Assembly (NCBI RefSeq): GCF_013745115.1
Contig: NZ_CP051151.1
Location: forward strand, 1,240,001-1,304,000
DNA length: 64,000 bases
Source: Hujiaoplasma nucleasis
GTDB taxonomy: Bacteria > Bacillota_I > Bacilli_A > Izemoplasmatales > Hujiaoplasmataceae
Reading direction: 5' to 3'
Shown here: positions 1 to 64,000 of the stretch, in pieces
Layout: each line of letters opens with the position of its first letter
Position numbering within the stretch: the stretch's first letter is position 1
Made by a program: the position numbers and the translations under genes
The notes under the pieces: model-generated
Told to the model about the DNA's origin: nothing
What the model saw: the letters and a program-made list of their open reading frames with translations, nothing else
Databases searched by the model: none

Positions 1-3000
1 GCTACATTTACAACGATAGGAGTTTCAGTACCTAAAGATACTTCAACAGTCATTGTACCAGTTGCATCTGCTTGTCCAATAGCAGGTTGAGTCACTAAGA
101 TAGTTCCAGGAGTTGTAGTGTAATCTAAGAATGTAGCAGCGTCTCCAGTAATATCTGTGATTGTATAAGTTGAACCAAATTCAGCTGTAGGAATAATGAG
201 ATCTTCACTTAATTCTAATGTGTCAGGAACTTCATTAGCATCAAATTGAATATATTCAGCATCTGTGAAATGAGCAGCTAAAACGTCAGCTTGAACTAAA
301 CCATCTCTATAGTTATAAACTATAAATTCAATAGTAGGTAAAGCAGCGCCAATTGCATATTGTTCAGCAATTGTTTCTAAGTCATCCCAGTTAGTATAAT
401 ATCTAACATTTACGATACCTGTTGTTACTCCATCAGCCATAAGATATTCTAATACCATTGTATTTCCATCAATTTCTTTTAATGTGAATCCATCAAAACT
501 ATAAAGTGTTCCAGCATCAGCTTCACCGAAAGCGTTAATTTCATCTGCTGTAACACTGGTAACGATTAAATCGTTACCAGTTGAAACAACTTCAACTAAG
601 CTTGCGCCGTATGCTAATTGTCTAGCACCATTATAAGCGCCAACTGTACCTAAATAAGTTACTTCATCCCCGATATTAATACCAGTTTCAAATGGTTTGT
701 ATAAGAAGAATCCTACGCCATTTGCATCTTGTAAGAATAATCCATCAAATGAATTACCTGTAACAACACCAGTGATTTTAACTAATGAATCAGCAGCTAT
801 ATCATAGTTTGTTCCATCAGTCTTTGCAACTAATTCAGTGAAATCAGTTACTTCAAAATATGGTTTTACACCATCAGTTTCGCCTGTATAAGCGAATGTA
901 TCTCCACCATTGTAATAGATCATATCTACTGCAACAACTTCACCAACCATAGCTTCTAAAGCATCGATTGATGTAGAAGGAGATCTGTAATAAACTTCAA
1001 ATTTATCAGTTTCATTTACATAAATGTAAACATTATTATATGAACCTTCAATAGCTACTGTACCAATAACTGTGTATAGTTGAGCAGCTACTAAAGTAGT
1101 TGTGCCATGTTCATACATAATAGCTTCCATTTCAATTGAGTTTTCAGTTGATAATGGAGCAGGTAAAGAAATTAAGTTTGATAATTGGAAAGATCCTTCA
1201 TAAGAAGCAACTTCACCTAATAATTCAACTTCATCACCAACATTGTATGTTGCATCGTAAGAGAATACGAACAATGCTCCAGTAGCGTCTTCAATAAAGA
1301 ATCCGTTACCGATAACAGCGTATACTACACCTTGAACAGCAACAACTTCGCCAAGTGTTTGACTACTAAAATCACCTAAGTTAACTTTTGTAATATTCAT
1401 TAAAGTATAAGTAAATACTGCAGTATCACTAGCTTCACCTAAAGTAATTGTAGCAGTGATTTCTAAAGTTGCATCTTCAGTAGGAATAGTAACAGTTAAA
1501 TCACCATCAACAAGTGTTGCATTAGTATCTCCAGCAGTAATTGCCCAAGCAATTGTAGAGCCGTTAGTACCAACTAATGGTAATGAGATAACTGTATCTT
1601 CGTAAAGGTTACCACCAAAATCTAATCCAGCTTTATCAGCAGCTAATTTTTGGCCATCAGATAAAGTAATTTTTTCAATCATAGCTGATGTAGAAATATA
1701 CACTAACGGACCATCTGCCCAACCTAATGGAGCAACGATATCAATTGCATCACCTTCAACAAGAGCTTTTAAAGCTGTGTCTAAAGCAGTAGGCAATGTA
1801 ACACGTGAATCCCATTTAGCTTGAACTGTTGTACCATTAACTAAATGAGTTAATGTTAATACGATGTTTCCATAAGTATCAACTGCAATATCAGTAACAA
1901 TCATGCTAGTTAATTCAACTACGTAACCTTGGTAAGGTAATAAATTAGCTGATGTTAATTCTAATGCATCTAAGTTAGTAGGATCAGGCATTGTTCCAGC
2001 TTCTACGAAATCAACAGTTTCAACATTGATTTGTTCTAAGCCTTTGTATGCACCTCTCGTACCAGTAATCGTAACAACATTACCTAAATTATTTTGTAAT
2101 AAAGTTTCTAATGATGAACTACCAGTATATAAAGCCATAGCTCCAGTAGCATCTTGAATGAAGTAAGTATTTTGGTATTCACCAGAAATAATGATACCTT
2201 CAATTTTAAACTTACCAGAACTTGCATCTAATACGTCTGAAATATCAGTCAATTGTAATTCACCAACTTTAATTTCAAATACTTTAGAATCTGTAACAGA
2301 GTTACTTTCAGCATTAACAGTGATTGTAACTGTCACTTGTGATGTTAAAGCTTCAGCATATACGTTACCAGTTGCTGGATCAATGATTGTGTTATCTGAA
2401 CTTGTATAAGTAAAGTTAACACCTAAAGCAGATGTAGGCATATCAAGTTTTGTATCTTCAACGATGAATTCAGGGTACATTAAAGTATTTAATGCTGCTT
2501 CAATTCTATCCGCTTCTGTGTCAAAATGAGCAACTACTTCATCTTTAGTATATACATACCATACATAATGGTTACTATGACCTGAATGATATCCGTTAGG
2601 GATTACATGAATAGTCACTTCAAATCCATGGAATGGAATTAATTCTGTATCATTAGCATAGTCATAAATTTCTAATGCAGATCCAACTGGTTTAGAATTT
2701 TCGTCATAGTTATTAACGAAATCATAATCAGAAGGCACTATGAATACTGGATCACTATTTCCTGGTGCATAATAAATTCTACCAGTAATTTCATACATTC
2801 CAAACAATTTGTAATCTCCTGCTGCAGCTGGTCCATCAGCGATAATTGTATCGATTGTTCCAGCATTAATTTTAGGAGTTGAAATTGCTTCTGTAGAAGG
2901 AACTGTCCAAACAACTTTTGTTCCATCAGTTTTATCATCTCCAAGTTGCATGTATCCATAGTATTCAGCCACTGAACCAAGGATATCTACAACGTCATTA

Positions 3001-4046
3001 ATTTCCGCAGGTAAACCAGATGCATGAGCAAATCCAATGTCTTCTCCATCAGTGTAGAAATATCCGTTTGAAGAAATACCGATAACTGTTACACCAGTAA
3101 TTCTAACGTATGATCCAATATTGGCTCCAGCTAAAGCAGTAGCGATTGAATCAGTATCTACATCAAATGTAGGCATAATACCAACATTGAATACAGCATC
3201 TGCTGTAAATTCTTCATCATTAATTGTGATAGATGCAGTCATAGTTACAGTCGTTGCTTGAGTATCATCAGGAATGATAGCACCTTCTGCTGTAATAACT
3301 GCTGGATGTGAACTTGACCAAGTAATGTCATATACATTTCCATCTTTATCAGTACCTTTTTCAGGTAAAATTAATGAATCAGCAAATGTCCATACTTCTT
3401 TATTAGGGAATGCTGTTGCAACTAAGAAGACTTGATCAGCGTATTCTTGATCAGTATAATCTTCTAATGCACCAATAGTCACAATAAATGTATACATTTC
3501 TTCTTGTGAACCATAAGATAAGGTAACATCTAAGAATAATGTTTGGTCTCCAACAGTTTTTGTTGGTCTAGTTACTGTACCATCATTAGCTAAATAATCA
3601 GTATCAGAACTTTCCCAAGTTACTGCATAACCCATAACATCTTGTCTAAATGTTACATCACTTGTTACAACATATGTATCGTCTTCAAATTCGTCATAAA
3701 GCATAATTAACGTATTAAGAGCTACTTCAATTGTAACTGGTAATGTAGGTTCTTCTGTAGTTGGCTCTTCTGTAGTAGGTTCCTCTGTTGGCTCTTCTGT
3801 TGGAGCTTCTGTAGGCTCATCAGTTGGAGCTTCTGTAGGTTCCTCTGTTGGAGCTTCTGTAGGTTCCTCTGTTGGAGCTTGAGTTGGCTCTTCTGTCGGT
3901 TCTTCTGTTGGCGCTTCAGTAGGCGCTTCAGTTGTCGTCGGAGCATCTGTAGGCTCAAGCGTTGTTTCATCTCCATTACAGCCGATAAGAACAACTGCAA
4001 ATAATGCTAAGAAGATAAAACTTAATAACTTTTTGTTAAACTTCAT
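1..4046 (-). CDS. giant multidomain surface lipoprotein (C-terminus outside window)
   Basis: Open without a stop from the ATG at 4046 (GGAGGAATAAA before it) to the window edge: at least 1348 residues. Signal peptide with lipobox LIGC, lipid-modified Cys about residue 23. Residues about 25-110 are a Thr/Pro/Glu stalk. Next come atypical bacterial Ig-like modules (a WESSDTDYLANDGTVTRP-type strand pattern), then several repeats with the pattern VTGVV..GLFLQDATG..VGDEV, which resembles the OB-fold modules of secreted nucleases. It is therefore membrane-anchored and extracellular. Module recognition is by eye. The catalytic part, if any, should lie beyond position 1. It is the last gene of the minus-strand block that includes an ABC importer. 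Alternative: a pure adhesin or scaffold without enzyme activity. Confidence 0.8.
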   Translation of the reverse strand, partial: MKFNKKLLSFIFLALFAVVLIGCNGDETTLEPTDAPTTTEAPTEAPTEEPTEEPTQAPTEEPTEAPTEEPTEAPTDEPTEAPTEEPTEEPTTEEPTTEEPTLPVTIEVALNTLIMLYDEFEDDTYVVTSDVTFRQDVMGYAVTWESSDTDYLANDGTVTRPTKTVGDQTLFLDVTLSYGSQEEMYTFIVTIGALEDYTDQEYADQVFLVATAFPNKEVWTFADSLILPEKGTDKDGNVYDITWSSSHPAVITAEGAIIPDDTQATTVTMTASITINDEEFTADAVFNVGIMPTFDVDTDSIATALAGANIGSYVRITGVTVIGISSNGYFYTDGEDIGFAHASGLPAEINDVVDILGSVAEYYGYMQLGDDKTDGTKVVWTVPSTEAISTPKINAGTIDTIIADGPAAAGDYKLFGMYEITGRIYYAPGNSDPVFIVPSDYDFVNNYDENSKPVGSALEIYDYANDTELIPFHGFEVTIHVIPNGYHSGHSNHYVWYVYTKDEVVAHFDTEADRIEAALNTLMYPEFIVEDTKLDMPTSALGVNFTYTSSDNTIIDPATGNVYAEALTSQVTVTITVNAESNSVTDSKVFEIKVGELQLTDISDVLDASSGKFKIEGIIISGEYQNTYFIQDATGAMALYTGSSSLETLLQNNLGNVVTITGTRGAYKGLEQINVETVDFVEAGTMPDPTNLDALELTSANLLPYQGYVVELTSMIVTDIAVDTYGNIVLTLTHLVNGTTVQAKWDSRVTLPTALDTALKALVEGDAIDIVAPLGWADGPLVYISTSAMIEKITLSDGQKLAADKAGLDFGGNLYEDTVISLPLVGTNGSTIAWAITAGDTNATLVDGDLTVTIPTEDATLEITATITLGEASDTAVFTYTLMNITKVNLGDFSSQTLGEVVAVQGVVYAVIGNGFFIEDATGALFVFSYDATYNVGDEVELLGEVASYEGSFQLSNLISLPAPLSTENSIEMEAIMYEHGTTTLVAAQLYTVIGTVAIEGSYNNVYIYVNETDKFEVYYRSPSTSIDALEAMVGEVVAVDMIYYNGGDTFAYTGETDGVKPYFEVTDFTELVAKTDGTNYDIAADSLVKITGVVTGNSFDGLFLQDANGVGFFLYKPFETGINIGDEVTYLGTVGAYNGARQLAYGASLVEVVSTGNDLIVTSVTADEINAFGEADAGTLYSFDGFTLKEIDGNTMVLEYLMADGVTTGIVNVRYYTNWDDLETIAEQYAIGAALPTIEFIVYNYRDGLVQADVLAAHFTDAEYIQFDANEVPDTLELSEDLIIPTAEFGSTYTITDITGDAATFLDYTTTPGTILVTQPAIGQADATGTMTVEVSLGTETPIVVNV

Positions 4047-4112
4047 TTTATTCCTCCTTTAAAAGAATATGTAAATTTATGTTTAAATTAATATTTCAAA
4101 TTAATTTAATAC

Positions 4113-6146
4113 CTATTTTGCTGCTGCAATAGCATCTTCAATAATTTGTTCTTTGGTACCATCTGTACCTAACATAACACGGCCAAAGGCATCTTCAACA
4201 TCAGCTCTTACTTGTGATGATCCAACAAATGCTTGATCAAAGAATAAGTATTCTGATTGTAAAGCTGCTGCTTGCGCTGCATATGCTTTCATTAACATTT
4301 CACCTTTTTCAGGTGTAACGCCATCTTCTTTAAATCCATTAGTAAAGTTAATGTATGATTCTTCTGCATAAACAGTATTTCTAACTGGTGAATATCCAGT
4401 TTGTTTAGCAAAGTCTAATTGTACTTCTTTACTAGTTAAATATTTTAAGAATAACCATGATGCTAATTTTTGTTGATCAGTACCAGCTGATGTGATTGAC
4501 ATATTAGTACCTTGTTGAATTGCTGTTCTATTTTCAGGCATATCAGCGTTATATGGCATTGGAGCAACACCAAATTCGAATGAAAGAATATCATCATCAG
4601 TTGTTGTTGTGTTATTAACATCTACTAAGGTTGGTGTATTATATCTAGCTCCACCAGTTGAACCAAATGTCACAACTGTTTGACCAGTTTTAAAAGCATC
4701 TGATGCATATTGGATACCCCATCTACCAGGAATAGTAAATACACCAGGTTCTCCTACAACATCTCTATAGTCAAAGAAATAACTTAACATAGCTCTTGTT
4801 TGAGGGCTATCAAATAAGATTTCTCCATCTCTATTTGAATCTAAACCTGTATATTGTCCACCCCATTGTCTTGTTAAAGTAATGAAGGCATTTGCAGGTG
4901 AATCATAAGAAATAGGAATAAAATTATCTTTGATTGCTATAATTTCAGCAGGAGTTTTATGATGGTTTGGATCTGTTGAACTATTTAAAACATCCATTAA
5001 TTGGTCAATAATTCCACCATCTTCTACTGCAACTCTAGTCATATCATCAGCAATAGCAAACAAACCTTGCCAAGTGTTAGGAATTTCATCAATAATACCT
5101 TCATCTATTAAAGCATCTATCAAGGTTTTATTATAAATCATAACTTCTGTTGATTTATTGAATGGTAATGAATAATATTCACCATCAGTTGTATATTGTG
5201 AATTTTCTTGACGATATGATAAAACGATATCTAAGAATGATTCTTCAACAACGTCAGGATTAAAACCAAATGTTGGATGATAGATAAATGGTGTTAGTGG
5301 AATAACAGCTTCATAATCGATATATTCCATAACATGGTCAGGGTAACCTTGAATGATATTTGGTAAGGTTCCACCTTTAATAGCGTTTACTGTATTTTCT
5401 CTTAACTCATCATAAGTAGCAGCTGATTTTTCAATGACAACTGTAATATTTGGATATAAAGCTTCAAATGATTGGCCATATGAATTTAGTGCTGCTGAAA
5501 TAGTATCACCATTAGAATGATATAAAGTAATGGTAATTGGTTCAGTCGTTAATTCATCTGGAATTGAATACTCAGTTAATTCTTTAACAGTAATTGTAAC
5601 CAATCTTTCAATATAGTTTCCATCACTATCTTCTACTCCAACATATACTTCATAAAAACCTTTACGAGTTAATGTATATCTACCATAAACTTCGATATCA
5701 GCAGTGATATCTCCATCTTCAGCATCCATAGCTTTAACTCCATCTAAGATATCATAGTCTTGAGAACCTAAGTAATATGATTGGTTAGGGAATAAACCTA
5801 CGAATGTAGGTGCAGTATCTGTGTTTGGATCTTCACCAGTCGTTGGCTCTTCAGTTGTAACTGCTGTAGGTTCCTCCGTAGGAACTTCAGTAGTAACTTC
5901 TCCTGTTGGAACTTCTGTAGGCTCTTCAGTAGGTCCTTCTGTTGGAGCTTCTGTAGGCTCTTCAGTAGGTGCTTGTGTAGGCTCTTCAGTAGGTGCTTGT
6001 GTAGGTTCCTCTGTTGGTGCCTCTGTTGGTGTTTCTGTTGTAACTTCACCTGTTGGTTCTTCTGTAACAACTCCATTACCATCACATCCAATTAATGCAA
6101 TAGCAAATAATGCCAAGAAGAATATACTCAATAATTTCTTTTTCAT
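4113..6146 (-). CDS. ABC transporter extracellular solute-binding lipoprotein with Ig-like insert
   Basis: Predicted lipid-anchored binding component of a carbohydrate-type ABC importer. Start chosen at ATG 6146 (GAGGAGGAAAATA in front); a TTG 15 bases upstream lies inside that ribosome binding site. Lipobox LIGC with Cys about residue 21; residues about 25-110 are Thr/Pro/Glu repeats. Residues about 112-190 form an Ig-like domain (DAEDGDITADIEV..GFYEVYVGVEDSDGN) like the DUF5011 type. From about 200 to the end is a family-1 solute-binding fold (ITLYHSNGD, PLTPFI, SITSAG). At 677 residues it is much longer than usual (about 400-450) because of the stalk and Ig domain. The permeases and ATPase are upstream on the same strand. 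The substrate is not readable from sequence. Confidence 0.88.
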   Translation of the reverse strand: MKKKLLSIFFLALFAIALIGCDGNGVVTEEPTGEVTTETPTEAPTEEPTQAPTEEPTQAPTEEPTEAPTEGPTEEPTEVPTGEVTTEVPTEEPTAVTTEEPTTGEDPNTDTAPTFVGLFPNQSYYLGSQDYDILDGVKAMDAEDGDITADIEVYGRYTLTRKGFYEVYVGVEDSDGNYIERLVTITVKELTEYSIPDELTTEPITITLYHSNGDTISAALNSYGQSFEALYPNITVVIEKSAATYDELRENTVNAIKGGTLPNIIQGYPDHVMEYIDYEAVIPLTPFIYHPTFGFNPDVVEESFLDIVLSYRQENSQYTTDGEYYSLPFNKSTEVMIYNKTLIDALIDEGIIDEIPNTWQGLFAIADDMTRVAVEDGGIIDQLMDVLNSSTDPNHHKTPAEIIAIKDNFIPISYDSPANAFITLTRQWGGQYTGLDSNRDGEILFDSPQTRAMLSYFFDYRDVVGEPGVFTIPGRWGIQYASDAFKTGQTVVTFGSTGGARYNTPTLVDVNNTTTTDDDILSFEFGVAPMPYNADMPENRTAIQQGTNMSITSAGTDQQKLASWLFLKYLTSKEVQLDFAKQTGYSPVRNTVYAEESYINFTNGFKEDGVTPEKGEMLMKAYAAQAAALQSEYLFFDQAFVGSSQVRADVEDAFGRVMLGTDGTKEQIIEDAIAAAK

Positions 6147-6220
6147 TATTTTCCTCCTCAAATTCTTTATTTATCTAGCTTTATTCTTATTATACTATAT
6201 TTAAAATATAATTAAAATAT

Positions 6221-6904
6221 CTAGTTCTCATCATTGTTTTCGACGATAACAATTAACCCACGAATAGATGTTGATTTACCTTCATTATCTTCCACATAAA
6301 AGGCAACTTCGGTAATATCACCAACATTCTTTCTTCTCATTCTACTTAAACCTGAGTTATAAACATAATTACCATCTTCATCAGTCATAAATTGACCATA
6401 ATATTGCTCATCTTCTTCATTTACAACACCATCAAAATTAGCATCATCACCATCAATCCAAATTTCGTAAAACGAAGTTAAAATAACAGTGTCAGATAAG
6501 TCTAAATAATTTCTATCTAATCCAACTTCAACATAATCTTGAAGATAATCTACAGCCATCATATCTGTTTCTTCTAGTAAGTAAGTAACCACATCTTCAG
6601 GAATTAAATCTTCACCTTCAGGATGAGCATATAAAATATAGTATTCATCGTAATACTCAAGCGGGTTAAATTCCTTAACTTCATATTCAGGGTTGGCTTC
6701 TAACTTGTTAGCCTCTACAGTTTCAAAAGCCGCTTTATCTTTTTCATATGTATCTGTATTTAAAGATCTTAGGTTAATCATTTCTTCCTCACCATCGATC
6801 ATCACTATACGTTTAAATCCTGGCGCTGTATTGATGACTGCTGGACAAGCCATCATTGTAAAAGCCAAAACTAAGGATAATGTTAATAATATTACTTTTT
6901 TCAT
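6221..6904 (-). CDS. small lipoprotein inside ABC importer operon
   Basis: 227 residues; signal peptide with a lipobox-like MMAC, Cys about residue 20; good ribosome binding site (AAGGAGG). The rest is acidic and contains a segment with Asp/Asn-rich turns (DGDDANFDGVVNEEDE) that may bind calcium, and a C-terminal beta-rich piece ending GLIVIVENNDE that looks like one Ig-type domain. It lies between the second permease and the binding protein, 11 bases after the permease stop, so it is probably co-transcribed and may be an accessory of the importer. I do not recognise a family. Confidence 0.7.
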   Translation of the reverse strand: MKKVILLTLSLVLAFTMMACPAVINTAPGFKRIVMIDGEEEMINLRSLNTDTYEKDKAAFETVEANKLEANPEYEVKEFNPLEYYDEYYILYAHPEGEDLIPEDVVTYLLEETDMMAVDYLQDYVEVGLDRNYLDLSDTVILTSFYEIWIDGDDANFDGVVNEEDEQYYGQFMTDEDGNYVYNSGLSRMRRKNVGDITEVAFYVEDNEGKSTSIRGLIVIVENNDEN

Positions 6905-6915
6905 AATCTACCTCC

Positions 6916-8373
6916 TTACCCTTTCGTACCGCTTCGTCCAATACCATTCATAATATATTTTCTAAAAGCAAAGAAAACAATTAATAAAGGCACTGTAACT
7001 AATGTACTGGCAGCAATTTGAAGGTTATACATAACACGTCCAGTTCCTTCTTGAACGAAACTAGCGTCTCTTAAGGCATTTGATATTAACCAATAATCTT
7101 TACCAGTGATCGGATCTAAACCTGTAATAATTCTTGGCCAAATATATGCGTTCCAAGATGAAAATACATTAAGAATTGTAATTGTGAAAATAGTAGGACT
7201 TGCGATTGGAACCATAACTCTTGTTAAGTATTTAAAATCACTACATCCATCAACTCTAGCTGCCTTATATAAAGACTCAGGAATTTGCTTAAAGTTTTGT
7301 CTCAAGAAGAAGATGAATGAAATACTAGTAATAAACGGAATAATCATAGCTAAGAAATATTGGTCATTTCCTGAACCAATCCAACCTAATCCATTTTTAC
7401 TTACTGTAATAAAGTTTGTAATAACAAATAATTCACCAGGAATCATCATGGTCATAATCAAGATTGAAAATAATAATTCTCTACCTTTAAATTCAATTCT
7501 CGCAAATGCATATGCCGATAAAATAGTTGTGATAATGGTCCCCATTGTAGAGAACACAGCAACAATCACAGTATTTTTAATATATAAACCAAAGTTTAAA
7601 GCTTCTAATACGACTTTAAAGTTTACCCAATTCATTTGACTTAAAGAAATATAGAAGTCTGGATTTAGCTTAGTAGCTCCTGTAAATGATTTTAAAGAAG
7701 TCAAAATCATCCAATAGAATGGAATGACAATAATTAATGCCATGAATATCAAGAACAAATAAGTAAATAATAGTCTAAATACATAAGCAATATTTTGTCT
7801 TCTAATATTTTTCTTAAGTGTAAGCGTTGCTTCATCGTAATCAGAATCTTCAAGTTTTTCTTTCTTTTTTGTTAATTCTTTAAATTTAGCTTTTACAGCT
7901 GGAATAATACTTTTAAAGAAATCTAATGGTTTATAACCTTTAACAAAATCAATAAGAACAAACATATTCCAAATTCTTAATACAGCACCAACAATATTTA
8001 ATGATAATAAATTAATAATTGCTTGTGTAAATTTAGAAGCAGCAACATATGAATCAACTTCATAAATGGTACGAGTTCTTAATTTTTTAATATTAACAAC
8101 AAACATTGGTACTGAAACAATCATGAAAATAACTAGTAAAGACATTAACAAATTCATTGTATCGTTTGAAACTATGTTTCCGAACAAACTATAAGAATAG
8201 GTAACTGTCTCAACTTTTTCAAGACTAACTTCTCCAGTTACTGGATCAAGGGGTAATTGAAGCATACCAAATATCATTAAGAACAATGATATATAAGCAA
8301 TAATCGATATGAAGTCAAATATAAAAGTGAATTTTTCTATTTTATTAGATTTTTTAAATAATTCTCTATTCAT
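6916..8373 (-). CDS. ABC sugar-type permease (MalG/UgpE class) with N-terminal membrane extension
   Basis: Membrane component of the importer. The C-terminal about 290 residues are a standard MalG-type permease with six predicted helices and the EAA loop (AARVDGCSDFKYLTRVMVPI) that docks on the ATPase. The first about 190 residues are extra: three or four hydrophobic helices followed by a charged linker (KKKEKLEDSDYDE). Total 485 residues against about 280 for the family. Start ATG 8373 has AGGAAGGGGG in front. It follows the partner permease by 15 bases. Confidence 0.9.
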   Translation of the reverse strand: MNRELFKKSNKIEKFTFIFDFISIIAYISLFLMIFGMLQLPLDPVTGEVSLEKVETVTYSYSLFGNIVSNDTMNLLMSLLVIFMIVSVPMFVVNIKKLRTRTIYEVDSYVAASKFTQAIINLLSLNIVGAVLRIWNMFVLIDFVKGYKPLDFFKSIIPAVKAKFKELTKKKEKLEDSDYDEATLTLKKNIRRQNIAYVFRLLFTYLFLIFMALIIVIPFYWMILTSLKSFTGATKLNPDFYISLSQMNWVNFKVVLEALNFGLYIKNTVIVAVFSTMGTIITTILSAYAFARIEFKGRELLFSILIMTMMIPGELFVITNFITVSKNGLGWIGSGNDQYFLAMIIPFITSISFIFFLRQNFKQIPESLYKAARVDGCSDFKYLTRVMVPIASPTIFTITILNVFSSWNAYIWPRIITGLDPITGKDYWLISNALRDASFVQEGTGRVMYNLQIAASTLVTVPLLIVFFAFRKYIMNGIGRSGTKG

Positions 8374-8388
8374 TTTATATCCCCCTTC

Positions 8389-9450
8389 CTAGTAATGTAC
8401 ACGTTTCTTGCTGACTTGCATTTGAACCAAAGTAAGGATCAAAATGATTGTGAACAAGATTAATGAACCGGCAGCAGCAACACCTAAGTTACCGTTAGCG
8501 CCGATATATTGATAGATATACATAACGATAGATTGCATCGTATAGTTAACCCCTGCAGGTTTACCATTTACACCGAACAATGCTACGATTTGATTATAAA
8601 TTTTAAATGCACCAATCACTGATGTTACTAAAATATAAAATATCATCGGTGAAATTAGAGGGACAGTAATTCTAGAAAAGATTCTTCTTCTAGGTGTCGC
8701 ATCTATGGCGGCGGCTTGATAATATTGCTTATCAATACCTTGGATACTGGTTAAAAATACCATGATTTTAAATGCTAAAGATCCCCAAATAGAATAGAAA
8801 ATCAATACGAACATTGATCTCCAATACTCAGCTCCAGATTCAACCCAAGAAAACTTCCCTAAACCAAACAAATCATTGACCAATCCACCATCAGTTTTAA
8901 ACATATAAGCGATAACCAAACCAATAGCAATGGTGTTGGTTACATAAGGTAAGAAATAAATTGTTTGGAAGAAACTCTTTAATGGTTTAATAGAATTTAA
9001 GGCTACTGAAATAAATAAGGCAATAAAGATAGATAAGGGAACTGATATAAAAACAATAATAATCGTATTTAATATCGCTGTACCTTCTGTATGCCCAGCA
9101 GCTACCATGAAACTCTCATCATTAATAACTCTAATAAAGTTACCAAAGATTGTATAACCTGAAACAGTATTATTAACCATGTCATAATTTTCGTAAGTTA
9201 ATAATCTAAAGGCATTAATAATCGGCCAAAAAGTAAAAACCGCTAAAACAATTAATGCAGGAGATAAATAAAGTAAAGCTCTAGCCCATCCAGGAAATTT
9301 AGTTGCAAGATTCATATCTCTTTTATCTAAATAAGCTCCAACTTTTCTTTTTTGAACATTAAAAAACCTTCTTGTATCCCAGAAAAATGTCTTAATAACT
9401 GTAAATATTTTTCCAAAGAAGCTTTTTATATTATTCACTACATTAGTCAT
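8389..9450 (-). CDS. ABC sugar-type permease (MalF/UgpA class)
   Basis: Second membrane subunit of the importer, 353 residues, six or more predicted helices, EAA loop AAAIDATPRRRIFSRITVPL. An N-terminal charged segment of about 55 residues precedes the first helix. Start taken at ATG 9450, which overlaps the ATPase stop by 8 bases (ATGACTAA), indicating translational coupling; a TTG 6 bases earlier is less likely. MalF-class permeases pair with a MalG-class partner, here the next gene. Confidence 0.9.
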   Translation of the reverse strand: MTNVVNNIKSFFGKIFTVIKTFFWDTRRFFNVQKRKVGAYLDKRDMNLATKFPGWARALLYLSPALIVLAVFTFWPIINAFRLLTYENYDMVNNTVSGYTIFGNFIRVINDESFMVAAGHTEGTAILNTIIIVFISVPLSIFIALFISVALNSIKPLKSFFQTIYFLPYVTNTIAIGLVIAYMFKTDGGLVNDLFGLGKFSWVESGAEYWRSMFVLIFYSIWGSLAFKIMVFLTSIQGIDKQYYQAAAIDATPRRRIFSRITVPLISPMIFYILVTSVIGAFKIYNQIVALFGVNGKPAGVNYTMQSIVMYIYQYIGANGNLGVAAAGSLILFTIILILTLVQMQVSKKRVHY

Positions 9451-10513
9451 GATCAATTACCTTTCCAGTATCTTTATCAAAGATATAAATTCTGTTTCTT
9501 CTTAATGTTAGTTCAACAGTATTATCGTTATCTTCCACTGAATCTGAATCAACCAAAGCTCTAATGTTTTGTCCATTTAATTCAAAGTGAATCATTGTAT
9601 CTCTACCTACATGGAAGATTTCTTTGATATCAACTTTAACTTTTTCTTCAGAATTTTTTTCCGCGACTCTAAAGTGTTCTGGTCTCATACCAATCATATA
9701 TGAACCATCTTTAACATTAAATTTCATGAATTTTTGGTCATTAATCATTAAATAACCATTTTTAATGTCTGCTTCTAAAGTATTAATTGGAGGATTACCT
9801 AGGAATTTAGCAACAAATAAGTTAGCTGGCTCGTTATACATGATTTGTGGCGCAGCGTATTGTTGTTCAACACCAAAGTTTAAAACAACCATTTTATCTG
9901 AAATACTCATAGCTTCTTCTTGGTCATGAGTTACGAAAACAGTTGTAATACCAGTTTCTCTTTGAATTCTTTTAATCTCTTCACGCATTTGCAATCTTAA
10001 ACGAGCATCTAAATTCGATAAAGGCTCATCCAATAGTAATACTCTTGGTTTTTTTACTAACGCTCTAGCAATTGCAACACGTTGTTGCTGTCCACCTGAT
10101 AACTGAGCAGGTTTTCTGTCCAACATTGTTCCAATACCAACCAAATTAGCCATTTCTTTAACTCTAGCAATCGCTTCATCTCTTGGCACATCCATGTTTT
10201 CTAATGGAAACATGATGTTTTTATATACGGTCATATGTGGATATAACGCATAATTTTGGAACACCAATCCAATACCTCTTTTTTCTGGAGCTAATTTTGT
10301 AACATCATCATCTCCAAAAAAGATCTTTCCACTCGTAGGCTTTAACAAGCCGGCAATCATGAAAAGTGTAGTTGATTTCCCACAACCAGACGGCCCTAAT
10401 AAACCAACAAGAGTACCTGATTCTATCGTAATCGATAAATCATCAACAGCTCTTGTATCAGTACCAGTCTTATTTGTGAAAATCTTAGTTAAATTCTCTA
10501 ATCTTAATTCCAT
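9443..10513 (-). CDS. ABC importer ATPase, MsmK/UgpC type
   Basis: ATP-hydrolysing subunit, 356 residues, full family length. Walker A GPSGCGKST about residues 39-47, signature LSGGQQQRVAIARAL, Walker B VLLLDEPLSNLDA, switch His in FVTHDQEEAM, and a C-terminal TOBE region (MIGMRPEHF). Ribosome binding site AGGGGGACATAATAA before ATG 10513. Gene order ATPase-MalF-MalG-lipoprotein-binding protein makes a complete importer. MsmK/UgpC-type ATPases energise oligosaccharide or glycerophosphodiester uptake; which one cannot be said here. Confidence 0.93.
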   Translation of the reverse strand: MELRLENLTKIFTNKTGTDTRAVDDLSITIESGTLVGLLGPSGCGKSTTLFMIAGLLKPTSGKIFFGDDDVTKLAPEKRGIGLVFQNYALYPHMTVYKNIMFPLENMDVPRDEAIARVKEMANLVGIGTMLDRKPAQLSGGQQQRVAIARALVKKPRVLLLDEPLSNLDARLRLQMREEIKRIQRETGITTVFVTHDQEEAMSISDKMVVLNFGVEQQYAAPQIMYNEPANLFVAKFLGNPPINTLEADIKNGYLMINDQKFMKFNVKDGSYMIGMRPEHFRVAEKNSEEKVKVDIKEIFHVGRDTMIHFELNGQNIRALVDSDSVEDNDNTVELTLRRNRIYIFDKDTGKVIDHD

Positions 10514-10555
10514 TTATTATGTCCCCCTAAACAAATAGTTTATATTAATTATTTT

Positions 10556-10575
10556 TGGATCTTAGAGATGATCCA
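10556..10575. promoter_or_regulatory. possible operator palindrome before the ABC importer operon
   Basis: Arms TGGATC and GATCCA (6 bp) separated by 8 bases, 43-62 bases upstream of the ATPase start in the only gap before the importer genes. There is no U-tract on either side, so it is not a terminator. Possible repressor site; weak evidence. Confidence 0.25.
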
Positions 10576-10598
10576 TTTATATAAATGTTGAGTCGTCA

Positions 10599-11408
10599 TT
10601 AACCTAGAAAAGCTTTTGGCTTTTCTTTTCTTTTTTTAAAGAAAATTAAGTACGTCGCAACGATTAATACCACAAAATATGCCCCAAAAACAATGCCGAA
10701 TATGTATAAATATTCATCAACTATCTTCGAGTTATTGGTAATGTCTTTATCTTGACTATAAACGCCTATTCCATTTAACTCATCTTCAGGCAAATTCTCA
10801 TACTCTTCATAATATCCTTCTATATTACCTTTAATCATAAAACTTTCATCTGATAAATTAAAAGCGCTTTCAAATAAAGTGGTTTGATTTTGGTCGATCA
10901 ACAATAAAGAATCATAATTTTTAGAAAAATCAATAAGATCTTTATTAATAATATACTCAATATATTGAGTATCTAAATCGATAGAAACTAAAATATCCAA
11001 CTCTTTATATGGTGCCACTTGAATGTCAATTTGATCTTTAGTAAGACCGTTAGATATTCTTATTTTATCAATATCTTTTAAAGCATTAGGATCTTCGTGA
11101 TAAATCAAGAAAAGCATAAATTCATTAACGGTTAAAATATCTTCTTTGATTTCAGTTCTAACTATTTCAAAGGCTCTTATTTGATAGCCGTTTTCATTAA
11201 TTTCGATAAGCGGCTCTTCTTTATGATAATCTGGCAAAGATGCATAGAAATAATAAAAATCAGGTAAATCAGAATTTTCATCTGTCAATGAGTTGCCAAA
11301 AACATCTTCTACATATTTTTGAAAAACCCATTGAACTGATAGTTGAAAAGCAACCAGAAATATCCCTACCGCAAACATTGCATATAAGAATCTTCCGAAT
11401 ACTTTCAT
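10599..11408 (-). CDS. bitopic membrane protein of unknown function
   Basis: 269 residues: one N-terminal helix (about 7-28), an acidic presumably extracytoplasmic domain of about 200 residues, then a second helix near the C-terminus (GIVFGAYFVVLIVATYLIFF) and a basic tail (KKRKEK). Starts with an ATGA overlap on the stop of the upstream nuclease-like lipoprotein, so the two are translationally coupled. No family recognised. Its position suggests a surface function linked to that lipoprotein. Confidence 0.7.
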   Translation of the reverse strand: MKVFGRFLYAMFAVGIFLVAFQLSVQWVFQKYVEDVFGNSLTDENSDLPDFYYFYASLPDYHKEEPLIEINENGYQIRAFEIVRTEIKEDILTVNEFMLFLIYHEDPNALKDIDKIRISNGLTKDQIDIQVAPYKELDILVSIDLDTQYIEYIINKDLIDFSKNYDSLLLIDQNQTTLFESAFNLSDESFMIKGNIEGYYEEYENLPEDELNGIGVYSQDKDITNNSKIVDEYLYIFGIVFGAYFVVLIVATYLIFFKKRKEKPKAFLG

Positions 11409-13354
11409 TCCCAGAACCCTAAATTATTATCTTTAGCAAATTTTTCTGCTTCATCAAACCATCTATACATATATCTATTGTTAACAATTAATCTAGAAGT
11501 TGTATTATATTCATCTCTACTAAATCCGTTTTTAACCAATTGATAATTCACTAAAACCATACCGGTTAAATATTCAGTATATACTAATTCTCCACTACTA
11601 TTTAAGATATCTATAGATAATATATCAGTTCCTAAATCAACCCAAACTAAACCTAGATGTCTTGAATAATTATCTTGTGTTCCTAAGTCAGGATCGCTTT
11701 GTAAATAGATTTTTTTATTATTGTTTGCTGCATATTGCAAAATTGTTGTTGTATAGGCTTTCGCCTCTAAAGACCAAGGTTCAGGATCTCCATAAATATT
11801 ATTGCCATACTCGTCTTGACCAATAACAGGTCTAGTTTCAGTAGTATCATTTCCTAAAAACCTTACTCTTTGATCTCCATCAAAACCTGGAGAAAAAGCA
11901 ACAGTATCTCCGTCACTAATATGACCTAAAGTCACTGAAACTAATCCAGACTCTTCAGCGTAAAAACCATACCCTAACATTTCTGAAATAGTGAACTGAT
12001 CCATCGTTAACTGTAACTCATTAGAAATAGGGTGTTCACCAAGGATTTCAAAATATCCTGGAACAAAACTTTGCCAATCAAAAATATTAAATATTCGACT
12101 TCCTGATTCGATAGTACTTCTTCTAACGAAAATTTCATTGTCCATTAAAGATGTTCTATCACCAACTTGATAAATGGTATCAATATAGGTGTTATTTTGG
12201 TTGACTCTTAATTGAATGGTATCATTTCCATCAAAAATCAAATCATCTGATCTTAAATCAGCATATCTTTGTAAAGAAGCGGTTGAACTTTTCGCAACTA
12301 TTAAATAAGTTTCGTTGGCAAGTAATTGCCCATCTAGGTCTACCCTATGGGTGACTTCATATGAACCGTATTCAAAAATAGCGATATGATAATTTGATAA
12401 GTCAATAGTAGTATCAGTAGCATTATAAATTTCTAAACCAGTATCAGTGTCACTATCAATATATTTAGAAATCATTAATGAAGTTTCATCATCAGTAAAA
12501 CTGTTCTTATATAAAACAACTTCGATAGTAGATACTTCGTCATAATAATCTCCAGCTTGATGATCAACATAATAAGCAAAAGTATCTTCAGGATAATCAT
12601 CATCCAAAACATATGAGAAAGTATAATTAATCATTAAAGCAGATAATTCACTAGAAATTTGTCTTTTAATTTTCCCATCTAAGTCAGGTAATTGAGCAGA
12701 ATTATAACCAACATAAATTATAAACTCTTCATCTGGCGAAACAATATCTCCTATTTGATGATCCTTATAACCAGCAAAAGTTTGGTCTTCCACGCTATTG
12801 TCAGTAATAATTTCAATATCATAATTTGTGATTCCTCTTCTCATTAAGTATCTATCAATATCGATATCCTTTAAGCCAGTTAAATCTGGTAAATATATAG
12901 TTTGGGTTGATAAAACAACTTCAATTGTTTCATTAACAAAAACACTTTGTCCTTCTTCAAAAGATGAACCATATCTAATAAAAGTACCTTCTTCTTCATC
13001 TAAATCACTTTCATAAATAAAGTTATAAGATAAAGATAAGGCATTAAACGAATCAATGATTTCATTTTCACTTAAACCATTTAAATCGGGCAAAACAACA
13101 GAAGCAATTGTTGTCGGTTCTTCTGTTGTAGGTTCTTCAGTTGTGATTTCCACTGTCGTTGGTTCTTCTGTGGTTGGTTCTTGAGTTGGAGCTTCTGTAG
13201 GTTCTTCAGTCGTTAAATCTGATGTTATTTCTTCAGTTGTCTGCTCCAAAGTCGTAGATTCAGTAGGTTCTAAAGTACTTGAATCTCCAGTACATGAGAT
13301 GAAAACAAATAATCCCATGACAAAAACAAGAGATAAAATAAATTTATTCTTCAT
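11405..13354 (-). CDS. lipoprotein: PASTA-like repeats, lamin-tail-like domain, thermonuclease-like domain
   Basis: 649 residues. Start chosen at ATG 13354 (AAGGAGAGTTTTACA) over an ATG 18 bases upstream. Lipobox FISC, Cys about 21; Thr/Glu/Pro stalk to about residue 70. Three consecutive about 65-residue units of PASTA pattern follow (LPDLNGLSENEIIDSFNALS, LPDLTGLKDIDIDRYLMRRG, LPDLDGKIKRQISSELSALM). Next is a lamin-tail-type segment (GLEIYNATDTTIDLSNYHI), then a C-terminal Staphylococcal-nuclease-like domain (DGDTVAFSPGFDGDQRVRFL then DTTETRP; later RHLGLVWVD and NNLGFW). The active site reads like a TNase family member that may be degenerate. Probably digests or binds nucleic acid at the cell surface; activity is inferred. 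Confidence 0.75.
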   Translation of the reverse strand: MKNKFILSLVFVMGLFVFISCTGDSSTLEPTESTTLEQTTEEITSDLTTEEPTEAPTQEPTTEEPTTVEITTEEPTTEEPTTIASVVLPDLNGLSENEIIDSFNALSLSYNFIYESDLDEEEGTFIRYGSSFEEGQSVFVNETIEVVLSTQTIYLPDLTGLKDIDIDRYLMRRGITNYDIEIITDNSVEDQTFAGYKDHQIGDIVSPDEEFIIYVGYNSAQLPDLDGKIKRQISSELSALMINYTFSYVLDDDYPEDTFAYYVDHQAGDYYDEVSTIEVVLYKNSFTDDETSLMISKYIDSDTDTGLEIYNATDTTIDLSNYHIAIFEYGSYEVTHRVDLDGQLLANETYLIVAKSSTASLQRYADLRSDDLIFDGNDTIQLRVNQNNTYIDTIYQVGDRTSLMDNEIFVRRSTIESGSRIFNIFDWQSFVPGYFEILGEHPISNELQLTMDQFTISEMLGYGFYAEESGLVSVTLGHISDGDTVAFSPGFDGDQRVRFLGNDTTETRPVIGQDEYGNNIYGDPEPWSLEAKAYTTTILQYAANNNKKIYLQSDPDLGTQDNYSRHLGLVWVDLGTDILSIDILNSSGELVYTEYLTGMVLVNYQLVKNGFSRDEYNTTSRLIVNNRYMYRWFDEAEKFAKDNNLGFWE

Positions 13355-13390
13355 TGTAAAACTCTCCTTCATGGCAAAAAATCTTGAAAA

Positions 13391-13672
13391 TTATATAAAA
13401 ATCTTCAAGATATTATCCAATATGTTTGTGTATTCCTTGATGAGATAAAATGCACCAGCTAGCACTGCTAGTATTATGAATGTTTTAATGAATTTTTTAA
13501 TCATTACAAACAAGCCTACTAAAGTTAAAATAGCAACAGCGAATAAAACCAGACTGGCAGCCCATGGCTCAATGTTTTCTAGATAGAAAACAATACTATC
13601 AATAAGCTTCCTTAAACTGTCATTAACAGTATCCATAACCGCTAAAGTTTTCATCAAACTAATTCGATGCAT
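13391..13672 (-). CDS. small membrane protein
   Basis: 93 residues from ATG 13672 (GGGAGGCACACA before it; an upstream in-frame ATG lies across that site). Two hydrophobic helices (AASLVLFAVAILTLVGLFVMI and FIKTFIILAVLAGAFYLI) with a short basic loop between. First gene before the lipoprotein block. No family recognised. Confidence 0.6.
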   Translation of the reverse strand: MHRISLMKTLAVMDTVNDSLRKLIDSIVFYLENIEPWAASLVLFAVAILTLVGLFVMIKKFIKTFIILAVLAGAFYLIKEYTNILDNILKIFI

Positions 13673-13759
13673 TGTGTGCCTCCCATAATTCATTTATAAG
13701 GTATCAATATATAATAACACATTGTTTATATTTTTTTAAGTAAAAATTTATGAAAAAAC

Positions 13760-14359
13760 TTATATTTTTTTTCTATTTTCGATAGCTTTCGATAAAGTGA
13801 GTTGATCTGCATATTCTAAATTCAATCCGACAGGTACACCATAACCTATTCTCGATATAATCAAATCAGTATTTTCTAATACTCTTTTTATATATAAAGC
13901 TGTTGTTTCGCCTTCTTGAGTCGATGAAGTAGCGATGATAATTTCCTTAACTTTATCTTTACTAACCCTATCCCATAAATCTTTTAAAAACAAGTCATCA
14001 GGTCCTATACCATCAGCTGGAGACAAAACTCCGTTTAACACATGATACAAACCTTTATATTGTGATGTTTCTTCTATAGAAAAAACATCCTTAGCATTTT
14101 CAACAACCAAAATGATTGAAGAATCTCTATGTTCATCTTTACATATATGACAGACATCATCATCCGTCAAATTATGGCATACTTGACAATGCTTGATATT
14201 GTCTTTTAAATCTATAAAAGCTTGAACCATGGTTTTAACTTCTTCTTTGTCTAGTTTATTGATGGTATGAAAAACAAATCTTTCTGCTGTTTTTCTGCCA
14301 ACACCAGGATACTTCATAAACTCTGTAATTAAATTTTCAATTGATTTTGGAAAGTTCAT
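13760..14359 (-). CDS. recR: recombination mediator RecR
   Basis: 199 residues, normal length. N-terminal helix-hairpin-helix (PGVGRKTAERF), four-Cys zinc finger (CQVCHNLTDDDVCHIC), Toprim domain (ILVVENAKDVFSIE) and the C-terminal GVPVGLNLEYADQLTL. Acts with RecO/RecF in gap repair by loading RecA. The start codon directly follows the stop of ebfC, the conserved dnaX-ebfC-recR order of Firmicutes. Confidence 0.97.
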   Translation of the reverse strand: MNFPKSIENLITEFMKYPGVGRKTAERFVFHTINKLDKEEVKTMVQAFIDLKDNIKHCQVCHNLTDDDVCHICKDEHRDSSIILVVENAKDVFSIEETSQYKGLYHVLNGVLSPADGIGPDDLFLKDLWDRVSKDKVKEIIIATSSTQEGETTALYIKRVLENTDLIISRIGYGVPVGLNLEYADQLTLSKAIENRKKI

Positions 14360-14668
14360 CTAGAATAACCCAGGGATAGACATGCCTTGAGTGACAGACT
14401 CAATAGCAGATTGTAACTCAGCATCTGCCTTTTTAATCGCATCATTCATGGCGGCTACCACCATATCTCCTATCAAATCAAAATCTTCTACATCAACCTT
14501 ATTTTTATCAATATCAACAGCTAAGACCTGTTTATTTCCTTTAATTTTTACTTTAACTGCAGAACCACCAGATTGTCCATAGAAAATTGATTGGTATACT
14601 TGATCTTGAACATCTTTTAGATCTTCTTTCATTTTATTAAAATTTTGCATCATTTGTGGATTAAACAT
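14360..14668 (-). CDS. ebfC: nucleoid-associated protein YbaB/EbfC
   Basis: 102 residues with the family core (MFNPQMMQNFNKMKEDLKDVQ, GNKQVLAVDID, MVVAAMNDAIKKAD). Small dimeric DNA-binding protein of the nucleoid. Ribosome binding site TTAGGAGGAAATTTT. Lies between dnaX and recR as in most Firmicutes, abutting recR with no gap. Confidence 0.95.
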   Translation of the reverse strand: MFNPQMMQNFNKMKEDLKDVQDQVYQSIFYGQSGGSAVKVKIKGNKQVLAVDIDKNKVDVEDFDLIGDMVVAAMNDAIKKADAELQSAIESVTQGMSIPGLF

Positions 14669-14679
14669 AAAATTTCCTC

Positions 14680-16614
14680 CTAAGGCTTAATTTTCACCAA
14701 ATCTCCAAACGCGCTTTTTGCTTCTGATACAATTTTTGATTCTTGTTCCTGTTCAGTAGTTTCGCTCATTTGGGATACATCTTTTAGACCATCACAATAA
14801 ATTTGTGATAATTGTATATATTTCACACCTTTACGGTACATTTCTTTAAATTCTTCTGTAATATCATCAAATACATTCGTAGGTAAAGCCATATAATCAA
14901 TCTCGCGATTAAATTTATTATATAAGACATTTCTCATCAAGTTTTTATTTTGAAGTGTCATTAACTTGTTACAAATAGTTGCACTTGAAAAAGTAATAAT
15001 AATTTTATTCTTTTTAGAAGCAACGACTTGTCCTGATTCAAACAAAGATGCTATATATCTATCATCCTTATTATCTAATCCTCTTTCAAAACCATACCAT
15101 TCATCATTTAAGTATTTACGATCAGAAACATCACCATTATTTAAAACCTCTTCCACAAACTTAATATCATATGTATTAGAGATATCTGTACACATATCGT
15201 TTTTAATCTCTTCTTTTAAATCAAGTGTTTTTAATGTTTCTTCATCATCGATGTTATCATTGACGGACTCATTGACTTCTATAGAGTCTTCGTCATCCTT
15301 AGAATCTCGAAAGTCATCACTGATAATATTGATTTCTTTTTCATCATTAGTTTCTATCTCTTTATTTATAAAAACCTTATCTTCAATAGTTTTTTCTTCT
15401 ATTTTAGGTTCTTTATATAGAGTTTCTTTAACAAGCGGTTTAAATTTAGTTACTTGATTCAATTCTTTTTCTAAATAGCGCACTCTTTCTTCTAAAGCAT
15501 CAATTTGATTCGCGTACTCTAAAGAATGTTTTAATTCTTGGTCAGTCATTTTTAAAAAACCTAATTCTAAATATGTTTTAGCTTGTCCAGACCAAGACAT
15601 TTCATTAAGTGTTTGATTTAATATGTCTAAAATATTAAATAGACGATGATTATCTATATTTAAAGCAAAATTTTTAAACTCTTCATAATCACTATAAATA
15701 GAATAATTATTAATATGATTTAAATTCTTATAAACCAAAAGGTTTTTAAAAAAATCAATCAAGTCTAAAGTGATTTGTTTGATTTCCTTACCCTCGCTCA
15801 ATAAATCACTTAATAATTGTATGGCTTTTGACGGTTCAAATTTAATGATCGAACTCACCATTTCAACCAATTTGTTCATAGATACAGTTCCACAAATTTC
15901 ATTGACATGGTCTAGATTAATTGTTGAAGGAGAATATGCATAAACTTGATCTAACAAACTTATAGCATCTCTCAAGCCGCCGTCTGCATATGAAGCAATT
16001 TGTTTAACAGCTTCTTCAGAAATTTGGATTTTTTCTTGTTCAGCGATTTCAAATAATTTATCAATGATATCAGCATTTGAAATTGATTTAAAATCAAAGC
16101 GCTGGCACCGGGAATGAATAGTTGCGGGTATTTTTTGTGGCTCGGTCGTACACAAGATAAAAATAACATGTTGTGGTGGTTCTTCCAAAGTTTTCAACAA
16201 AGCGTTAAAAGCTCCTGTTGATAACATATGAACTTCATCAATGATATAAACCTTATATTTAACATAGCCAGGTAAATATTTAACCTTATCTCTTAACTCT
16301 CTAATTTCATCTACACCATTATTACTAGCAGCATCAATTTCAATCACATCTGAAATAGTGTTATTTGAAATCCCTAAACAGTTTTCACAAACGTTACACG
16401 GGTTATCCGTTGGCGCTTCAACACAATTGATTGCTTTAGCAAAAATTTTTGCGATTGATGTTTTTCCGGTCCCTCTAGGTCCGCTGAATAAATAAGCATG
16501 GGCAACACGATCATTCTTTAAAGCATTTTTTAAAGTTTGAGTAATATGTTTTTGTCCAGCAACCTCATCAAAACTTGCTGGTCTGTAAATCCTATACAAT
16601 GCTTTATAACTCAT
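14680..16614 (-). CDS. dnaX: DNA polymerase III subunit gamma/tau
   Basis: Clamp-loader ATPase, 644 residues. Walker A GPRGTGKT about residues 45-52, zinc module C(x8)CNVCENC about 65-80, Walker B VYIIDEVHML, sensor-1 CTTEPQKIP, then an acidic linker (about 390-510) and a C-terminal tau-specific region. Start ATG 16614 has GAGGAGGCAAAG. I saw no obvious slippery site plus stop that would make gamma by frameshifting. First gene of the dnaX-ebfC-recR run. Confidence 0.97.
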   Translation of the reverse strand: MSYKALYRIYRPASFDEVAGQKHITQTLKNALKNDRVAHAYLFSGPRGTGKTSIAKIFAKAINCVEAPTDNPCNVCENCLGISNNTISDVIEIDAASNNGVDEIRELRDKVKYLPGYVKYKVYIIDEVHMLSTGAFNALLKTLEEPPQHVIFILCTTEPQKIPATIHSRCQRFDFKSISNADIIDKLFEIAEQEKIQISEEAVKQIASYADGGLRDAISLLDQVYAYSPSTINLDHVNEICGTVSMNKLVEMVSSIIKFEPSKAIQLLSDLLSEGKEIKQITLDLIDFFKNLLVYKNLNHINNYSIYSDYEEFKNFALNIDNHRLFNILDILNQTLNEMSWSGQAKTYLELGFLKMTDQELKHSLEYANQIDALEERVRYLEKELNQVTKFKPLVKETLYKEPKIEEKTIEDKVFINKEIETNDEKEINIISDDFRDSKDDEDSIEVNESVNDNIDDEETLKTLDLKEEIKNDMCTDISNTYDIKFVEEVLNNGDVSDRKYLNDEWYGFERGLDNKDDRYIASLFESGQVVASKKNKIIITFSSATICNKLMTLQNKNLMRNVLYNKFNREIDYMALPTNVFDDITEEFKEMYRKGVKYIQLSQIYCDGLKDVSQMSETTEQEQESKIVSEAKSAFGDLVKIKP

Positions 16615-16653
16615 CTTTGCCTCCTCTATAAACTTAAAAATATATCGTACTTA

Positions 16654-17151
16654 TTATACCTTATTTTCCTTGTTTTTTCCATTCAAATCCCTGTTTTCTT
16701 TGAGATAGTCAACCACAAATTGCATGGCTTTATATTCGATGGTATCTTTTTTAAATTTTTTCTCTAACTTTTCTATAGTAAAGACTTCATCCTCACCATC
16801 CATGTATATTTTATAAGCGATTTTTAAAGATGCTTGAAATTTTTGGTTAATTTGTAATCTTCGATAATCTTCAATTAAAAAAGCATTTGCATCTCTCATT
16901 TTTTGACCGATAGTATCTAGAAATTTACTTTCATAATCAACTTTTTGTTTTCGATTAAAAATCTTATCTAGAATCCAATCACTAGACCAATAAATAAGAA
17001 TAAAAAACAAAGGAATAAACCATGTCGAATATAAGTCGCTTAAAGGCGTATCATCTCTGATCATCTTAAAAATACTGTAAGCTATTATTAAGACCGATGA
17101 TAGAATAAATAATGTTAAATAAAATTTAAATGGTTTTCTGAATTTTTTCAT
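16654..17151 (-). CDS. two-helix membrane protein, function unknown
   Basis: 165 residues; two predicted helices near the N-terminus (FYLTLFILSSVLIIAYSIF and TWFIPLFFILIYWSSDWI), followed by a cytoplasmic, Lys/Asp-rich helical domain that contains DGEDEVFTIEKLEKKFKKD. Ribosome binding site GAGGTGAACAT. Ends 39 bases before dnaX and may be in the same transcript. No family recognised. Confidence 0.6.
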   Translation of the reverse strand: MKKFRKPFKFYLTLFILSSVLIIAYSIFKMIRDDTPLSDLYSTWFIPLFFILIYWSSDWILDKIFNRKQKVDYESKFLDTIGQKMRDANAFLIEDYRRLQINQKFQASLKIAYKIYMDGEDEVFTIEKLEKKFKKDTIEYKAMQFVVDYLKENRDLNGKNKENKV

Positions 17152-17230
17152 ATGTTCACCTCGTTTTTATGCTATGTATATTATACAACAAATTCATAAA
17201 ATATGTTACAATAATGAAGAGATATCTGAA

Positions 17231-17262
17231 AGGAGGATATAAGCTTTTGCTTATAACTAAAT
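17231..17262 (+). promoter_or_regulatory. mnmE ribosome binding site with intervening hairpin
   Basis: AGGAGG at 17231-17236 is 26 bases from the ATG at 17263, too far for normal initiation. Between them is a perfect 7-bp hairpin: TATAAGC (17238-17244), loop TTTT, GCTTATA (17249-17255). Folding it out leaves an effective spacing of about 8 bases. An in-frame stop at 17254-17256 rules out an earlier start. Confidence 0.6.
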
Positions 17263-18612
17263 ATGATTTTTGATACCATTGCAGCAAAAACCACAGCTGA
17301 TGGCTCAAGCGCCATCAATGTTATAAGAGTATCTGGTAGTGATAGTTTTAATATAGTAAATTCAGTTTTTAAAGGACCTAATCTGTTAAAACAAAAGTCG
17401 CATACCGTACACTATGGCCATATTCAAGATAAAAACAATATCATTGATGAAGTGATGGTTAGCATCTATAAATCACCTAAGACTTTTACAAGAGAGGATG
17501 TTGTTGAAATCTCTTGTCATGGCGGTAATTTCATCGCTGATGAAATTCTTAAGTTGTTAATCGCTCATGGCGCAAGAATGGCTCAAAATGGTGAATTCAC
17601 TAAAAGAGCTTACTTAAATGGCCGTCTTGATTTAACCGAAGCAGAAAGCATCATGGACTTAGTCAACGCTAAATCTCATAAGCAACTCCAGTTAGCCAAT
17701 AACCAACTCAAAGGTGATGTAAAGAGACTTGTAGATGAATTGCAAGAAAGAATATTAAATATTATCGCAAATATAGAAGTCAATATTGATTACCCCGAAT
17801 ATGATGATGTGTTAGAGATGACTAATGAGATACTAATCCCTAATATAGACATATTATTAAATGAAATCGAACAGATTATCAAAGAATCGGAAACTGGAAA
17901 ATTGATTCGAGACGGGATTAAAACTGTTATCGTCGGCAAACCAAATGTTGGTAAATCAACCTTATTAAATACTCTATTAAAAGAGGATAGAGCTATTGTC
18001 ACTGATATATCAGGAACCACGAGAGATTTAATTGAAGCAGATTTAAATTTAGATGGGGTTATTTTAAAACTCATTGATACAGCCGGAATTAGAATCACTA
18101 AAGATGTTATAGAAAACATTGGCATCCACAAAACAAAAAAAGCTATTGAATCCGCTGACTTAATTCTTTTAGTTTTAAATCAATCAGAAGAATTAAAAGA
18201 TTTAGACAAAGAACTTTTAGAACTTACTAAAAATAAGGAACGTATTATTCTTGGAAATAAAATGGACTTGGGCAAAAAGATTAATTTAGACAATGAATCT
18301 ATCATTAATATATCCGCCAAAAACAAAGAAGGTATTGAAGAGTTATCTAAAGCTGTAAAAAAACTATTCATTGATGAAAAGATATTAAACAGTGACAGAG
18401 CCTTGTTGTCAAACATAAGACACATAGGAAAATTTAAAGAAGTAAAACAAGCTTTGCTTGACGCAAAAAAAGCTTCTATCAATCAAATACCCATTGATTT
18501 TGTTGAAATAGATCTTAGAAAAGCATGGGCGAATTTAGGTGAAATCACCGGCCAATCATCCAACGAAGATTTGCTCGATCATTTATTTTCAAAATTTTGT
18601 TTAGGAAAATAA
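17263..18612 (+). CDS. mnmE: tRNA modification GTPase MnmE
   Basis: 449 residues. N-terminal tetrahydrofolate-binding domain beginning DTIAAKTTADGSSAINVIRVSG, central helical domain, inserted G domain (P-loop GKPNVGKST, switch DISGTTRD, DTAG, and NKMD), and the terminal CLGK motif with the catalytic Cys. With MnmG it installs the carboxymethylaminomethyl/aminomethyl group on U34 of tRNAs. MnmG is not in this window. In many Firmicutes mnmE follows yidC and khpB near the origin; here it lies about 32 kb away. Confidence 0.97.
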   Translation: MIFDTIAAKTTADGSSAINVIRVSGSDSFNIVNSVFKGPNLLKQKSHTVHYGHIQDKNNIIDEVMVSIYKSPKTFTREDVVEISCHGGNFIADEILKLLIAHGARMAQNGEFTKRAYLNGRLDLTEAESIMDLVNAKSHKQLQLANNQLKGDVKRLVDELQERILNIIANIEVNIDYPEYDDVLEMTNEILIPNIDILLNEIEQIIKESETGKLIRDGIKTVIVGKPNVGKSTLLNTLLKEDRAIVTDISGTTRDLIEADLNLDGVILKLIDTAGIRITKDVIENIGIHKTKKAIESADLILLVLNQSEELKDLDKELLELTKNKERIILGNKMDLGKKINLDNESIINISAKNKEGIEELSKAVKKLFIDEKILNSDRALLSNIRHIGKFKEVKQALLDAKKASINQIPIDFVEIDLRKAWANLGEITGQSSNEDLLDHLFSKFCLGK

Positions 18613-18640
18613 TGTTTCATATGAAACCTTGTAAAATAAA

Positions 18641-18670
18641 AAAGACATTCAATATTTTTTGAATGTCTTT
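18641..18670. terminator. bidirectional terminator between mnmE and ttcA
   Basis: Stem AAAGACATTCAA with TTGAATGTCTTT, 6-base loop, A-tract before and T-tract after, so it can end both convergent genes. Confidence 0.85.
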
Positions 18671-18674
18671 TGTT

Positions 18675-19499
18675 TTATTGTTCATCTTCATCATAAAAAT
18701 CTAAATACGAATACTTCTCTTCATCTTTAATATAACCTAATATAGCATCCATATTTACATTTTCGGCAGATCTGAAAATATTAATATCTATATTTTTATA
18801 TACTTTTCTTAACTTTGAAATTAATTCTTTCATTTCTTGGCGTTTGGTCTCATTATCTCTTTCTTGAAACAAACAACCTTTATGACTTACTATAAGTTGG
18901 TGATAATCCATGAATTTTTTAACATCATGTTCCTTAATTAAGTACATTGGTCGAATTAATTCAAGGCCTTCATAATTTCTAGACTTTACTTTAGGTAACA
19001 TCGTCTTAAAAGAGCCAGCATAAAAGATATTCATTAAGGTTGTTTCTATAACATCATCAAAGTGATGACCGAGCGCAAGCTTATTACATCCCAACTCTTT
19101 AGCTTTTGAATATAAAAATCCTCTTCTCATTCTAGCACATAAAAAACATGGCGCCTGAGGATTCATTTGGTTAGCTATTTCATAAACTTTAGAATCAATG
19201 GTGATTTGTTCAATACCAATACGATCTAGTAAAGAAAAATGATTTTTTAAAAATTCATCTTTAAAACCTGAATTCATCATAAGGTATACTATCTCAACAT
19301 CATTTCTGTAATGACGTTTATATTCTTCGAAAAGCATGGCTAAAAGCAAAGAATCTTTTCCCCCGCTCATTGCCACACAAATCTTGTCTCCGGCTTGTAT
19401 TAACCGGTATTCATCAATAGCTTTAATAAATTTCGCCAATAACTTGCTTTTAAATTTTTTATTTAAAGATTTTGATATATCAACATTAAATGTTTTCAT
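18675..19499 (-). CDS. ttcA: TtcA-type tRNA 2-thiolation / PP-loop ATPase
   Basis: 274 residues from ATG 19499 (AAGGTGATCCT before it); an in-frame ATG 45 bases upstream is unlikely. PP-loop SGGKDS about residue 47-52, the CFLCARMRRG pair of cysteines and a later GCLF cysteine, which in TtcA hold an iron-sulfur cluster, plus ALGHHFDDVIETTLMN. TtcA makes 2-thiocytidine 32 in tRNA. Some PP-loop relatives thiolate other positions, so the exact target is inferred. Confidence 0.85.
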   Translation of the reverse strand: MKTFNVDISKSLNKKFKSKLLAKFIKAIDEYRLIQAGDKICVAMSGGKDSLLLAMLFEEYKRHYRNDVEIVYLMMNSGFKDEFLKNHFSLLDRIGIEQITIDSKVYEIANQMNPQAPCFLCARMRRGFLYSKAKELGCNKLALGHHFDDVIETTLMNIFYAGSFKTMLPKVKSRNYEGLELIRPMYLIKEHDVKKFMDYHQLIVSHKGCLFQERDNETKRQEMKELISKLRKVYKNIDINIFRSAENVNMDAILGYIKDEEKYSYLDFYDEDEQ

Positions 19500-19651
19500 A
19501 GGATCACCTTTTAATATACTACTAGATATAGATAACAAATACAAATATAATTAAAAATAATTAAAAATAATTTCAGTATGATATTGAATAATTTAAAATA
19601 ATATGATAAAATTATTAATAGAAATAGAATGTATTATAATGGAGGTGAAGC

Positions 19652-20035
19652 ATGAAAAACTTCAAATGGGTTTCAAGAAAGAAAACGGATGAGGTCGCAA
19701 CTATATACGAATCTAACATTACCTTAAATAAATCTGCCACTTCATATTTAGAAAAAGCTTTTGTTGTCTTACTAGGTATAGACAAAGAAAAACATTTAAT
19801 TGCAATTAAGCCTATTAAAAGAGGCGATATTGAGTTAGAATATATACCTAAGGATCAAAGACACAACATCACCATCAAATCAAGTTATTCAAGAATCAGT
19901 AACAAACACTTTATTCAAGATATTTCAAAATTAAAAGAATTAAATTTTGAAGAAAATAACTACTATAAATTTCCTGCATACTGGAGTGAGTCAGAACAAT
20001 CGCTCATCATAGAATTAAATAAAGGAGAAATGTGA
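19652..20035 (+). CDS. conserved-looking hypothetical protein, first gene of NfeD-SPFH operon
   Basis: 127 residues, soluble, basic N-terminus (MKNFKWVSRKK), no signal peptide or motif I recognise. The GGAGGTGAAGC ribosome binding site sits beside ATG 19652; a candidate promoter TTGAAT-17-TAAAAT lies at 19584-19612. Stop TGA is followed after one base by the NfeD-like gene, so they are surely one operon. Role probably tied to the membrane scaffold genes downstream. Confidence 0.6.
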   Translation: MKNFKWVSRKKTDEVATIYESNITLNKSATSYLEKAFVVLLGIDKEKHLIAIKPIKRGDIELEYIPKDQRHNITIKSSYSRISNKHFIQDISKLKELNFEENNYYKFPAYWSESEQSLIIELNKGEM

Positions 20036-20036
20036 T

Positions 20037-20483
20037 ATGGTACTTAATATTTTTACAGAAAATTATATGATTTTCATTTGGTTCGCAATTATCATTGTTG
20101 CTTTTTTCATTGAAATTGAAACCATGGATTTATCAAGTATTTGGTTTGCGGCTGGCGCATTTATTGCGTTAATTGTTTCTATTTTTACAGAAAGTATTTG
20201 GATTCAAGTCATTGTATTTATTGTGACTTCAACATTATTGTTATTAAGTTTGCGACCTATATTTAAAAAATATATGAATCGAAATGAAATAAGAACCAAC
20301 GCTTCTGCTTTAATAGATCAAGAAGCTATTTGTATAAAACCAATCATCGATAACGAACGTGGTGAAGTAAAAATTCAAGGAAAAAAATGGACCGCTATTT
20401 CAAATGAAAATATTTATGAAAATGAACGCGTCATTGTACTAGCTATTAGTGGCGTAAAACTTGTAGTAAAGAGAAAAAAATGA
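20037..20483 (+). CDS. NfeD-like membrane protein
   Basis: 148 residues: two or three N-terminal helices (MIFIWFAIIIVAFFIEIETM; SIWFAAGAFIALIVSIF) and a C-terminal small OB-fold (ASALIDQEAICIKPI..GEVKIQGKKWTAIS) typical of short NfeD proteins. These pair with SPFH/stomatin-like proteins in membrane microdomains; such a gene follows two genes later. Overlaps the next gene by 4 bases. Confidence 0.9.
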   Translation: MVLNIFTENYMIFIWFAIIIVAFFIEIETMDLSSIWFAAGAFIALIVSIFTESIWIQVIVFIVTSTLLLLSLRPIFKKYMNRNEIRTNASALIDQEAICIKPIIDNERGEVKIQGKKWTAISNENIYENERVIVLAISGVKLVVKRKK

Positions 20484-21112
20484 GAGCCGGTTATTTAAGA
20501 AGAGCTTTATCAGCTTTAATTGATTTATCATTAGTTATATTAATCGTTTATTTGGCTTTCATTTCATTAGGGAGACCTATTTTACAAAACAGAGTCGAAC
20601 ATTATGATGTTATCAATTCAAATCTACAAGAAGTCATCGATGTTAAAAACGCTAATTTAGAAAGCGCAAATAATGAAGAAATTGAAGAAAGAAATAATCA
20701 AATCTCAGTTATCAATCACTTATCTTCTATAGATCAAAGAGTTTATGATGAACTCTTATACGATTATTATAGTAATATGATTTCCTTTTACCTTATAGGT
20801 ATATCTATCTTGCTAATCATTATTGTTGTAGCTTTAAAAGGTATAACACCTGGTAGAAGATTGATGCATATCGAACTCGTTGGTAACGTCAACACAGCTA
20901 ACATCATCATTCATGATTTATTACTAAAATATATATTTATTATAGGTTTGATTATGTTTAACTTATTCTATGCATTTATTATTATTCCTATTTATTTCAT
21001 TTTAGATTTATTCTTAATTATTTTAAGTAAAAACAAAACAACAATTCGAGATAATTTATCAAAAATTACTCTGAATTATAAACCAAAAAAGTCAATTGAA
21101 AATCAATTTTAA
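20480..21112 (+). CDS. RDD-family membrane protein
   Basis: 210 residues; starts MRAGYLRRALSALIDLSLV, the Arg..Asp pattern that names the RDD family, with helices at about 12-32, 105-125 and 155-185 and the conserved GITPGRRLMHIELV. A roughly 60-residue polar loop separates helices 1 and 2. Function of RDD proteins is generally unclear; some move ions or solutes. Overlaps nfeD by ATGA and is followed by the SPFH gene. Confidence 0.85.
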   Translation: MRAGYLRRALSALIDLSLVILIVYLAFISLGRPILQNRVEHYDVINSNLQEVIDVKNANLESANNEEIEERNNQISVINHLSSIDQRVYDELLYDYYSNMISFYLIGISILLIIIVVALKGITPGRRLMHIELVGNVNTANIIIHDLLLKYIFIIGLIMFNLFYAFIIIPIYFILDLFLIILSKNKTTIRDNLSKITLNYKPKKSIENQF

Positions 21113-21127
21113 CAGGAGGAGAAAATT

Positions 21128-22099
21128 ATGTTTAACCCAATGTATTTTTTAGAAGTAAACCCAGTACCAATTATTATTGTTGTGATTCTATTACTAATTA
21201 TTTTAGTTTATATAGGATCAAGGATCAAAATCGTTCCTCAAGCAACTGAGTATGTTGTTGAGAGAATGGGTAGATACCACACGACTTTTACTGCAGGGCT
21301 ACATTTCTTAGTACCATTTATCGATCGTATTAAAAGAACCTATGATGCAAGAGGTGTTGTTAAAGATTATATTATCTTAAAAGAACAAGTTTTAGATTTC
21401 CAACCTCAAGCAGTAATTACCAAGGATAACGTTACCATGCAAATTGATACAGTTGTATTCTTACAAATCACCGATTCTCATGCATATACATATGGTGCTG
21501 AAAACCCTGGAATGCTTATCGAATCACTAACAGCAACAACTTTACGTAATATCATTGGTGAATTAGAACTTGACCAAACATTAACTTCAAGAGATCTAAT
21601 CAACGAAAGAATGCGTATTATCTTAGATGAAGCAACCGACCCATGGGGTATTAAAATTAACCGTGTAGAAGTTAAGAACATTATTCCACCTAAAGAAATT
21701 CGTGAAGCAATGGAAAAACAAATGCGTGCTGAACGTGAAAGACGTGAATCAATCTTGATTGCTGAAGGTAAAAAACAAGCTGCTATTTTAACCGCACAAG
21801 GTGAAAAAGAAGCTGCTATCTTAGAAGCTGAAGGTAAAAAAGAAGCCGCTATTAGAGAAGCTGAAGGTAAAGCTGAAGCTATCCTTAAAGTCCAAGAAGC
21901 AACTGCTAGAGGTATTGAAGTTGTTAAAATGGCTGGCGCAGACAAAGCCGTACTTACTTTAGAAGCATACAAAGCTATGGAAAAAGTATCGCAAGGCCAA
22001 GCAACTAAGATTATCATTCCTTCAGAAATGCAAGGTATTGTTGGTTTAGCCAGTGGTTTAGTTGAATCATTAAAAGATGATCCAAAGAAAACAAAATAA
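21128..22099 (+). CDS. SPFH/band-7 (stomatin-like) membrane scaffold protein
   Basis: 323 residues. Single N-terminal helix (IIIVVILLLIILVYIGSRI), then the band-7 core (VPQATEYVVERMGRYHTTF, GLHFLVPFIDRI) and an Ala/Glu-rich coiled coil (AEGKKQAAILTAQGEKEAAI) as in QmcA/stomatin proteins. Forms oligomeric scaffolds with NfeD-type partners, in line with the operon. Good ribosome binding site CAGGAGGAGAAAATT. Terminator follows. Confidence 0.95.
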   Translation: MFNPMYFLEVNPVPIIIVVILLLIILVYIGSRIKIVPQATEYVVERMGRYHTTFTAGLHFLVPFIDRIKRTYDARGVVKDYIILKEQVLDFQPQAVITKDNVTMQIDTVVFLQITDSHAYTYGAENPGMLIESLTATTLRNIIGELELDQTLTSRDLINERMRIILDEATDPWGIKINRVEVKNIIPPKEIREAMEKQMRAERERRESILIAEGKKQAAILTAQGEKEAAILEAEGKKEAAIREAEGKAEAILKVQEATARGIEVVKMAGADKAVLTLEAYKAMEKVSQGQATKIIIPSEMQGIVGLASGLVESLKDDPKKTK

Positions 22100-22110
22100 T
22101 ATACTATATC

Positions 22111-22143
22111 AAAAAGGCAAGCTTAATAGCTTGCCTTTTTTTT
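22111..22143. terminator. strong terminator after SPFH gene
   Basis: AAAAAGGCAAGC, loop TTAATA, GCTTGCCTTTTTT. A's on one side and T's on the other allow it to serve the convergent asnS as well. Confidence 0.9.
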
Positions 22144-22152
22144 GTTATTTGT

Positions 22153-23523
22153 CTAAAAATCGCAATTTTTTGGTGTTCTAGGAAACGGAATAACATCTCT
22201 AATATTATCGACTCCAGTCACATACATTATCATACGTTCTAATCCTAAACCATAGCCAGCATGTTTGTTTCCGCCATATTTTCTTAACTCTTTATACCAC
22301 CATAAATCTTCATCGTGGACATTCATTTCTTCCATACGTTTTTCTAAATACTCTAGTCTCTCTTCTCTTTGAGATCCACCAATCAACTCACCAGCACCAG
22401 GGACCAATAAATCCATAGCAGCAACAGTTTGTCCATCGTCATTTAATCTCATATAAAAAGCTTTAATATCTTTTGGCCAGTCAATAACAAAAACAGGTCC
22501 ATTAAAATATTTTGTAAGGAATTTTTCATGTTCTGTCGCTAAATCTTGGCCAACTTCAGCTTTAAATGTAAATTGATCGTTATTCTCAAGTAAAATATCA
22601 GTTGCTTCTTTATGGGTAATTCTTTTAAATGTTGAATTTAAAACATTCTTTAATTTATCAATCAAACCTTTTTCAACGAACTGATTAAAGAACTGTAATT
22701 CATCTGGGCATAAGTCAAACAAATCTTTAATGATATACTTAACCATGTCTTCTGCTAATTGCATATCATCATTCAAATCAGAAAAAGCGATTTCAGGTTC
22801 TATCATCCAAAACTCAGATGCATGTCTAGATGTATTTGATTTTTCAGCTCTAAAGGTTGGCCCAAAAGTATAAACATTCTTAAAAGCTAAAGCATAGGCT
22901 TCTGCTTGTAATTGCCCAGAAACAGATAAATTTGCTTTCTTTCCAAAAAAATCATTTTTATAGCCTTCTTCAGGTTTTTCCTTTCCTAAAGTGGTTACTT
23001 GGAACATTTCTCCTGCCCCTTCTGCATCACTGGCAGTGATGATTGGAGCATGTAAATATACAAAGTTTCTTTCTTGAAAAAACTTATGTATAGCAAAAGA
23101 AACCACAGACCTTACTCTAAAGACAGCGTTGAAGAGGTTTGTTCTTGGTCTAAAATGTGCATTCTCTCTTAAAAACTCTCTTGAGTGTCTTTTTGGTTGG
23201 ATAGGATAATCCTCAGAGGATTCACCTTCAAGAATAACTTCTCTTGCTTTTATTTCAAATGCTTGTTTCATTTTTGGTGTTAAAACAACTTGTCCAATCA
23301 CAGTGATAGCTGATCCAACATTATATTTTGAAACATCTTTAAAGTTATCTAATTTTCCTTCTTCATATACTACTTGAATCGACTTAAAAGACGTACCATC
23401 ATTTAAGTCAATAAAACCAAATTCTTTTTGGGCTCTATTATTTTTTAGCCAACCTTTGACTATGACTTCTTTATCGGCTAAAGAATCATATATCTCATAT
23501 AATTTTTTAATATCTATATCCAT
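22153..23523 (-). CDS. asnS: asparaginyl-tRNA synthetase
   Basis: 456 residues, class IIb synthetase: N-terminal OB anticodon-binding domain ([24 protein letters not shown]), motif 2 [21 protein letters not shown], motif 3 [15 protein letters not shown]. Charges tRNA-Asn directly. Distinguished from AspRS by length and by the [17 protein letters not shown] segment typical of AsnRS. The gap upstream carries the IS110-type element. Confidence 0.96.
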
Positions 23524-23632
23524 TCTAATTGTCCTTGTATAATTAAATTAAGATAATTTAACTATACTTCTCCTTTCTCTTTTGTTCATAAAATGTATTT
23601 AAATAATTTATTTAATCTCCTATAATGAAGTT

Positions 23633-23801
23633 ACAAACGTTGTGGAGTGTGTCATACGTTCCTTACACTTCGAGTGTGTTTAGGAGGCTACAACCACAAC
23701 TTATATGATAAATGTGAATTAGCTAGTTACACTTCGAGTGTGTATTTACAAGGTTACATTTATATTTGTTTGTGGTTTCATAACGTTTGAATATTTCAAA
23801 C
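23633..23801 (+). ncRNA. candidate bridge RNA of the IS110-type element
   Basis: Upstream of the transposase, after a TATAAT at 23621-23626, are two successive stem-loops of identical plan. Loop 1: stem GTTGTGG (23639-23645) with CCACAAC (23694-23700). Loop 2: stem ATAAATGT (23708-23715) with ACATTTAT (23756-23763). Each encloses an asymmetric internal loop capped by the same apical hairpin ACACTTCGAGTGT (23665-23677 and 23729-23741). This matches the target-binding and donor-binding loop layout of IS110 bridge RNAs. The 3' end is uncertain; a further hairpin GTTTGAA/TTCAAAC at 23785-23801 precedes the transposase ribosome binding site. Confidence 0.65.
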
Positions 23802-23816
23802 AAGGAGGTTTTTATT

Positions 23817-24995
23817 TTGATTTTCATTGGCATTGATATCGCAATGGATAAACACGATATCATCATCATAAATGATTTGGGTGAAATTATTTATGATCAC
23901 TTTATTATTCAAAATAATCATTTTGGATTTAAAAAACTTCATACAGTCATTCAATCCTGTACGAAGTCGGTTAACGATATTCGTATAGGAATGGAAGCCA
24001 CAGGTATTTATCATAATAATCTGCGCGATTATCTAATATCAAAAGGCTACACTGTATATTGTACTAACCCAATGTTAGTTTCTCTCAGTCGTAAGTCGGC
24101 GTCCCCTCGCATGACCAAGACTGACAAAATTGACGCTATAGCAGTGTGTAGGCACCTTATGTATAACCTGAATAGGCTCCATCCCTATACACCACCATTA
24201 TATCATTTAGTTGAGTTAAAACAATTATCTAGAGATTATAATTCTAATAATCAAATCATTACTAAAGCTAAGGGTGAACTTAAAAGATTACTTCAAATGT
24301 TCTTCCCTGAGTTTCTTAAACACTTTAAACCCTTCTCTAAATGGACTTTAGATCTACTTTATGATTTTCCCTTACCAAGCGATTATAAAGGTCTTCATAT
24401 TGAATCTTTAGCTCAAAGAATTCGTAGTCGATCAAATCACGTTGAACAAGCTAAACTCATTAAATATATCGCGAAAAACTCAATAGGAAATCCAAATAAC
24501 TTAAATGCTTATCTAATTAAATTTTGTGTCTCTAATATCATTCATTTTAATTCTCAAAATGAAATACTAAAGAAACTTATTTCACAACATATGACTCTTT
24601 ATCCAAAAATATTATCAGTCCCAGGTATCGGTCCTATTAATGGAGCGACTATTCTAGGCGAAACAGGCGATATTAGCAGGTTCACTGACAAACACAAATA
24701 TACATCTCTTTTCGGTATTGAACCTATTGTTCATGAATCCGGAAAATACAAACGTAAACGTACTCGAATTTCTAAACGTGGTAGTAAATATTTGCGAACT
24801 GCCATCTATAGTGCCGCTAGGATCGCTTGTGTTAGTCCTAAAACTAGAGATAATAAGTTTAAACGCAAATACATTCATATGATGACTAAAGGCAATAAAC
24901 ATCACTCAACAATCATTTTCGCTATAGCCAAAAACATGGTTCATTCTATTTACAAAATTCTTAAAACAGATACTTTTTATAACGATCTCTTATAA
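23817..24995 (+). CDS. IS110-family DEDD transposase
   Basis: 392 residues from TTG 23817, which has AAGGAGG eight bases upstream; another TTG at 23787 lies before that site. RuvC-like DEDD domain: FIGIDIAMDKHD (first Asp), IGMEATGIYHNNL (Glu), SPRMTKTDKIDAIA (Asp pair). C-terminal transposase_20 domain with the serine region VPGIGPINGATILGETGD and GIEPIVHESG. It appears complete and uninterrupted. IS110 recombinases use a bridge RNA to choose target and donor. Confidence 0.95.
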   Translation: MIFIGIDIAMDKHDIIIINDLGEIIYDHFIIQNNHFGFKKLHTVIQSCTKSVNDIRIGMEATGIYHNNLRDYLISKGYTVYCTNPMLVSLSRKSASPRMTKTDKIDAIAVCRHLMYNLNRLHPYTPPLYHLVELKQLSRDYNSNNQIITKAKGELKRLLQMFFPEFLKHFKPFSKWTLDLLYDFPLPSDYKGLHIESLAQRIRSRSNHVEQAKLIKYIAKNSIGNPNNLNAYLIKFCVSNIIHFNSQNEILKKLISQHMTLYPKILSVPGIGPINGATILGETGDISRFTDKHKYTSLFGIEPIVHESGKYKRKRTRISKRGSKYLRTAIYSAARIACVSPKTRDNKFKRKYIHMMTKGNKHHSTIIFAIAKNMVHSIYKILKTDTFYNDLL

Positions 24996-25077
24996 TTAAT
25001 CACCCATTATTTAACTTAGGGTTCTTTAACCTTTTTTAAGTATGTTCAAATATCATAATTTTAATTATTTATAATTT

Positions 25078-25776
25078 TTACTTGATTTTTGTATAGCTAG
25101 CTCCTAATATTTTCTTTCTTTCATTCTTTTCATGCCTTTCAATAGCATACCTTAAGGTCGTTCTAGGCATATCTTTATAATGAGTTTTTATAAATTGATT
25201 TAATAGATCACGATTCTTTTTACCAATTTCTCTTAACATCCATCCATTAGCTTTATGCATTAAATCATGTTTATGAAATAATAGCTTTTCAATGACATTT
25301 AGAGCTATATCCAAATGGTGGTTTCTAATCAGTTTTAAACAAGCCACTGATGCTATTCTATTAATCCACATATTATCTGATTTTGCATAGTTAAAAAGAA
25401 TTTGATAATCTTGAAATTTTTCTACATATCCGCCTACAATATCTGGAGCAGATACATCTACGAGATCCCAGTTATTAACATATATAATATAATGATGATA
25501 TTTATTGTATATATCTTTTATATTATCATCATTCATTCTTTTGATTAGTATTAACAAAGCTAGCAGTCTATATTCATGATACTTATGACTGATTAATTGA
25601 TCAAATTCTTGATCATTAATTTGATTATAAAAACCTTTAGCTAGATCTCTTAAAGTTTTCATATCAAAATGAACAAAATAATCTAATTGGCCTTGAATGT
25701 ATTCTTTTTTATGAAATCTAGTTGAATTTGTTATTTTGTGCCCTTGTATCAATTCACTTAATGTTTCAATAATCAT
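25078..25776 (-). CDS. AlkD-like DNA alkylation repair protein
   Basis: 232 residues from ATG 25776 (AGGAGGTGATATTT); the upstream TTG overlaps that site. All-helical HEAT-like repeats with the family hallmarks NNWDLVDVSAPDIVGGYVE and LMHKANGWMLREIGKKNRD. AlkD glycosylases remove bulky N3/N7-alkyl purines without flipping the base. Transcribed from a leader that carries a T-box, which is unexpected for a repair gene. Its 3' end faces the IS110-type element. Confidence 0.9.
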   Translation of the reverse strand: MIIETLSELIQGHKITNSTRFHKKEYIQGQLDYFVHFDMKTLRDLAKGFYNQINDQEFDQLISHKYHEYRLLALLILIKRMNDDNIKDIYNKYHHYIIYVNNWDLVDVSAPDIVGGYVEKFQDYQILFNYAKSDNMWINRIASVACLKLIRNHHLDIALNVIEKLLFHKHDLMHKANGWMLREIGKKNRDLLNQFIKTHYKDMPRTTLRYAIERHEKNERKKILGASYTKIK

Positions 25777-25794
25777 AAATATCACCTCCTAAAA

Positions 25795-26012
25795 TTAAAA
25801 AAACATCATCCTTAAGTAAAGGACGATGTTTAACCGTGGTACCACCTTAGTTCTAGAAAACTAGCACTCTCTTCTTTAACGCAGAAATACGAACAGGTCT
25901 ACTTAATTCTTCTGTCTCTCATGGTGTTTTTCAAGTTTATGACTTATAAGGTTTCACCTAGCCCTTACTCTCTACAAAGTTCTTTAAACTCTACTCTTCC
26001 AATCATAGATTT
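25795..26012 (-). promoter_or_regulatory. T-box riboswitch leader, probably leucine-type
   Basis: Read on the minus strand: -10 TATAAT at 26018-26023, stem I region with the GGTGAAACC motif, a specifier candidate CTT (25933-25935) just before GAA, then the T-box AAGGTGGTACCACGG (25834-25848) and a terminator, arms 25801-25813 and 25819-25831 followed by a T-run. The tRNA-end-binding UGGN has N = U (25841-25844), which calls for discriminator base A, as in tRNA-Leu and unlike tRNA-Asn (G). It directly precedes the AlkD-like gene. Confidence 0.88.
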
Positions 26013-26047
26013 ATTTTATTATATCATGCTTTTAAATAGTTTAAAAT

Positions 26048-27013
26048 TTATTTTCTAAAATCTTTTGTAAATAAAGAAGATACACCCTTATCATCAATAA
26101 TATGAATGATACCTTCACCAATCAATTCCGCAATAGATAATTGAACCAATTTAGGAAAACGTTTATATTCTGGTAGTTCAACTGTATTTGTACAAATGAC
26201 TTCTTTTAAATCTGAATCATTTAAAATTTGTGGGGCATTTCTAGATAATAAAGGATGCGTGCAACACGCATATACTTCATTAGCTCCAGCATCTTTCAAG
26301 GCTTTAGAAGCTGCGACAATTGAACCGCCCGTATCAATCATGTCATCAATGACAATACAGGTTTTATTTTTTACCTTACCAATAATATTCATTACTTCCG
26401 CTACATTTGGTTCAGGTCTCATTTTATCAATAATGGCAATAGGTGCTTGTAAAATATCAGCTAGATCTCTAGCTCTTGCGACACCACCATGATCTGGAGA
26501 TACAACGCAAATATTTTCAAGATTTTTATTTTGTAAATATTCAACTAAAATAGGTAAAGCTCTAAAGTTATCAATAGGAATATCAAAGAAACCTTGAATC
26601 TGAGGTGCATGTAAATCCATTGATAAGACTCTAGTAGCTCCAGCTGTCTGTAATAAATCCGCAACCAATTTAGCAGATATAGGTTGTCTCGCTCTTGCTT
26701 TTCTATCTTGTCTAGAATATCCATAATATGGCATAACGATATTGACTTCTCTTGCAGATGCGCGTCTAAGTGCATCAATCATTATTAATAACTCCATTAA
26801 ATGTTCATTCACAGGTGCACTGGTTGATTGAACCACAAACACTTTGTGCCCACGAACAGTATCAGGAATATCAATACTAATTTCTCCATCTGCAAATCTT
26901 GTTACTAAGCATTCACTTATTGGAATACCGATATGTTCAGCAATACCTTGAGCTAACTCAACGTTTGAACTTAAAGAAAATAATTTAACTTTTGAACCAT
27001 GAAATAAAGCCAT
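26048..27013 (-). CDS. prs: ribose-phosphate pyrophosphokinase
   Basis: 321 residues. Makes PRPP from ribose 5-phosphate and ATP for nucleotide synthesis. Visible: [23 protein letters not shown]-binding [40 protein letters not shown] loop [13 protein letters not shown]. Start at ATG 27013; a TTG two codons before is possible but not needed. The Shine-Dalgarno element is far upstream across a hairpin. Neighbours spoVG and ispE echo the ispE-spoVG-glmU-prs cluster of Bacillus. Confidence 0.97.
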
Positions 27014-27054
27014 AATCAAATCGCAATTCTATTTTATAAAATTGCTAATCCTTT
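27014..27054 (-). promoter_or_regulatory. prs ribosome binding site with intervening hairpin
   Basis: AAAGGA (27049-27054) lies 35 bases from the ATG at 27013. Between them 27023-27045 forms a 10-bp hairpin (GCAATTTTAT, loop AAA, ATAGAATTGC, one G-U pair). Removing it leaves about 12 bases, an acceptable spacing. Confidence 0.5.
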
Positions 27055-27122
27055 CTTTATATTTATCCGTAAACATTATACAATACTTTGCCCTAGGATA
27101 AAAGAATTAATTACAAAGAAAA

Positions 27123-27143
27123 ACGCTAACTCAAAGTTAGCGT
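27123..27143 (-). terminator. terminator after spoVG
   Basis: Stem ACGCTAACT and AGTTAGCGT with a 3-base loop; on the minus strand it is followed by TTTTCTTTG, 8 bases after the spoVG stop. Confidence 0.8.
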
Positions 27144-27151
27144 CTTTCATA

Positions 27152-27445
27152 TTATTCAGTTTCTACAATTTCTTCTTCGCCTTCTTCTGTTTCAGGTAGA
27201 GCTTGGAAAGTATCTAAGACTTCTTTTTCTATCATACTTCTTGTGTCGGTGTTAATAGGATGTGCAACATCTTTATATTCACCATTAGGCATTCTTCGGC
27301 TTGGCATAGCCACAAAAAGACCATTTTTTCCATCAATAATTCTTAATTCATGAATCACAAAACACTCATCAATTGTTATGGCAGCGATTCCCTTTAAGCG
27401 ATTATTGCCCTTAATTCTTTTTGCTCTTACTTCTGTAATCTTCAC
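27152..27445 (-). CDS. spoVG: SpoVG-family RNA/DNA-binding regulator
   Basis: 97 residues, GTG start with GAGGTGG just before. Contains the family core MKITEVRAKRIKGNNRLKGI, FVIHELRIIDGKNGLFVAMP and SRRMPNGEYKDVAHPI; acidic tail. SpoVG proteins are small nucleic-acid-binding global regulators also present in non-sporulating bacteria, so this says nothing on sporulation. Own terminator downstream. Confidence 0.95.
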   Translation of the reverse strand: MKITEVRAKRIKGNNRLKGIAAITIDECFVIHELRIIDGKNGLFVAMPSRRMPNGEYKDVAHPINTDTRSMIEKEVLDTFQALPETEEGEEEIVETE

Positions 27446-27520
27446 TTTACCACCTCTTTGATAAATTATAACATGTTTATTTTTGCTTTTTCAATAGAAA
27501 GCAAGAAAATTCATGTAAAA

Positions 27521-28372
27521 TTAGACAATTTTATATAAATTTATTAAATATTTATCCTTATGAAGGTCTATAAAGTCAATGATATCTTGATTTGGCTCTT
27601 CAATTAGCTTAAAAAACGATGATCCGGAACCTGTCATCACTAAAGCTTCGTCACCTAAATGTGTAAGTAAATTATCCTTAAATTCTCTTAAATCAATATC
27701 CAGTGAAATTGTTGTTTCTTCAAGAGCATTAAATAAATTTTTTTGAATGGTTTTAATGTCATTTTTTTCTATAGCATTTAACAAAATGTTCACATCTTTT
27801 TTAACCAATTGGTTTTTATCAAATTCATTGAAAACCGAAGCTGTTAAAACGTGTATTTTAGGATAAATCAATAATATTTGTTTATTTTTCAATTGATTTG
27901 GTATTGCTTCGACCACCTCTCCAGTTTTGGTAACTAAAGCAACTTCGTCAATAAGACAATAGGGTATATCTGCGCCAAATATTTCACCGATTTCTTGCAT
28001 TTCCTTTAATGACAATTCTAATTCACAAAGTTCATTGATTCCATGAATCACTGATGCTGCATCTGTCGAATTGCCTCCGAGGCCCGCACCATAAGGTATT
28101 AATTTATCAATTACAATTTGAATACCATGTTGAATATGGTATTTATCTTGCATATATCGAGCACATTGTAAAATCACATTGTCTTGGCTTGATAAAAACA
28201 TATCATTTGATTTAATAATGATACCTGTTGTTAATTGACATTTTTTTATTGTAATTTCATCATAAAGATCAATTTTTGCATTGACCATTTCTAGATCATG
28301 ATATCCGTCTTTTCTTTTATCCATAACATTTAAAAAAAGGTTAATCTTAGCATAAGCTTTTTTTCTAATCAT
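27521..28372 (-). CDS. ispE: 4-diphosphocytidyl-2-C-methyl-D-erythritol kinase
   Basis: 283 residues, GHMP kinase of the MEP isoprenoid route. N-terminus KKAYAKINLFLNVMDKRKDGYH, ATP-binding GAGLGGNSTDAAS, C-terminal MTGSGSSFFKL. Its presence implies isoprenoids are made by the non-mevalonate route. Start ATG 28372 is fixed by the conserved AKINLFL; the ribosome binding site is separated from it by a hairpin. Confidence 0.96.
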   Translation of the reverse strand: MIRKKAYAKINLFLNVMDKRKDGYHDLEMVNAKIDLYDEITIKKCQLTTGIIIKSNDMFLSSQDNVILQCARYMQDKYHIQHGIQIVIDKLIPYGAGLGGNSTDAASVIHGINELCELELSLKEMQEIGEIFGADIPYCLIDEVALVTKTGEVVEAIPNQLKNKQILLIYPKIHVLTASVFNEFDKNQLVKKDVNILLNAIEKNDIKTIQKNLFNALEETTISLDIDLREFKDNLLTHLGDEALVMTGSGSSFFKLIEEPNQDIIDFIDLHKDKYLINLYKIV

Positions 28373-28405
28373 TTTTTTCGCTAAAAATAAATTTAGCTCC
28401 CTCCT
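28373..28405 (-). promoter_or_regulatory. ispE ribosome binding site with intervening hairpin
   Basis: AGGAGG at 28400-28405 and ATG at 28372 are separated by 27 bases that include a hairpin at 28380-28397: GCTAAA, loop TTTATT, TTTAGC. With it folded the spacing is about 9 bases. Same layout as prs and mnmE in this window. Confidence 0.5.
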
Positions 28406-28466
28406 TATGTCTTGATTACCTTTATTTTATCATAATTATTAAGTTTTGTTTAGGTTAGGAAATATT

Positions 28467-28799
28467 TTAATTGATAATTTCTATACTCAAAACATCTATC
28501 GCTGGTATTTTTTCTTCTGTTGTTAAGATTAAAATTTTAAAAATAAAATCTAACTTTTTGATTTTTCCATAACTGCTTTTAATATAACCCCGGTCATAAT
28601 AATTCACTTCAACTTCTGATTGGTTAATCATCGCTTCTTGAATATTTCTATTTAATTCATCATAATCATCATCACTTAAAATAGGTTTATCTTGTTTTTT
28701 TAGTCGATGTTTCATTTCATCTAACATAGAGTAATAACCATTAAGGGCATTAAAAGGTGCCCATTTGATTAAACCTCTATCAACATATTGACTAGGCAT
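28467..28799 (-). CDS. YolD-like protein
   Basis: 110 residues from ATG 28799, overlapping the polymerase stop by 8 bases. Starts MPSQYVDRGLIKWAPFNALNGY as in YolD-like proteins, and ends with a beta-rich region (YYDRGYIKSSYGKIKKLDF). YolD family members are encoded beside UvrX/UmuC-like translesion polymerases and are proposed UmuD replacements; the overlap here fits. Confidence 0.85.
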   Translation of the reverse strand: MPSQYVDRGLIKWAPFNALNGYYSMLDEMKHRLKKQDKPILSDDDYDELNRNIQEAMINQSEVEVNYYDRGYIKSSYGKIKKLDFIFKILILTTEEKIPAIDVLSIEIIN

Positions 28800-30057
28800 T
28801 ATGACCACCAATCATCTTATTTCTATTTTTAAGTGTTGATGATTCTAATTCACTGGACGCTCTAGTCACAGCGTTTTTTCCAAATTTATCATGAATTAAA
28901 TCAACTGTAGAAAACAACTGGTGTTCCTTAACAACAGCTTCAATATCCTCAAACAAAGAAACTTGATAGCCTGCTTCATCAATTAAACCTGTTGCTGAAA
29001 CTCTAACTGATCGAATTGGTGAATTATCGTAAAACTTATCCATTAATTGGACACATGCTCTATAGATGTGAGTTGAAATATTTGTTGCTTGAGGCAATGC
29101 CATTTGTCTAGCAAAACCACCACCAACATCCTTACTATAACCCAAGCCAAAATGAATGGTTTTTGCTTGTTTTTTATGAATTCTTAATCTTCTACTTACA
29201 TCATCAACCATTTCTTGGATGATTTGATAAATTTCTGGTTTATAATAATCCTCAAACAATGTTTGTCCAATACCATAACTTTTACTTTGAGGTTTAAGTT
29301 TCATTTTTTCTTGTAACAAACTCATATCAATACCGTGAGAATGATAATAGAGTTCTTCGCCAATAATTCCAAATTTTTTCTTTAATATTTTTACATCATA
29401 ATTGGCAAGATCGCCAATTTTATAGATACCCATTTCATTTAGGTTTTTCTCCATATTGCGACCTATTCCCCACATTTCAGACAGGGGTTTAATAGGCCAT
29501 AACTTCTCTGGTAATTCATCATAAGTCCACTTAGCTATAAAGTCTGGACTTTTCTTAGATTCAATATCCAAAGCAAGTTTTGCGATTAACATATTAGGTC
29601 CTATACCACAAGTTGAATAAATTAATGTATCTTTATATATTCGATCCATAATCATTTTAGCAATCTCATAATCTGTTTTTTTATAGTAATTCAAATAACT
29701 AGTAACATCTAAAAAAACTTCATCAATTGAATAAACATACATATCTTCTTCAGAAACATAGTCTAAGTAAGTTTCGATAATTTTTGTTGAATATTCTAAA
29801 TACTTTTCCATGCGAGGTTTTCTATAGATAATTTTAATATTTTCAGGCAATTCATAAATTCGACAGCGATTAGGAACCCCTAATTTTTTTAAATATGGTG
29901 TCACCGCAAGAACAATTGAACCACCGCCTCGTTCTTTATCCGCAACCACCAAAGGTGTTTTAAAAGGATCTAATCCAGAGAGGGCGCATTCAACTGATGC
30001 ATAAAAACTTTTTAAATCAATACATAAAATATTTTTGTGAATTTTATATGCTTCCAT
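28792..30057 (-). CDS. Y-family translesion DNA polymerase (UvrX/UmuC-like)
   Basis: 421 residues from ATG 30057 (AAGGAGGTCGTC). Catalytic acidic residues in LCIDLKSFYASVECA and YSIDEVFLDVT; helix-hairpin-helix MWGIGRNMEKNLNEMGI; little-finger domain toward the C-terminus. Replicates past damaged bases. Pairing with YolD places it in the Firmicute UvrX/YqjW group rather than DinB. The C-terminus lacks an obvious clamp-binding peptide that I can identify. Confidence 0.93.
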   Translation of the reverse strand: MEAYKIHKNILCIDLKSFYASVECALSGLDPFKTPLVVADKERGGGSIVLAVTPYLKKLGVPNRCRIYELPENIKIIYRKPRMEKYLEYSTKIIETYLDYVSEEDMYVYSIDEVFLDVTSYLNYYKKTDYEIAKMIMDRIYKDTLIYSTCGIGPNMLIAKLALDIESKKSPDFIAKWTYDELPEKLWPIKPLSEMWGIGRNMEKNLNEMGIYKIGDLANYDVKILKKKFGIIGEELYYHSHGIDMSLLQEKMKLKPQSKSYGIGQTLFEDYYKPEIYQIIQEMVDDVSRRLRIHKKQAKTIHFGLGYSKDVGGGFARQMALPQATNISTHIYRACVQLMDKFYDNSPIRSVRVSATGLIDEAGYQVSLFEDIEAVVKEHQLFSTVDLIHDKFGKNAVTRASSELESSTLKNRNKMIGGHNA

Positions 30058-30166
30058 GACGACCTCCTTAACATTATTATACAACTTGTATTGGAAAATA
30101 TCATTAGATTTTTTGAATAAGAAAATTATATTTTCTTTGTTAATTTATGAAAACATCAAACAAAAA

Positions 30167-30187
30167 AAAGCCCCAATTATAGGGCTT
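30167..30187 (-). terminator. terminator after folD
   Basis: Stem AAGCCC/GGGCTT with an 8-base loop, followed on the minus strand by eight T's; 22 bases past the folD stop. Confidence 0.85.
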
Positions 30188-30208
30188 AAAATCATTAAAA
30201 AGTATTTA

Positions 30209-31057
30209 TTATCTCATGATGTTTTTAAAACAAGTGACTGTGTTTTTTAGAAGCATAGCTATGGTCATTGGACCTACGCCGCCAGGTACAGGTGTTATAT
30301 AACTTGCTTTATTTTTTACCGAATCAAAATCAATATCTCCATATAATTTTCCATCTATTCTTGAGATACCAACATCAATTAAAACAGCGCCTTCTTTAAC
30401 ATATGATTCATCAACCATCTTCGCTTTTCCAATAGCAACAACTAAAATATCAGCCTGTTTTGTAATCTCCTTCATATCTTTGGTTCGAGAATGTGTTATT
30501 GTGACTGTAGCATTGGCTTTTAAAAGTAAACTAGCCATTGGTTTGCCTACAATTTGACTTCTGCCCATTACTACAGCGTGTTTACCTTCAATATCAATTT
30601 GATAGGCTTTTAATAATTCCATAATTCCTAAAGGTGTGCAAGGCACTAAGGCTTCTAATCCTTTATTTAATCTTGCAACATGATGGTTAGAAAAACCATC
30701 AACGTCTTTTTTAGGTTCAATTAAATTAATGACTTTTTCTTCATCAATATGTTTGGGTATAGGTAATTGCAATAAAATTCCGTGCACAGAATTATCACTA
30801 TTAAGTTCCTGTATCAAATCAATTAACTCGTCTTCTTTAATAGATGATTCTTTTTTTATAATAGTTGATTTAATTCCAACCGCCTTAGAACTTCTTTCTT
30901 TTGAAGCTACATAAGTTTCGCTTGCAGGATCATCACCGATTAGGATAACTACCAAATGTGGCTTTTTACCATATTTATCATACAAATTAACAACTGCAGT
31001 TTTTATATCTTCTTTAATTTGTTTTGAAAGTTTTTTTCCATCTAAAATTTGACTCAT
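30209..31057 (-). CDS. folD: bifunctional methylene-THF dehydrogenase / methenyl-THF cyclohydrolase
   Basis: 282 residues. Interconverts methylene-, methenyl- and formyl-tetrahydrofolate. Motifs: YVASKERSSKAVGI with the catalytic Lys, GILLQLPIPKHI, DVDGFSN, GRSQIVGKPMASLL for NADP, and ITPVPGGVGPMTIAMLLKN. Ribosome binding site TAGGAGGTTTAT. Connects with glyA (at 55.3 kb) in one-carbon metabolism. Confidence 0.97.
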   Translation of the reverse strand: MSQILDGKKLSKQIKEDIKTAVVNLYDKYGKKPHLVVILIGDDPASETYVASKERSSKAVGIKSTIIKKESSIKEDELIDLIQELNSDNSVHGILLQLPIPKHIDEEKVINLIEPKKDVDGFSNHHVARLNKGLEALVPCTPLGIMELLKAYQIDIEGKHAVVMGRSQIVGKPMASLLLKANATVTITHSRTKDMKEITKQADILVVAIGKAKMVDESYVKEGAVLIDVGISRIDGKLYGDIDFDSVKNKASYITPVPGGVGPMTIAMLLKNTVTCFKNIMR

Positions 31058-31245
31058 ATAAACCTCCTATATGAAATACAATTAAAGTAAATTTATATTA
31101 ATATACAATTAATTATAACACAAAAACGATAAATATACATTTATCTCAGAATCTCCTATCCCAAATTTACAAATATTAAGTAAAATGTGATAAAATAAGA
31201 TGTTAAGAAAAACCTTAATTATCCCTAATGGAGAGGAAAATAAAC

Positions 31246-32505
31246 ATGGATGTATTGATTCACCCAAACTTTATAAAAGGACAATTTACACCACCACCAT
31301 CTAAATCTTATCTTCATAGAGCTATTATTGCTGCTTCTTTAGCATCAGGCAAATCTATAATTAAAAACATATTAATTGGAGATGACATCCAACAAACCAT
31401 TGAAGCCTTTAGATCTTTAGGTGTGAAAATAGAATATTTAGATAATCAACTAATTATAGAATCAACAGGAAAATTAAATTTCAATGATAATCATCCTATA
31501 TATTGTCATGAATCAGGTTCTACTTTACGATTTTTAATGCCTTTGCTAACGAATGATAAGGGTATTGAATTTCACGGTCAGAAATCTTTACTTAAAAGAC
31601 CACTTGATTTGTACGAAAAAATCTTTGCTGATCAAAATATTGTTTTTGTTCGGTTTGATGATTATATATACACTGAAGGTAAAATTAAAGCAAATATTTA
31701 TCATATCACTGATGATACAAGTTCACAATATATTAGTGGATTATTATTTACATTACCACTATTGAATGGTGATTCAGAAATAATTATTAAAGAAAATTTT
31801 GAATCAAGAAAATATATTGATATGACTATTTATATGCTTAAGCAATTTGGCATCAAAATTGAAAGTTTGAGCAATCACCATTTCTTCATTCCTGGAAATC
31901 AAGTTTATAAAGCCAGTGATATTGATATAGAATCCGATTATTCACAAGCCGCTTTTTTTATTGTTGGCGCAATATTAAATGGAGATGTCACAATCAAAAA
32001 CCTTAATATAAATAGCTTACAACCAGATAAAAAAATCATTGATATATTGTTGGATAGTCATGCTAATATTGATATTTTTCAAGATTCAATAAAAGTAAAG
32101 AAATCATTGGTTGATATTCAAAATATTGATTTATCCCAGACTATAGATTTAGGTCCAATATTATTTTTACTGGCATCACAATCTAAATCAAAAACAAACA
32201 TAAAACACATCAATAGATTGATTCATAAGGAATCAAATAGATTAGAAAATATGGTAGACATATTACATAAAATTAAAGCAAACTATAATCTGTTAGATGA
32301 TCAAATTACTATATCACACCAAAATACGATTGATTTAAAAGATATTTCTTCATACAATGACCATCGAATCGCTATGTCTTTAGCTATTTTATCAACCATT
32401 TCAAAATCACCTACCATCATCCGCCAAATGGAAGTAATTAATAAATCTTATCCAACTTTTTTAAATGATTTAGAAAATTTAGGAATAAAAATTGAGTATT
32501 TATAA
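31246..32505 (+). CDS. aroA: 3-phosphoshikimate 1-carboxyvinyltransferase (EPSP synthase)
   Basis: 419 residues. Start ATG 31246 with GAGAGGAAAATAAAC; the ATG 18 bases upstream overlaps that site. Motifs PPPSKSYLHRAIIAASLASG, GSTLRFLMPLL, SSQYISGLLF, DYSQAAFF and SSYNDHRIAMSLAI. Joins shikimate 3-phosphate with PEP. First gene of a six-gene chorismate operon with gaps of 12 bases or overlaps. Confidence 0.96.
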   Translation: MDVLIHPNFIKGQFTPPPSKSYLHRAIIAASLASGKSIIKNILIGDDIQQTIEAFRSLGVKIEYLDNQLIIESTGKLNFNDNHPIYCHESGSTLRFLMPLLTNDKGIEFHGQKSLLKRPLDLYEKIFADQNIVFVRFDDYIYTEGKIKANIYHITDDTSSQYISGLLFTLPLLNGDSEIIIKENFESRKYIDMTIYMLKQFGIKIESLSNHHFFIPGNQVYKASDIDIESDYSQAAFFIVGAILNGDVTIKNLNINSLQPDKKIIDILLDSHANIDIFQDSIKVKKSLVDIQNIDLSQTIDLGPILFLLASQSKSKTNIKHINRLIHKESNRLENMVDILHKIKANYNLLDDQITISHQNTIDLKDISSYNDHRIAMSLAILSTISKSPTIIRQMEVINKSYPTFLNDLENLGIKIEYL

Positions 32506-32517
32506 TAGGTGAAAGAT

Positions 32518-33534
32518 ATGAAGTTAAGCATTCATTCTAAATTAAGAGATTATGATGTTATCATCGAACAAAATTTAATCAAGAAAATACATAAGTATAT
32601 TGATAATACCCAAAGATACGTTATTATTACTGAAGATGGTATCCCTGAATTATATATTGATACCCTTACCAATCAAATAGATAAACACCACGTTATTGAG
32701 TTCAATCAAGGTGAATCATCAAAAAATATGGATACTTATTTAAAAATCATTCAAGAACTTAACGAAATATCGTTCACAAAAACCGATATATTAATTGCTT
32801 TAGGTGGCGGTGTCGTTACGGATATAACTGGATTTGTTGCTTCAACTTACTTAAGAGGCGTAGAGTATATTCAAATACCAACTACACTACTAGCTCAAGT
32901 TGATGCTTCCATCGGTGGAAAAACAGGGCTAAACCATCTTAACAATAAAAATATCATAGGTTCAATTTATCCTCCATCATTGGTTTTAATAGATCCACAA
33001 ACACTTTTAACCCTATCCAATAGACAAATGAATAACGGTATGGCCGAAGTCATTAAATGTGCATTAATCGATTCAAAAGAATTATTTGAAATCATCCAAA
33101 ACAAAAATTTCTTTTATCAAATAGAAAAAATCATCTATTTATCTTTAAAAACCAAAATCAAATACATTGAGTTAGATGAATTTGATCAACATGAAAGACA
33201 TGTCTTAAATTTTGGTCATACTTTAGGCCACGCCTATGAAAGCTATTATAAATATCAAAAATATCTTCACGGTGAAGCTATAGCTCTTGGAATGTACCAA
33301 ATGATTTTTAATCAACCACTAAGAAACAAGGTAAAATTATTGTTAGAACAATATCATCTACCAATATCAGATTCTTTAGATCCTTATGATTTATTTGACT
33401 TTATAAAAAAAGATAAAAAAAGAATCAATCAATCCATAAAAATAATTGTATTGAATGATATAGAAAAACCTGAAATTATTAAAGTATCTTTAAAAACATT
33501 TTTGCATGATTATCTCGAAAGGAAATTTATATGA
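32518..33534 (+). CDS. aroB: 3-dehydroquinate synthase
   Basis: 338 residues; start ATG 32518 with AGGTG seven bases before. NAD-binding ALGGGVVTDITGFVASTYLRG, metal-site residues in NGMAEVIKCALI and NFGHTLGHAYES, and LHGEAIALGM. Converts DAHP to dehydroquinate. Stop TGA overlaps the aroC start (ATGA), which also shows TGA is read as stop. Confidence 0.96.
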   Translation: MKLSIHSKLRDYDVIIEQNLIKKIHKYIDNTQRYVIITEDGIPELYIDTLTNQIDKHHVIEFNQGESSKNMDTYLKIIQELNEISFTKTDILIALGGGVVTDITGFVASTYLRGVEYIQIPTTLLAQVDASIGGKTGLNHLNNKNIIGSIYPPSLVLIDPQTLLTLSNRQMNNGMAEVIKCALIDSKELFEIIQNKNFFYQIEKIIYLSLKTKIKYIELDEFDQHERHVLNFGHTLGHAYESYYKYQKYLHGEAIALGMYQMIFNQPLRNKVKLLLEQYHLPISDSLDPYDLFDFIKKDKKRINQSIKIIVLNDIEKPEIIKVSLKTFLHDYLERKFI

Positions 33535-34613
33535 ATAGTGTAGGAAAAAATATCATCATTACATTTTTTGGTGAATCACACTCATCATACATGGGTATTG
33601 TCATTGATCATTTAAGTCCTGGTATTGAAATCAATCACGATTTAATAAAAAGCAATTTAGAAAAAAGAAGACCTAAAAGTAAATTAAATACTTCTAGACT
33701 TGAGTTTGATGAATACGAGGTCATCTCAGGGATTAAAGACAATAAAACCACAGGTGCACCCTTAACTTTTTTAATTAAAAATAATGATGTTCAATCTAAA
33801 GACTATCCAAACTTAAACCAGATACCTAGACCATCACACGCAGATTATCCTGCATATATAAAATACAAAGGCAAGAATGATTATCTAGGTGGAGGTATGT
33901 TTTCTGGAAGATTAACCGCTTTATGGGTCATTGTAGGTTCTATTGCTCAAGATATATTAGAGAAGAAAAATATATTTTTAGGCTCTCATATCAAAAAAAT
34001 CCATCACCTATATGATGATTCTTTTGATTATTCCAATGTTTCAAAAAAACTCATTCAAGATCTAAATAAATCAGATATCCCTTTAATTAATAATAAAATA
34101 GAAGAAGATATTATTAAATTAATTGACCAAACCATTAAAGAAAAAGACTCTATTGGTGGAATTATGGAATCTGCTATCATTAATTTGCCTGTTGGTTTAG
34201 GACAACCAATTTTTCATTCTATAGAAAGTTATTTATCATATTTACTATTTTCAATACCATCAGTAAAGGGTGTTGAATTTGGTGATGGTTTTGATATAAG
34301 TGACTTAAAAGGCTCTGAAGCAAACGATCAATACACAGTTGAAAATGGCATTATTAAGACAAAAACCAACCATAATGGTGGTTGTCTTGGTGGATTAACA
34401 ACTGGAATGCCATTAGTTGTTAAAACAGCTTTCAAACCTATAGCATCTATAAAACAAGTCATGAATACAGTTGACACAACAAAAAATGAAAACACCCAAA
34501 TTCTTCTTTCTGGAAGACATGATGCTCAAATACTAACAAGAGTCAGTTCAGTTATTAATGCAGTTCTAAATTTTGGAATTTTAGATTTCTTATCAGGAGA
34601 AGAGAAACAATGA
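33531..34613 (+). CDS. aroC: chorismate synthase
   Basis: 360 residues. Motifs GESHSSYMGIVIDHLSPG, RPSHADYPAYIKYKG, YLGGGMFSGRLTA, GVEFGDGF, NHNGGCLGGLTTGMPLV and SGRHDAQILTRVSSV are the FMN/EPSP-binding signatures. It makes chorismate, the end product of this operon. ATGA overlaps on both sides. Confidence 0.97.
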   Translation: MNSVGKNIIITFFGESHSSYMGIVIDHLSPGIEINHDLIKSNLEKRRPKSKLNTSRLEFDEYEVISGIKDNKTTGAPLTFLIKNNDVQSKDYPNLNQIPRPSHADYPAYIKYKGKNDYLGGGMFSGRLTALWVIVGSIAQDILEKKNIFLGSHIKKIHHLYDDSFDYSNVSKKLIQDLNKSDIPLINNKIEEDIIKLIDQTIKEKDSIGGIMESAIINLPVGLGQPIFHSIESYLSYLLFSIPSVKGVEFGDGFDISDLKGSEANDQYTVENGIIKTKTNHNGGCLGGLTTGMPLVVKTAFKPIASIKQVMNTVDTTKNENTQILLSGRHDAQILTRVSSVINAVLNFGILDFLSGEEKQ

Positions 34614-35860
34614 AATTTGCTTTAATTGGTTCTAATATTAGTCAAAGTTATTCTAAAACCATTCACGAAAATCTATTAATCAATAATTACCAATTACTAC
34701 AGATTAAAGATATCAAGGATGTTTTTAACTATGATTTAAAAGGGTTTAATGTAACCCATCCATTTAAAGAAGATATTATTCCTTATTTATCATCCATGGA
34801 CGATATTGCAAAAGAAACAAGAGCTGTGAACACTGTTTTAAAAAAGAACAATCACTATATTGGCTTTAATACTGATTATGAAGGTTTTAAAGCAATGATG
34901 GCTTATAACCACGTTGATTTTCAAGGAAAAAATGTACTTATACTAGGTAACGGAGCTAGTTCAAGAACAGTTGAACATTATTTAATGAAACAAAATGTCA
35001 AATCTCTTACAAAGTTAGTTAGAACTATTAAAGGCGATCACGAAGATTTGATAAAAAACCAAAACAAATATATGGATACACATATAATCATTAATACAAC
35101 AACTGTCGGTATGAGTCCTCATACAAAAGATAAACTTATATTAAACTTTCACAATTTTCCTGAATGTACTTTAGTCATTGATATAATTTATAACCCTTAT
35201 AGAAGTAAACTCTTAATTGAAGCTGAAAAATTTAATATAAAAACAATTAATGGCTTATATATGTTATTAATTCAAGCAAAAAAAGCTCAAGAAATTTGGT
35301 TAAACCAAACCATTGACTTAAATACAGTTAATAAAGTTTATCACCATCTAATTAACCAATATATAAATTTGGTTTTAATTGGGATGCCTTTAAGTGGAAA
35401 AACTACATATGGTCAATTAATAGCTAAAGCATTAAATAAAAAATGGATTGATACTGATATAAAAATCGAAGAATACAGTCAGTTAAAAATTCCACAAATA
35501 TTTAAATTATCTGGAGAAGAAAAATTCCGCGAAATAGAAAGTCAAGTCATAGACTTAATTCACCAAAATCAAGGAATTATTATTTCAACTGGTGGTGGAG
35601 TTATTTTAAACCATACAAACATTGAAAAACTTAAAGAAAATGGACTAATTATTTATATTAATAATCAAACAACAAATCTTAATAATATTGATTTTAGCCA
35701 TAGACCTCTGATAAATAACCTAGATGATATAAAAAAAATGAAAGAAAAAAGAGATCCTATATACAAAGAAGTTGCTGATATAGAAATGATTATAGATGAA
35801 TCCAATCCATTTTCAGTAGAAAGGTTTAGGGATAGTGTGTATGAATATTTTAATCATTAA
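34610..35860 (+). CDS. fused shikimate dehydrogenase - shikimate kinase (AroE-AroK)
   Basis: 416 residues, two enzymes in one chain. Residues 1-about 245: shikimate dehydrogenase (SNISQSYSKTIHENLL; NVTHPFK with the catalytic Lys; GFNTDYEGF with the catalytic Asp; NADP loop LGNGASSRTV; NGLYMLLIQAKKAQEIW). Residues about 247-416: shikimate kinase (Walker A GMPLSGKTT, DTDIKIEE, REIESQVI, STGGGVIL, RPLI lid). The junction is short, with no clear linker. Together they perform two consecutive steps, dehydroshikimate to shikimate to shikimate 3-phosphate. The next start codon lies inside its 3' end. Confidence 0.95.
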   Translation: MKFALIGSNISQSYSKTIHENLLINNYQLLQIKDIKDVFNYDLKGFNVTHPFKEDIIPYLSSMDDIAKETRAVNTVLKKNNHYIGFNTDYEGFKAMMAYNHVDFQGKNVLILGNGASSRTVEHYLMKQNVKSLTKLVRTIKGDHEDLIKNQNKYMDTHIIINTTTVGMSPHTKDKLILNFHNFPECTLVIDIIYNPYRSKLLIEAEKFNIKTINGLYMLLIQAKKAQEIWLNQTIDLNTVNKVYHHLINQYINLVLIGMPLSGKTTYGQLIAKALNKKWIDTDIKIEEYSQLKIPQIFKLSGEEKFREIESQVIDLIHQNQGIIISTGGGVILNHTNIEKLKENGLIIYINNQTTNLNNIDFSHRPLINNLDDIKKMKEKRDPIYKEVADIEMIIDESNPFSVERFRDSVYEYFNH

Positions 35861-36275
35861 TGGACCAAACCTTAATTTATTAGGTACAAGAGAAACAGAA
35901 ATCTATGGAAATAGCACTTATAAGGTTTTAGTTCAATATATTAAAAAGTATGCTAAAGTACATAAAGTATCAGTCAAAATATATCAGTCAAACCATGAAG
36001 GAAAGATTATTGATTATATACAAAAACACCAAAAAAAATATCAAGCCATTATCATTAATCCAGGTGCTTTTACACATTATTCTTATGCTATTAGAGATTG
36101 CTTAAGTGCTTATTCGTTAAAAAAAATAGAAGTTCATCTTTCTAATATATATGAAAGAGAAGATTTTAGAAAAGTCTCTGTTATAAAAGATGTTGTTGAT
36201 ATGAGTGTTTTAGGAAAAGGTTTTGATAGTTATATTGAAGCTATAGATTTACTATTAAAGGGTGAGATAAAATGA
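35841..36275 (+). CDS. aroQ: type II 3-dehydroquinate dehydratase
   Basis: 144 residues from ATG 35841, 20 bases inside the aroE-aroK gene. IINGPNLNLLGTRETEIYG with the catalytic Tyr, YQSNHEGKIIDYI, INPGAFTHYSYAIRD, VHLSNIYEREDFRKVSV. Removes water from dehydroquinate. Type II length (about 145) matches. Overlaps aroF by ATGA. Confidence 0.96.
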   Translation: MNILIINGPNLNLLGTRETEIYGNSTYKVLVQYIKKYAKVHKVSVKIYQSNHEGKIIDYIQKHQKKYQAIIINPGAFTHYSYAIRDCLSAYSLKKIEVHLSNIYEREDFRKVSVIKDVVDMSVLGKGFDSYIEAIDLLLKGEIK

Positions 36276-37276
36276 TTGTTAAATTCAAAAAGAACGTTAA
36301 AGATATACAAATAAAACATCTACAAGATGTACTTAACCATCAAAATTATAAAACAACATTTATAGATGGAGATATCTATAAATTATTGGTTGTTATAGGA
36401 GATACATCTAGCTTAGAAACAAAGAGATTAACAGTATATGATTTTGTTGAAGATGTTATCAATATTCAAAAACCATATAAAGAATCATTGAAACAAGAAA
36501 AAAGAAAAGTCAATGTAGGAAATGTTACATTTAATGATGACAATATTGTTTTGATTGCTGGACCATGTTCAATAGAAAATGATCAAAGTTTAGATCTTTT
36601 ATCTTCACAACTCGTCAAACACCATACTCATATCATTCGAGGTGGAGCTTTTAAACCAAGAACAAGCCCTTACTCTTTTCAAGGTATAGGAGAAAAAGGT
36701 CTACATATTCTAAAAGAAATTAACAGAAAGTATAAAGTCCCTGTAATTAGCGAAATTACAGATGTAAGAGACATTGATTTATTTGTAAAATATGTTGATA
36801 TAATTCAAGTGGGTGCCAGAAACATGCAAAACTATGTTTTGTTAGAAGAACTAGGTAAAATCAATAAGCCTATTTTATTAAAAAGAGGCTTTGTTAATAC
36901 TATAGAAGAGTTATTGTTATCTGCAGAATATATTTTAGCTAATGGAAACAAAGATGTTATTTTATGTGAACGTGGAATTAGAACTTTTGAAAATCAAACA
37001 AGAAACACTTTAGATATATCTGCTGTTCCTGTCTTAAAAAAACTTACAAATCTACCGGTTATAGTCGATCCTTCGCACGCTGCAGGTCATTGGGAATATA
37101 TTGAATCTTTATCCTTGGCAGCTATTGCAGCTGGAGCTGATGGACTTATGATAGAAGTTCATGAAAATCCTGAATTTGCTTTAAGTGATGGCCAACAATC
37201 TCTTAAACCAGAAAAATATTTTAATTTAGTTGAAAAAATAAAAAAAATAGCAATTGCTATTGATAAAAAAATATAA
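36272..37276 (+). CDS. aroF: 3-deoxy-7-phosphoheptulonate (DAHP) synthase
   Basis: 334 residues. N-terminal about 70-residue ferredoxin-like/ACT-like regulatory domain (IVKFKKNVKDIQIKHLQDVL), then the type I-beta barrel: VLIAGPCSIEN, RGGAFKPRTSPYSFQG, QVGARNMQNY, LKRGF, DPSHAAGHW. First committed reaction, PEP plus erythrose 4-phosphate. Such N-terminal domains mediate feedback by aromatic amino acids. Last gene of the operon. Confidence 0.96.
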   Translation: MIVKFKKNVKDIQIKHLQDVLNHQNYKTTFIDGDIYKLLVVIGDTSSLETKRLTVYDFVEDVINIQKPYKESLKQEKRKVNVGNVTFNDDNIVLIAGPCSIENDQSLDLLSSQLVKHHTHIIRGGAFKPRTSPYSFQGIGEKGLHILKEINRKYKVPVISEITDVRDIDLFVKYVDIIQVGARNMQNYVLLEELGKINKPILLKRGFVNTIEELLLSAEYILANGNKDVILCERGIRTFENQTRNTLDISAVPVLKKLTNLPVIVDPSHAAGHWEYIESLSLAAIAAGADGLMIEVHENPEFALSDGQQSLKPEKYFNLVEKIKKIAIAIDKKI

Positions 37277-37338
37277 TAGTATCTAATCTATTTATTTATT
37301 TTTAATAAGTGATATAATAAAATAAAAGGAGGATATAA

Positions 37339-37554
37339 ATGAAAGAATATATTAAGTTTGTTGATGATTTACCATTAATTGTAAAAGTATTATTAGCTAT
37401 TTTTGTTGGTCCGATAGTATATGGGATTTACCGTATAGCTAAGGGTAAGTTATTAATAGGTATCTTATGGATTATTTTTGGTTATTTCTTTATTTTTATT
37501 ATTGATATTGTTACTTTGGTTATGAATGGAAAAATTACTTTCTTGTTAGAATAA
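37339..37554 (+). CDS. small two-helix membrane protein
   Basis: 71 residues with AAAGGAGGATATAA before the ATG. Two hydrophobic helices (LPLIVKVLLAIFVGPIVYGI and LIGILWIIFGYFFIFIIDIV) linked by YRIAKGKL. No family recognised. Followed by a strong terminator. Confidence 0.65.
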   Translation: MKEYIKFVDDLPLIVKVLLAIFVGPIVYGIYRIAKGKLLIGILWIIFGYFFIFIIDIVTLVMNGKITFLLE

Positions 37555-37564
37555 GAAATTCAAT

Positions 37565-37598
37565 AAAAAAAGAAAATCTAAAAGGATTTTCTTTTTTT
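37565..37598. terminator. bidirectional terminator
   Basis: AAAAAAAGAAAATC, loop TAAAAG, GATTTTCTTTTTTT, between the small membrane protein and the convergent aminotransferase. Confidence 0.88.
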
Positions 37599-37608
37599 AT
37601 ATATAATT

Positions 37609-38844
37609 TTAGATATGTTTTTTGATCTTTTTAACTAATTCAGGTATATCACTAATTGGTAAAGATGAGATAGCTATTCTAATGATATCTTGCATAGCAA
37701 TCACAAAAACTCTATCTTTTTTTAAATCTTCGAAAATATTTTTATTTTTTGTAGGGACTGAAATAAAGAATCCTCCACAATAAGGCAAAATATCTAATTT
37801 ATGTGCTTCAGCTTCTTTTAAGAATAAAGCTGCGCGATCTTTTAATAATTTTCTTCCTATTTCCAATTCAGTTTTATATTTATCCAAATATTCTTTATTA
37901 TTAAATATATGATCAATAACATTCATACCTGGTTGTGAAACTGAAGAAAAGCGTCCTCTAACTGAATAATCTCCAACTCTTGTAAAGTTATCAATTACTT
38001 CTTGAGATTTAGATATACCTATTTGAGCACCAACTCTAAATCCGTACATAGAAAAACTCTTTGATCCTGAAAAAACAACAACTGCTAAAACATCATTATT
38101 TAAGTTTTTATACGTTTCAAATATTTCTCTAGAAAATTGAGTATCCTTCATTTGAAAATCGATATATGCTATATCGTGTATTAATATAACTGGATAACCT
38201 AATTCATCTACCTCATTTAAGACTTTGATAACTTCTATCCAATCTTCTTTATCCATACATAATCCTGTAGGATTATTAGCTGGATCGTTAATTAAAGTTG
38301 ATAGTCTTCCTTGTTCTTTAGCAAGTTTTAAAGCAGCTTCTCTAAAGGCTTTAATATTAAAACGACTGTTTTCATCATACATTGGATATGTCTCTAATTC
38401 AACATTTGCTTCTAAAGCAAAGTTCTTATATGGACTCCAATAATAATTTGGTAATAAAATCTTTTGGCCAAAGTCATTAAAATTAAAGAAAGTATTAGAT
38501 ATTGCACCACTACCACCAGTAGTAGGAATAATGCTGTATTTAAAATCATTTCTAATCATATCAGCATTTTTATCAAATACCCAGTTTAATACGCCTTCAG
38601 TAAAGGTTTTTTTACCTCTTACTGGCGCATAATTATATGTTTCTTCATCACTTAACATTTTTAAAACATCATCAACAACTTGATATTTAAAAACATCACC
38701 GTTTTCATGATGCAACATTCCTACAGTAGCATCAATTACATCATCGTATACTTTTTTTTGAGCTTTAGCTTCTTGTGAAATTTGTAAAATGTTTGATTCT
38801 AATCTTTTGTATTCGGCATGGCTTCCTACAATTCTCTTACTCAT
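37609..38844 (-). CDS. class I/II PLP-dependent aminotransferase
   Basis: 411 residues. Fold-type I features: NYAPVRGKKTFTEGVLNW, NDPANNPTGLCM, HDIAYIDFQ, PLP lysine in VFSGSKSFSMYGFRVGAQ and a C-terminal IRIAISSL with the carboxylate-binding Arg. It looks like aspartate/aromatic aminotransferases. Its position beside the chorismate operon makes an aromatic role attractive, but that is inference. Ribosome binding site AAGGGTGTAAAA. Confidence 0.88.
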   Translation of the reverse strand: MSKRIVGSHAEYKRLESNILQISQEAKAQKKVYDDVIDATVGMLHHENGDVFKYQVVDDVLKMLSDEETYNYAPVRGKKTFTEGVLNWVFDKNADMIRNDFKYSIIPTTGGSGAISNTFFNFNDFGQKILLPNYYWSPYKNFALEANVELETYPMYDENSRFNIKAFREAALKLAKEQGRLSTLINDPANNPTGLCMDKEDWIEVIKVLNEVDELGYPVILIHDIAYIDFQMKDTQFSREIFETYKNLNNDVLAVVVFSGSKSFSMYGFRVGAQIGISKSQEVIDNFTRVGDYSVRGRFSSVSQPGMNVIDHIFNNKEYLDKYKTELEIGRKLLKDRAALFLKEAEAHKLDILPYCGGFFISVPTKNKNIFEDLKKDRVFVIAMQDIIRIAISSLPISDIPELVKKIKKHI

Positions 38845-39044
38845 TTTTACACCCTTTTCTTGTTATATTTTTTAAAATAAAAGTTTTTTTTACTTTTATG
38901 ATACCGCTAACATATAAATTATAACATATATATTTTTTATTAAAACACTTAAATTAAAAGAAATAAAAAAATGAAAAACAAGTTTTTCAACTAAAGAGGC
39001 GAAAGCCTCTTTTTTGAATGTTAATAGTTTGATAAAATTATTGT

Positions 39045-40181
39045 ATGAATGTTTATGAATATGCAAAACAAGATGCTTATAAGATGCAGCTGCTAAAGCT
39101 GGATAAACATGTTTATGAAAACACCATTCATAAGATAGGCAATGCGCCTTTTGCTTGAGAACTAAGACATAAATACACCATTAAAGATATTTTTGTAAGA
39201 TATTGGCATAAATTTCTTGAAATGTATGCACATATTGACATTAGAGATTCTATCATTAATAATGTTAATCGGATGATTGCTTGTAAAGATTTTTCTTATG
39301 GCTATGTCTTTTATGAATGTCCTAATTGTGATCATTACCATATATCTGGTTTATCTTGTCATTCAAGGTTTTGTGCTTCTTGTGGTAAGATATATAGAGA
39401 AAGACGTGCCAATGAAATTGCTAAAAAATGTTTGAATGTACCACACAGACAGTTTGTCTTCTCTATCGCTGAAGAATTAAGAATATATTTGAGACTTTAT
39501 AGGGATCTTTATCATGAACTATTCAAAGCGGTAGATGATGTTTTTGTTTATCTTATTCAGGGTAAATCCAAAATAGCTAAAAATGATGATAGAGAATTAG
39601 GTTATATATCTTTCTTACACACTTTTGGTAGAGATTTAAAATTTAATCCTCATATACATGTCTTAATGGCTGAAAGAATCATTGATAATGATTTAAAGTT
39701 TAAAAAGTATGATTACTTTAATTTTGAGTCATTGAGAAAAGCTTTTATGAATCAGTTATTAAAAAGAATTTATCATTATTTAAAAGAGAATACTTCAAAA
39801 TATGAATTAGTGAAATTCTCTAGATTAAGAAATTATCTTTATAAACAACTCAAAGATGGTTTTTATACTTACGGTCCTAAACTTAAGAATAACACAAAGG
39901 TTTCTATTAAAAATATCACTAGATATATTGCTAGATATGCTAGACATCCAGCCATGAGTGAATCAAGAATTATTAATGTTAATTATGACAATCATACCAT
40001 CACCTATTATTATGATCCTCATGAAGATGACGGTTTAGAGAAAAATCAAAAACAGGGTAGACAATATGTGACTGAAAGTGTTTTTAAGTTCATCAAAAAA
40101 TTAATTATCCTATTTCCCAGACAATTATTTTGGAGGTGGCTAGTATGCAAAAACATTTTTCTACAAAAAAGCGTTATCTAA
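39045..40181 (+). pseudogene. IS91-like HUH transposase, copy 1 (nonsense and stop-loss)
   Basis: Zinc-finger region CPNCDHYHISGLSCHSRFCASCGK, HUH metal motif in HTFGRDLKFNPHIHVLMAE and the Tyr region ITRYIARYARHPAMSESRI identify an IS91-type rolling-circle transposase. Against copy 2, codon 38 is TGA (39156-39158) where copy 2 has AGA (Arg), truncating the N-terminus; a restart at ATG 39222 would retain the catalytic part. The normal stop has become AGA at 40119-40121, adding about 20 residues of readthrough across the start of the next gene. Confidence 0.85.
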
Positions 40182-40453
40182 CAGATGACGAAAAAAGAAA
40201 AAGAGCGATTGAGTTTAATGAATTTTGTTTAGATATTGAAAAGGTAGATGTTGAAGAATTTGTAAAAAGTGACATCTTTGATGAAACCATTGAACTAAAA
40301 TGTTTAGATTGTGGTTTTCAAGAAGAAATTGATTATGATATTGTAAGTGAATGTTGGGATACTTTTATGAGTGATTACCCTGTTTCATACTGCCTTAAAT
40401 GTAATACAAGTGATGTAGTGCCTTTGGATGTTTATAACCGCTTAAAGAAATAA
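40145..40453 (+). CDS. IS-borne small zinc-ribbon-like protein (copy 1)
   Basis: 102 residues from ATG 40145 with GGAGGTGGCTAGT before it. N-terminal basic helix (TKKRYLTDDEKRKRAIEFNE), acidic middle, and CLDC plus CLKC pairs that could bind zinc. The same gene in copy 2 differs at only 5 residues. Function unknown; being within the repeated unit it is part of the element. Confidence 0.7.
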   Translation: MQKHFSTKKRYLTDDEKRKRAIEFNEFCLDIEKVDVEEFVKSDIFDETIELKCLDCGFQEEIDYDIVSECWDTFMSDYPVSYCLKCNTSDVVPLDVYNRLKK

Positions 40454-40549
40454 GTCTTTCATCCTCATATACTTAGCCTACTCTGTAGGCTTTTTCTATT
40501 TATATCACTACTTTATTTTTTAAATACAATTTCCTATTAAAAAATAAAA

Positions 40550-40575
40550 AAGACCGATATTTAGCCATCGGTCTT
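40550..40575 (-). terminator. terminator abutting IS copy 1
   Basis: AAGACCGAT/ATCGGTCTT with an 8-base loop; on the minus strand a T-run follows, merging into the IS right end. Serves the membrane gene at 40618-41010. Confidence 0.8.
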
Positions 40576-40617
40576 CTGTAATATTTAAAACCAAAAACTT
40601 ATTCATGTCTTATGGAA

Positions 40618-41010
40618 TTAAATAAATGTGATTCCAAAAAGTTTTACACCATAGTAAAAGGTAAGGGTTGTTAAGCCCGAAAAAATAATAACCAAAGCAT
40701 TTGATTGACCCAAAGACAGATCAAGAACAACTGTCATAAGAATCAACCCTATCCATAAAAAACATGAGATAGAAAACAATATGCGTTCAATCTTTTGCTT
40801 TTCTTTACTGGACTTAACTTTTAAACAGATTAAAATAATTCCAGTTACGATAAACAAAGATATCCATATGATATTTTCACTCAGTAACTTAAATATATTT
40901 TTGATTTCCCCATAGTCATACAAAGGCCCAAAAAAGTTTTCATATATAAATATAAAGATATATAACATTAGTAATAGTTCTAATAACCATGCAACAGTGT
41001 TTTTTTTCAT
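40618..41010 (-). CDS. four-helix membrane protein, unknown
   Basis: 130 residues from ATG 41010 (AAGG a few bases upstream; an in-frame ATG 51 bases further up lacks a site). Four predicted helices: VAWLLELLLMLYIFIFIYENF, IIWISLFIVTGIILICL, ILFSISCFLWIGLILMTVVL, ALVIIFSGLTTLTFYYGVKL. No family recognised. Lies between the two IS copies. Confidence 0.6.
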   Translation of the reverse strand: MKKNTVAWLLELLLMLYIFIFIYENFFGPLYDYGEIKNIFKLLSENIIWISLFIVTGIILICLKVKSSKEKQKIERILFSISCFLWIGLILMTVVLDLSLGQSNALVIIFSGLTTLTFYYGVKLFGITFI

Positions 41011-41112
41011 TAAATGAACCTTCCCTATCACGTCATCGTTCAACAATGCTAATATAAACATATATTCTAAATCCTAAAAATCATTTCGTTAAGAGGATTT
41101 ATATGAAAAAAC

Positions 41113-41337
41113 TTAACCATTTTGTTGTATCCCATTTTCATTGATAATAAAACAACCAAAAAGTTTCCTAGATACAATTATTTGGTTGGCTTCATCATAA
41201 GACAGAAACGTTTTTGCATTCCTCAGTGAAACAGAATATATGACTGGGTCCATTTCATTCACATGCGATAACGCATTCTTAACTGAATAATATTGTTTTA
41301 ATAAACCGCTTTGATTGATAATATAAAAAACAGGCAT
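41113..41337 (-). CDS. short hypothetical protein
   Basis: 74 residues with a clear AAAGGAGACATTTT ribosome binding site. Begins MPVFYIINQSGLLKQYYSVKNAL; no membrane segment or motif. Could be a small cytoplasmic protein or the remains of a larger gene. Inside the IS-flanked region. Confidence 0.45.
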   Translation of the reverse strand: MPVFYIINQSGLLKQYYSVKNALSHVNEMDPVIYSVSLRNAKTFLSYDEANQIIVSRKLFGCFIINENGIQQNG

Positions 41338-41864
41338 AAAATGTCTCCTTTCCGATAACTATTAAGGCTATTCCTAATAAAACACGAAAAAGAGTGCTTA
41401 GATATCATATAGAAATATTGATACGTTAATATAACACAGTTTTAGTTTTTAATAACTATTTATCGCTGAAGTATAAAAGTCAGTTAATTGATGTAGGAGT
41501 AAGAAATGATAGATATAACTGATATCTTGGGTGTGGCTATGAAACTATCCAAGTACGGCCATATAGAAAGGGTTACAAAGGATTCTTATATCCCTTATAC
41601 GATTTACTATGTTTGTGAGAATAAATCAAAAACAGGCAGATAAGGTTGAATAATAAACTATGATTACATACTTATAAAGATTAAATGATTCATTATATAA
41701 TACCAATAGACAAATAATTAATTAAATTTTTATTAACTAAAATTCAAATAGATTTTGTAAACTCTAGTACTGTCAAGAATTTTGTGAACTATCATCAAAA
41801 CTATAGTTATCATTAATTTCATCTTAAATAGATTGGTATTTTCAATAATATTGAAAATATATTA
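41338..41864. other. 527-base gap in the IS-flanked region
   Basis: Contains one plausible small gene (41506-41643, listed separately) and a palindrome ATTTTCAATA/TATTGAAAAT near 41833-41852 that may end the serine hydrolase gene but lacks a T-run. The rest is AT-rich with nothing I can assign; it may be decayed insertion debris. Confidence 0.4.
41506..41643 (+). CDS. possible 45-residue protein
   Basis: ATG 41506 with GTAGGAGTAAGAA in front, ending TAA 41641-41643. Begins MIDITDILGVAMKLSKYGHI. No signal peptide; Lys/Tyr-rich. It may be a real small gene or the edge of a lost larger gene. Base composition is somewhat less AT-rich than its surroundings. Confidence 0.3.
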   Translation: MIDITDILGVAMKLSKYGHIERVTKDSYIPYTIYYVCENKSKTGR

Positions 41865-42845
41865 TTATTTGAGCATTATTTTAGATATAGGCCAAACATC
41901 ATGCTGGTTATTGGCTATTACTGTATACGATGTATTGTCTTCTAAATTATAACCACTCTCAAATGATACACCGATGTCTTCTCCTATCATTATAGGAATG
42001 AATAAATCTTTATATGGTTTTAGCCATTGGCCATAACCATAGTAAAGTTCATTTGCTTTAGCATGTGGTTTAATCATTTGATTAAATGTTTCTTTTTTAA
42101 TGATAACTCCATTGATTAAAGCATTCCAAAAGTTATGGATATCATTGACTGTAGTAAACATACCACCATCTCCACCACCAATAATTGGTAGGGAAAATAT
42201 ATTGGTTCTATTGTTTTTATCTTTTTCTATGTATCCTAAAGCTGTGTTATGCGGTAAATCATCCATTCTAAAAAAGCCTGAGTGTTTCATTTTGGCTTTT
42301 TTTAATATTTTTTCTCCTATATACTTATGATAGTTACCTGTTAGTTCTTCGATAATCATGGATAAGAAGATATAAGCACTGTTATTATAATTGAACTTTT
42401 CACCTGGTTTAAACTTCATGGATGTATGAGGCATTATTTTTAAATAGTCTGTTGGTTTTAATAGTTCATACGTTGGTATATCGATATGAATCGTATCTAC
42501 TTCTTCATCTAAGTAATCAGGTATACCTGATGTATGGGTTAAAAGATGTTTGATAGTGATTGATGAATCATAAGTATCAAAGATTTCAGGTATATACTTA
42601 AAGGCTTGGTCATCAAGATTAAGTTTACCTTCTTCAGCAAGCTTCAATATTCCTAAGGCAGTGAAGGTTTTTGTGCCTGAAGCAATACCAAATAAAGTAT
42701 CCATATTATTCTTTAGTTTATTGACCCTATCCCTATAACCCATGGCTTGTTGGAGTATTGTTTTATTGTTCTCTTTGATTGATATAACACCAGAAAAGTT
42801 ATTTTCTTTCATTGAGTTAATGATTTCATCTTTGTTTATCTTCAT
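41865..42845 (-). CDS. serine hydrolase, class C beta-lactamase / penicillin-binding-like
   Basis: 326 residues, no signal peptide. Catalytic SxxK in FGIASGTKTFTALG, second motif YNN in GEKFNYNNSAYIFL, and GGDGGMFTTVNDIHNFW. These belong to the beta-lactamase (PF00144) superfamily, which includes D-aminopeptidases and esterases. Resistance cannot be inferred. Ribosome binding site AAGGAAGAAAATA. Fifteen bases after a lipoprotein gene. Confidence 0.88.
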   Translation of the reverse strand: MKINKDEIINSMKENNFSGVISIKENNKTILQQAMGYRDRVNKLKNNMDTLFGIASGTKTFTALGILKLAEEGKLNLDDQAFKYIPEIFDTYDSSITIKHLLTHTSGIPDYLDEEVDTIHIDIPTYELLKPTDYLKIMPHTSMKFKPGEKFNYNNSAYIFLSMIIEELTGNYHKYIGEKILKKAKMKHSGFFRMDDLPHNTALGYIEKDKNNRTNIFSLPIIGGGDGGMFTTVNDIHNFWNALINGVIIKKETFNQMIKPHAKANELYYGYGQWLKPYKDLFIPIMIGEDIGVSFESGYNLEDNTSYTVIANNQHDVWPISKIMLK

Positions 42846-42859
42846 TATTTTCTTCCTTG

Positions 42860-44449
42860 TTATTGACCAATGACTATGGTTTGATCAGTCAAATAGATAA
42901 TTAATTCATCCTGATGCTTTTCAAAAGATAAGTAGTTGTATAATTTAGCGTCTTCTATTTCTATCACTTTATCAGGACTTGTTTGTCCTAATTTATAAAC
43001 CATTAAATAAAGTGATGTTTCATCTGTTCCTATTACATATATCTTATCATTAAGTATGATTGTCCTTGATAAAAATGAATGTGTCTCACCATCTATTATG
43101 GCTTGCAACTTATATTCTTCAACTTCATCACCAAACAAAGCATAATAATTAGAATGTTCATCATCAGAATTATTTAACTCATGTTTTTGATAAGTCATTA
43201 ACAATTGATCTTCATGAATTGTTGAGTCAGAGTAATCATAATAATACATTGCTTCTGTATCATAATCATTTTCTATAAAACTTAACTCTTGACTATCTAA
43301 GTCATAAACATATAAACGTGTTGCCCTGTATCCTAATAAAAAGACTTTATTGTTTTTAACATCAAGAAACTTAACAGTTTCTTCAAATTCAATGTATATG
43401 GGTTCTTCATTATCATTAAGCTTGCTGATTTCAAACAACATCTTATCTTGATGGTTTATAGACAAAATCCAATACTTTGTAACTAAGTAATCATTTTCTA
43501 TAAACGCACTCATAGGTAGATAAGCTTCATCAATATCTGCTGGTCTTTCAATCACTTGTGTATTAGAAAATTCATCATCTTCATATATAAATGGTTGATT
43601 ATCATGTCTTAAATAATCGGGTTTTCCCATGAGTACCTGATCTTCATATGCAAATAAACCACCATCATAATTTTTATATAAAGATGTTGAATCATTTATA
43701 TCACTAAATGATAGTAAAGTGCTTTTAAATTCATATGTATTTAAATCATACAAATCAAGATAGACATGTTCTTCAAATGAATCATATGACCATTCGCTTG
43801 TCTCAACCAATATATGATCTCCTGATACTAGGAACATTTGTTCATTGAAGCTTCTTTGGCTTTCTTGTGTAATGGTGATTTCTTCATAGAAATCATCATC
43901 ACTCAAATCATATATATCAATGGATAATCCTTGGTCATTATCAAGAACAGCTGGCAGATAAAGTTTATGATCATAAATAGAAAATATGGTTTCAGGAGAT
44001 AACCATATCCTATCTTCAGGCATGATTTCTCTATAATCCTCTAACTCATTACCTTCATAGATTCTAATAGATACAATGTTATTATTTGCAAATGGATCCA
44101 TCAAAAATAATACCTTATATTCATCACTTGATATAAGTTTCGTTCTATAACCATATGAATTAGAATGCCTTAAATGGCTTGTGTATATAGGATGAATATC
44201 ATAAGATTGATTATGATTAATTTCATCTTTAGAAGTCGACCAATATAAAAATTGACGACCTTCAATTTCATCAGGTTCAGGATAAGTAATATTATCTATA
44301 TCTAAATCACTATGATTATCAATAGTCTCAATCACTTGGTTATTTGCATTATAAAAATTAATCACTGGGTCATTCTCTTGACCATCACAAGCAATTAAAA
44401 AGATAGATAAAAATAGAGTTGTTAAAACAAGTAATTTTTTTATAATCAA
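42860..44449 (-). CDS. lipoprotein with propeller-like repeats
   Basis: 529 residues, TTG start with GGGGG seven bases before. Lipobox LIAC, Cys about 21. A short InlB/Flg_new-like segment (YPEPDEIEGRQFLYWSTSKDE) follows, then a long Asp/Tyr/Glu-rich region with recurring DxxxYxLPA/DxYDLxxxE strands that suggests a beta-propeller. Surface-exposed, function unknown. Likely co-transcribed with the serine hydrolase downstream. It lies immediately before IS copy 2. Confidence 0.7.
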   Translation of the reverse strand: MIIKKLLVLTTLFLSIFLIACDGQENDPVINFYNANNQVIETIDNHSDLDIDNITYPEPDEIEGRQFLYWSTSKDEINHNQSYDIHPIYTSHLRHSNSYGYRTKLISSDEYKVLFLMDPFANNNIVSIRIYEGNELEDYREIMPEDRIWLSPETIFSIYDHKLYLPAVLDNDQGLSIDIYDLSDDDFYEEITITQESQRSFNEQMFLVSGDHILVETSEWSYDSFEEHVYLDLYDLNTYEFKSTLLSFSDINDSTSLYKNYDGGLFAYEDQVLMGKPDYLRHDNQPFIYEDDEFSNTQVIERPADIDEAYLPMSAFIENDYLVTKYWILSINHQDKMLFEISKLNDNEEPIYIEFEETVKFLDVKNNKVFLLGYRATRLYVYDLDSQELSFIENDYDTEAMYYYDYSDSTIHEDQLLMTYQKHELNNSDDEHSNYYALFGDEVEEYKLQAIIDGETHSFLSRTIILNDKIYVIGTDETSLYLMVYKLGQTSPDKVIEIEDAKLYNYLSFEKHQDELIIYLTDQTIVIGQ

Positions 44450-44610
44450 AATATACCCCCACTAGACTATATTATAATTGTAAAAACCCTTATATACAAG
44501 GCTATCCCTAATATTAAGAGACAAATTTTTAAAAAAATGAAAAACAAGTTTTTCAACTAAAGAGGCGAAAGCCTCTTTTTTGAATGTTAATAGTTTGATA
44601 AAATTATTGT

Positions 44611-45685
44611 ATGAATGTTTATGAATATGCAAAACAAGATGCTTATAAGATGCAGCTGCTAAAGCTGGATAAACATGTTTATGAAAACACCATTCATAAG
44701 ATAGGCAATGCGCCTTTTGCTAGAGAACTAAGACATAAATACACCATTAAAGATATTTTTGTAAGATACTGGTATAAATTTCTTGAAATGTATGCACATA
44801 TTGACATTAGAGAATATCATTAATAATGTTAATCGGATGATTGCTTGTAAAGATTTTTCTTATGGCTATGTCTTTTATGAATGTCCTAATTGTGATCATT
44901 ACCATATATCTGGTTTATCTTGTCATTCAAGGTTTTGTGCTTCTTGTGGGAAGATATATAGAGAAAGATGTGCCAATGAAATTGCTAAAAAATGTTTGAA
45001 TGTACCACACAGACAGTTTGTCTTCTCTATCGCTGAAGAATTAAGAATAAATTTTAGACTTTATAGGAATCTATATCATGAACTATTCAAAGCGGTAGAT
45101 GATGTTTTTGTTTATCTTATTCAGGGTAAATCAAAAATAGCTAAAAATGATGATAGAGAATTAGGTTATATATCTTTCTTACACACTTTTGGTAGAGATT
45201 TAAAATTTAATCCTCATATACATGTCTTAATGGCTGAAAGAATCATTGATAATGATTTAAAGTTTAAAAAGTATGATTACTTTAATTTTGAGTCATTGGG
45301 AAAAGCTTTTATGAATCAATTATTAAAAAGAATTTATCATTATTTAAAAGAGAATACTTCAAAATATGAATTAGTGAAATTCTCTAGATTAAGAAATTAT
45401 CTTTATAAACAACTCAAAGATGGTTTTTATACTTACGGTCCTAAACTTAAGAATAACACAAAGGTTTCTATTAAAAATATCACTAGATATATTGCTAGAT
45501 ATGCTGGACATCCAGCCATGAGTGAATCAAGAATTATTAATGTTAATTATGACAATCATACCATCACGTATTATTATGATCCTCATGAAGATGACGGTTT
45601 AGAGAAAAATCAAAAACAGGGTAGACAATATGTGACTGAAAGTGTTTTTAAGTTCATCAAAAAATTAATTATCCTATTTCCCTGA
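44611..45685 (+). pseudogene. IS91-like HUH transposase, copy 2 (frameshift)
   Basis: N-terminal fragment 44611-44823 (intact Arg codon where copy 1 has TGA). A 2-base deletion near 44813-44816 (copy 1 GAGATTCTATC, copy 2 GAGAATATC) shifts frame, and the rest continues in another frame to the TGA at 45683-45685. Zinc, HUH and Tyr motifs are otherwise the same. Neither copy can make the whole protein. Confidence 0.85.
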
Positions 45686-45708
45686 TAATTATTTTGGAGG
45701 TGGCTAGT

Positions 45709-46017
45709 ATGCCAAAACATTTTTCTACAAAAAAGCGTTATCTAACAGATGACGAAAAAAGAAAAAGAGCGATTGAGTTTAATGAATTTTGTTTAGATAT
45801 TGAAAAGGTAGATGTTGAAGAATTTGTAAAAAGTGACATCTTTGATGAAACCATTGAACTAAAATGTTTAGATTGTGGTTTTCAAGAAGAAATTGATTAT
45901 GATATTGTAAGTGAATGTTGGGATTCTTTTATGAGTAATTACCCTGTTTCATACTGCCCTAAATGTAATACAGGTGATGTAGTTCCTTTAGATGTTTATA
46001 ACCGCTTAAAGAAATAA
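45709..46017 (+). CDS. IS-borne small zinc-ribbon-like protein (copy 2)
   Basis: 102 residues from ATG 45709 after GGAGGTGGCTAGT. CLDC and CPKC pairs are kept. Intact in both copies although the transposase is broken in both. Confidence 0.7.
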   Translation: MPKHFSTKKRYLTDDEKRKRAIEFNEFCLDIEKVDVEEFVKSDIFDETIELKCLDCGFQEEIDYDIVSECWDSFMSNYPVSYCPKCNTGDVVPLDVYNRLKK

Positions 46018-46112
46018 GTCTTTTAACTTCATATACTCAGCCTACACTTGTGGGCTTTTTCTATTTATATCACTACTTTATTTTTTAAATACAATTTCCT
46101 ATTAAAAAATAA

Positions 46113-46134
46113 AAGGATATTTTTCAATATCCTT
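46113..46134 (-). terminator. dnaN terminator abutting IS copy 2
   Basis: AAGGATATT/AATATCCTT, loop TTTC; on the minus strand TTTTATTTTTT follows and runs into the IS right end. Eleven bases after the dnaN stop. Confidence 0.8.
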
Positions 46135-46144
46135 AATTACTTAA

Positions 46145-47269
46145 TTATTCAGTTCTAACAGGTAAAATTAATTGAATTAATCCTGAATCCTTATCACTTT
46201 CAATGATGAAAGGTCTTATTTCACCAGTGAATTTAACATACACTTCTTGACCTTCAAATGTTTTTAATGCATCTAAGAAATATCTAGAAGAAAAAGCTAT
46301 TTTTAAAGAAGTTGATGTTTGACAATCTAAAGGTTCAATATCTTCAACCACTTTTCCTATTTCTGGAGAATTAGAAGTTATTTCAACTTCATGATTTGGT
46401 TTTAGATTTAATTTAACAATACTACTAATACTATCTCTTACAGATAACAAAGAAGCTCTTTCAACAGCGACTGCTAAATCAGATGCTTTAAATTTTAATG
46501 TAATAGGAAATTCATTTGGAATTAATCTTGATGTTTCAGGAAAACTTCCATCTAATAATCTAGATTTAAATAAAATATTACCATATTCAAAAATAATAGA
46601 TTTTTTATCTAGATGTAATAGTATTTCTTCTAAATCTAATTCAAGAATTTTATGTAATTCATCCAAACTTCTTCCAGGAATAACAACGTTCATTTTTTCA
46701 TAATTTTTTGTTGTTTTTATTTTCTTTTGACTTAATCTAAATGAGTCAGTTGCTATAGCTGTAAGTTCATCATTTTCAACTTTGATATTAACACCGGTTA
46801 AAATTGGTCTATTTTCAATTGAAGATGTTGCGAAGGTTGTTTGTTTGATAACTGATTTCATGACCTTAGATTCCAATTTAATAGGTCCATCAACCAAATT
46901 AAAGTCAATGCTAGGGTAATCATCAACATTTAATAAATTTAAAGATAAGTCTGTATGATTTGAAGTTATTTTTAATACATTATTATCAACAACCGAAAAT
47001 TCTACTATACCTTTATCAAGTTTTCTTATAAATTCAAAAAAGATCTTTCCTGGTATTAATATTTGACCTTCTTCTTCAATATTCAAACTTTCATCTTTAA
47101 TTGATATTTTAATTGAAATATCTGAATTGCTTGTCAACATAACCATTTCATTATCATACACCTCTAATTTAATACCTTGTAAATAAGGTGCAGGTGTTTT
47201 AGTTGATAAAGCTTTTTGTGAAATCATTAGGTTGTTCAATAATACATCTGTATTGATTGAAAAATTCAT
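46145..47269 (-). CDS. dnaN: DNA polymerase III beta sliding clamp
   Basis: 374 residues. Begins MNFSINTDVLLNNLMISQKALS; three clamp domains, with FATSSIENRPILTGVNI and ATDSFRLSQKKI in the middle domain and the C-terminal LILPVR. Encircles DNA as processivity factor. RBS AAGAGGAGGTTATTT. Follows dnaA in the normal order, but recF/gyrB do not follow. Confidence 0.97.
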   Translation of the reverse strand: MNFSINTDVLLNNLMISQKALSTKTPAPYLQGIKLEVYDNEMVMLTSNSDISIKISIKDESLNIEEEGQILIPGKIFFEFIRKLDKGIVEFSVVDNNVLKITSNHTDLSLNLLNVDDYPSIDFNLVDGPIKLESKVMKSVIKQTTFATSSIENRPILTGVNIKVENDELTAIATDSFRLSQKKIKTTKNYEKMNVVIPGRSLDELHKILELDLEEILLHLDKKSIIFEYGNILFKSRLLDGSFPETSRLIPNEFPITLKFKASDLAVAVERASLLSVRDSISSIVKLNLKPNHEVEITSNSPEIGKVVEDIEPLDCQTSTSLKIAFSSRYFLDALKTFEGQEVYVKFTGEIRPFIIESDKDSGLIQLILPVRTE

Positions 47270-47416
47270 AAATAACCTCCTCTTATATTTATATTAATTA
47301 TGTTTATAATTATATTATTATTATTAGTGGGTGTTGATTCGTGGAAAACCTTTAATCTATCGTAATTATTATACCATAATTAGCGAAAAATGTACAGTTT
47401 TATCAAAGTTTATAAC

Positions 47417-48790
47417 TTATTTTTTTCCACATTTTATTAACAATTTTTCAATATCATTTTTAATGCTTTCATCTGTTTGAATATAGTTAGAAATTTGTTC
47501 AATACTATAGATGACGGTTGAATGGTCTCTACCATTAAATATTTGACCAATTTTTTTATAAGTAGGATCAAACAATTCTTTTATTATATACATTCCAACC
47601 TGTCTAGCGAAAACATATTTCTTTTGTCTTTTTTTAGATAATAAATCTGTTGTGTTAATATTATAATAATTACTGACTATATCTAAAATATTAGTATAAT
47701 TAGTTCTATCAACAGTCTGAGTACTAGCTTTCTTTGAATTAATTAAATTTTTTAAAGCTTCTTGGGTATTTTCAATATTAAATTCATAATTAAAAGCTGT
47801 ACAATAAAATAATACTCTTTTTAAAGCACCTTCAAGTTCTCTAACATTATTATCAAATAATTGAGCTATATATTCCAAAATATCATCTGTAATTAAATTA
47901 GGATCTGAAGTTTCAATATTAAGTTTTTTCTTTAAAATTAAGATTCTGTGTTCTAAAGAAGGTTTATTAATATCAACAGTAAGACCCCATTCAAAACGTG
48001 AAGTGAGTCTAGCCATGATATCAAACAATTCTGAAGCAGGTCTATCAGATGTTATTACAATTTGTTTGTTGTTGTCTTTAAGTTTTTCAAATATTTTGAA
48101 AAATTCTAATTGAGTTTTAGTTTTACCAGATAAAAACTGAATATCATCAACCAATAAAATGTCAATATCTTCATATTTTTTTGAAAAATCTTCAAATGAT
48201 CTTTGTTGGGCAGCATTACCAAAATCTTCAATAAATTGATCAGTTTTAACATATAAAACTTTTTGATTAGGGTTATTATCTAATGCAAAATTACCTATAC
48301 ATTGCATTAAATGAGTTTTACCTAAACCAACATGACCAAAAATATACAAAGGATTGGCAAAAGTAGCTGGTTGGTCAGCAACCTTAGTTGCCGAAGTATA
48401 AGCTAATCTATTACTAGGACCAACAACAAAATTATCAAAAGTATAGGTAGGATTTAAACCAGTTTTATATTTGTTTTCTATATCTTCTTCTGGTGTATTG
48501 ATTTCATATTTAGTTTCTTTTTTTAATTCTAAAGCTGCTTGTTCTTTTGTTATAATTTTAAATAAATATTGTTCTTCAACAAGTTCATTTAATAAATAAT
48601 TTAGACGATTTAAATAGAAGTTATCAATTTTATTTTTTATATAAGAATTAGGAGCTATTAAATAGATATAATTATTAGAAACTTTAAATACATTGTCAAT
48701 AACAGCAAAGTGCTGATTATATATATCTTCATCAAAAGTAAGTTGTAAAGTTGATTTTACTTTGTTCCAAATTTGTTCGAAATTATCCAT
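47417..48790 (-). CDS. dnaA: chromosomal replication initiator DnaA
   Basis: 457 residues from ATG 48790 (ACAGGAGGGTGT). Domain I (MDNFEQIWNKVKSTLQL), AAA+ domain with Walker A GHVGLGKTHLMQ and Walker B LLVDDIQFLSGK, and the domain IV signature FNGRDHSTVIYSIEQI that reads DnaA boxes. Binds boxes on either side of the gene. Places the origin in this window. Confidence 0.98.
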   Translation of the reverse strand: MDNFEQIWNKVKSTLQLTFDEDIYNQHFAVIDNVFKVSNNYIYLIAPNSYIKNKIDNFYLNRLNYLLNELVEEQYLFKIITKEQAALELKKETKYEINTPEEDIENKYKTGLNPTYTFDNFVVGPSNRLAYTSATKVADQPATFANPLYIFGHVGLGKTHLMQCIGNFALDNNPNQKVLYVKTDQFIEDFGNAAQQRSFEDFSKKYEDIDILLVDDIQFLSGKTKTQLEFFKIFEKLKDNNKQIVITSDRPASELFDIMARLTSRFEWGLTVDINKPSLEHRILILKKKLNIETSDPNLITDDILEYIAQLFDNNVRELEGALKRVLFYCTAFNYEFNIENTQEALKNLINSKKASTQTVDRTNYTNILDIVSNYYNINTTDLLSKKRQKKYVFARQVGMYIIKELFDPTYKKIGQIFNGRDHSTVIYSIEQISNYIQTDESIKNDIEKLLIKCGKK

Positions 48791-48859
48791 ACACCCTCCT
48801 GTCATTATAAATATATCATATTCAAATATAAATGGTTGAATTAGTTTTCAACAAAATAA

Positions 48860-48986
48860 TGTGGAAAACTTTTTGTGTTTTTTTATTTCAACCAAGTAAT
48901 TGTGGAAAAAAAAGCTAGATATATAGTGATTTTATATAGTTTTCCACATTTTAACACCGCTTATGTTTGTCAACAATTGTGGATAG
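48860..48986. other. oriC DnaA-box cluster
   Basis: In the dnaA-rpmH gap (332 bases): TTTTCCACA-type boxes at 48860-48868 (reverse), 48901-48909 (reverse) and 48940-48948 (forward), and CTATCCACA at 48978-48986 (reverse). An AT-rich stretch 48987-49060 is the likely unwinding element. Gene orientation diverges here (dnaA left, rpmH right). Confidence 0.85.
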
Positions 48987-49066
48987 AATTTTTTTCACAT
49001 TATTTAGTAAATAGTATATAATGAAAGAGGATTAAAAACATATAAATAATCGTAAACCAAAATCAG

Positions 49067-49095
49067 TTGACAATGACTTTAAAATTAAGTATAAT
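49067..49095 (+). promoter_or_regulatory. consensus promoter of rpmH
   Basis: TTGACA at 49067-49072, 17-base spacer, TATAAT at 49090-49095; 42 bases before the rpmH ATG. A perfect consensus housekeeping sigma-factor promoter. Confidence 0.9.
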
Positions 49096-49137
49096 GTTAT
49101 AGCATGGTTTTTGATTATCAGTGAGGAGGTGTTGATT

Positions 49138-49281
49138 ATGAGCCAAACATATCAACCAAGTAAAACTAAAAGAACTAGAACACATGGTTTCAGAGCTAGA
49201 ATGGCAACTGCAAACGGTAGAAAAGTTCTATCAAGAAGAAGAAGAAAAGGACGCAAATCTTTATCTGTATCTGACCGTTAA
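49138..49281 (+). CDS. rpmH: 50S ribosomal protein L34
   Basis: 47 residues, very basic: begins [20 protein letters not shown] and ends with the Arg-run [15 protein letters not shown]. Ribosome binding site GAGGAGGTGTTGATT. L34 is encoded divergently to dnaA next to rnpA in nearly all bacteria, as here. The first residues differ from the usual MKRTFQPS start. Confidence 0.95.
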
Positions 49282-49324
49282 AAAATTAAATAAAATTCAC
49301 CATTTAATATATTTATACTTGATG

Positions 49325-49356
49325 TCACCGGACAAATATATGACTGGTGATTTTTT
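49325..49356 (+). terminator. terminator or attenuator between rpmH and rnpA
   Basis: TCACCGG and CTGGTGA arms (one G-T pair) with a 12-base loop, then six T's. It may lower rnpA expression relative to rpmH. Confidence 0.6.
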
Positions 49357-49377
49357 GATTTTTTAAGGAGGAAAAAT

Positions 49378-49734
49378 TTGAAAAAAGAATATCGTATAAA
49401 AAAGAATGATGAAATCCAATCTTTAATGCAAAAAAGAAAGACGGTTGGAAATACTTTTTTTGTCATTTATCATTTTAAAAACCATGATCAAGAGCATTTT
49501 AGGTATGCATTGTCTGTTCCGAAAAAATTTGGGAATGCAGTACAAAGAAATCAGATGAAGAGAAGAATTAGAGAGGTTATTAAAGATTGTTCAATCATCG
49601 ATAAGGTTGATATTTTTATTATCGCAAAACTAAAATCTCAAGAATTATCTTTTAACGATATTAAAGACAATATTCAAAATTTATTAAAAAAAGCAAAAAT
49701 TTTAAAGGACGGTAAATATGAAAAACAAGAATAA
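49378..49734 (+). CDS. rnpA: ribonuclease P protein component
   Basis: 118 residues, TTG start with AAGGAGG upstream. YRIKKNDEIQSLMQKRKTVGN, RYALSVPKKFGNAVQRNQMKRRIREVI is the RNR signature. Partner of the RNase P RNA in tRNA 5' processing. Overlaps yidC by 17 bases. Confidence 0.97.
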   Translation: MKKEYRIKKNDEIQSLMQKRKTVGNTFFVIYHFKNHDQEHFRYALSVPKKFGNAVQRNQMKRRIREVIKDCSIIDKVDIFIIAKLKSQELSFNDIKDNIQNLLKKAKILKDGKYEKQE

Positions 49735-50584
49735 GATTTTATTATTATTGTTAATGGTTGTTTTATTAGTAGGGATGACTTCGTGTAGCACAGATGTTTA
49801 TGAAAAACCATTTGGAGAGTCAACTGGTGTTTGGGACACCATTGTAAACGGTATTGGTTGGTTTACTTATTATGCGAGTAATTTATTCGGTTTACTAGGC
49901 GATACATATTATTATTGGTTAGGTTTGTTAATTATGACATTAGTTATTCGTACTTTAGGTTGGCCAGTATATGCTAAAACTAATGATATGACTATAAAAA
50001 TGCAATTAGCTCAACCTGAATTGAACAAAGTTCAAGAAAAATATCGCAATAGAAAAGATCAAGCTTCTCAGCAAAGAATGCAGATGGAAACTATGGAAAT
50101 TTATAAGAAATATAAAATAAACATTTTTGGTTGTTTTATGCCACTTCTTCAAATGCCAATTTTTATTGCTATGTACCAAGTTGTTAGAAGATTTCCACTT
50201 GATAACTCAGTTTATTTCACTAAAGGTGAACATACTATTAACCATAACTTTTTATGGACGGATTTAGGTAATACAGATTGGTTAACCAATCTACCATTAG
50301 CTTTAATTGTTGCTGGATTAATGTTTTTAAGCCAATACTTAGTTCAAAAACGATCTGAAGCAGCAAAAAAACATACAGGACCATCAAATCCTAAAGCTGA
50401 ACAAAGTCAAAAAACAATGAAATATATGATGTATTTTATGGTTGTGATGATGTTCTTTATCGCTATTACAAATGCTGGTATCGCATTCTATTGGATTATC
50501 GGTACAGCTTATCAAATTTTCCAAGGGTATATTTCTCATAGAGGTATGGACAAAAAACGTGATAAACTACGTTCTAGAGTATAA
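49718..50584 (+). CDS. yidC: membrane protein insertase YidC/OxaA
   Basis: 288 residues. Lipoprotein signal with MTSC, Cys about 23; five-helix core (YYYWLGLLIMTLVIRTLGWP, FGCFMPLLQMPIFIAMYQVV, LPLALIVAGLMFLSQYLV, MKYMMYFMVVMMFFIAITNA) with a cytoplasmic basic hairpin. Length is of the Gram-positive SpoIIIJ type. Inserts membrane proteins with or without SecYEG. Confidence 0.96.
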   Translation: MKNKNKILLLLLMVVLLVGMTSCSTDVYEKPFGESTGVWDTIVNGIGWFTYYASNLFGLLGDTYYYWLGLLIMTLVIRTLGWPVYAKTNDMTIKMQLAQPELNKVQEKYRNRKDQASQQRMQMETMEIYKKYKINIFGCFMPLLQMPIFIAMYQVVRRFPLDNSVYFTKGEHTINHNFLWTDLGNTDWLTNLPLALIVAGLMFLSQYLVQKRSEAAKKHTGPSNPKAEQSQKTMKYMMYFMVVMMFFIAITNAGIAFYWIIGTAYQIFQGYISHRGMDKKRDKLRSRV

Positions 50585-50598
50585 TAAGAGGGGATTTT

Positions 50599-51219
50599 AT
50601 GAAAAAAATACAATTTGAAACAAAAGCATTGAATGATCAAGCTTTATCATATGCTGCAAGCGAATTAAGAGTAAATAAGGATTTTATTGAATTAAACATT
50701 ATTGAAGAAAAAAAATCCTTGTTAGGATTAAATAAATCATATGTTGTTGAAGCAATTGTAGATTTCGATATTATTAATGATGGTATTGAATATTTAAAAT
50801 CAATGTTAAAAAACATGCAAATAGAAGCTGTTATAGAAGCTAAAACCATAGATGAAAGACATGTATTGTTCAATATAGAATCTAAAGATAATCCTATTTT
50901 AATTGGAAAAAATGGAAAAACTTTAGATGCCATTCAAACGGCATTAAAAAATTATATTAATTTATACACTGAAGAATATTATGTGATTCTTTTAGATATC
51001 GGTGGATATCGTGAACAAAGAAAAAAACAATTGGAAATTTTAGCAACAAAAACAGCCATGGATGTTATTCAAACTAAAACTTCAACTAGATTAGGTAAAA
51101 TGAATTCTTATGAGAGAAGAATTGTTCATTCAAAATTATCAGATTGGCGTGATGTAACCACAAAATCTGAAGGTGAAGAACCTAATCGTTATGTTGTTAT
51201 ATTACCGAGAACTAAATAA
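50599..51219 (+). CDS. khpB: Jag/KhpB RNA-binding protein
   Basis: 206 residues: Jag N-terminal domain (MKKIQFETKALNDQALSYAA..KSLLGL), KH domain (NPILIGKNGKTLDAIQTALK) and R3H domain (SYERRIVHSKLSDWRDV). Adjacent to yidC as in Firmicutes. Post-transcriptional regulator linked to cell-envelope growth. Stop overlaps the pth start by one base. Confidence 0.95.
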   Translation: MKKIQFETKALNDQALSYAASELRVNKDFIELNIIEEKKSLLGLNKSYVVEAIVDFDIINDGIEYLKSMLKNMQIEAVIEAKTIDERHVLFNIESKDNPILIGKNGKTLDAIQTALKNYINLYTEEYYVILLDIGGYREQRKKQLEILATKTAMDVIQTKTSTRLGKMNSYERRIVHSKLSDWRDVTTKSEGEEPNRYVVILPRTK

Positions 51220-51770
51220 TGAAAAAACTTGTTGTTGGCTTGGGTAATCCTGGTAGAAAATATAAACACTCAAAACACAACATAGGATTTATGGCAATTG
51301 ATCATTATGCTAAAACCAATCAAGTATCAATGAAAGTCAAAACATCTTTTAACGCAGAAATCGCTGAAAAAGGTGATTTAATATTGGTTAAACCCTTAAC
51401 TTATATGAATTTATCTGGTATAGCTGTTCGTAAAATAATCGATTTTTACCAAATTGATATAGATCAAATTTTAGTGATCTATGACGATGTTGATTTACCT
51501 TTTGGTAAGTTAAGATTAAGATATCAAGGTGGAGCCGGTGGACATAATGGAATTAAGTCTATTATCGAACATTTGGGTTCGCAAATTTTCAATAGAATAC
51601 GCTTTGGAATAGATAAGTCAGATAAGATTGATATGAAGGATTATGTTTTAAGTAAGTTTTCAAAAGTAGAATTAAAAGAGTTAGAAGATATTTTGATTGA
51701 TATTGATCGAGTGATCGATGATTTTAAAGAAGATATAAGTTTTAATGATATAATGACAAAATATAATTAG
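51219..51770 (+). CDS. pth: peptidyl-tRNA hydrolase
   Basis: 183 residues. VGLGNPGRKYKHSKHNIGFMAID includes the catalytic His; KPLTYMNLSG, IYDDVDLPFGKLRLR and GGAGGHNGIKSI follow. Frees tRNA from peptidyl-tRNA lost by ribosomes. No Shine-Dalgarno of its own; coupled to khpB. Confidence 0.97.
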   Translation: MKKLVVGLGNPGRKYKHSKHNIGFMAIDHYAKTNQVSMKVKTSFNAEIAEKGDLILVKPLTYMNLSGIAVRKIIDFYQIDIDQILVIYDDVDLPFGKLRLRYQGGAGGHNGIKSIIEHLGSQIFNRIRFGIDKSDKIDMKDYVLSKFSKVELKELEDILIDIDRVIDDFKEDISFNDIMTKYN

Positions 51771-51795
51771 GAGAAAATCAATTGATTTTCTCCTA
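51768..51795. terminator. palindrome between convergent pth and HIT genes
   Basis: Perfect 28-base palindrome (arms TAGGAGAAAATCAA and TTGATTTTCTCCTA). Lacks a long T-run, so termination strength is uncertain. Confidence 0.6.
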
Positions 51796-51800
51796 TTCTA

Positions 51801-52211
51801 TTATATATTTTCTTTTAGTTTTTCTAATATTTCTAAGTAATCTTTATTTTCTAAATTTGCTTGATTATTCTTAAAAGCAATATCAAAACCATCATCTTCA
51901 TATCTAGGAACTAAATGGATATGAAAGTGATCAACAGATTGTAAAGGTTTCTCGTTATTGCTAATGATATTTAAACCTATAGGCTTAAAGGATTTCTTAA
52001 TTGCATTTGCGAGTTTTGGAACGGATTTAAAGATAATATTAGATACATCTTCATCCATTTCAAAGATGTTTTTTACATGTTTTTTTGGCACAATAAGGGT
52101 ATGGCCCTTAGTCACTTGTGATATATCCAAAAACGCCATGATATATTCATCTTCATAGACCTTGTAAGAAGGTATTTCACCTTCTATAATTTTACAAAAT
52201 ATACAATTCAT
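51801..52211 (-). CDS. HIT-family nucleotide-binding protein
   Basis: 136 residues. Starts with a possible zinc pair CIFCKIIEG, has LIVPKKHVKN and the histidine triad HFHIHLVPR. Hint/PKCI-type hydrolases act on adenosine 5'-phosphoramidates. Two bases after a HAD gene, same strand. Confidence 0.93.
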   Translation of the reverse strand: MNCIFCKIIEGEIPSYKVYEDEYIMAFLDISQVTKGHTLIVPKKHVKNIFEMDEDVSNIIFKSVPKLANAIKKSFKPIGLNIISNNEKPLQSVDHFHIHLVPRYEDDGFDIAFKNNQANLENKDYLEILEKLKENI

Positions 52212-52212
52212 T

Positions 52213-52872
52213 TTATGCCTCCTTATTATATTTTTTTATAATCATTGATAATTGATTAAAGTCAGTCATCCAAAAGTCTGGGTCTGTTTTTCTTAATAAG
52301 TCTTTTTTGTAAGACCAATCAACCCCACAAGTTAATATTTTTGCGTTTTTTCCAGACAATATATCGCTTGGATTATCTCCAATCATCATTACCATTTGTG
52401 GGTCTTTTAATAATGATATTGCTTTATGTATGGGTTCAGGATGTGGTTTTGCATATTCTACTGAATCTAAGTATACGTAGACATCTATATATTTGTTAAG
52501 TTCAAACATTTCAATTGAAGGTAGAGCAGATGATTTGAATTTTGTCGTGACGATGCCTGTTTGTATTTTCATTTTTTTAAGTTCTTTTAATGAAGAAATC
52601 ACGTTAGGGTAGATTTTGATAGATTCTTGTTCGTGATCTATATAATAATTTCGAAATAATTCAATCATTTTAGTAATTATTTCATCATTATTTGTTAAGT
52701 TTGAAAATGTTTCTTCAAGAGAAGGGCCAATCATATGAATATAATCATTTTTTGTGAATTTTAAAGAAGGAAAGAAATATTCTATAGTATGTTTGAAGGA
52801 GTCTATTAATAATTGGTTTGAATCAACCAATGTACCATCTAAATCAAATAATACTGCATTAATTTTTAGCAT
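52213..52872 (-). CDS. HAD-superfamily phosphatase (PpaX/Gph-like)
   Basis: 219 residues. Nucleophile Asp in LFDLDGTLVDS, Thr/Ser motif GIVTTKF, Lys in YAKPHPEP and MIGDNPSDI. Cap domain in between. Could be phosphoglycolate phosphatase, pyrophosphatase or another small-phosphate hydrolase; the substrate is not readable. Confidence 0.88.
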   Translation of the reverse strand: MLKINAVLFDLDGTLVDSNQLLIDSFKHTIEYFFPSLKFTKNDYIHMIGPSLEETFSNLTNNDEIITKMIELFRNYYIDHEQESIKIYPNVISSLKELKKMKIQTGIVTTKFKSSALPSIEMFELNKYIDVYVYLDSVEYAKPHPEPIHKAISLLKDPQMVMMIGDNPSDILSGKNAKILTCGVDWSYKKDLLRKTDPDFWMTDFNQLSMIIKKYNKEA

Positions 52873-52992
52873 TTAATCACCACCAAATATATTATATCAA
52901 ATATCTATTTTTTTAGCATGTTCAGTATTTAAACTAGCATTTTATTTTATAATTGTCTATGGTATAATTAGAAAAGACGAAAAGAGGTTTTT

Positions 52993-53898
52993 ATGAAGGC
53001 TATTTTAATTTATAATCCAATGAGTGGTAAACAAAGATTTGAACTCTTTTTGCCATACATTGAAGAAAAAATTAAAAGTAAATACGAAACACTTCATATA
53101 AGAAAAACAAACCATCCTGCTCACGCTGAGGAAATAGCCAAGGAAGCTTGTGAAGGAAATTATGATTTGCTTATCATCAGTGGTGGAGATGGGACTTTTA
53201 ATGAATGTGTAAACGGATTAATGTCTTATGAGAAAAGACCTAAAATTGGTTATATTCCTTCAGGAACTACTTGTGATATAGGCATGAGTTTAGGGATTAC
53301 TAAAAAAATAGATAAGGCATTAAATATTATCTTAAATGAAGAATCTGTAAAGATGGATGTTGTAAGAACTAATGATAGATATTCATGTTATGTTACGGGG
53401 ACTGGTGCTTTCATTGATATTTCATATGTAACAGATTCAAAACTAAAAAAAAGAATAGGACACTTGGCTTATATGATTAAAGCTGCTCAAGAATTTTTTT
53501 CAATTCCAAAAATGAGAATGACTGTCTATCATGATGAGGGAAAAGTAAGCGGTGTATATTCATTAATGTTAATCATTAATTCAAAAAGAGTTGCGGGTAT
53601 GAATATGGTTTATAAACCCGAATTAGATGATGGGAAAGTTAATGTGGTCATGTTTAGAAGTTTTTACCCTTTAAATCCATTATTATATGTTATTTACTTC
53701 TTGTTTCCTTTTTGGTCAACCCCTTTAATAGATAAGTTTACAACTTCAAAACTTGAAGTGAGGACCAATTCTAATGAAAGTTGGAATATTGATGGAGAAT
53801 ATGGTGGAGAAGGAAACAAACTTGTAAAAGTTCATAAGCAAGCCATAGAAATATATGTGCCTAAAAAGGTAAAGAAAAGGTATTTTTTAAATCAATGA
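52993..53898 (+). CDS. diacylglycerol/lipid kinase (DagK/YegS family)
   Basis: 301 residues. YNPMSGKQRFELFLP, ATP site SGGDGTFNECVNGL, PSGTTCDIGMSLGI, and the C-terminal NIDGEYG. DgkB-type kinases recycle diacylglycerol to phosphatidate at the membrane; undecaprenol or other lipids are alternatives. ATGA overlap with rnmV. Confidence 0.9.
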   Translation: MKAILIYNPMSGKQRFELFLPYIEEKIKSKYETLHIRKTNHPAHAEEIAKEACEGNYDLLIISGGDGTFNECVNGLMSYEKRPKIGYIPSGTTCDIGMSLGITKKIDKALNIILNEESVKMDVVRTNDRYSCYVTGTGAFIDISYVTDSKLKKRIGHLAYMIKAAQEFFSIPKMRMTVYHDEGKVSGVYSLMLIINSKRVAGMNMVYKPELDDGKVNVVMFRSFYPLNPLLYVIYFLFPFWSTPLIDKFTTSKLEVRTNSNESWNIDGEYGGEGNKLVKVHKQAIEIYVPKKVKKRYFLNQ

Positions 53899-54434
53899 GT
53901 AGATCACAAGTTATAGTTGTCGAGGGATACCACGATCAAATAAAGGTTAATCAAGTTTTTCCAAATTTGCCCGTGATAGTCACCAATGGCAGTGAAATAT
54001 CAGAAGAAACATTAAACGCTATTTATCAAGCAAGTTTAGAAAATGAAGTTATTTTGTTTTTGGACCCAGATTATCCAGGACAACAAATCATGAATAAAAT
54101 ATTATCTACAGGTGGTCGTTATTCAATAGCCTCCATGTCAAAAGACAAAGCCATAAGTAAAAATAATAAAAAAGTTGGAATAGAACACGCTACAAAGGAT
54201 GATGTTTATGAAGCTTTAGTTCATAAACTAACTATGAAGCAAAAACGACAAACAATTTTTTTAAAAGACCTAATGGTTAGAAAACTAGCAAATTCTATTC
54301 ATTCAAGAAATTTAAGAAAGAAAGTATGTGAATCTTTACATATTCCTTTTTCTAATGCTAAAACTTTATTGAAATATTTAAATTTATTAAATATTTCTTT
54401 AGAAAGGATTGATGAAATTTTAAATGAATCATAA
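53895..54434 (+). CDS. rnmV: ribonuclease M5
   Basis: 179 residues. Toprim Glu in VIVVEGYHDQIKV and the Asp pair in LFLDPDYPGQQIM, then VGIEHATKDDVYEAL typical of M5. Matures 5S rRNA. Overlaps rsmA by 11 bases; rnmV-rsmA order is conserved in Firmicutes. Confidence 0.92.
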   Translation: MSRSQVIVVEGYHDQIKVNQVFPNLPVIVTNGSEISEETLNAIYQASLENEVILFLDPDYPGQQIMNKILSTGGRYSIASMSKDKAISKNNKKVGIEHATKDDVYEALVHKLTMKQKRQTIFLKDLMVRKLANSIHSRNLRKKVCESLHIPFSNAKTLLKYLNLLNISLERIDEILNES

Positions 54435-55275
54435 TGATTATGTTAATAAACAAGTCAATCAAAAAAACTTTTTTATTAAAAAGAAGTTTAGTCAAAACTT
54501 TTTATTAGATGAAAATATTATTAAAAAGATAGTGAAATCAGCTGATATCAATAAAGATTCTTATGTAATAGAAATTGGTCCTGGTTTTGGAGCTCTTACC
54601 AAATATCTTGTTGATCAATCAAAAAAAGTTCTCTTATACGAAATTGATGATGACTTAATTCCGCATCTACAAACTTTATTCAAAGATAAAGATAACATTC
54701 ATATTGAGCACCAAGACTTTCTTAAAGTTCAAAGTGTTGATCAAGATATTGATCGATATCTTGATCAAGCTAATAATGTGATTGTTATTAGTAATTTACC
54801 TTATCATATAACAACGCCAATTATTATGAAAATATTAGAAGAAAGTCAGAAAATTAAACGTCTTGTTTTAATGATGCAGTTAGAAGTAGCGCAAAGACTA
54901 ACTTCAAAACCGAATACAAAAGACTATAATGCTTTATCAATCATTATTCAAGATCAATCTGAAGCAAAATATATGTTTAAAGTGCCAAAAACAGTCTTTC
55001 AACCGAGACCAAATGTTGACTCTGCAGTAATTAGGTTAGATAGGTATCTTGAGAAAGAAAGAGATCCTTTATTTTATCAGTTTGTACATGAATGTTTTTC
55101 TCAAAGAAGGAAGACTTTAGTCAATAACCTTCATTCAAGTTTTTCTATAAACAAAGATGATATTAAAGTTTTATTAGACAAATTAGAAATCAATGATAAA
55201 ATAAGGGCGGAAGCTCTTGATTTAGAAATGATTAAAAATTTATATAAATTATTTAAAGAGGAGGATTTAATATGA
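54424..55275 (+). CDS. rsmA: 16S rRNA dimethyladenosine transferase
   Basis: 283 residues. [22 protein letters not shown] motif [15 protein letters not shown], catalytic [25 protein letters not shown]. Dimethylates two adjacent adenines near the 16S 3' end. Overlaps glyA by ATGA, with glyA's ribosome binding site inside it. Confidence 0.96.
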
Positions 55276-56525
55276 TTTTACAAAAGACGGATAAGGAATT
55301 ATATGACATTATCCAAGAAGAATTCGAAAGACAACAAAGTCATATCGAATTAATTGCATCAGAAAATTTCGTTTCTGAAGCAGTGCTAGAAGCTGATGGC
55401 TCTGTTTTAACAAATAAATATGCAGAAGGCTATCCAGGAAAAAGATATTATGGAGGTTGTGAATTTGTTGATAAAGCTGAAGATTTAGCAATTGAAAGAA
55501 TTAAAAAATTATTCAATGTAAACTACGCTAATGTTCAAGCTCATTCAGGATCTACCGCTAATATGGCAGCTTATCGAGCCATCTTACAACCAGGGGATAA
55601 GGTATTAGGAATGGCGCTAGATCAAGGCGGACATTTAACTCATGGGCATCCATTAAGTTTCTCAGGAATTGATTATGAATTTTATCCTTATTTCGTTGAT
55701 AAAGATACTGAGACAATTGATTATGATGCTTTAGAAGAGAAAGCTTTAGAAGTAAAACCAAAACTAATAGTTGCGGGAGCCAGTGCTTATCCAAGAATCA
55801 TTGATTTTAAAAGGTTTAAAGAAATATGTGATAAAGTTGGTGCTTTGTTCATGGTTGATATGGCTCATATCGCTGGTTTAGTAGCTGCTAAATTACATCC
55901 AAATCCATGTGAATACGCCGATATTGTTACATCAACTACCCACAAAACTTTAAGAGGACCTAGAGGTGGAATTGTATTAACTAATGATGAAGAAATTGCT
56001 AAAAATGTAAATAGAGTAGTCTTCCCTGGAATACAAGGTGGACCATTAATGCATATTATTGCAGCTAAAGCAGCAGCTTTTGGTGAAGCTCTTACCGATG
56101 AATTTATTGAATATCAAAAACAAGTTGTTAAAAACGCTCATGTATTTGCTCAAAAATTTATTGATTTAGGGTACCATGTTGTATCTAATGGTACAGATAA
56201 TCATTTATTATTATTAGATGTTTTATCAAAAGCCAAAATGTCAGGTAAAAAAGCAGAAAATTTATTAGATCAAGCAAATATTACATGTAATAAGAATACT
56301 ATACCTTATGATACTAAAAAACCATTTATTACTTCAGGGATTCGCTTAGGAACACCAGCGATGACAACAAGAGGATTTAGAGAAAACGATTTTGAAGAAG
56401 TTGCAATCTTAATTGATATGATTTTAATGAACCCTGAAGATGAAGATATTTTGAAACAAGTTAAAGCAAGGGTTAAAGTTTTAACTGATAAATATCCTTT
56501 AAATTATTATAAACCAACAAAATAA
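55272..56525 (+). CDS. glyA: serine hydroxymethyltransferase
   Basis: 417 residues. [41 protein letters not shown] lysine in [15 protein letters not shown]. Interconverts serine and glycine and charges tetrahydrofolate, feeding folD. Ends in a terminator. Confidence 0.97.
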
Positions 56526-56529
56526 TATA

Positions 56530-56564
56530 AAATGTCATGCAAAATTAATGCATGACATTTTTTT
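56530..56564 (+). terminator. terminator after glyA
   Basis: AAATGTCATGC/GCATGACATTT with a 9-base loop, then T's; also usable by the convergent hslO. Confidence 0.88.
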
Positions 56565-56573
56565 AGAATTGAT

Positions 56574-57449
56574 TTATTTTTCTTCTTTATTTTTTTTGAT
56601 AGCTTTAATCTCATCAATAGAAAAATGATAGTGAGTCTTACAAAAATCACAAGTCACTTCTATAGGTTCTAAGTCATCAATCATAGAATCAAGTTCTTTA
56701 ATATCTAAGGTTGATAAACCATTTTCAAATCTTTCTTTTGAACAGTCACATTGATATGATAAGGGCATTTCTTCAACAAACTCGTGATCACCTTTTGTTA
56801 TTTCTTGGATAATTTCTTCAGGTGTTTTTCCGTCGTTGATTAGTTCAGATATTGGTTTCATAGATGAGATATTCTCTTCTATTTGTGTAATTGTATCTTC
56901 TTTAACACCTGGCATAACCTGTAATATGAAACCACCACTGGCAAAGACTTCATTATTTTCATTGACTAAAACGCCTAAACCTACAGATGAAGGAATTTGT
57001 TCACTTTTAGCGAAATAATATGTAAAATCTTCAGCTATTTCTCCAGTTTGAATTTCTGAAGAAGATGTAAAAACATCTCTGATTTTTAAATCTTTTGTGA
57101 CATGGATATAACCTTGATTGCCGACAACCATCCCTACAGCTAGTTTATCTTTATATGAGTAATGTACTTGAGGGTTTTCCAAAGTTCCTTTAACATGACC
57201 ATGAGCATCAACTTTAGTAATCATTTTACCAATTGGACCATTACCATCAACTCTAATGGTTAAACTTTGATCTTCTGAATACATGGCGCCCATGATTAAA
57301 GAGGTTGTTAATAATCTACCAAAAGCAGCTGAAGCAGCTGGGTAACTTTGATGTATTTTTCTTGCTTCTTCAACTAGCTTAGTAGTTGTTGCAGCGTATA
57401 TTCTTACAGTCCCGTTAAAAGCATATGCTTTAACTAAATAATCATTCAT
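56574..57449 (-). CDS. hslO: Hsp33 redox-regulated chaperonin
   Basis: 291 residues. N-terminal domain (AFNGTVRIYAATTTKLVEEA) and C-terminal zinc switch with four cysteines as CDC and CDFC (about residues 238-272). Holds unfolding proteins under oxidative stress. RBS ACAGGAAGTGATAAA. Confidence 0.96.
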   Translation of the reverse strand: MNDYLVKAYAFNGTVRIYAATTTKLVEEARKIHQSYPAASAAFGRLLTTSLIMGAMYSEDQSLTIRVDGNGPIGKMITKVDAHGHVKGTLENPQVHYSYKDKLAVGMVVGNQGYIHVTKDLKIRDVFTSSSEIQTGEIAEDFTYYFAKSEQIPSSVGLGVLVNENNEVFASGGFILQVMPGVKEDTITQIEENISSMKPISELINDGKTPEEIIQEITKGDHEFVEEMPLSYQCDCSKERFENGLSTLDIKELDSMIDDLEPIEVTCDFCKTHYHFSIDEIKAIKKNKEEK

Positions 57450-57551
57450 TTTATCACTTCCTGTTAGGTATTATAACACAAAGTTTTTAAAAATCTAATG
57501 TTTTGATATTTAATAAAGATAAGATATAATATTTAGGAAAGAAGTGATGAT

Positions 57552-58526
57552 ATGAGTTTTAATATAGGTCAAATTGAAATAAAAAATAAAGTTATAGTCG
57601 CTCCTATGGCTGGGGTAACTAATTTAGCTTATCGAATAATTCTTAAAGAGTTTGGCGCAAGTTTAATTTACACTGAAATGATTTCTGATAAGGGTTTGTT
57701 ATATGAAAATAAGAAGACTCATGAAATGATTGAAGTATTAGATGAAAATAAACCAATTGCCTTGCAGTTGTTTGGTTCTGACGTAAAATCCATGGTTGAA
57801 GCAGCGATTTTTATTGATCAAAATTCTAATTGTGACATTATTGATATTAATATGGGTTGTCCAGTTACAAAAGTAGTTAAGTCTGGGGCTGGTTCTGCTT
57901 TAATGAAAACACCGGATTTAGCATACAAAATCGTCGAAGAAATAGTTAAGAAAGTTCATAAGCCTGTCACTGTTAAGATAAGAAAAGGTTGGGACCATGA
58001 ACATATCAATGCAGTTGAGTTTGCACAAGGTTTAGAAAAAGCTGGAGCTAAAGCAATCGCTATACACGGTAGAACAAAAACAGATATGTATACTGGTCAC
58101 GCAGATTGGGATATTATTAAGCAAGTTAAGAATGCAGTTTCAATCCCTGTTATTGGAAATGGAGATATTTTGAGCCCAGAAGATGCTAAAAGAATGATAG
58201 ATGAAACTGGGGTTGATGCCATTATGATAGGGAGAGGATTGTTAGGAAATCCATGGCTTATTCAACAAACAGTTGATTACTTTGAAACAGGATCTTATGT
58301 TAAGGATATTGATTTAGAAACCCGAAAGGAATATATTTTACTTCATTTAAAGAAACTTATTGAATTAAAAGGAGAAAAAATAGCTGTACTAGAAATGCGT
58401 AGTCATGGCGCTTGGTATTTAAAAGGATTACCAGGTGCTAGTAGAGTAAAAAGTAAAATTGTAAGCGCAGAAACAATTACTGATATTCAAAATATCATAG
58501 ATGATTATTTTACTCATATAATATAA
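57552..58526 (+). CDS. dusB: tRNA-dihydrouridine synthase
   Basis: 324 residues. FMN barrel with VAPMAGVTNLAYRIIL, LQLFGSD, DINMGCPVTKVVKSGAGSAL with the catalytic Cys, HGRTKTDMYTGHADW, IGRGLLGNPWL. Closest in pattern to DusB, the Gram-positive form. Confidence 0.93.
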   Translation: MSFNIGQIEIKNKVIVAPMAGVTNLAYRIILKEFGASLIYTEMISDKGLLYENKKTHEMIEVLDENKPIALQLFGSDVKSMVEAAIFIDQNSNCDIIDINMGCPVTKVVKSGAGSALMKTPDLAYKIVEEIVKKVHKPVTVKIRKGWDHEHINAVEFAQGLEKAGAKAIAIHGRTKTDMYTGHADWDIIKQVKNAVSIPVIGNGDILSPEDAKRMIDETGVDAIMIGRGLLGNPWLIQQTVDYFETGSYVKDIDLETRKEYILLHLKKLIELKGEKIAVLEMRSHGAWYLKGLPGASRVKSKIVSAETITDIQNIIDDYFTHII

Positions 58527-58528
58527 AA

Positions 58529-58556
58529 AGAATAAGTAGATTTCTCTACTTATTCT
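58529..58556. terminator. terminator shared by dusB and HD-GYP gene
   Basis: AGAATAAGTAGA/TCTACTTATTCT, loop TTTC; overlaps the last codons of the HD-GYP gene. Confidence 0.7.
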
Positions 58557-59307
58557 CAAGGACATTATTTATGAAAGTTTTAACTATATTTTTATCAAAT
58601 TGTGTTCCAGCGTTTTTGATTAATTCGGCAATGGCTTCTTCTTGAGTCATTGCTTTTTTATATGGTCTATCAGAAGTCATTGCTTCAAAAGCATCAACTA
58701 CAGAAATAATTCTAGATATAAATGGTATTTCATCACCTTTTAGACCTTCAGGATAACCTTTTCCATCGATTCTTTCATGATGATACTTAACATATAAAGC
58801 GATATTATTAAATTGGGGGAATTTCAATAATGTTTTATATGATAAGACTGCATGATTCCTCATTATTTTCCATTCATCTTTATTTAAAGAACTAGGTTTG
58901 TTTAAAATGTTTTGAGGAATTTTATTCTTACCAACATCATGATACATTGCAGCTTTTTTTAATTTCAGTAGTTCATTATCATCTAAATCTAAAGCTTCGC
59001 CAAGTTGATAGCAGAGTTCACTTACTTTTACAGAATGATCAAACACTTGATTATCTATAGAGAAGAATTGGGGATTATTTTCTAATAAATTAAATGGTTC
59101 ATTCTTTGTTATTGCATAATTACTAAAATTAAAGTGATGATATAAATGCGCCATGCCACACTGATTGTTTAAAGCGTAATAACAATTACCTGGAATCTCA
59201 TCTGTGATTATATTTGGAAATTGATTTAGACATAACAAACAATAAGAATCAAGATTCTTAAAAGTTAATTGTGCTATTCGATCATTTATTTGCTTTCTTA
59301 ACTCCAT
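58546..59307 (-). CDS. HD-GYP-type phosphohydrolase
   Basis: 253 residues. The C-terminal half is HD-GYP: YHDVGKNKIP, then HHERIDGKGYPEGLKGDEIP and VVDAFEAMTSDRPY, the full HHExxDGxGYP signature of cyclic-di-GMP (or related dinucleotide) phosphodiesterases. The N-terminal about 90 residues hold CLLC, GNC and NQC with a nearby His, possibly a metal or redox sensor. A perfect 30-bp element at 59428-59457 lies in its promoter region and recurs at the neighbouring peptide gene. RBS TGGAGCGAATACT. Confidence 0.87.
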   Translation of the reverse strand: MELRKQINDRIAQLTFKNLDSYCLLCLNQFPNIITDEIPGNCYYALNNQCGMAHLYHHFNFSNYAITKNEPFNLLENNPQFFSIDNQVFDHSVKVSELCYQLGEALDLDDNELLKLKKAAMYHDVGKNKIPQNILNKPSSLNKDEWKIMRNHAVLSYKTLLKFPQFNNIALYVKYHHERIDGKGYPEGLKGDEIPFISRIISVVDAFEAMTSDRPYKKAMTQEEAIAELIKNAGTQFDKNIVKTFINNVLENK

Positions 59308-59427
59308 AGTATTCGCTCCATTATCGTATAATAAAGAGACGAATAAATGTTAAATAATGTATGCATTATTTTCACCTATTTCATCTTACTACAAAACTCA
59401 CACCTATATTTTCGTTGAATTTCGTTA

Positions 59428-59457
59428 AAAAGACAACGGCGTATATGTCATACATTT
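59428..59457 (-). repeat. 30-bp element, copy A (before HD-GYP gene)
   Basis: Reads, on the minus strand, AAATGTATGACATATACGCC and continues GTTGTCTTTT. Identical over all 30 bases to copy B at 60400-60429. About 120 bases upstream of the HD-GYP start and in the same orientation to it as copy B is to the peptide gene. Contains GTAT/ATAC half-sites 5 bases apart. Candidate operator. Confidence 0.75.
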
Positions 59458-59476
59458 CAAAAAAAAGAAAGAATTT

Positions 59477-60385
59477 TCAAAATTCTTTCTTTATTTTATC
59501 TATAATGAACTCTTTACAATCAATATTAGTGTCTTTTTTAATAGTATTTATAAAATGATTCCGTTTAAAATCATCATAATGTGATAAGAAACAAATAGTT
59601 TGTGTTAACGCTAACTCAAATTCTTCATGATTCTTTAGTTCGTAATGAGCTAATGCTTTAAAATAATAAAAATATTCTATAGAGTAATATGAATAATTAT
59701 GTTTACTGTACTTAATTGCTTCATTTGCTATTTCTATGAGCTCGTTAAATCTATTCATTATACCTAAATTCTTAATAATCCAGAAAAACACTTGAGAATT
59801 GAATAGAGCATTTCCACCTAAGAGTAGTTTATCATTTTTTCTTAGATTGATTATCTTCTCCAATATCTTTGTTCTGTCTTCATCACTGTACTCCATAATA
59901 ACACCCAAAAGATAAATTTCGCTATCATGTAAAACTGACTTATTCATAATTTCCGTGAAATTAGATTTGGTCTTAAGTAAAAGAATCATATTCTCTGTGT
60001 TGATTTGGTGACCGTAATACTTATGCAAAACCAATGCAATTTGGTAAAAAACCTCTATTTCTTCATCTAAAAGCATAAAACTCTTTTTGCCTTTAATTAG
60101 TTTAGATGCTTGATCTAATTTTTTACTCATAACTAAATTTAAATATTCTCGTACTAAATCAATCTCTTTTGCTGCATAAGTTTGATAATTTGATATTAGT
60201 TTTAGTAGTGGAATTTGTAGTTTATTTGCTAACTTAATAATGACTTCGAAGGGAACTTCTGATTCCCCACTTCGATATCGATAGTATTGTCTTTGAGATA
60301 TTACATCGTGTAAATAAAATTCTTGATTCATTTTTCGATCATATCTTAGGTTTTCCATATAATTTAGTAATTTGACAATATCCAT
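59477..60385 (-). CDS. HTH regulator with helical-repeat C-domain (Rgg/PlcR/RRNPP-like)
   Basis: 302 residues. N-terminal helix-turn-helix, about residues 5-60 (HDVISQRQYYRYRSGESEVP, FEVIIKLANKLQIPLLKLI). The remaining about 240 residues are all-helical, with TPR-like pairs (YYFKALAHYELKNHEEFELA). This is the build of RRNPP regulators (Rgg, PlcR, ComR), which bind short peptides in the C-domain. RBS AAGGAGTAAAC. Copy B of the 30-bp element lies 15-44 bases upstream of its start, so it is probably self-regulated. Divergent from the repeat-peptide gene. Class assignment is by architecture, not by search. Confidence 0.7.
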   Translation of the reverse strand: MDIVKLLNYMENLRYDRKMNQEFYLHDVISQRQYYRYRSGESEVPFEVIIKLANKLQIPLLKLISNYQTYAAKEIDLVREYLNLVMSKKLDQASKLIKGKKSFMLLDEEIEVFYQIALVLHKYYGHQINTENMILLLKTKSNFTEIMNKSVLHDSEIYLLGVIMEYSDEDRTKILEKIINLRKNDKLLLGGNALFNSQVFFWIIKNLGIMNRFNELIEIANEAIKYSKHNYSYYSIEYFYYFKALAHYELKNHEEFELALTQTICFLSHYDDFKRNHFINTIKKDTNIDCKEFIIDKIKKEF

Positions 60386-60399
60386 GTTTACTCCTTATA

Positions 60400-60429
60400 A
60401 AATGTATGACATATACGCCGTTGTCTTTT
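60400..60429 (+). repeat. 30-bp element, copy B (regulator/peptide divergent promoter)
   Basis: Exact match to copy A. Sits between the divergent regulator and peptide genes, 64 bases before the peptide ATG and overlapping the likely regulator promoter. Candidate operator. Confidence 0.75.
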
Positions 60430-60444
60430 GTTTGAAATAATACT

Positions 60445-60478
60445 AATATATAAATATACAAACGTATATTTATATATT
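60445..60478. promoter_or_regulatory. 15-bp perfect palindrome upstream of the repeat-peptide gene
   Basis: AATATATAAATATAC, spacer AAAC, GTATATTTATATATT. Ends three bases before the run of G's in the ribosome binding site (AGGGGGATTATTTT), so it may be an operator or an mRNA hairpin next to the initiation site. Confidence 0.6.
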
Positions 60479-60492
60479 AGGGGGATTATTTT

Positions 60493-60831
60493 ATGAAAAA
60501 ATTAGCGTTATTTTTGTTTTTGATTGGTTTAGCGATTGGGCTAAATATGTATGAAGAAGGTTTTTTTAATGATCAAGAAAATGTTGATCTAATGGGTTTT
60601 GATGATGACGATTTTCCAGATTTTGTAAACATCGGCTTTGAAGATGATGACTTTCCAGATTTTGTAAACATTGGCTTTGAAGATGACGATTTTCCAGATT
60701 TTGTAAACATCGGCTTTGAAGATGATGACTTTCCAGATTTTGTAAACATCGGCTTTGAAGATGATGACTTTCCAGATTTTGTAAATATCGGCTTTGAAGA
60801 TGATGACTTTCCAGATTTTGTAAATATTTAA
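60493..60831 (+). CDS. tandem-repeat secreted peptide precursor (candidate pheromone)
   Basis: 112 residues. N-terminus MKKLALFLFLIGLAIGLNMY is a short basic-hydrophobic export signal; a 14-residue acidic spacer follows, then six contiguous 13-residue units GFEDDDFPDFVNI (first unit GFDDDDFPDFVNI) running to the stop. No cysteine, no lipobox. Divergent from an RRNPP-like regulator. The layout suits a precursor releasing many copies of a short Asp/Phe-rich peptide. Alternatives: a surface acidic repeat protein or a repressor-antagonist peptide. No homologue recognised. Confidence 0.7.
   Translation: MKKLALFLFLIGLAIGLNMYEEGFFNDQENVDLMGFDDDDFPDFVNIGFEDDDFPDFVNIGFEDDDFPDFVNIGFEDDDFPDFVNIGFEDDDFPDFVNIGFEDDDFPDFVNI
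60595..60828 (+). repeat. six tandem 39-bp coding repeats
   Basis: Six units of 39 bases. Differences among units are almost all at third codon positions (GGT/GGC, GAT/GAC, AAC/AAT, ATC/ATT); the only amino-acid change is Asp to Glu in unit 1. Confidence 0.95.
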
Positions 60832-61152
60832 TAGTTTTAATAGTTCAATAAATATTTTAATTTTTATTTTCTCTACGTTTATTATACTACATAACTCACA
60901 TACAAGCATAATAAACTATGAATCTGAATAAAAACTCACAAATTATATAAAAAAAGCTTAAGTACTTATTTCACATATTTTATCTTAACAAAACTCACAA
61001 TTTTATAAAAGTAAAATCATGAAATACAGTATTAAATATTCTAATTATATTAAGCTTTTTTTGTTATACCATAAAACATTTTTCATTAAACAAATAATTT
61101 CTATTGTCATATGATATAATTATTTTGGCAAAATTAATGAAAAGGTGATTTT
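60832..61152. other. intergenic region with repeated octamers and an inverted repeat
   Basis: AACTCACA occurs at 60893-60900, 60933-60940 and 60992-60999, and once more before the HD-GYP gene at 59395-59402, all on the plus strand. A 13-bp inverted repeat AAAAAAAGCTTAA (60949-60961) / TTAAGCTTTTTTT (61050-61062) bounds about 90 bases. The second arm's T-run could terminate the peptide transcript. No open reading frame of note. Confidence 0.55.
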
Positions 61153-62070
61153 ATGAATAGAAATACAGCACGAATCATCCTTTTAACTGCTGGGGTTATT
61201 TGGGGATTCGGTTTTGTTGCTAATAAATATATTATAGACAGTGGTTGGGATGATTCCCAACTTTTGTTTGTGCGATTTTTTTCAGCCACTGCATCAATCT
61301 TCCTGATCTTCTTTAAAAGAATTATTAAGACTGACAGAGATACTCTAGAAAAAGGATTATTTTTAGGAATATTTTTGTTTTTAGGTTTTTTCTTTCAAAC
61401 ATGGGGTTTGGAAGAAACGACACCATCAAAAAATGCTTTAATTACTGCAGGATATATCATAGTATTACCCTTAATAATTTATCTGTTTGAAAGAAAATTT
61501 GTTGGTTATAAATCTTATATAGCTGGGTTTTTGACATTTTCAGGTATAGTCATTATTTCTGTTGATTTTCAAAAATGGGGATCAGGATTAAACATCGGTG
61601 ATGTATTGACTTTTATAGGTGCTATTTTTTGGGGAATACACTTATATTTATTAGGTAAAACAGCTAAGAAGAAGGATCCAATTACTTTAATGGCTTTTCA
61701 GTTACTTACGGTAAGTATCTTGTCTTATATAGCAATGATGATAAAAGCAGGACATCCAAGAGTGGATTTTAACGATTGGGATAGTTTAAAGATTTTTCTA
61801 TCTGGACTTGCTATTGGTTTTTTTGCAAGTTTTATCGGCTTTGTTTTTCAATCAATTGGTCAAAAGTACACTCACGCATCTGAAGCAGCTGTTTTAATTT
61901 CTACAGAAAGTGTTTTTGGACCTATATTTTCTATTATTTTTTATAATGAGTTATTTTCCATGAAACTAGTATTTGGTATGGCCTTTGTATTTATGGGTAT
62001 ATTGTTAAGCGAAATAGATGTTGTGCAGGTATTTAAAAATTATAAAAGCAAATTTATAAGTCGTTCTTGA
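61153..62070 (+). CDS. EamA/DMT-family transporter
   Basis: 305 residues, ten predicted helices in two EamA halves (LLTAGVIWGFGFVANKYII; second half TFIGAIFWGIHLYLLGKTAK and ASEAAVLISTESVFGPIFS). Drug/metabolite exporters of this type move amino acids, nucleobases or other metabolites. RBS AAAGGTGATTTT. Next to the peptide locus, but no evidence that it exports the peptide. Confidence 0.93.
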   Translation: MNRNTARIILLTAGVIWGFGFVANKYIIDSGWDDSQLLFVRFFSATASIFLIFFKRIIKTDRDTLEKGLFLGIFLFLGFFFQTWGLEETTPSKNALITAGYIIVLPLIIYLFERKFVGYKSYIAGFLTFSGIVIISVDFQKWGSGLNIGDVLTFIGAIFWGIHLYLLGKTAKKKDPITLMAFQLLTVSILSYIAMMIKAGHPRVDFNDWDSLKIFLSGLAIGFFASFIGFVFQSIGQKYTHASEAAVLISTESVFGPIFSIIFYNELFSMKLVFGMAFVFMGILLSEIDVVQVFKNYKSKFISRS

Positions 62071-62081
62071 TGAACGACTTA
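62057..62081. terminator. hairpin between EamA and convergent gene
   Basis: TAAGTCGTTC/GAACGACTTA with a 5-base loop, followed by TTTTCTTCTTT on the plus strand. Confidence 0.65.
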
Positions 62082-62432
62082 TTTTCTTCTTTCAACATAA
62101 TAATTCAAGGAAGCGTGATCTCCAATTAATCTAAGTCGACATAAGCCCGCTTCTAGTTGAAATTCAAATGTTTTTTGACAATTAGTGTCTGTAATGATCT
62201 GAACATTCCCATTTTGTAAAAGAAATAAAGCAGAGTAACCTTTACTTTGTGTGAATTCAATGTATAGTTTTTCTTCGCCCGATGTTTTAAATTTAGCAAT
62301 TGTTTGATATCCTGAAAATGATTTGGCTTTACCAATATAGATTGGTTTAAGCCATTTTTTTCTATTATAAAAGACTAAAGCTTTCTTATAATTAATTATT
62401 GATGTTGCTTTTTTGTTATTTAGATCAATCAT
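62079..62432 (-). CDS. hypothetical protein, 117 residues
   Basis: Beta-rich, basic, no signal peptide or helix. Ends GLCRLRLIGDHASLNYYVERRK. RBS TAGGGGAATCAAC. Ten bases after hflX on the same strand, probably co-transcribed. No family recognised. Confidence 0.6.
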   Translation of the reverse strand: MIDLNNKKATSIINYKKALVFYNRKKWLKPIYIGKAKSFSGYQTIAKFKTSGEEKLYIEFTQSKGYSALFLLQNGNVQIITDTNCQKTFEFQLEAGLCRLRLIGDHASLNYYVERRK

Positions 62433-62442
62433 GTTGATTCCC

Positions 62443-63684
62443 CTATTTAATATATTGATTATATTTTTCTATTTCTTCTTTAGAAAGTCTTAATTGTACT
62501 AAAATACCAGTTTCTTCATAGGTTGTAGATATGATACTTTTGTTCTTTTTAAAATATGAAAAAATATCTCCTTTATTATAAGGTAGCAATAGTTGAACTA
62601 TTTTTGTATTTTTTTCTAATTCATGATTAATCATTGTAAGCAATTTTTGAATATTTAGATTATTTTCTGCAGAAATAAATATTGAGTTTTCTGTTTCTAA
62701 TAAAGGTAAATCATCGATTAAATCTATTTTATTATAGACATAGATTGTTGGAATGTTTTCTGCCTTAATTTCTTTAAGCACAATATCAACAGCTTCTATT
62801 TGTTTTTTATATTGAGGATTTGAAACATCGATGACATGTAATAATAAATCAGCTTCAGTGATTTCTTCAAGTGTTGATTTAAAAGCTTCAACTAAATGGT
62901 GAGGGAGTTTTTTAATAAAACCTACAGTATCTGTGAGTAAGAAATTTTTTGTATCACTTAAGGAAATGTTAGTTGTCTTTGTTTCCAAAGTAGCAAAAAG
63001 CATATCTTTTTTTAAGACATGTTCTTTTTTAATATTTGTTGAAGCATCAATTAACGCATTCATCAAAGTTGATTTTCCTGAGTTGGTATATCCTGTGAGA
63101 GATACAATTGGTATATGGCTAGATTTACGGTTTTGACGTTGAGTTCTTCTAATTTCAACGACTGCTTGAAGGTCTTTTTTTAATTTTACAATTTTATTTC
63201 TTAGCAACCTTCTATCTAACTCAAGTTTTTGTTCACCAGGGCCTTTAGAACCTGTACCTGATCGTTGTCTAGATAATGATTTATACATACCTATAACTCT
63301 TGGCAACATATATTCTGATTGAGCTAATTCTACTTGTAGTTTCGCTTCTGTTGTTTTAGCTCGACGAGCGAATATGTCTAAAATTAGAACTGTACGGTCA
63401 ATGACTTTGATTTCTAGTTCTTTTTCTAAGTTTCTAATTTGACTAGGACTTAATTCATTATCAAAAATAACTAAATCAGGTTCTAAAGACTCAATAAGTA
63501 GTTTAAGTTCATCAACCTTGCCTTTACCGATATAAAATTTATTGGTTGGCATAGATTTGTTTTGTATTAATTCTTCGATGATTTCGATATGACATGCATG
63601 AGCTAAATTTCTTAATTCAGCCATAGATTCTTTAAAATCTTTTTCTAGTTCTGTGTTGAGTCCAACAAGTAATCCTTTTTCCAT
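62443..63684 (-). CDS. hflX: ribosome-associated GTPase HflX
   Basis: 413 residues. N-terminal domain with FDNELSPSQIRNLEKELEI and RTVLILDIFARRAKTTEAKL, linker GPGEQKLELDRR, G domain P-loop GYTNSGKSTLMNAL, DTVGFIKKLPHHLVEAFKST, NKID. Splits stalled or hibernating ribosomes. RBS TATGAGGTGACTT. Confidence 0.96.
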   Translation of the reverse strand: MEKGLLVGLNTELEKDFKESMAELRNLAHACHIEIIEELIQNKSMPTNKFYIGKGKVDELKLLIESLEPDLVIFDNELSPSQIRNLEKELEIKVIDRTVLILDIFARRAKTTEAKLQVELAQSEYMLPRVIGMYKSLSRQRSGTGSKGPGEQKLELDRRLLRNKIVKLKKDLQAVVEIRRTQRQNRKSSHIPIVSLTGYTNSGKSTLMNALIDASTNIKKEHVLKKDMLFATLETKTTNISLSDTKNFLLTDTVGFIKKLPHHLVEAFKSTLEEITEADLLLHVIDVSNPQYKKQIEAVDIVLKEIKAENIPTIYVYNKIDLIDDLPLLETENSIFISAENNLNIQKLLTMINHELEKNTKIVQLLLPYNKGDIFSYFKKNKSIISTTYEETGILVQLRLSKEEIEKYNQYIK

Positions 63685-63816
63685 AAGTCACCTCATATAC
63701 ATTATAACGCTTTATAGCGAAATTTTAAATGTTTTATCATTTTAAAGACTAAATTTTCTTATATATTAAGTCATATTTTATGATATAATAATGTTTACAG
63801 TTATGAGAGGTGTTCT

Positions 63817-64000
63817 ATGACAAAAATTAAGACTTTTTTTCAAAAAAATATTATCTCTACGATTATAAAGATCATAGGTTTTGTTAAAGATTTTTTCAAT
63901 CGTAAAGTTTTAAATAAACCTAAAAATACGATTATTTTTACTGTCTTATTTGTTTTTATTATATTAATAGGTGTTCAACTATATATTATTTTGAACAATA
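63817..64000 (+). CDS. membrane protein, N-terminus only
   Basis: ATG 63817 with GAGAGG six bases before; 61 residues to the window edge. Basic amphipathic start (MTKIKTFFQKNI), then one hydrophobic helix about residues 39-58 (IIFTVLFVFIILIGVQLYII). Too little is visible to name; a SecDF-like or other translocase subunit is conceivable but unsupported. Confidence 0.6.
   Translation, partial: MTKIKTFFQKNIISTIIKIIGFVKDFFNRKVLNKPKNTIIFTVLFVFIILIGVQLYIILNN

Follow-up and report, generated by a model that had tools for sequence, protein, structure and literature searches.

A candidate RRNPP-type peptide signalling system with a tandem-unit precursor and a probable link to c-di-GMP in the wall-less bacterium Hujiaoplasma nucleasis

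The deep-sea bacterium Hujiaoplasma nucleasis zrk29, a wall-less member of the Izemoplasmatales that is in culture (PMC10470597), has a genome of 1,808,583 bp in one contig, and the 64,000-nucleotide stretch of it analysed here (hereafter, the window) carries a small gene whose product consists, beyond a leader, of near-identical acidic units, and which is transcribed away from the gene of a putative regulator. What such a pair is for, and whether the repeat protein is the source of a signal read by the product of its neighbour, is the question that this locus raises. The first-pass annotation had proposed an RRNPP-like regulator beside a precursor releasing several copies of an acidic and aromatic peptide. 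From the analysis described below, we consider it probable that the pair belongs to a peptide signalling system of RRNPP type in wall-less Mycoplasmatota, with feedback on the precursor and control of a c-di-GMP enzyme. The features concerned are collected in Table 1.

Table 1. Features of the locus (window coordinates) and of a companion gene in relatives (locus coordinates).
Feature	Position	Strand	Description	Basis
Peptide precursor gene	60493..60831	+	leader and six 13-residue acidic units, 112 aa	translation; homologues
Leader region	60493..60594	+	34 aa: basic at its start, then a hydrophobic stretch and a short linker	translation
Six-unit array	60595..60828	+	39-nt period, differences nearly all synonymous	translation; repeat analysis
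Inverted repeat	60443..60480	+	perfect, 17 bp; overlaps the -10 and reaches the peptide-gene ribosome-binding site	
Operator 1	60400..60429	+	AAATGTATGACATATACGCCGTTGTCTTTT, ahead of the peptide gene; -10 TAATAT at 60444-60449	
RRNPP-type regulator	59477..60385	-	302 aa, HTH and helical peptide-receptor-like domain	Pfam, AlphaFold2, Foldseek
Operator 2	59428..59457	-	same 30 bp without mismatch, in inverted orientation, ahead of the HD-GYP gene; -10-like GAAAAT at 59408-59413	
HD-GYP domain protein	58546..59307	-	253 aa, motifs HDVGK and HHERIDGKGYPEGL	predicted c-di-GMP phosphodiesterase
90-aa companion protein	L067:3482-3754, L071:3273-3545, L115:1489-1797, others		absent at the window locus	alignment A2

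Translation of the small gene agrees with the first-pass description of six contiguous 13-residue units following the leader (MKKLALFLFLIGLAIGLNMYEEGFFNDQENVDLM), the last running up to the stop codon, with one correction: units 2-6 are GFEDDDFPDFVNI as described, but unit 1 is GFDDDDFPDFVNI (starting GFDDDD). The precursor has a net charge of -33 over its 112 residues, and the composition of its leader, which was judged by eye and has no clear AXA site, suggests export through Sec. Searches of Pfam and NCBIfam gave no family name, surface anchor or known domain for it, and small matches to UBA_3 and Psb35 were rejected as compositional. By Tandem Repeats Finder the array (period 39, 5.8 copies, 94% match) is by far the strongest tandem repeat of the whole window, which elsewhere holds genes with short-period repeats coding low-complexity stretches (3744-3934, 5854-6038 and 13109-13196); antisense ORFs over the array (60573-60749 and 60589-60909) are mechanical products of the repeat. 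Since nine synonymous differences against one non-synonymous separate its units, the array is neither a chance product nor a very recent duplication.

The main test to which the original proposal was open, adjacency of the two genes in relatives, came out in its favour, with the pair kept across several families. A regulator search and a separate repeat-protein search of relatives led to the same loci, side by side, and the regulator alignment, run against 84,980 species, returned 51 loci, all in Mycoplasmatota-type lineages (Izemoplasmatales, Acholeplasmataceae and Haloplasma, as judged from titles); as a query against genome contigs the repeat protein gave no match because its unit varies too much, and it was the regulator alignment that succeeded. 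Upstream sequence was readable at 48 regulator loci, from Izemoplasmatales and Acholeplasmatales, and at 45 of these a divergent ORF encodes a hydrophobic leader together with at least one acidic unit, a count that takes in three distant paralogue-type loci (L108, L111, L112) with weaker single units. Nothing recognisable as such an ORF lies beside the regulator homologues of L106 and L110, or beside the distant ones of L025, L028 and L031, and in Haloplasma (L075) a DDPDELPFPDYPKK unit sits behind an in-frame stop.

Comparison of these precursors points to the unit as the part under selection. Their unit number varies freely, from one to at least 11, and the unit sequence is constrained, its frame being kept across genera in variants such as FDDDDYPELIN, FDDEDFPEFIN, FEELEDPEYVRI, FDDRDEPEFIN, FEDSGEPEYIL, FHDKEEPEYVRL and FDDHHIPEHVTV; in most arrays the final unit stops exactly at the stop codon. 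Codon-by-codon comparison of neighbouring units in about 36 arrays yielded 450 synonymous against 53 non-synonymous differences (pS 0.36, pN 0.010), and the units are therefore old enough for silent drift and yet held identical as peptides. At L073 unrelated spacers lie between three identical cores (DFDDHHIPEHVTV), and at L090 a single core follows a spacer. The shortest precursors have 44-55 residues and one unit; since one-unit and seven-unit precursors occur as sisters (L084/L086, tree support 100/97) and other one-unit precursors (L067, L068) are basal to the window clade, array size has changed repeatedly, and the one-unit precursors show the unit to be the putative functional element.

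The gene on the other side was described in the first-pass annotation as a divergent HTH and helical-repeat regulator, and both this layout, with 107 nt between the start codons, and the RRNPP-like assignment are borne out. Its product, within the range of about 250-500 aa of RRNPP(A) receptors, has an N-terminal HTH with a weak Pfam HTH_3 match (E 2.6e-4, just under the curated cut-off) followed by an all-helical, TPR-like remainder, and the AlphaFold2 model has a mean pLDDT of 91.3. That model resembles known peptide receptors: a Foldseek search of the PDB ranked PlcR-PapR best (E 2.6e-7), then ComR, Rgg2/Rgg3 and PrgX, and the 36 matches at E <= 0.001 comprise PlcR, ComR, Rgg, PrgX, NrpR of S. 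salivarius and an uncharacterised Listeria regulator. VIA-align gave Z 17.6 over 273 residues against PlcR (2qfc), compared with about 12 for unrelated helical repeats, with a large rmsd (8.5 A) that probably comes from differently hinged domains. The C-domain is neutral overall (-1); its conserved positions include K177, K205, K243, R275, K284 and aromatics at 238-242, which, if they line the groove, would suit an acidic, aromatic ligand. The genome also encodes an Opp cluster (SBP_bac_5, two permeases, one of them with OppC_N, and an ABC ATPase with oligo_HPY), so that oligopeptide permease genes for import accompany the receptor and the adjacent small leader-bearing precursor, as in RRNPP(A) systems. 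An N-terminal HTH sets the regulator apart from the Rap phosphatase subfamily, and the gene order, with the precursor divergent in the window and in relatives, departs from the downstream codirectional one of the PlcR-PapR subfamily.

The first-pass annotation had overlooked a common operator and the gene of a c-di-GMP enzyme, which likely give the circuit its output. Two identical 30-bp copies (best shuffled match, 12) flank the regulator gene, each oriented toward its own promoter, one that of the peptide gene and the other that of the HD-GYP gene across the regulator. About 25 related loci have an equivalent pair, with the core TA[CT]GACATAT[AC]CGC and the -10 box 25 nt past this core in both promoters. 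The 14-bp core pattern TAYGACATATMCGC has 65 matches across 90 genomes of the order, against 3 for its reversed control, and usually occurs as two copies, one on each side of the regulator gene and about 1 kb from each other; a related site (GGACATATACGCCCTGTT) in Acholeplasmataceae stands ahead of the peptide gene only. The operator occupies the expected place of the -35 box, a layout that appears to be that of activator-dependent promoters, and from the co-occurrence we infer that the regulator itself binds it. That the inverted pair might be the ends of an invertible segment or mobile element was rejected because it lies at both promoters, recurs at about 25 diverged loci and keeps a fixed -10 spacing, and motif matches at L160-L162 (TATGACATATACGC, with no -10 at 25 nt) look like chance. 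The 17-bp inverted repeat covering the -10 of the peptide gene is kept in sister genomes; Acholeplasmataceae have a different palindrome at its position (CCTAATTG...CAATTAGG).

The HD-GYP gene, likely the second target of the regulator, occupies a position that in most Izemoplasmatales loci belongs to a c-di-GMP enzyme with its motifs present, namely an HD-GYP protein in the clade that includes the window and an EAL or GGDEF-EAL protein in its larger sister clade, where the same operator precedes the peptide gene and the EAL or GGDEF-EAL gene. Because HD-GYP and EAL are two unrelated folds with the same predicted reaction, this replacement argues for c-di-GMP breakdown as the putative selected output; Acholeplasmataceae and the ABC-neighbour clade (L067, L068, L070) have a downstream gene other than one for a c-di-GMP enzyme. 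The genome has 21 GGDEF and 6 HD_5 domains over cut-off. The HD-GYP protein of the window also has an N-terminal cysteine cluster (CLLCL...C...C) outside its known domain.

Extra operator copies in relatives, mostly with a -10 at 25 nt, stand ahead of C39-peptidase ABC exporters (L134, L158), other ABC transporters, SLATT-type 2TM proteins and GGDEF-EAL proteins. At four loci (L136, L138, L141, L147) the gene behind the operator codes for an RHS-repeat-like protein (L136, a weak Pfam match) or a large secreted protein, that of L141 having a CBM96 module; these candidate targets suggest a possible link between the signal and antagonism. In the genome of H. nucleasis itself, the operator-25-ANNAT pattern fits exactly three places, operators 1 and 2 and a site at 1477683-1477726. 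Some 0.3 kb downstream of the last begins an hsdM-hsdS-hsdR operon with a GajA/NsnB-like ATPase, and this third site is only suggestive as an operator because the pattern was loosened after it had been seen. The region (G000:C1:1477683-1486000, L163), in which the type I restriction-modification operon is followed by the ATPase gene, may represent signal-controlled phage defence.

The circuit that we favour would begin with export of the precursor through its leader and its cleavage into acidic and aromatic peptides of about 12-13 residues or shorter, several identical copies arising from each array. Re-imported, plausibly by the Opp transporter, the peptide would bind the helical domain of the regulator, which in turn would bind the TATGACATAT(A/C)CGC...TGT element that stands in for a strong -35 box and activate both the precursor promoter, giving positive feedback, and the promoter of the c-di-GMP enzyme gene; past a threshold of peptide, cellular c-di-GMP would change and most likely fall. 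The layout of the precursor, a leader with tandem cores, is also that of multi-core RiPP precursors, and the repeat gene could instead be a regulated output, a secreted antagonistic or RiPP-like peptide, with the regulator sensing something else, as the antagonism and defence genes behind the operator in relatives (C39 exporters, the weak RHS-repeat-like match, large secreted and SLATT-type proteins) might suggest. We think this unlikely, as the regulator has a peptide-receptor fold and is paired even with precursors of a single C-terminal unit, as in PapR or Phr precursors, and neither a modifying enzyme nor an immunity gene regularly accompanies the precursor, whose neighbours are HD-GYP, EamA and Dus genes in the window and EAL, GGDEF-EAL and RlmI-like methyltransferase genes in relatives.

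A plain structural or ion-binding role for the repeat protein, as an acidic protein of the surface or the medium next to an ordinary local regulator, would fit its charge, its repetitiveness and a hydrophobic N-terminal stretch able to serve as an anchor, but is highly improbable given single-unit relatives of as few as 44-55 residues, a free unit number with a constrained unit sequence, and the absence of any surface-anchor or known domain. RRNPP circuits can act at short range, and the same arrangement might let the regulator sense peptide within the producing cell, as a read-out of export or proteolysis, and not population density; the presence of an Opp transporter able to import peptides speaks against this self-sensing, which we regard as quite unlikely and on which nothing else here discriminates. 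None of these alternatives explains the receptor fold together with the one-unit precursors as well as a signalling circuit does. A wider form of the latter is put forward tentatively: a peptide quorum circuit that through one short operator would lower c-di-GMP and, depending on species, also turn on genes for exporters and secreted proteins as well as phage-defence operons, of which the type I restriction-modification operon may be the case in this genome, with the pheromone dose set by the number of tandem units.

Among known systems, PlcR-PapR of the Bacillus cereus group is the closest, as the best fold match (2qfc, 3u3w) with an HTH, a helical receptor, an adjacent leader-bearing precursor and, likely, activator-type autoinduction; it differs in sequence (about 20% identity), in its operator, in a precursor that is downstream and not a divergent array of many tandem units, and in a regulon of exoenzymes in place of a c-di-GMP enzyme. 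PapR7 is ADLPFEF (PMC6568020), acidic with proline and aromatics and close in kind to the DDFPDFV found here, so the first-pass suggestion that such a peptide would be unlike most known signals is not supported. Multi-copy pheromone precursors are likewise established in Bacillales: those of Rap, NprR, PlcR and AimR carry as many as six (PMC9765709) or eight (PMC11343458) copies, and in phage Phr precursors both have been shown to be processed and active (PMC9765709 / PMC11343458). The idea that such precursors would be new for bacteria is thus not supported either. What endures of the original interpretation draws on the fold, the conservation, the identical repeats and the one-unit precursors. 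Like the present arrays, multi-copy Phr, NprX, AimP and PapR precursors hold several identical or near-identical pheromones with the C-terminal unit in register with the stop, but they are a minority of their kind, whereas arrays here occur in most of the family, reach at least 11 units and belong to wall-less Mycoplasmatota. Rgg-SHP and ComR-ComS of streptococci share the receptor fold and a separate short precursor gene beside the regulator, and differ in their short hydrophobic peptides, exported by PptAB, for which no duplications were found (PMC9765709). The Alo systems of Paenibacillus polymyxa (PMC7425212) are also lineage-specific pairs of RRNPP-like receptor and leader peptide, with divergent TPRs missed by standard models, and differ in precursors of 32-50 aa placed immediately downstream.

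The lineage, arrays as the rule, the divergent layout and a single operator joining precursor to c-di-GMP enzyme appear to be new: a limited literature search turned up no paper that joins an RRNPP circuit directly to an HD-GYP or EAL phosphodiesterase gene, and none on an RRNPP system in Mollicutes, Tenericutes or Mycoplasmatota was found in the open-access literature searched. RRNPP_detector limits precursors to 100 aa and requires a TPR model match (PMC10075063), and such systems would escape it because their precursors, like that of the window at 112 aa, can exceed this limit and the receptor has no TPR model match. If the favoured reading is correct, peptide signalling would extend to wall-less lineages, some of them cultured, and be tied there to c-di-GMP through a common DNA site; the natural span of one to at least 11 identical units would mean that the dose of pheromone can evolve and be put to the test, and the operator would offer ready access to the regulon.

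Many relatives have, after the peptide gene, a conserved 90-aa protein with a confident four-helix model (pLDDT 96.6) and invariant E9, G12, T16, I17, Y20, T21, Y29, Y56 and H75, for which no structural relative in the PDB and no Pfam or NCBIfam family was found. The H. nucleasis genome itself holds a second, distant copy of the system (G000:C1:966619-968128; L002, L115, L118), with a regulator of 20% identity, a leader peptide of 44 aa that is encoded divergently and ends in ADGFDDIDYEEVDIGSQ, and a helical protein of 90-102 aa.
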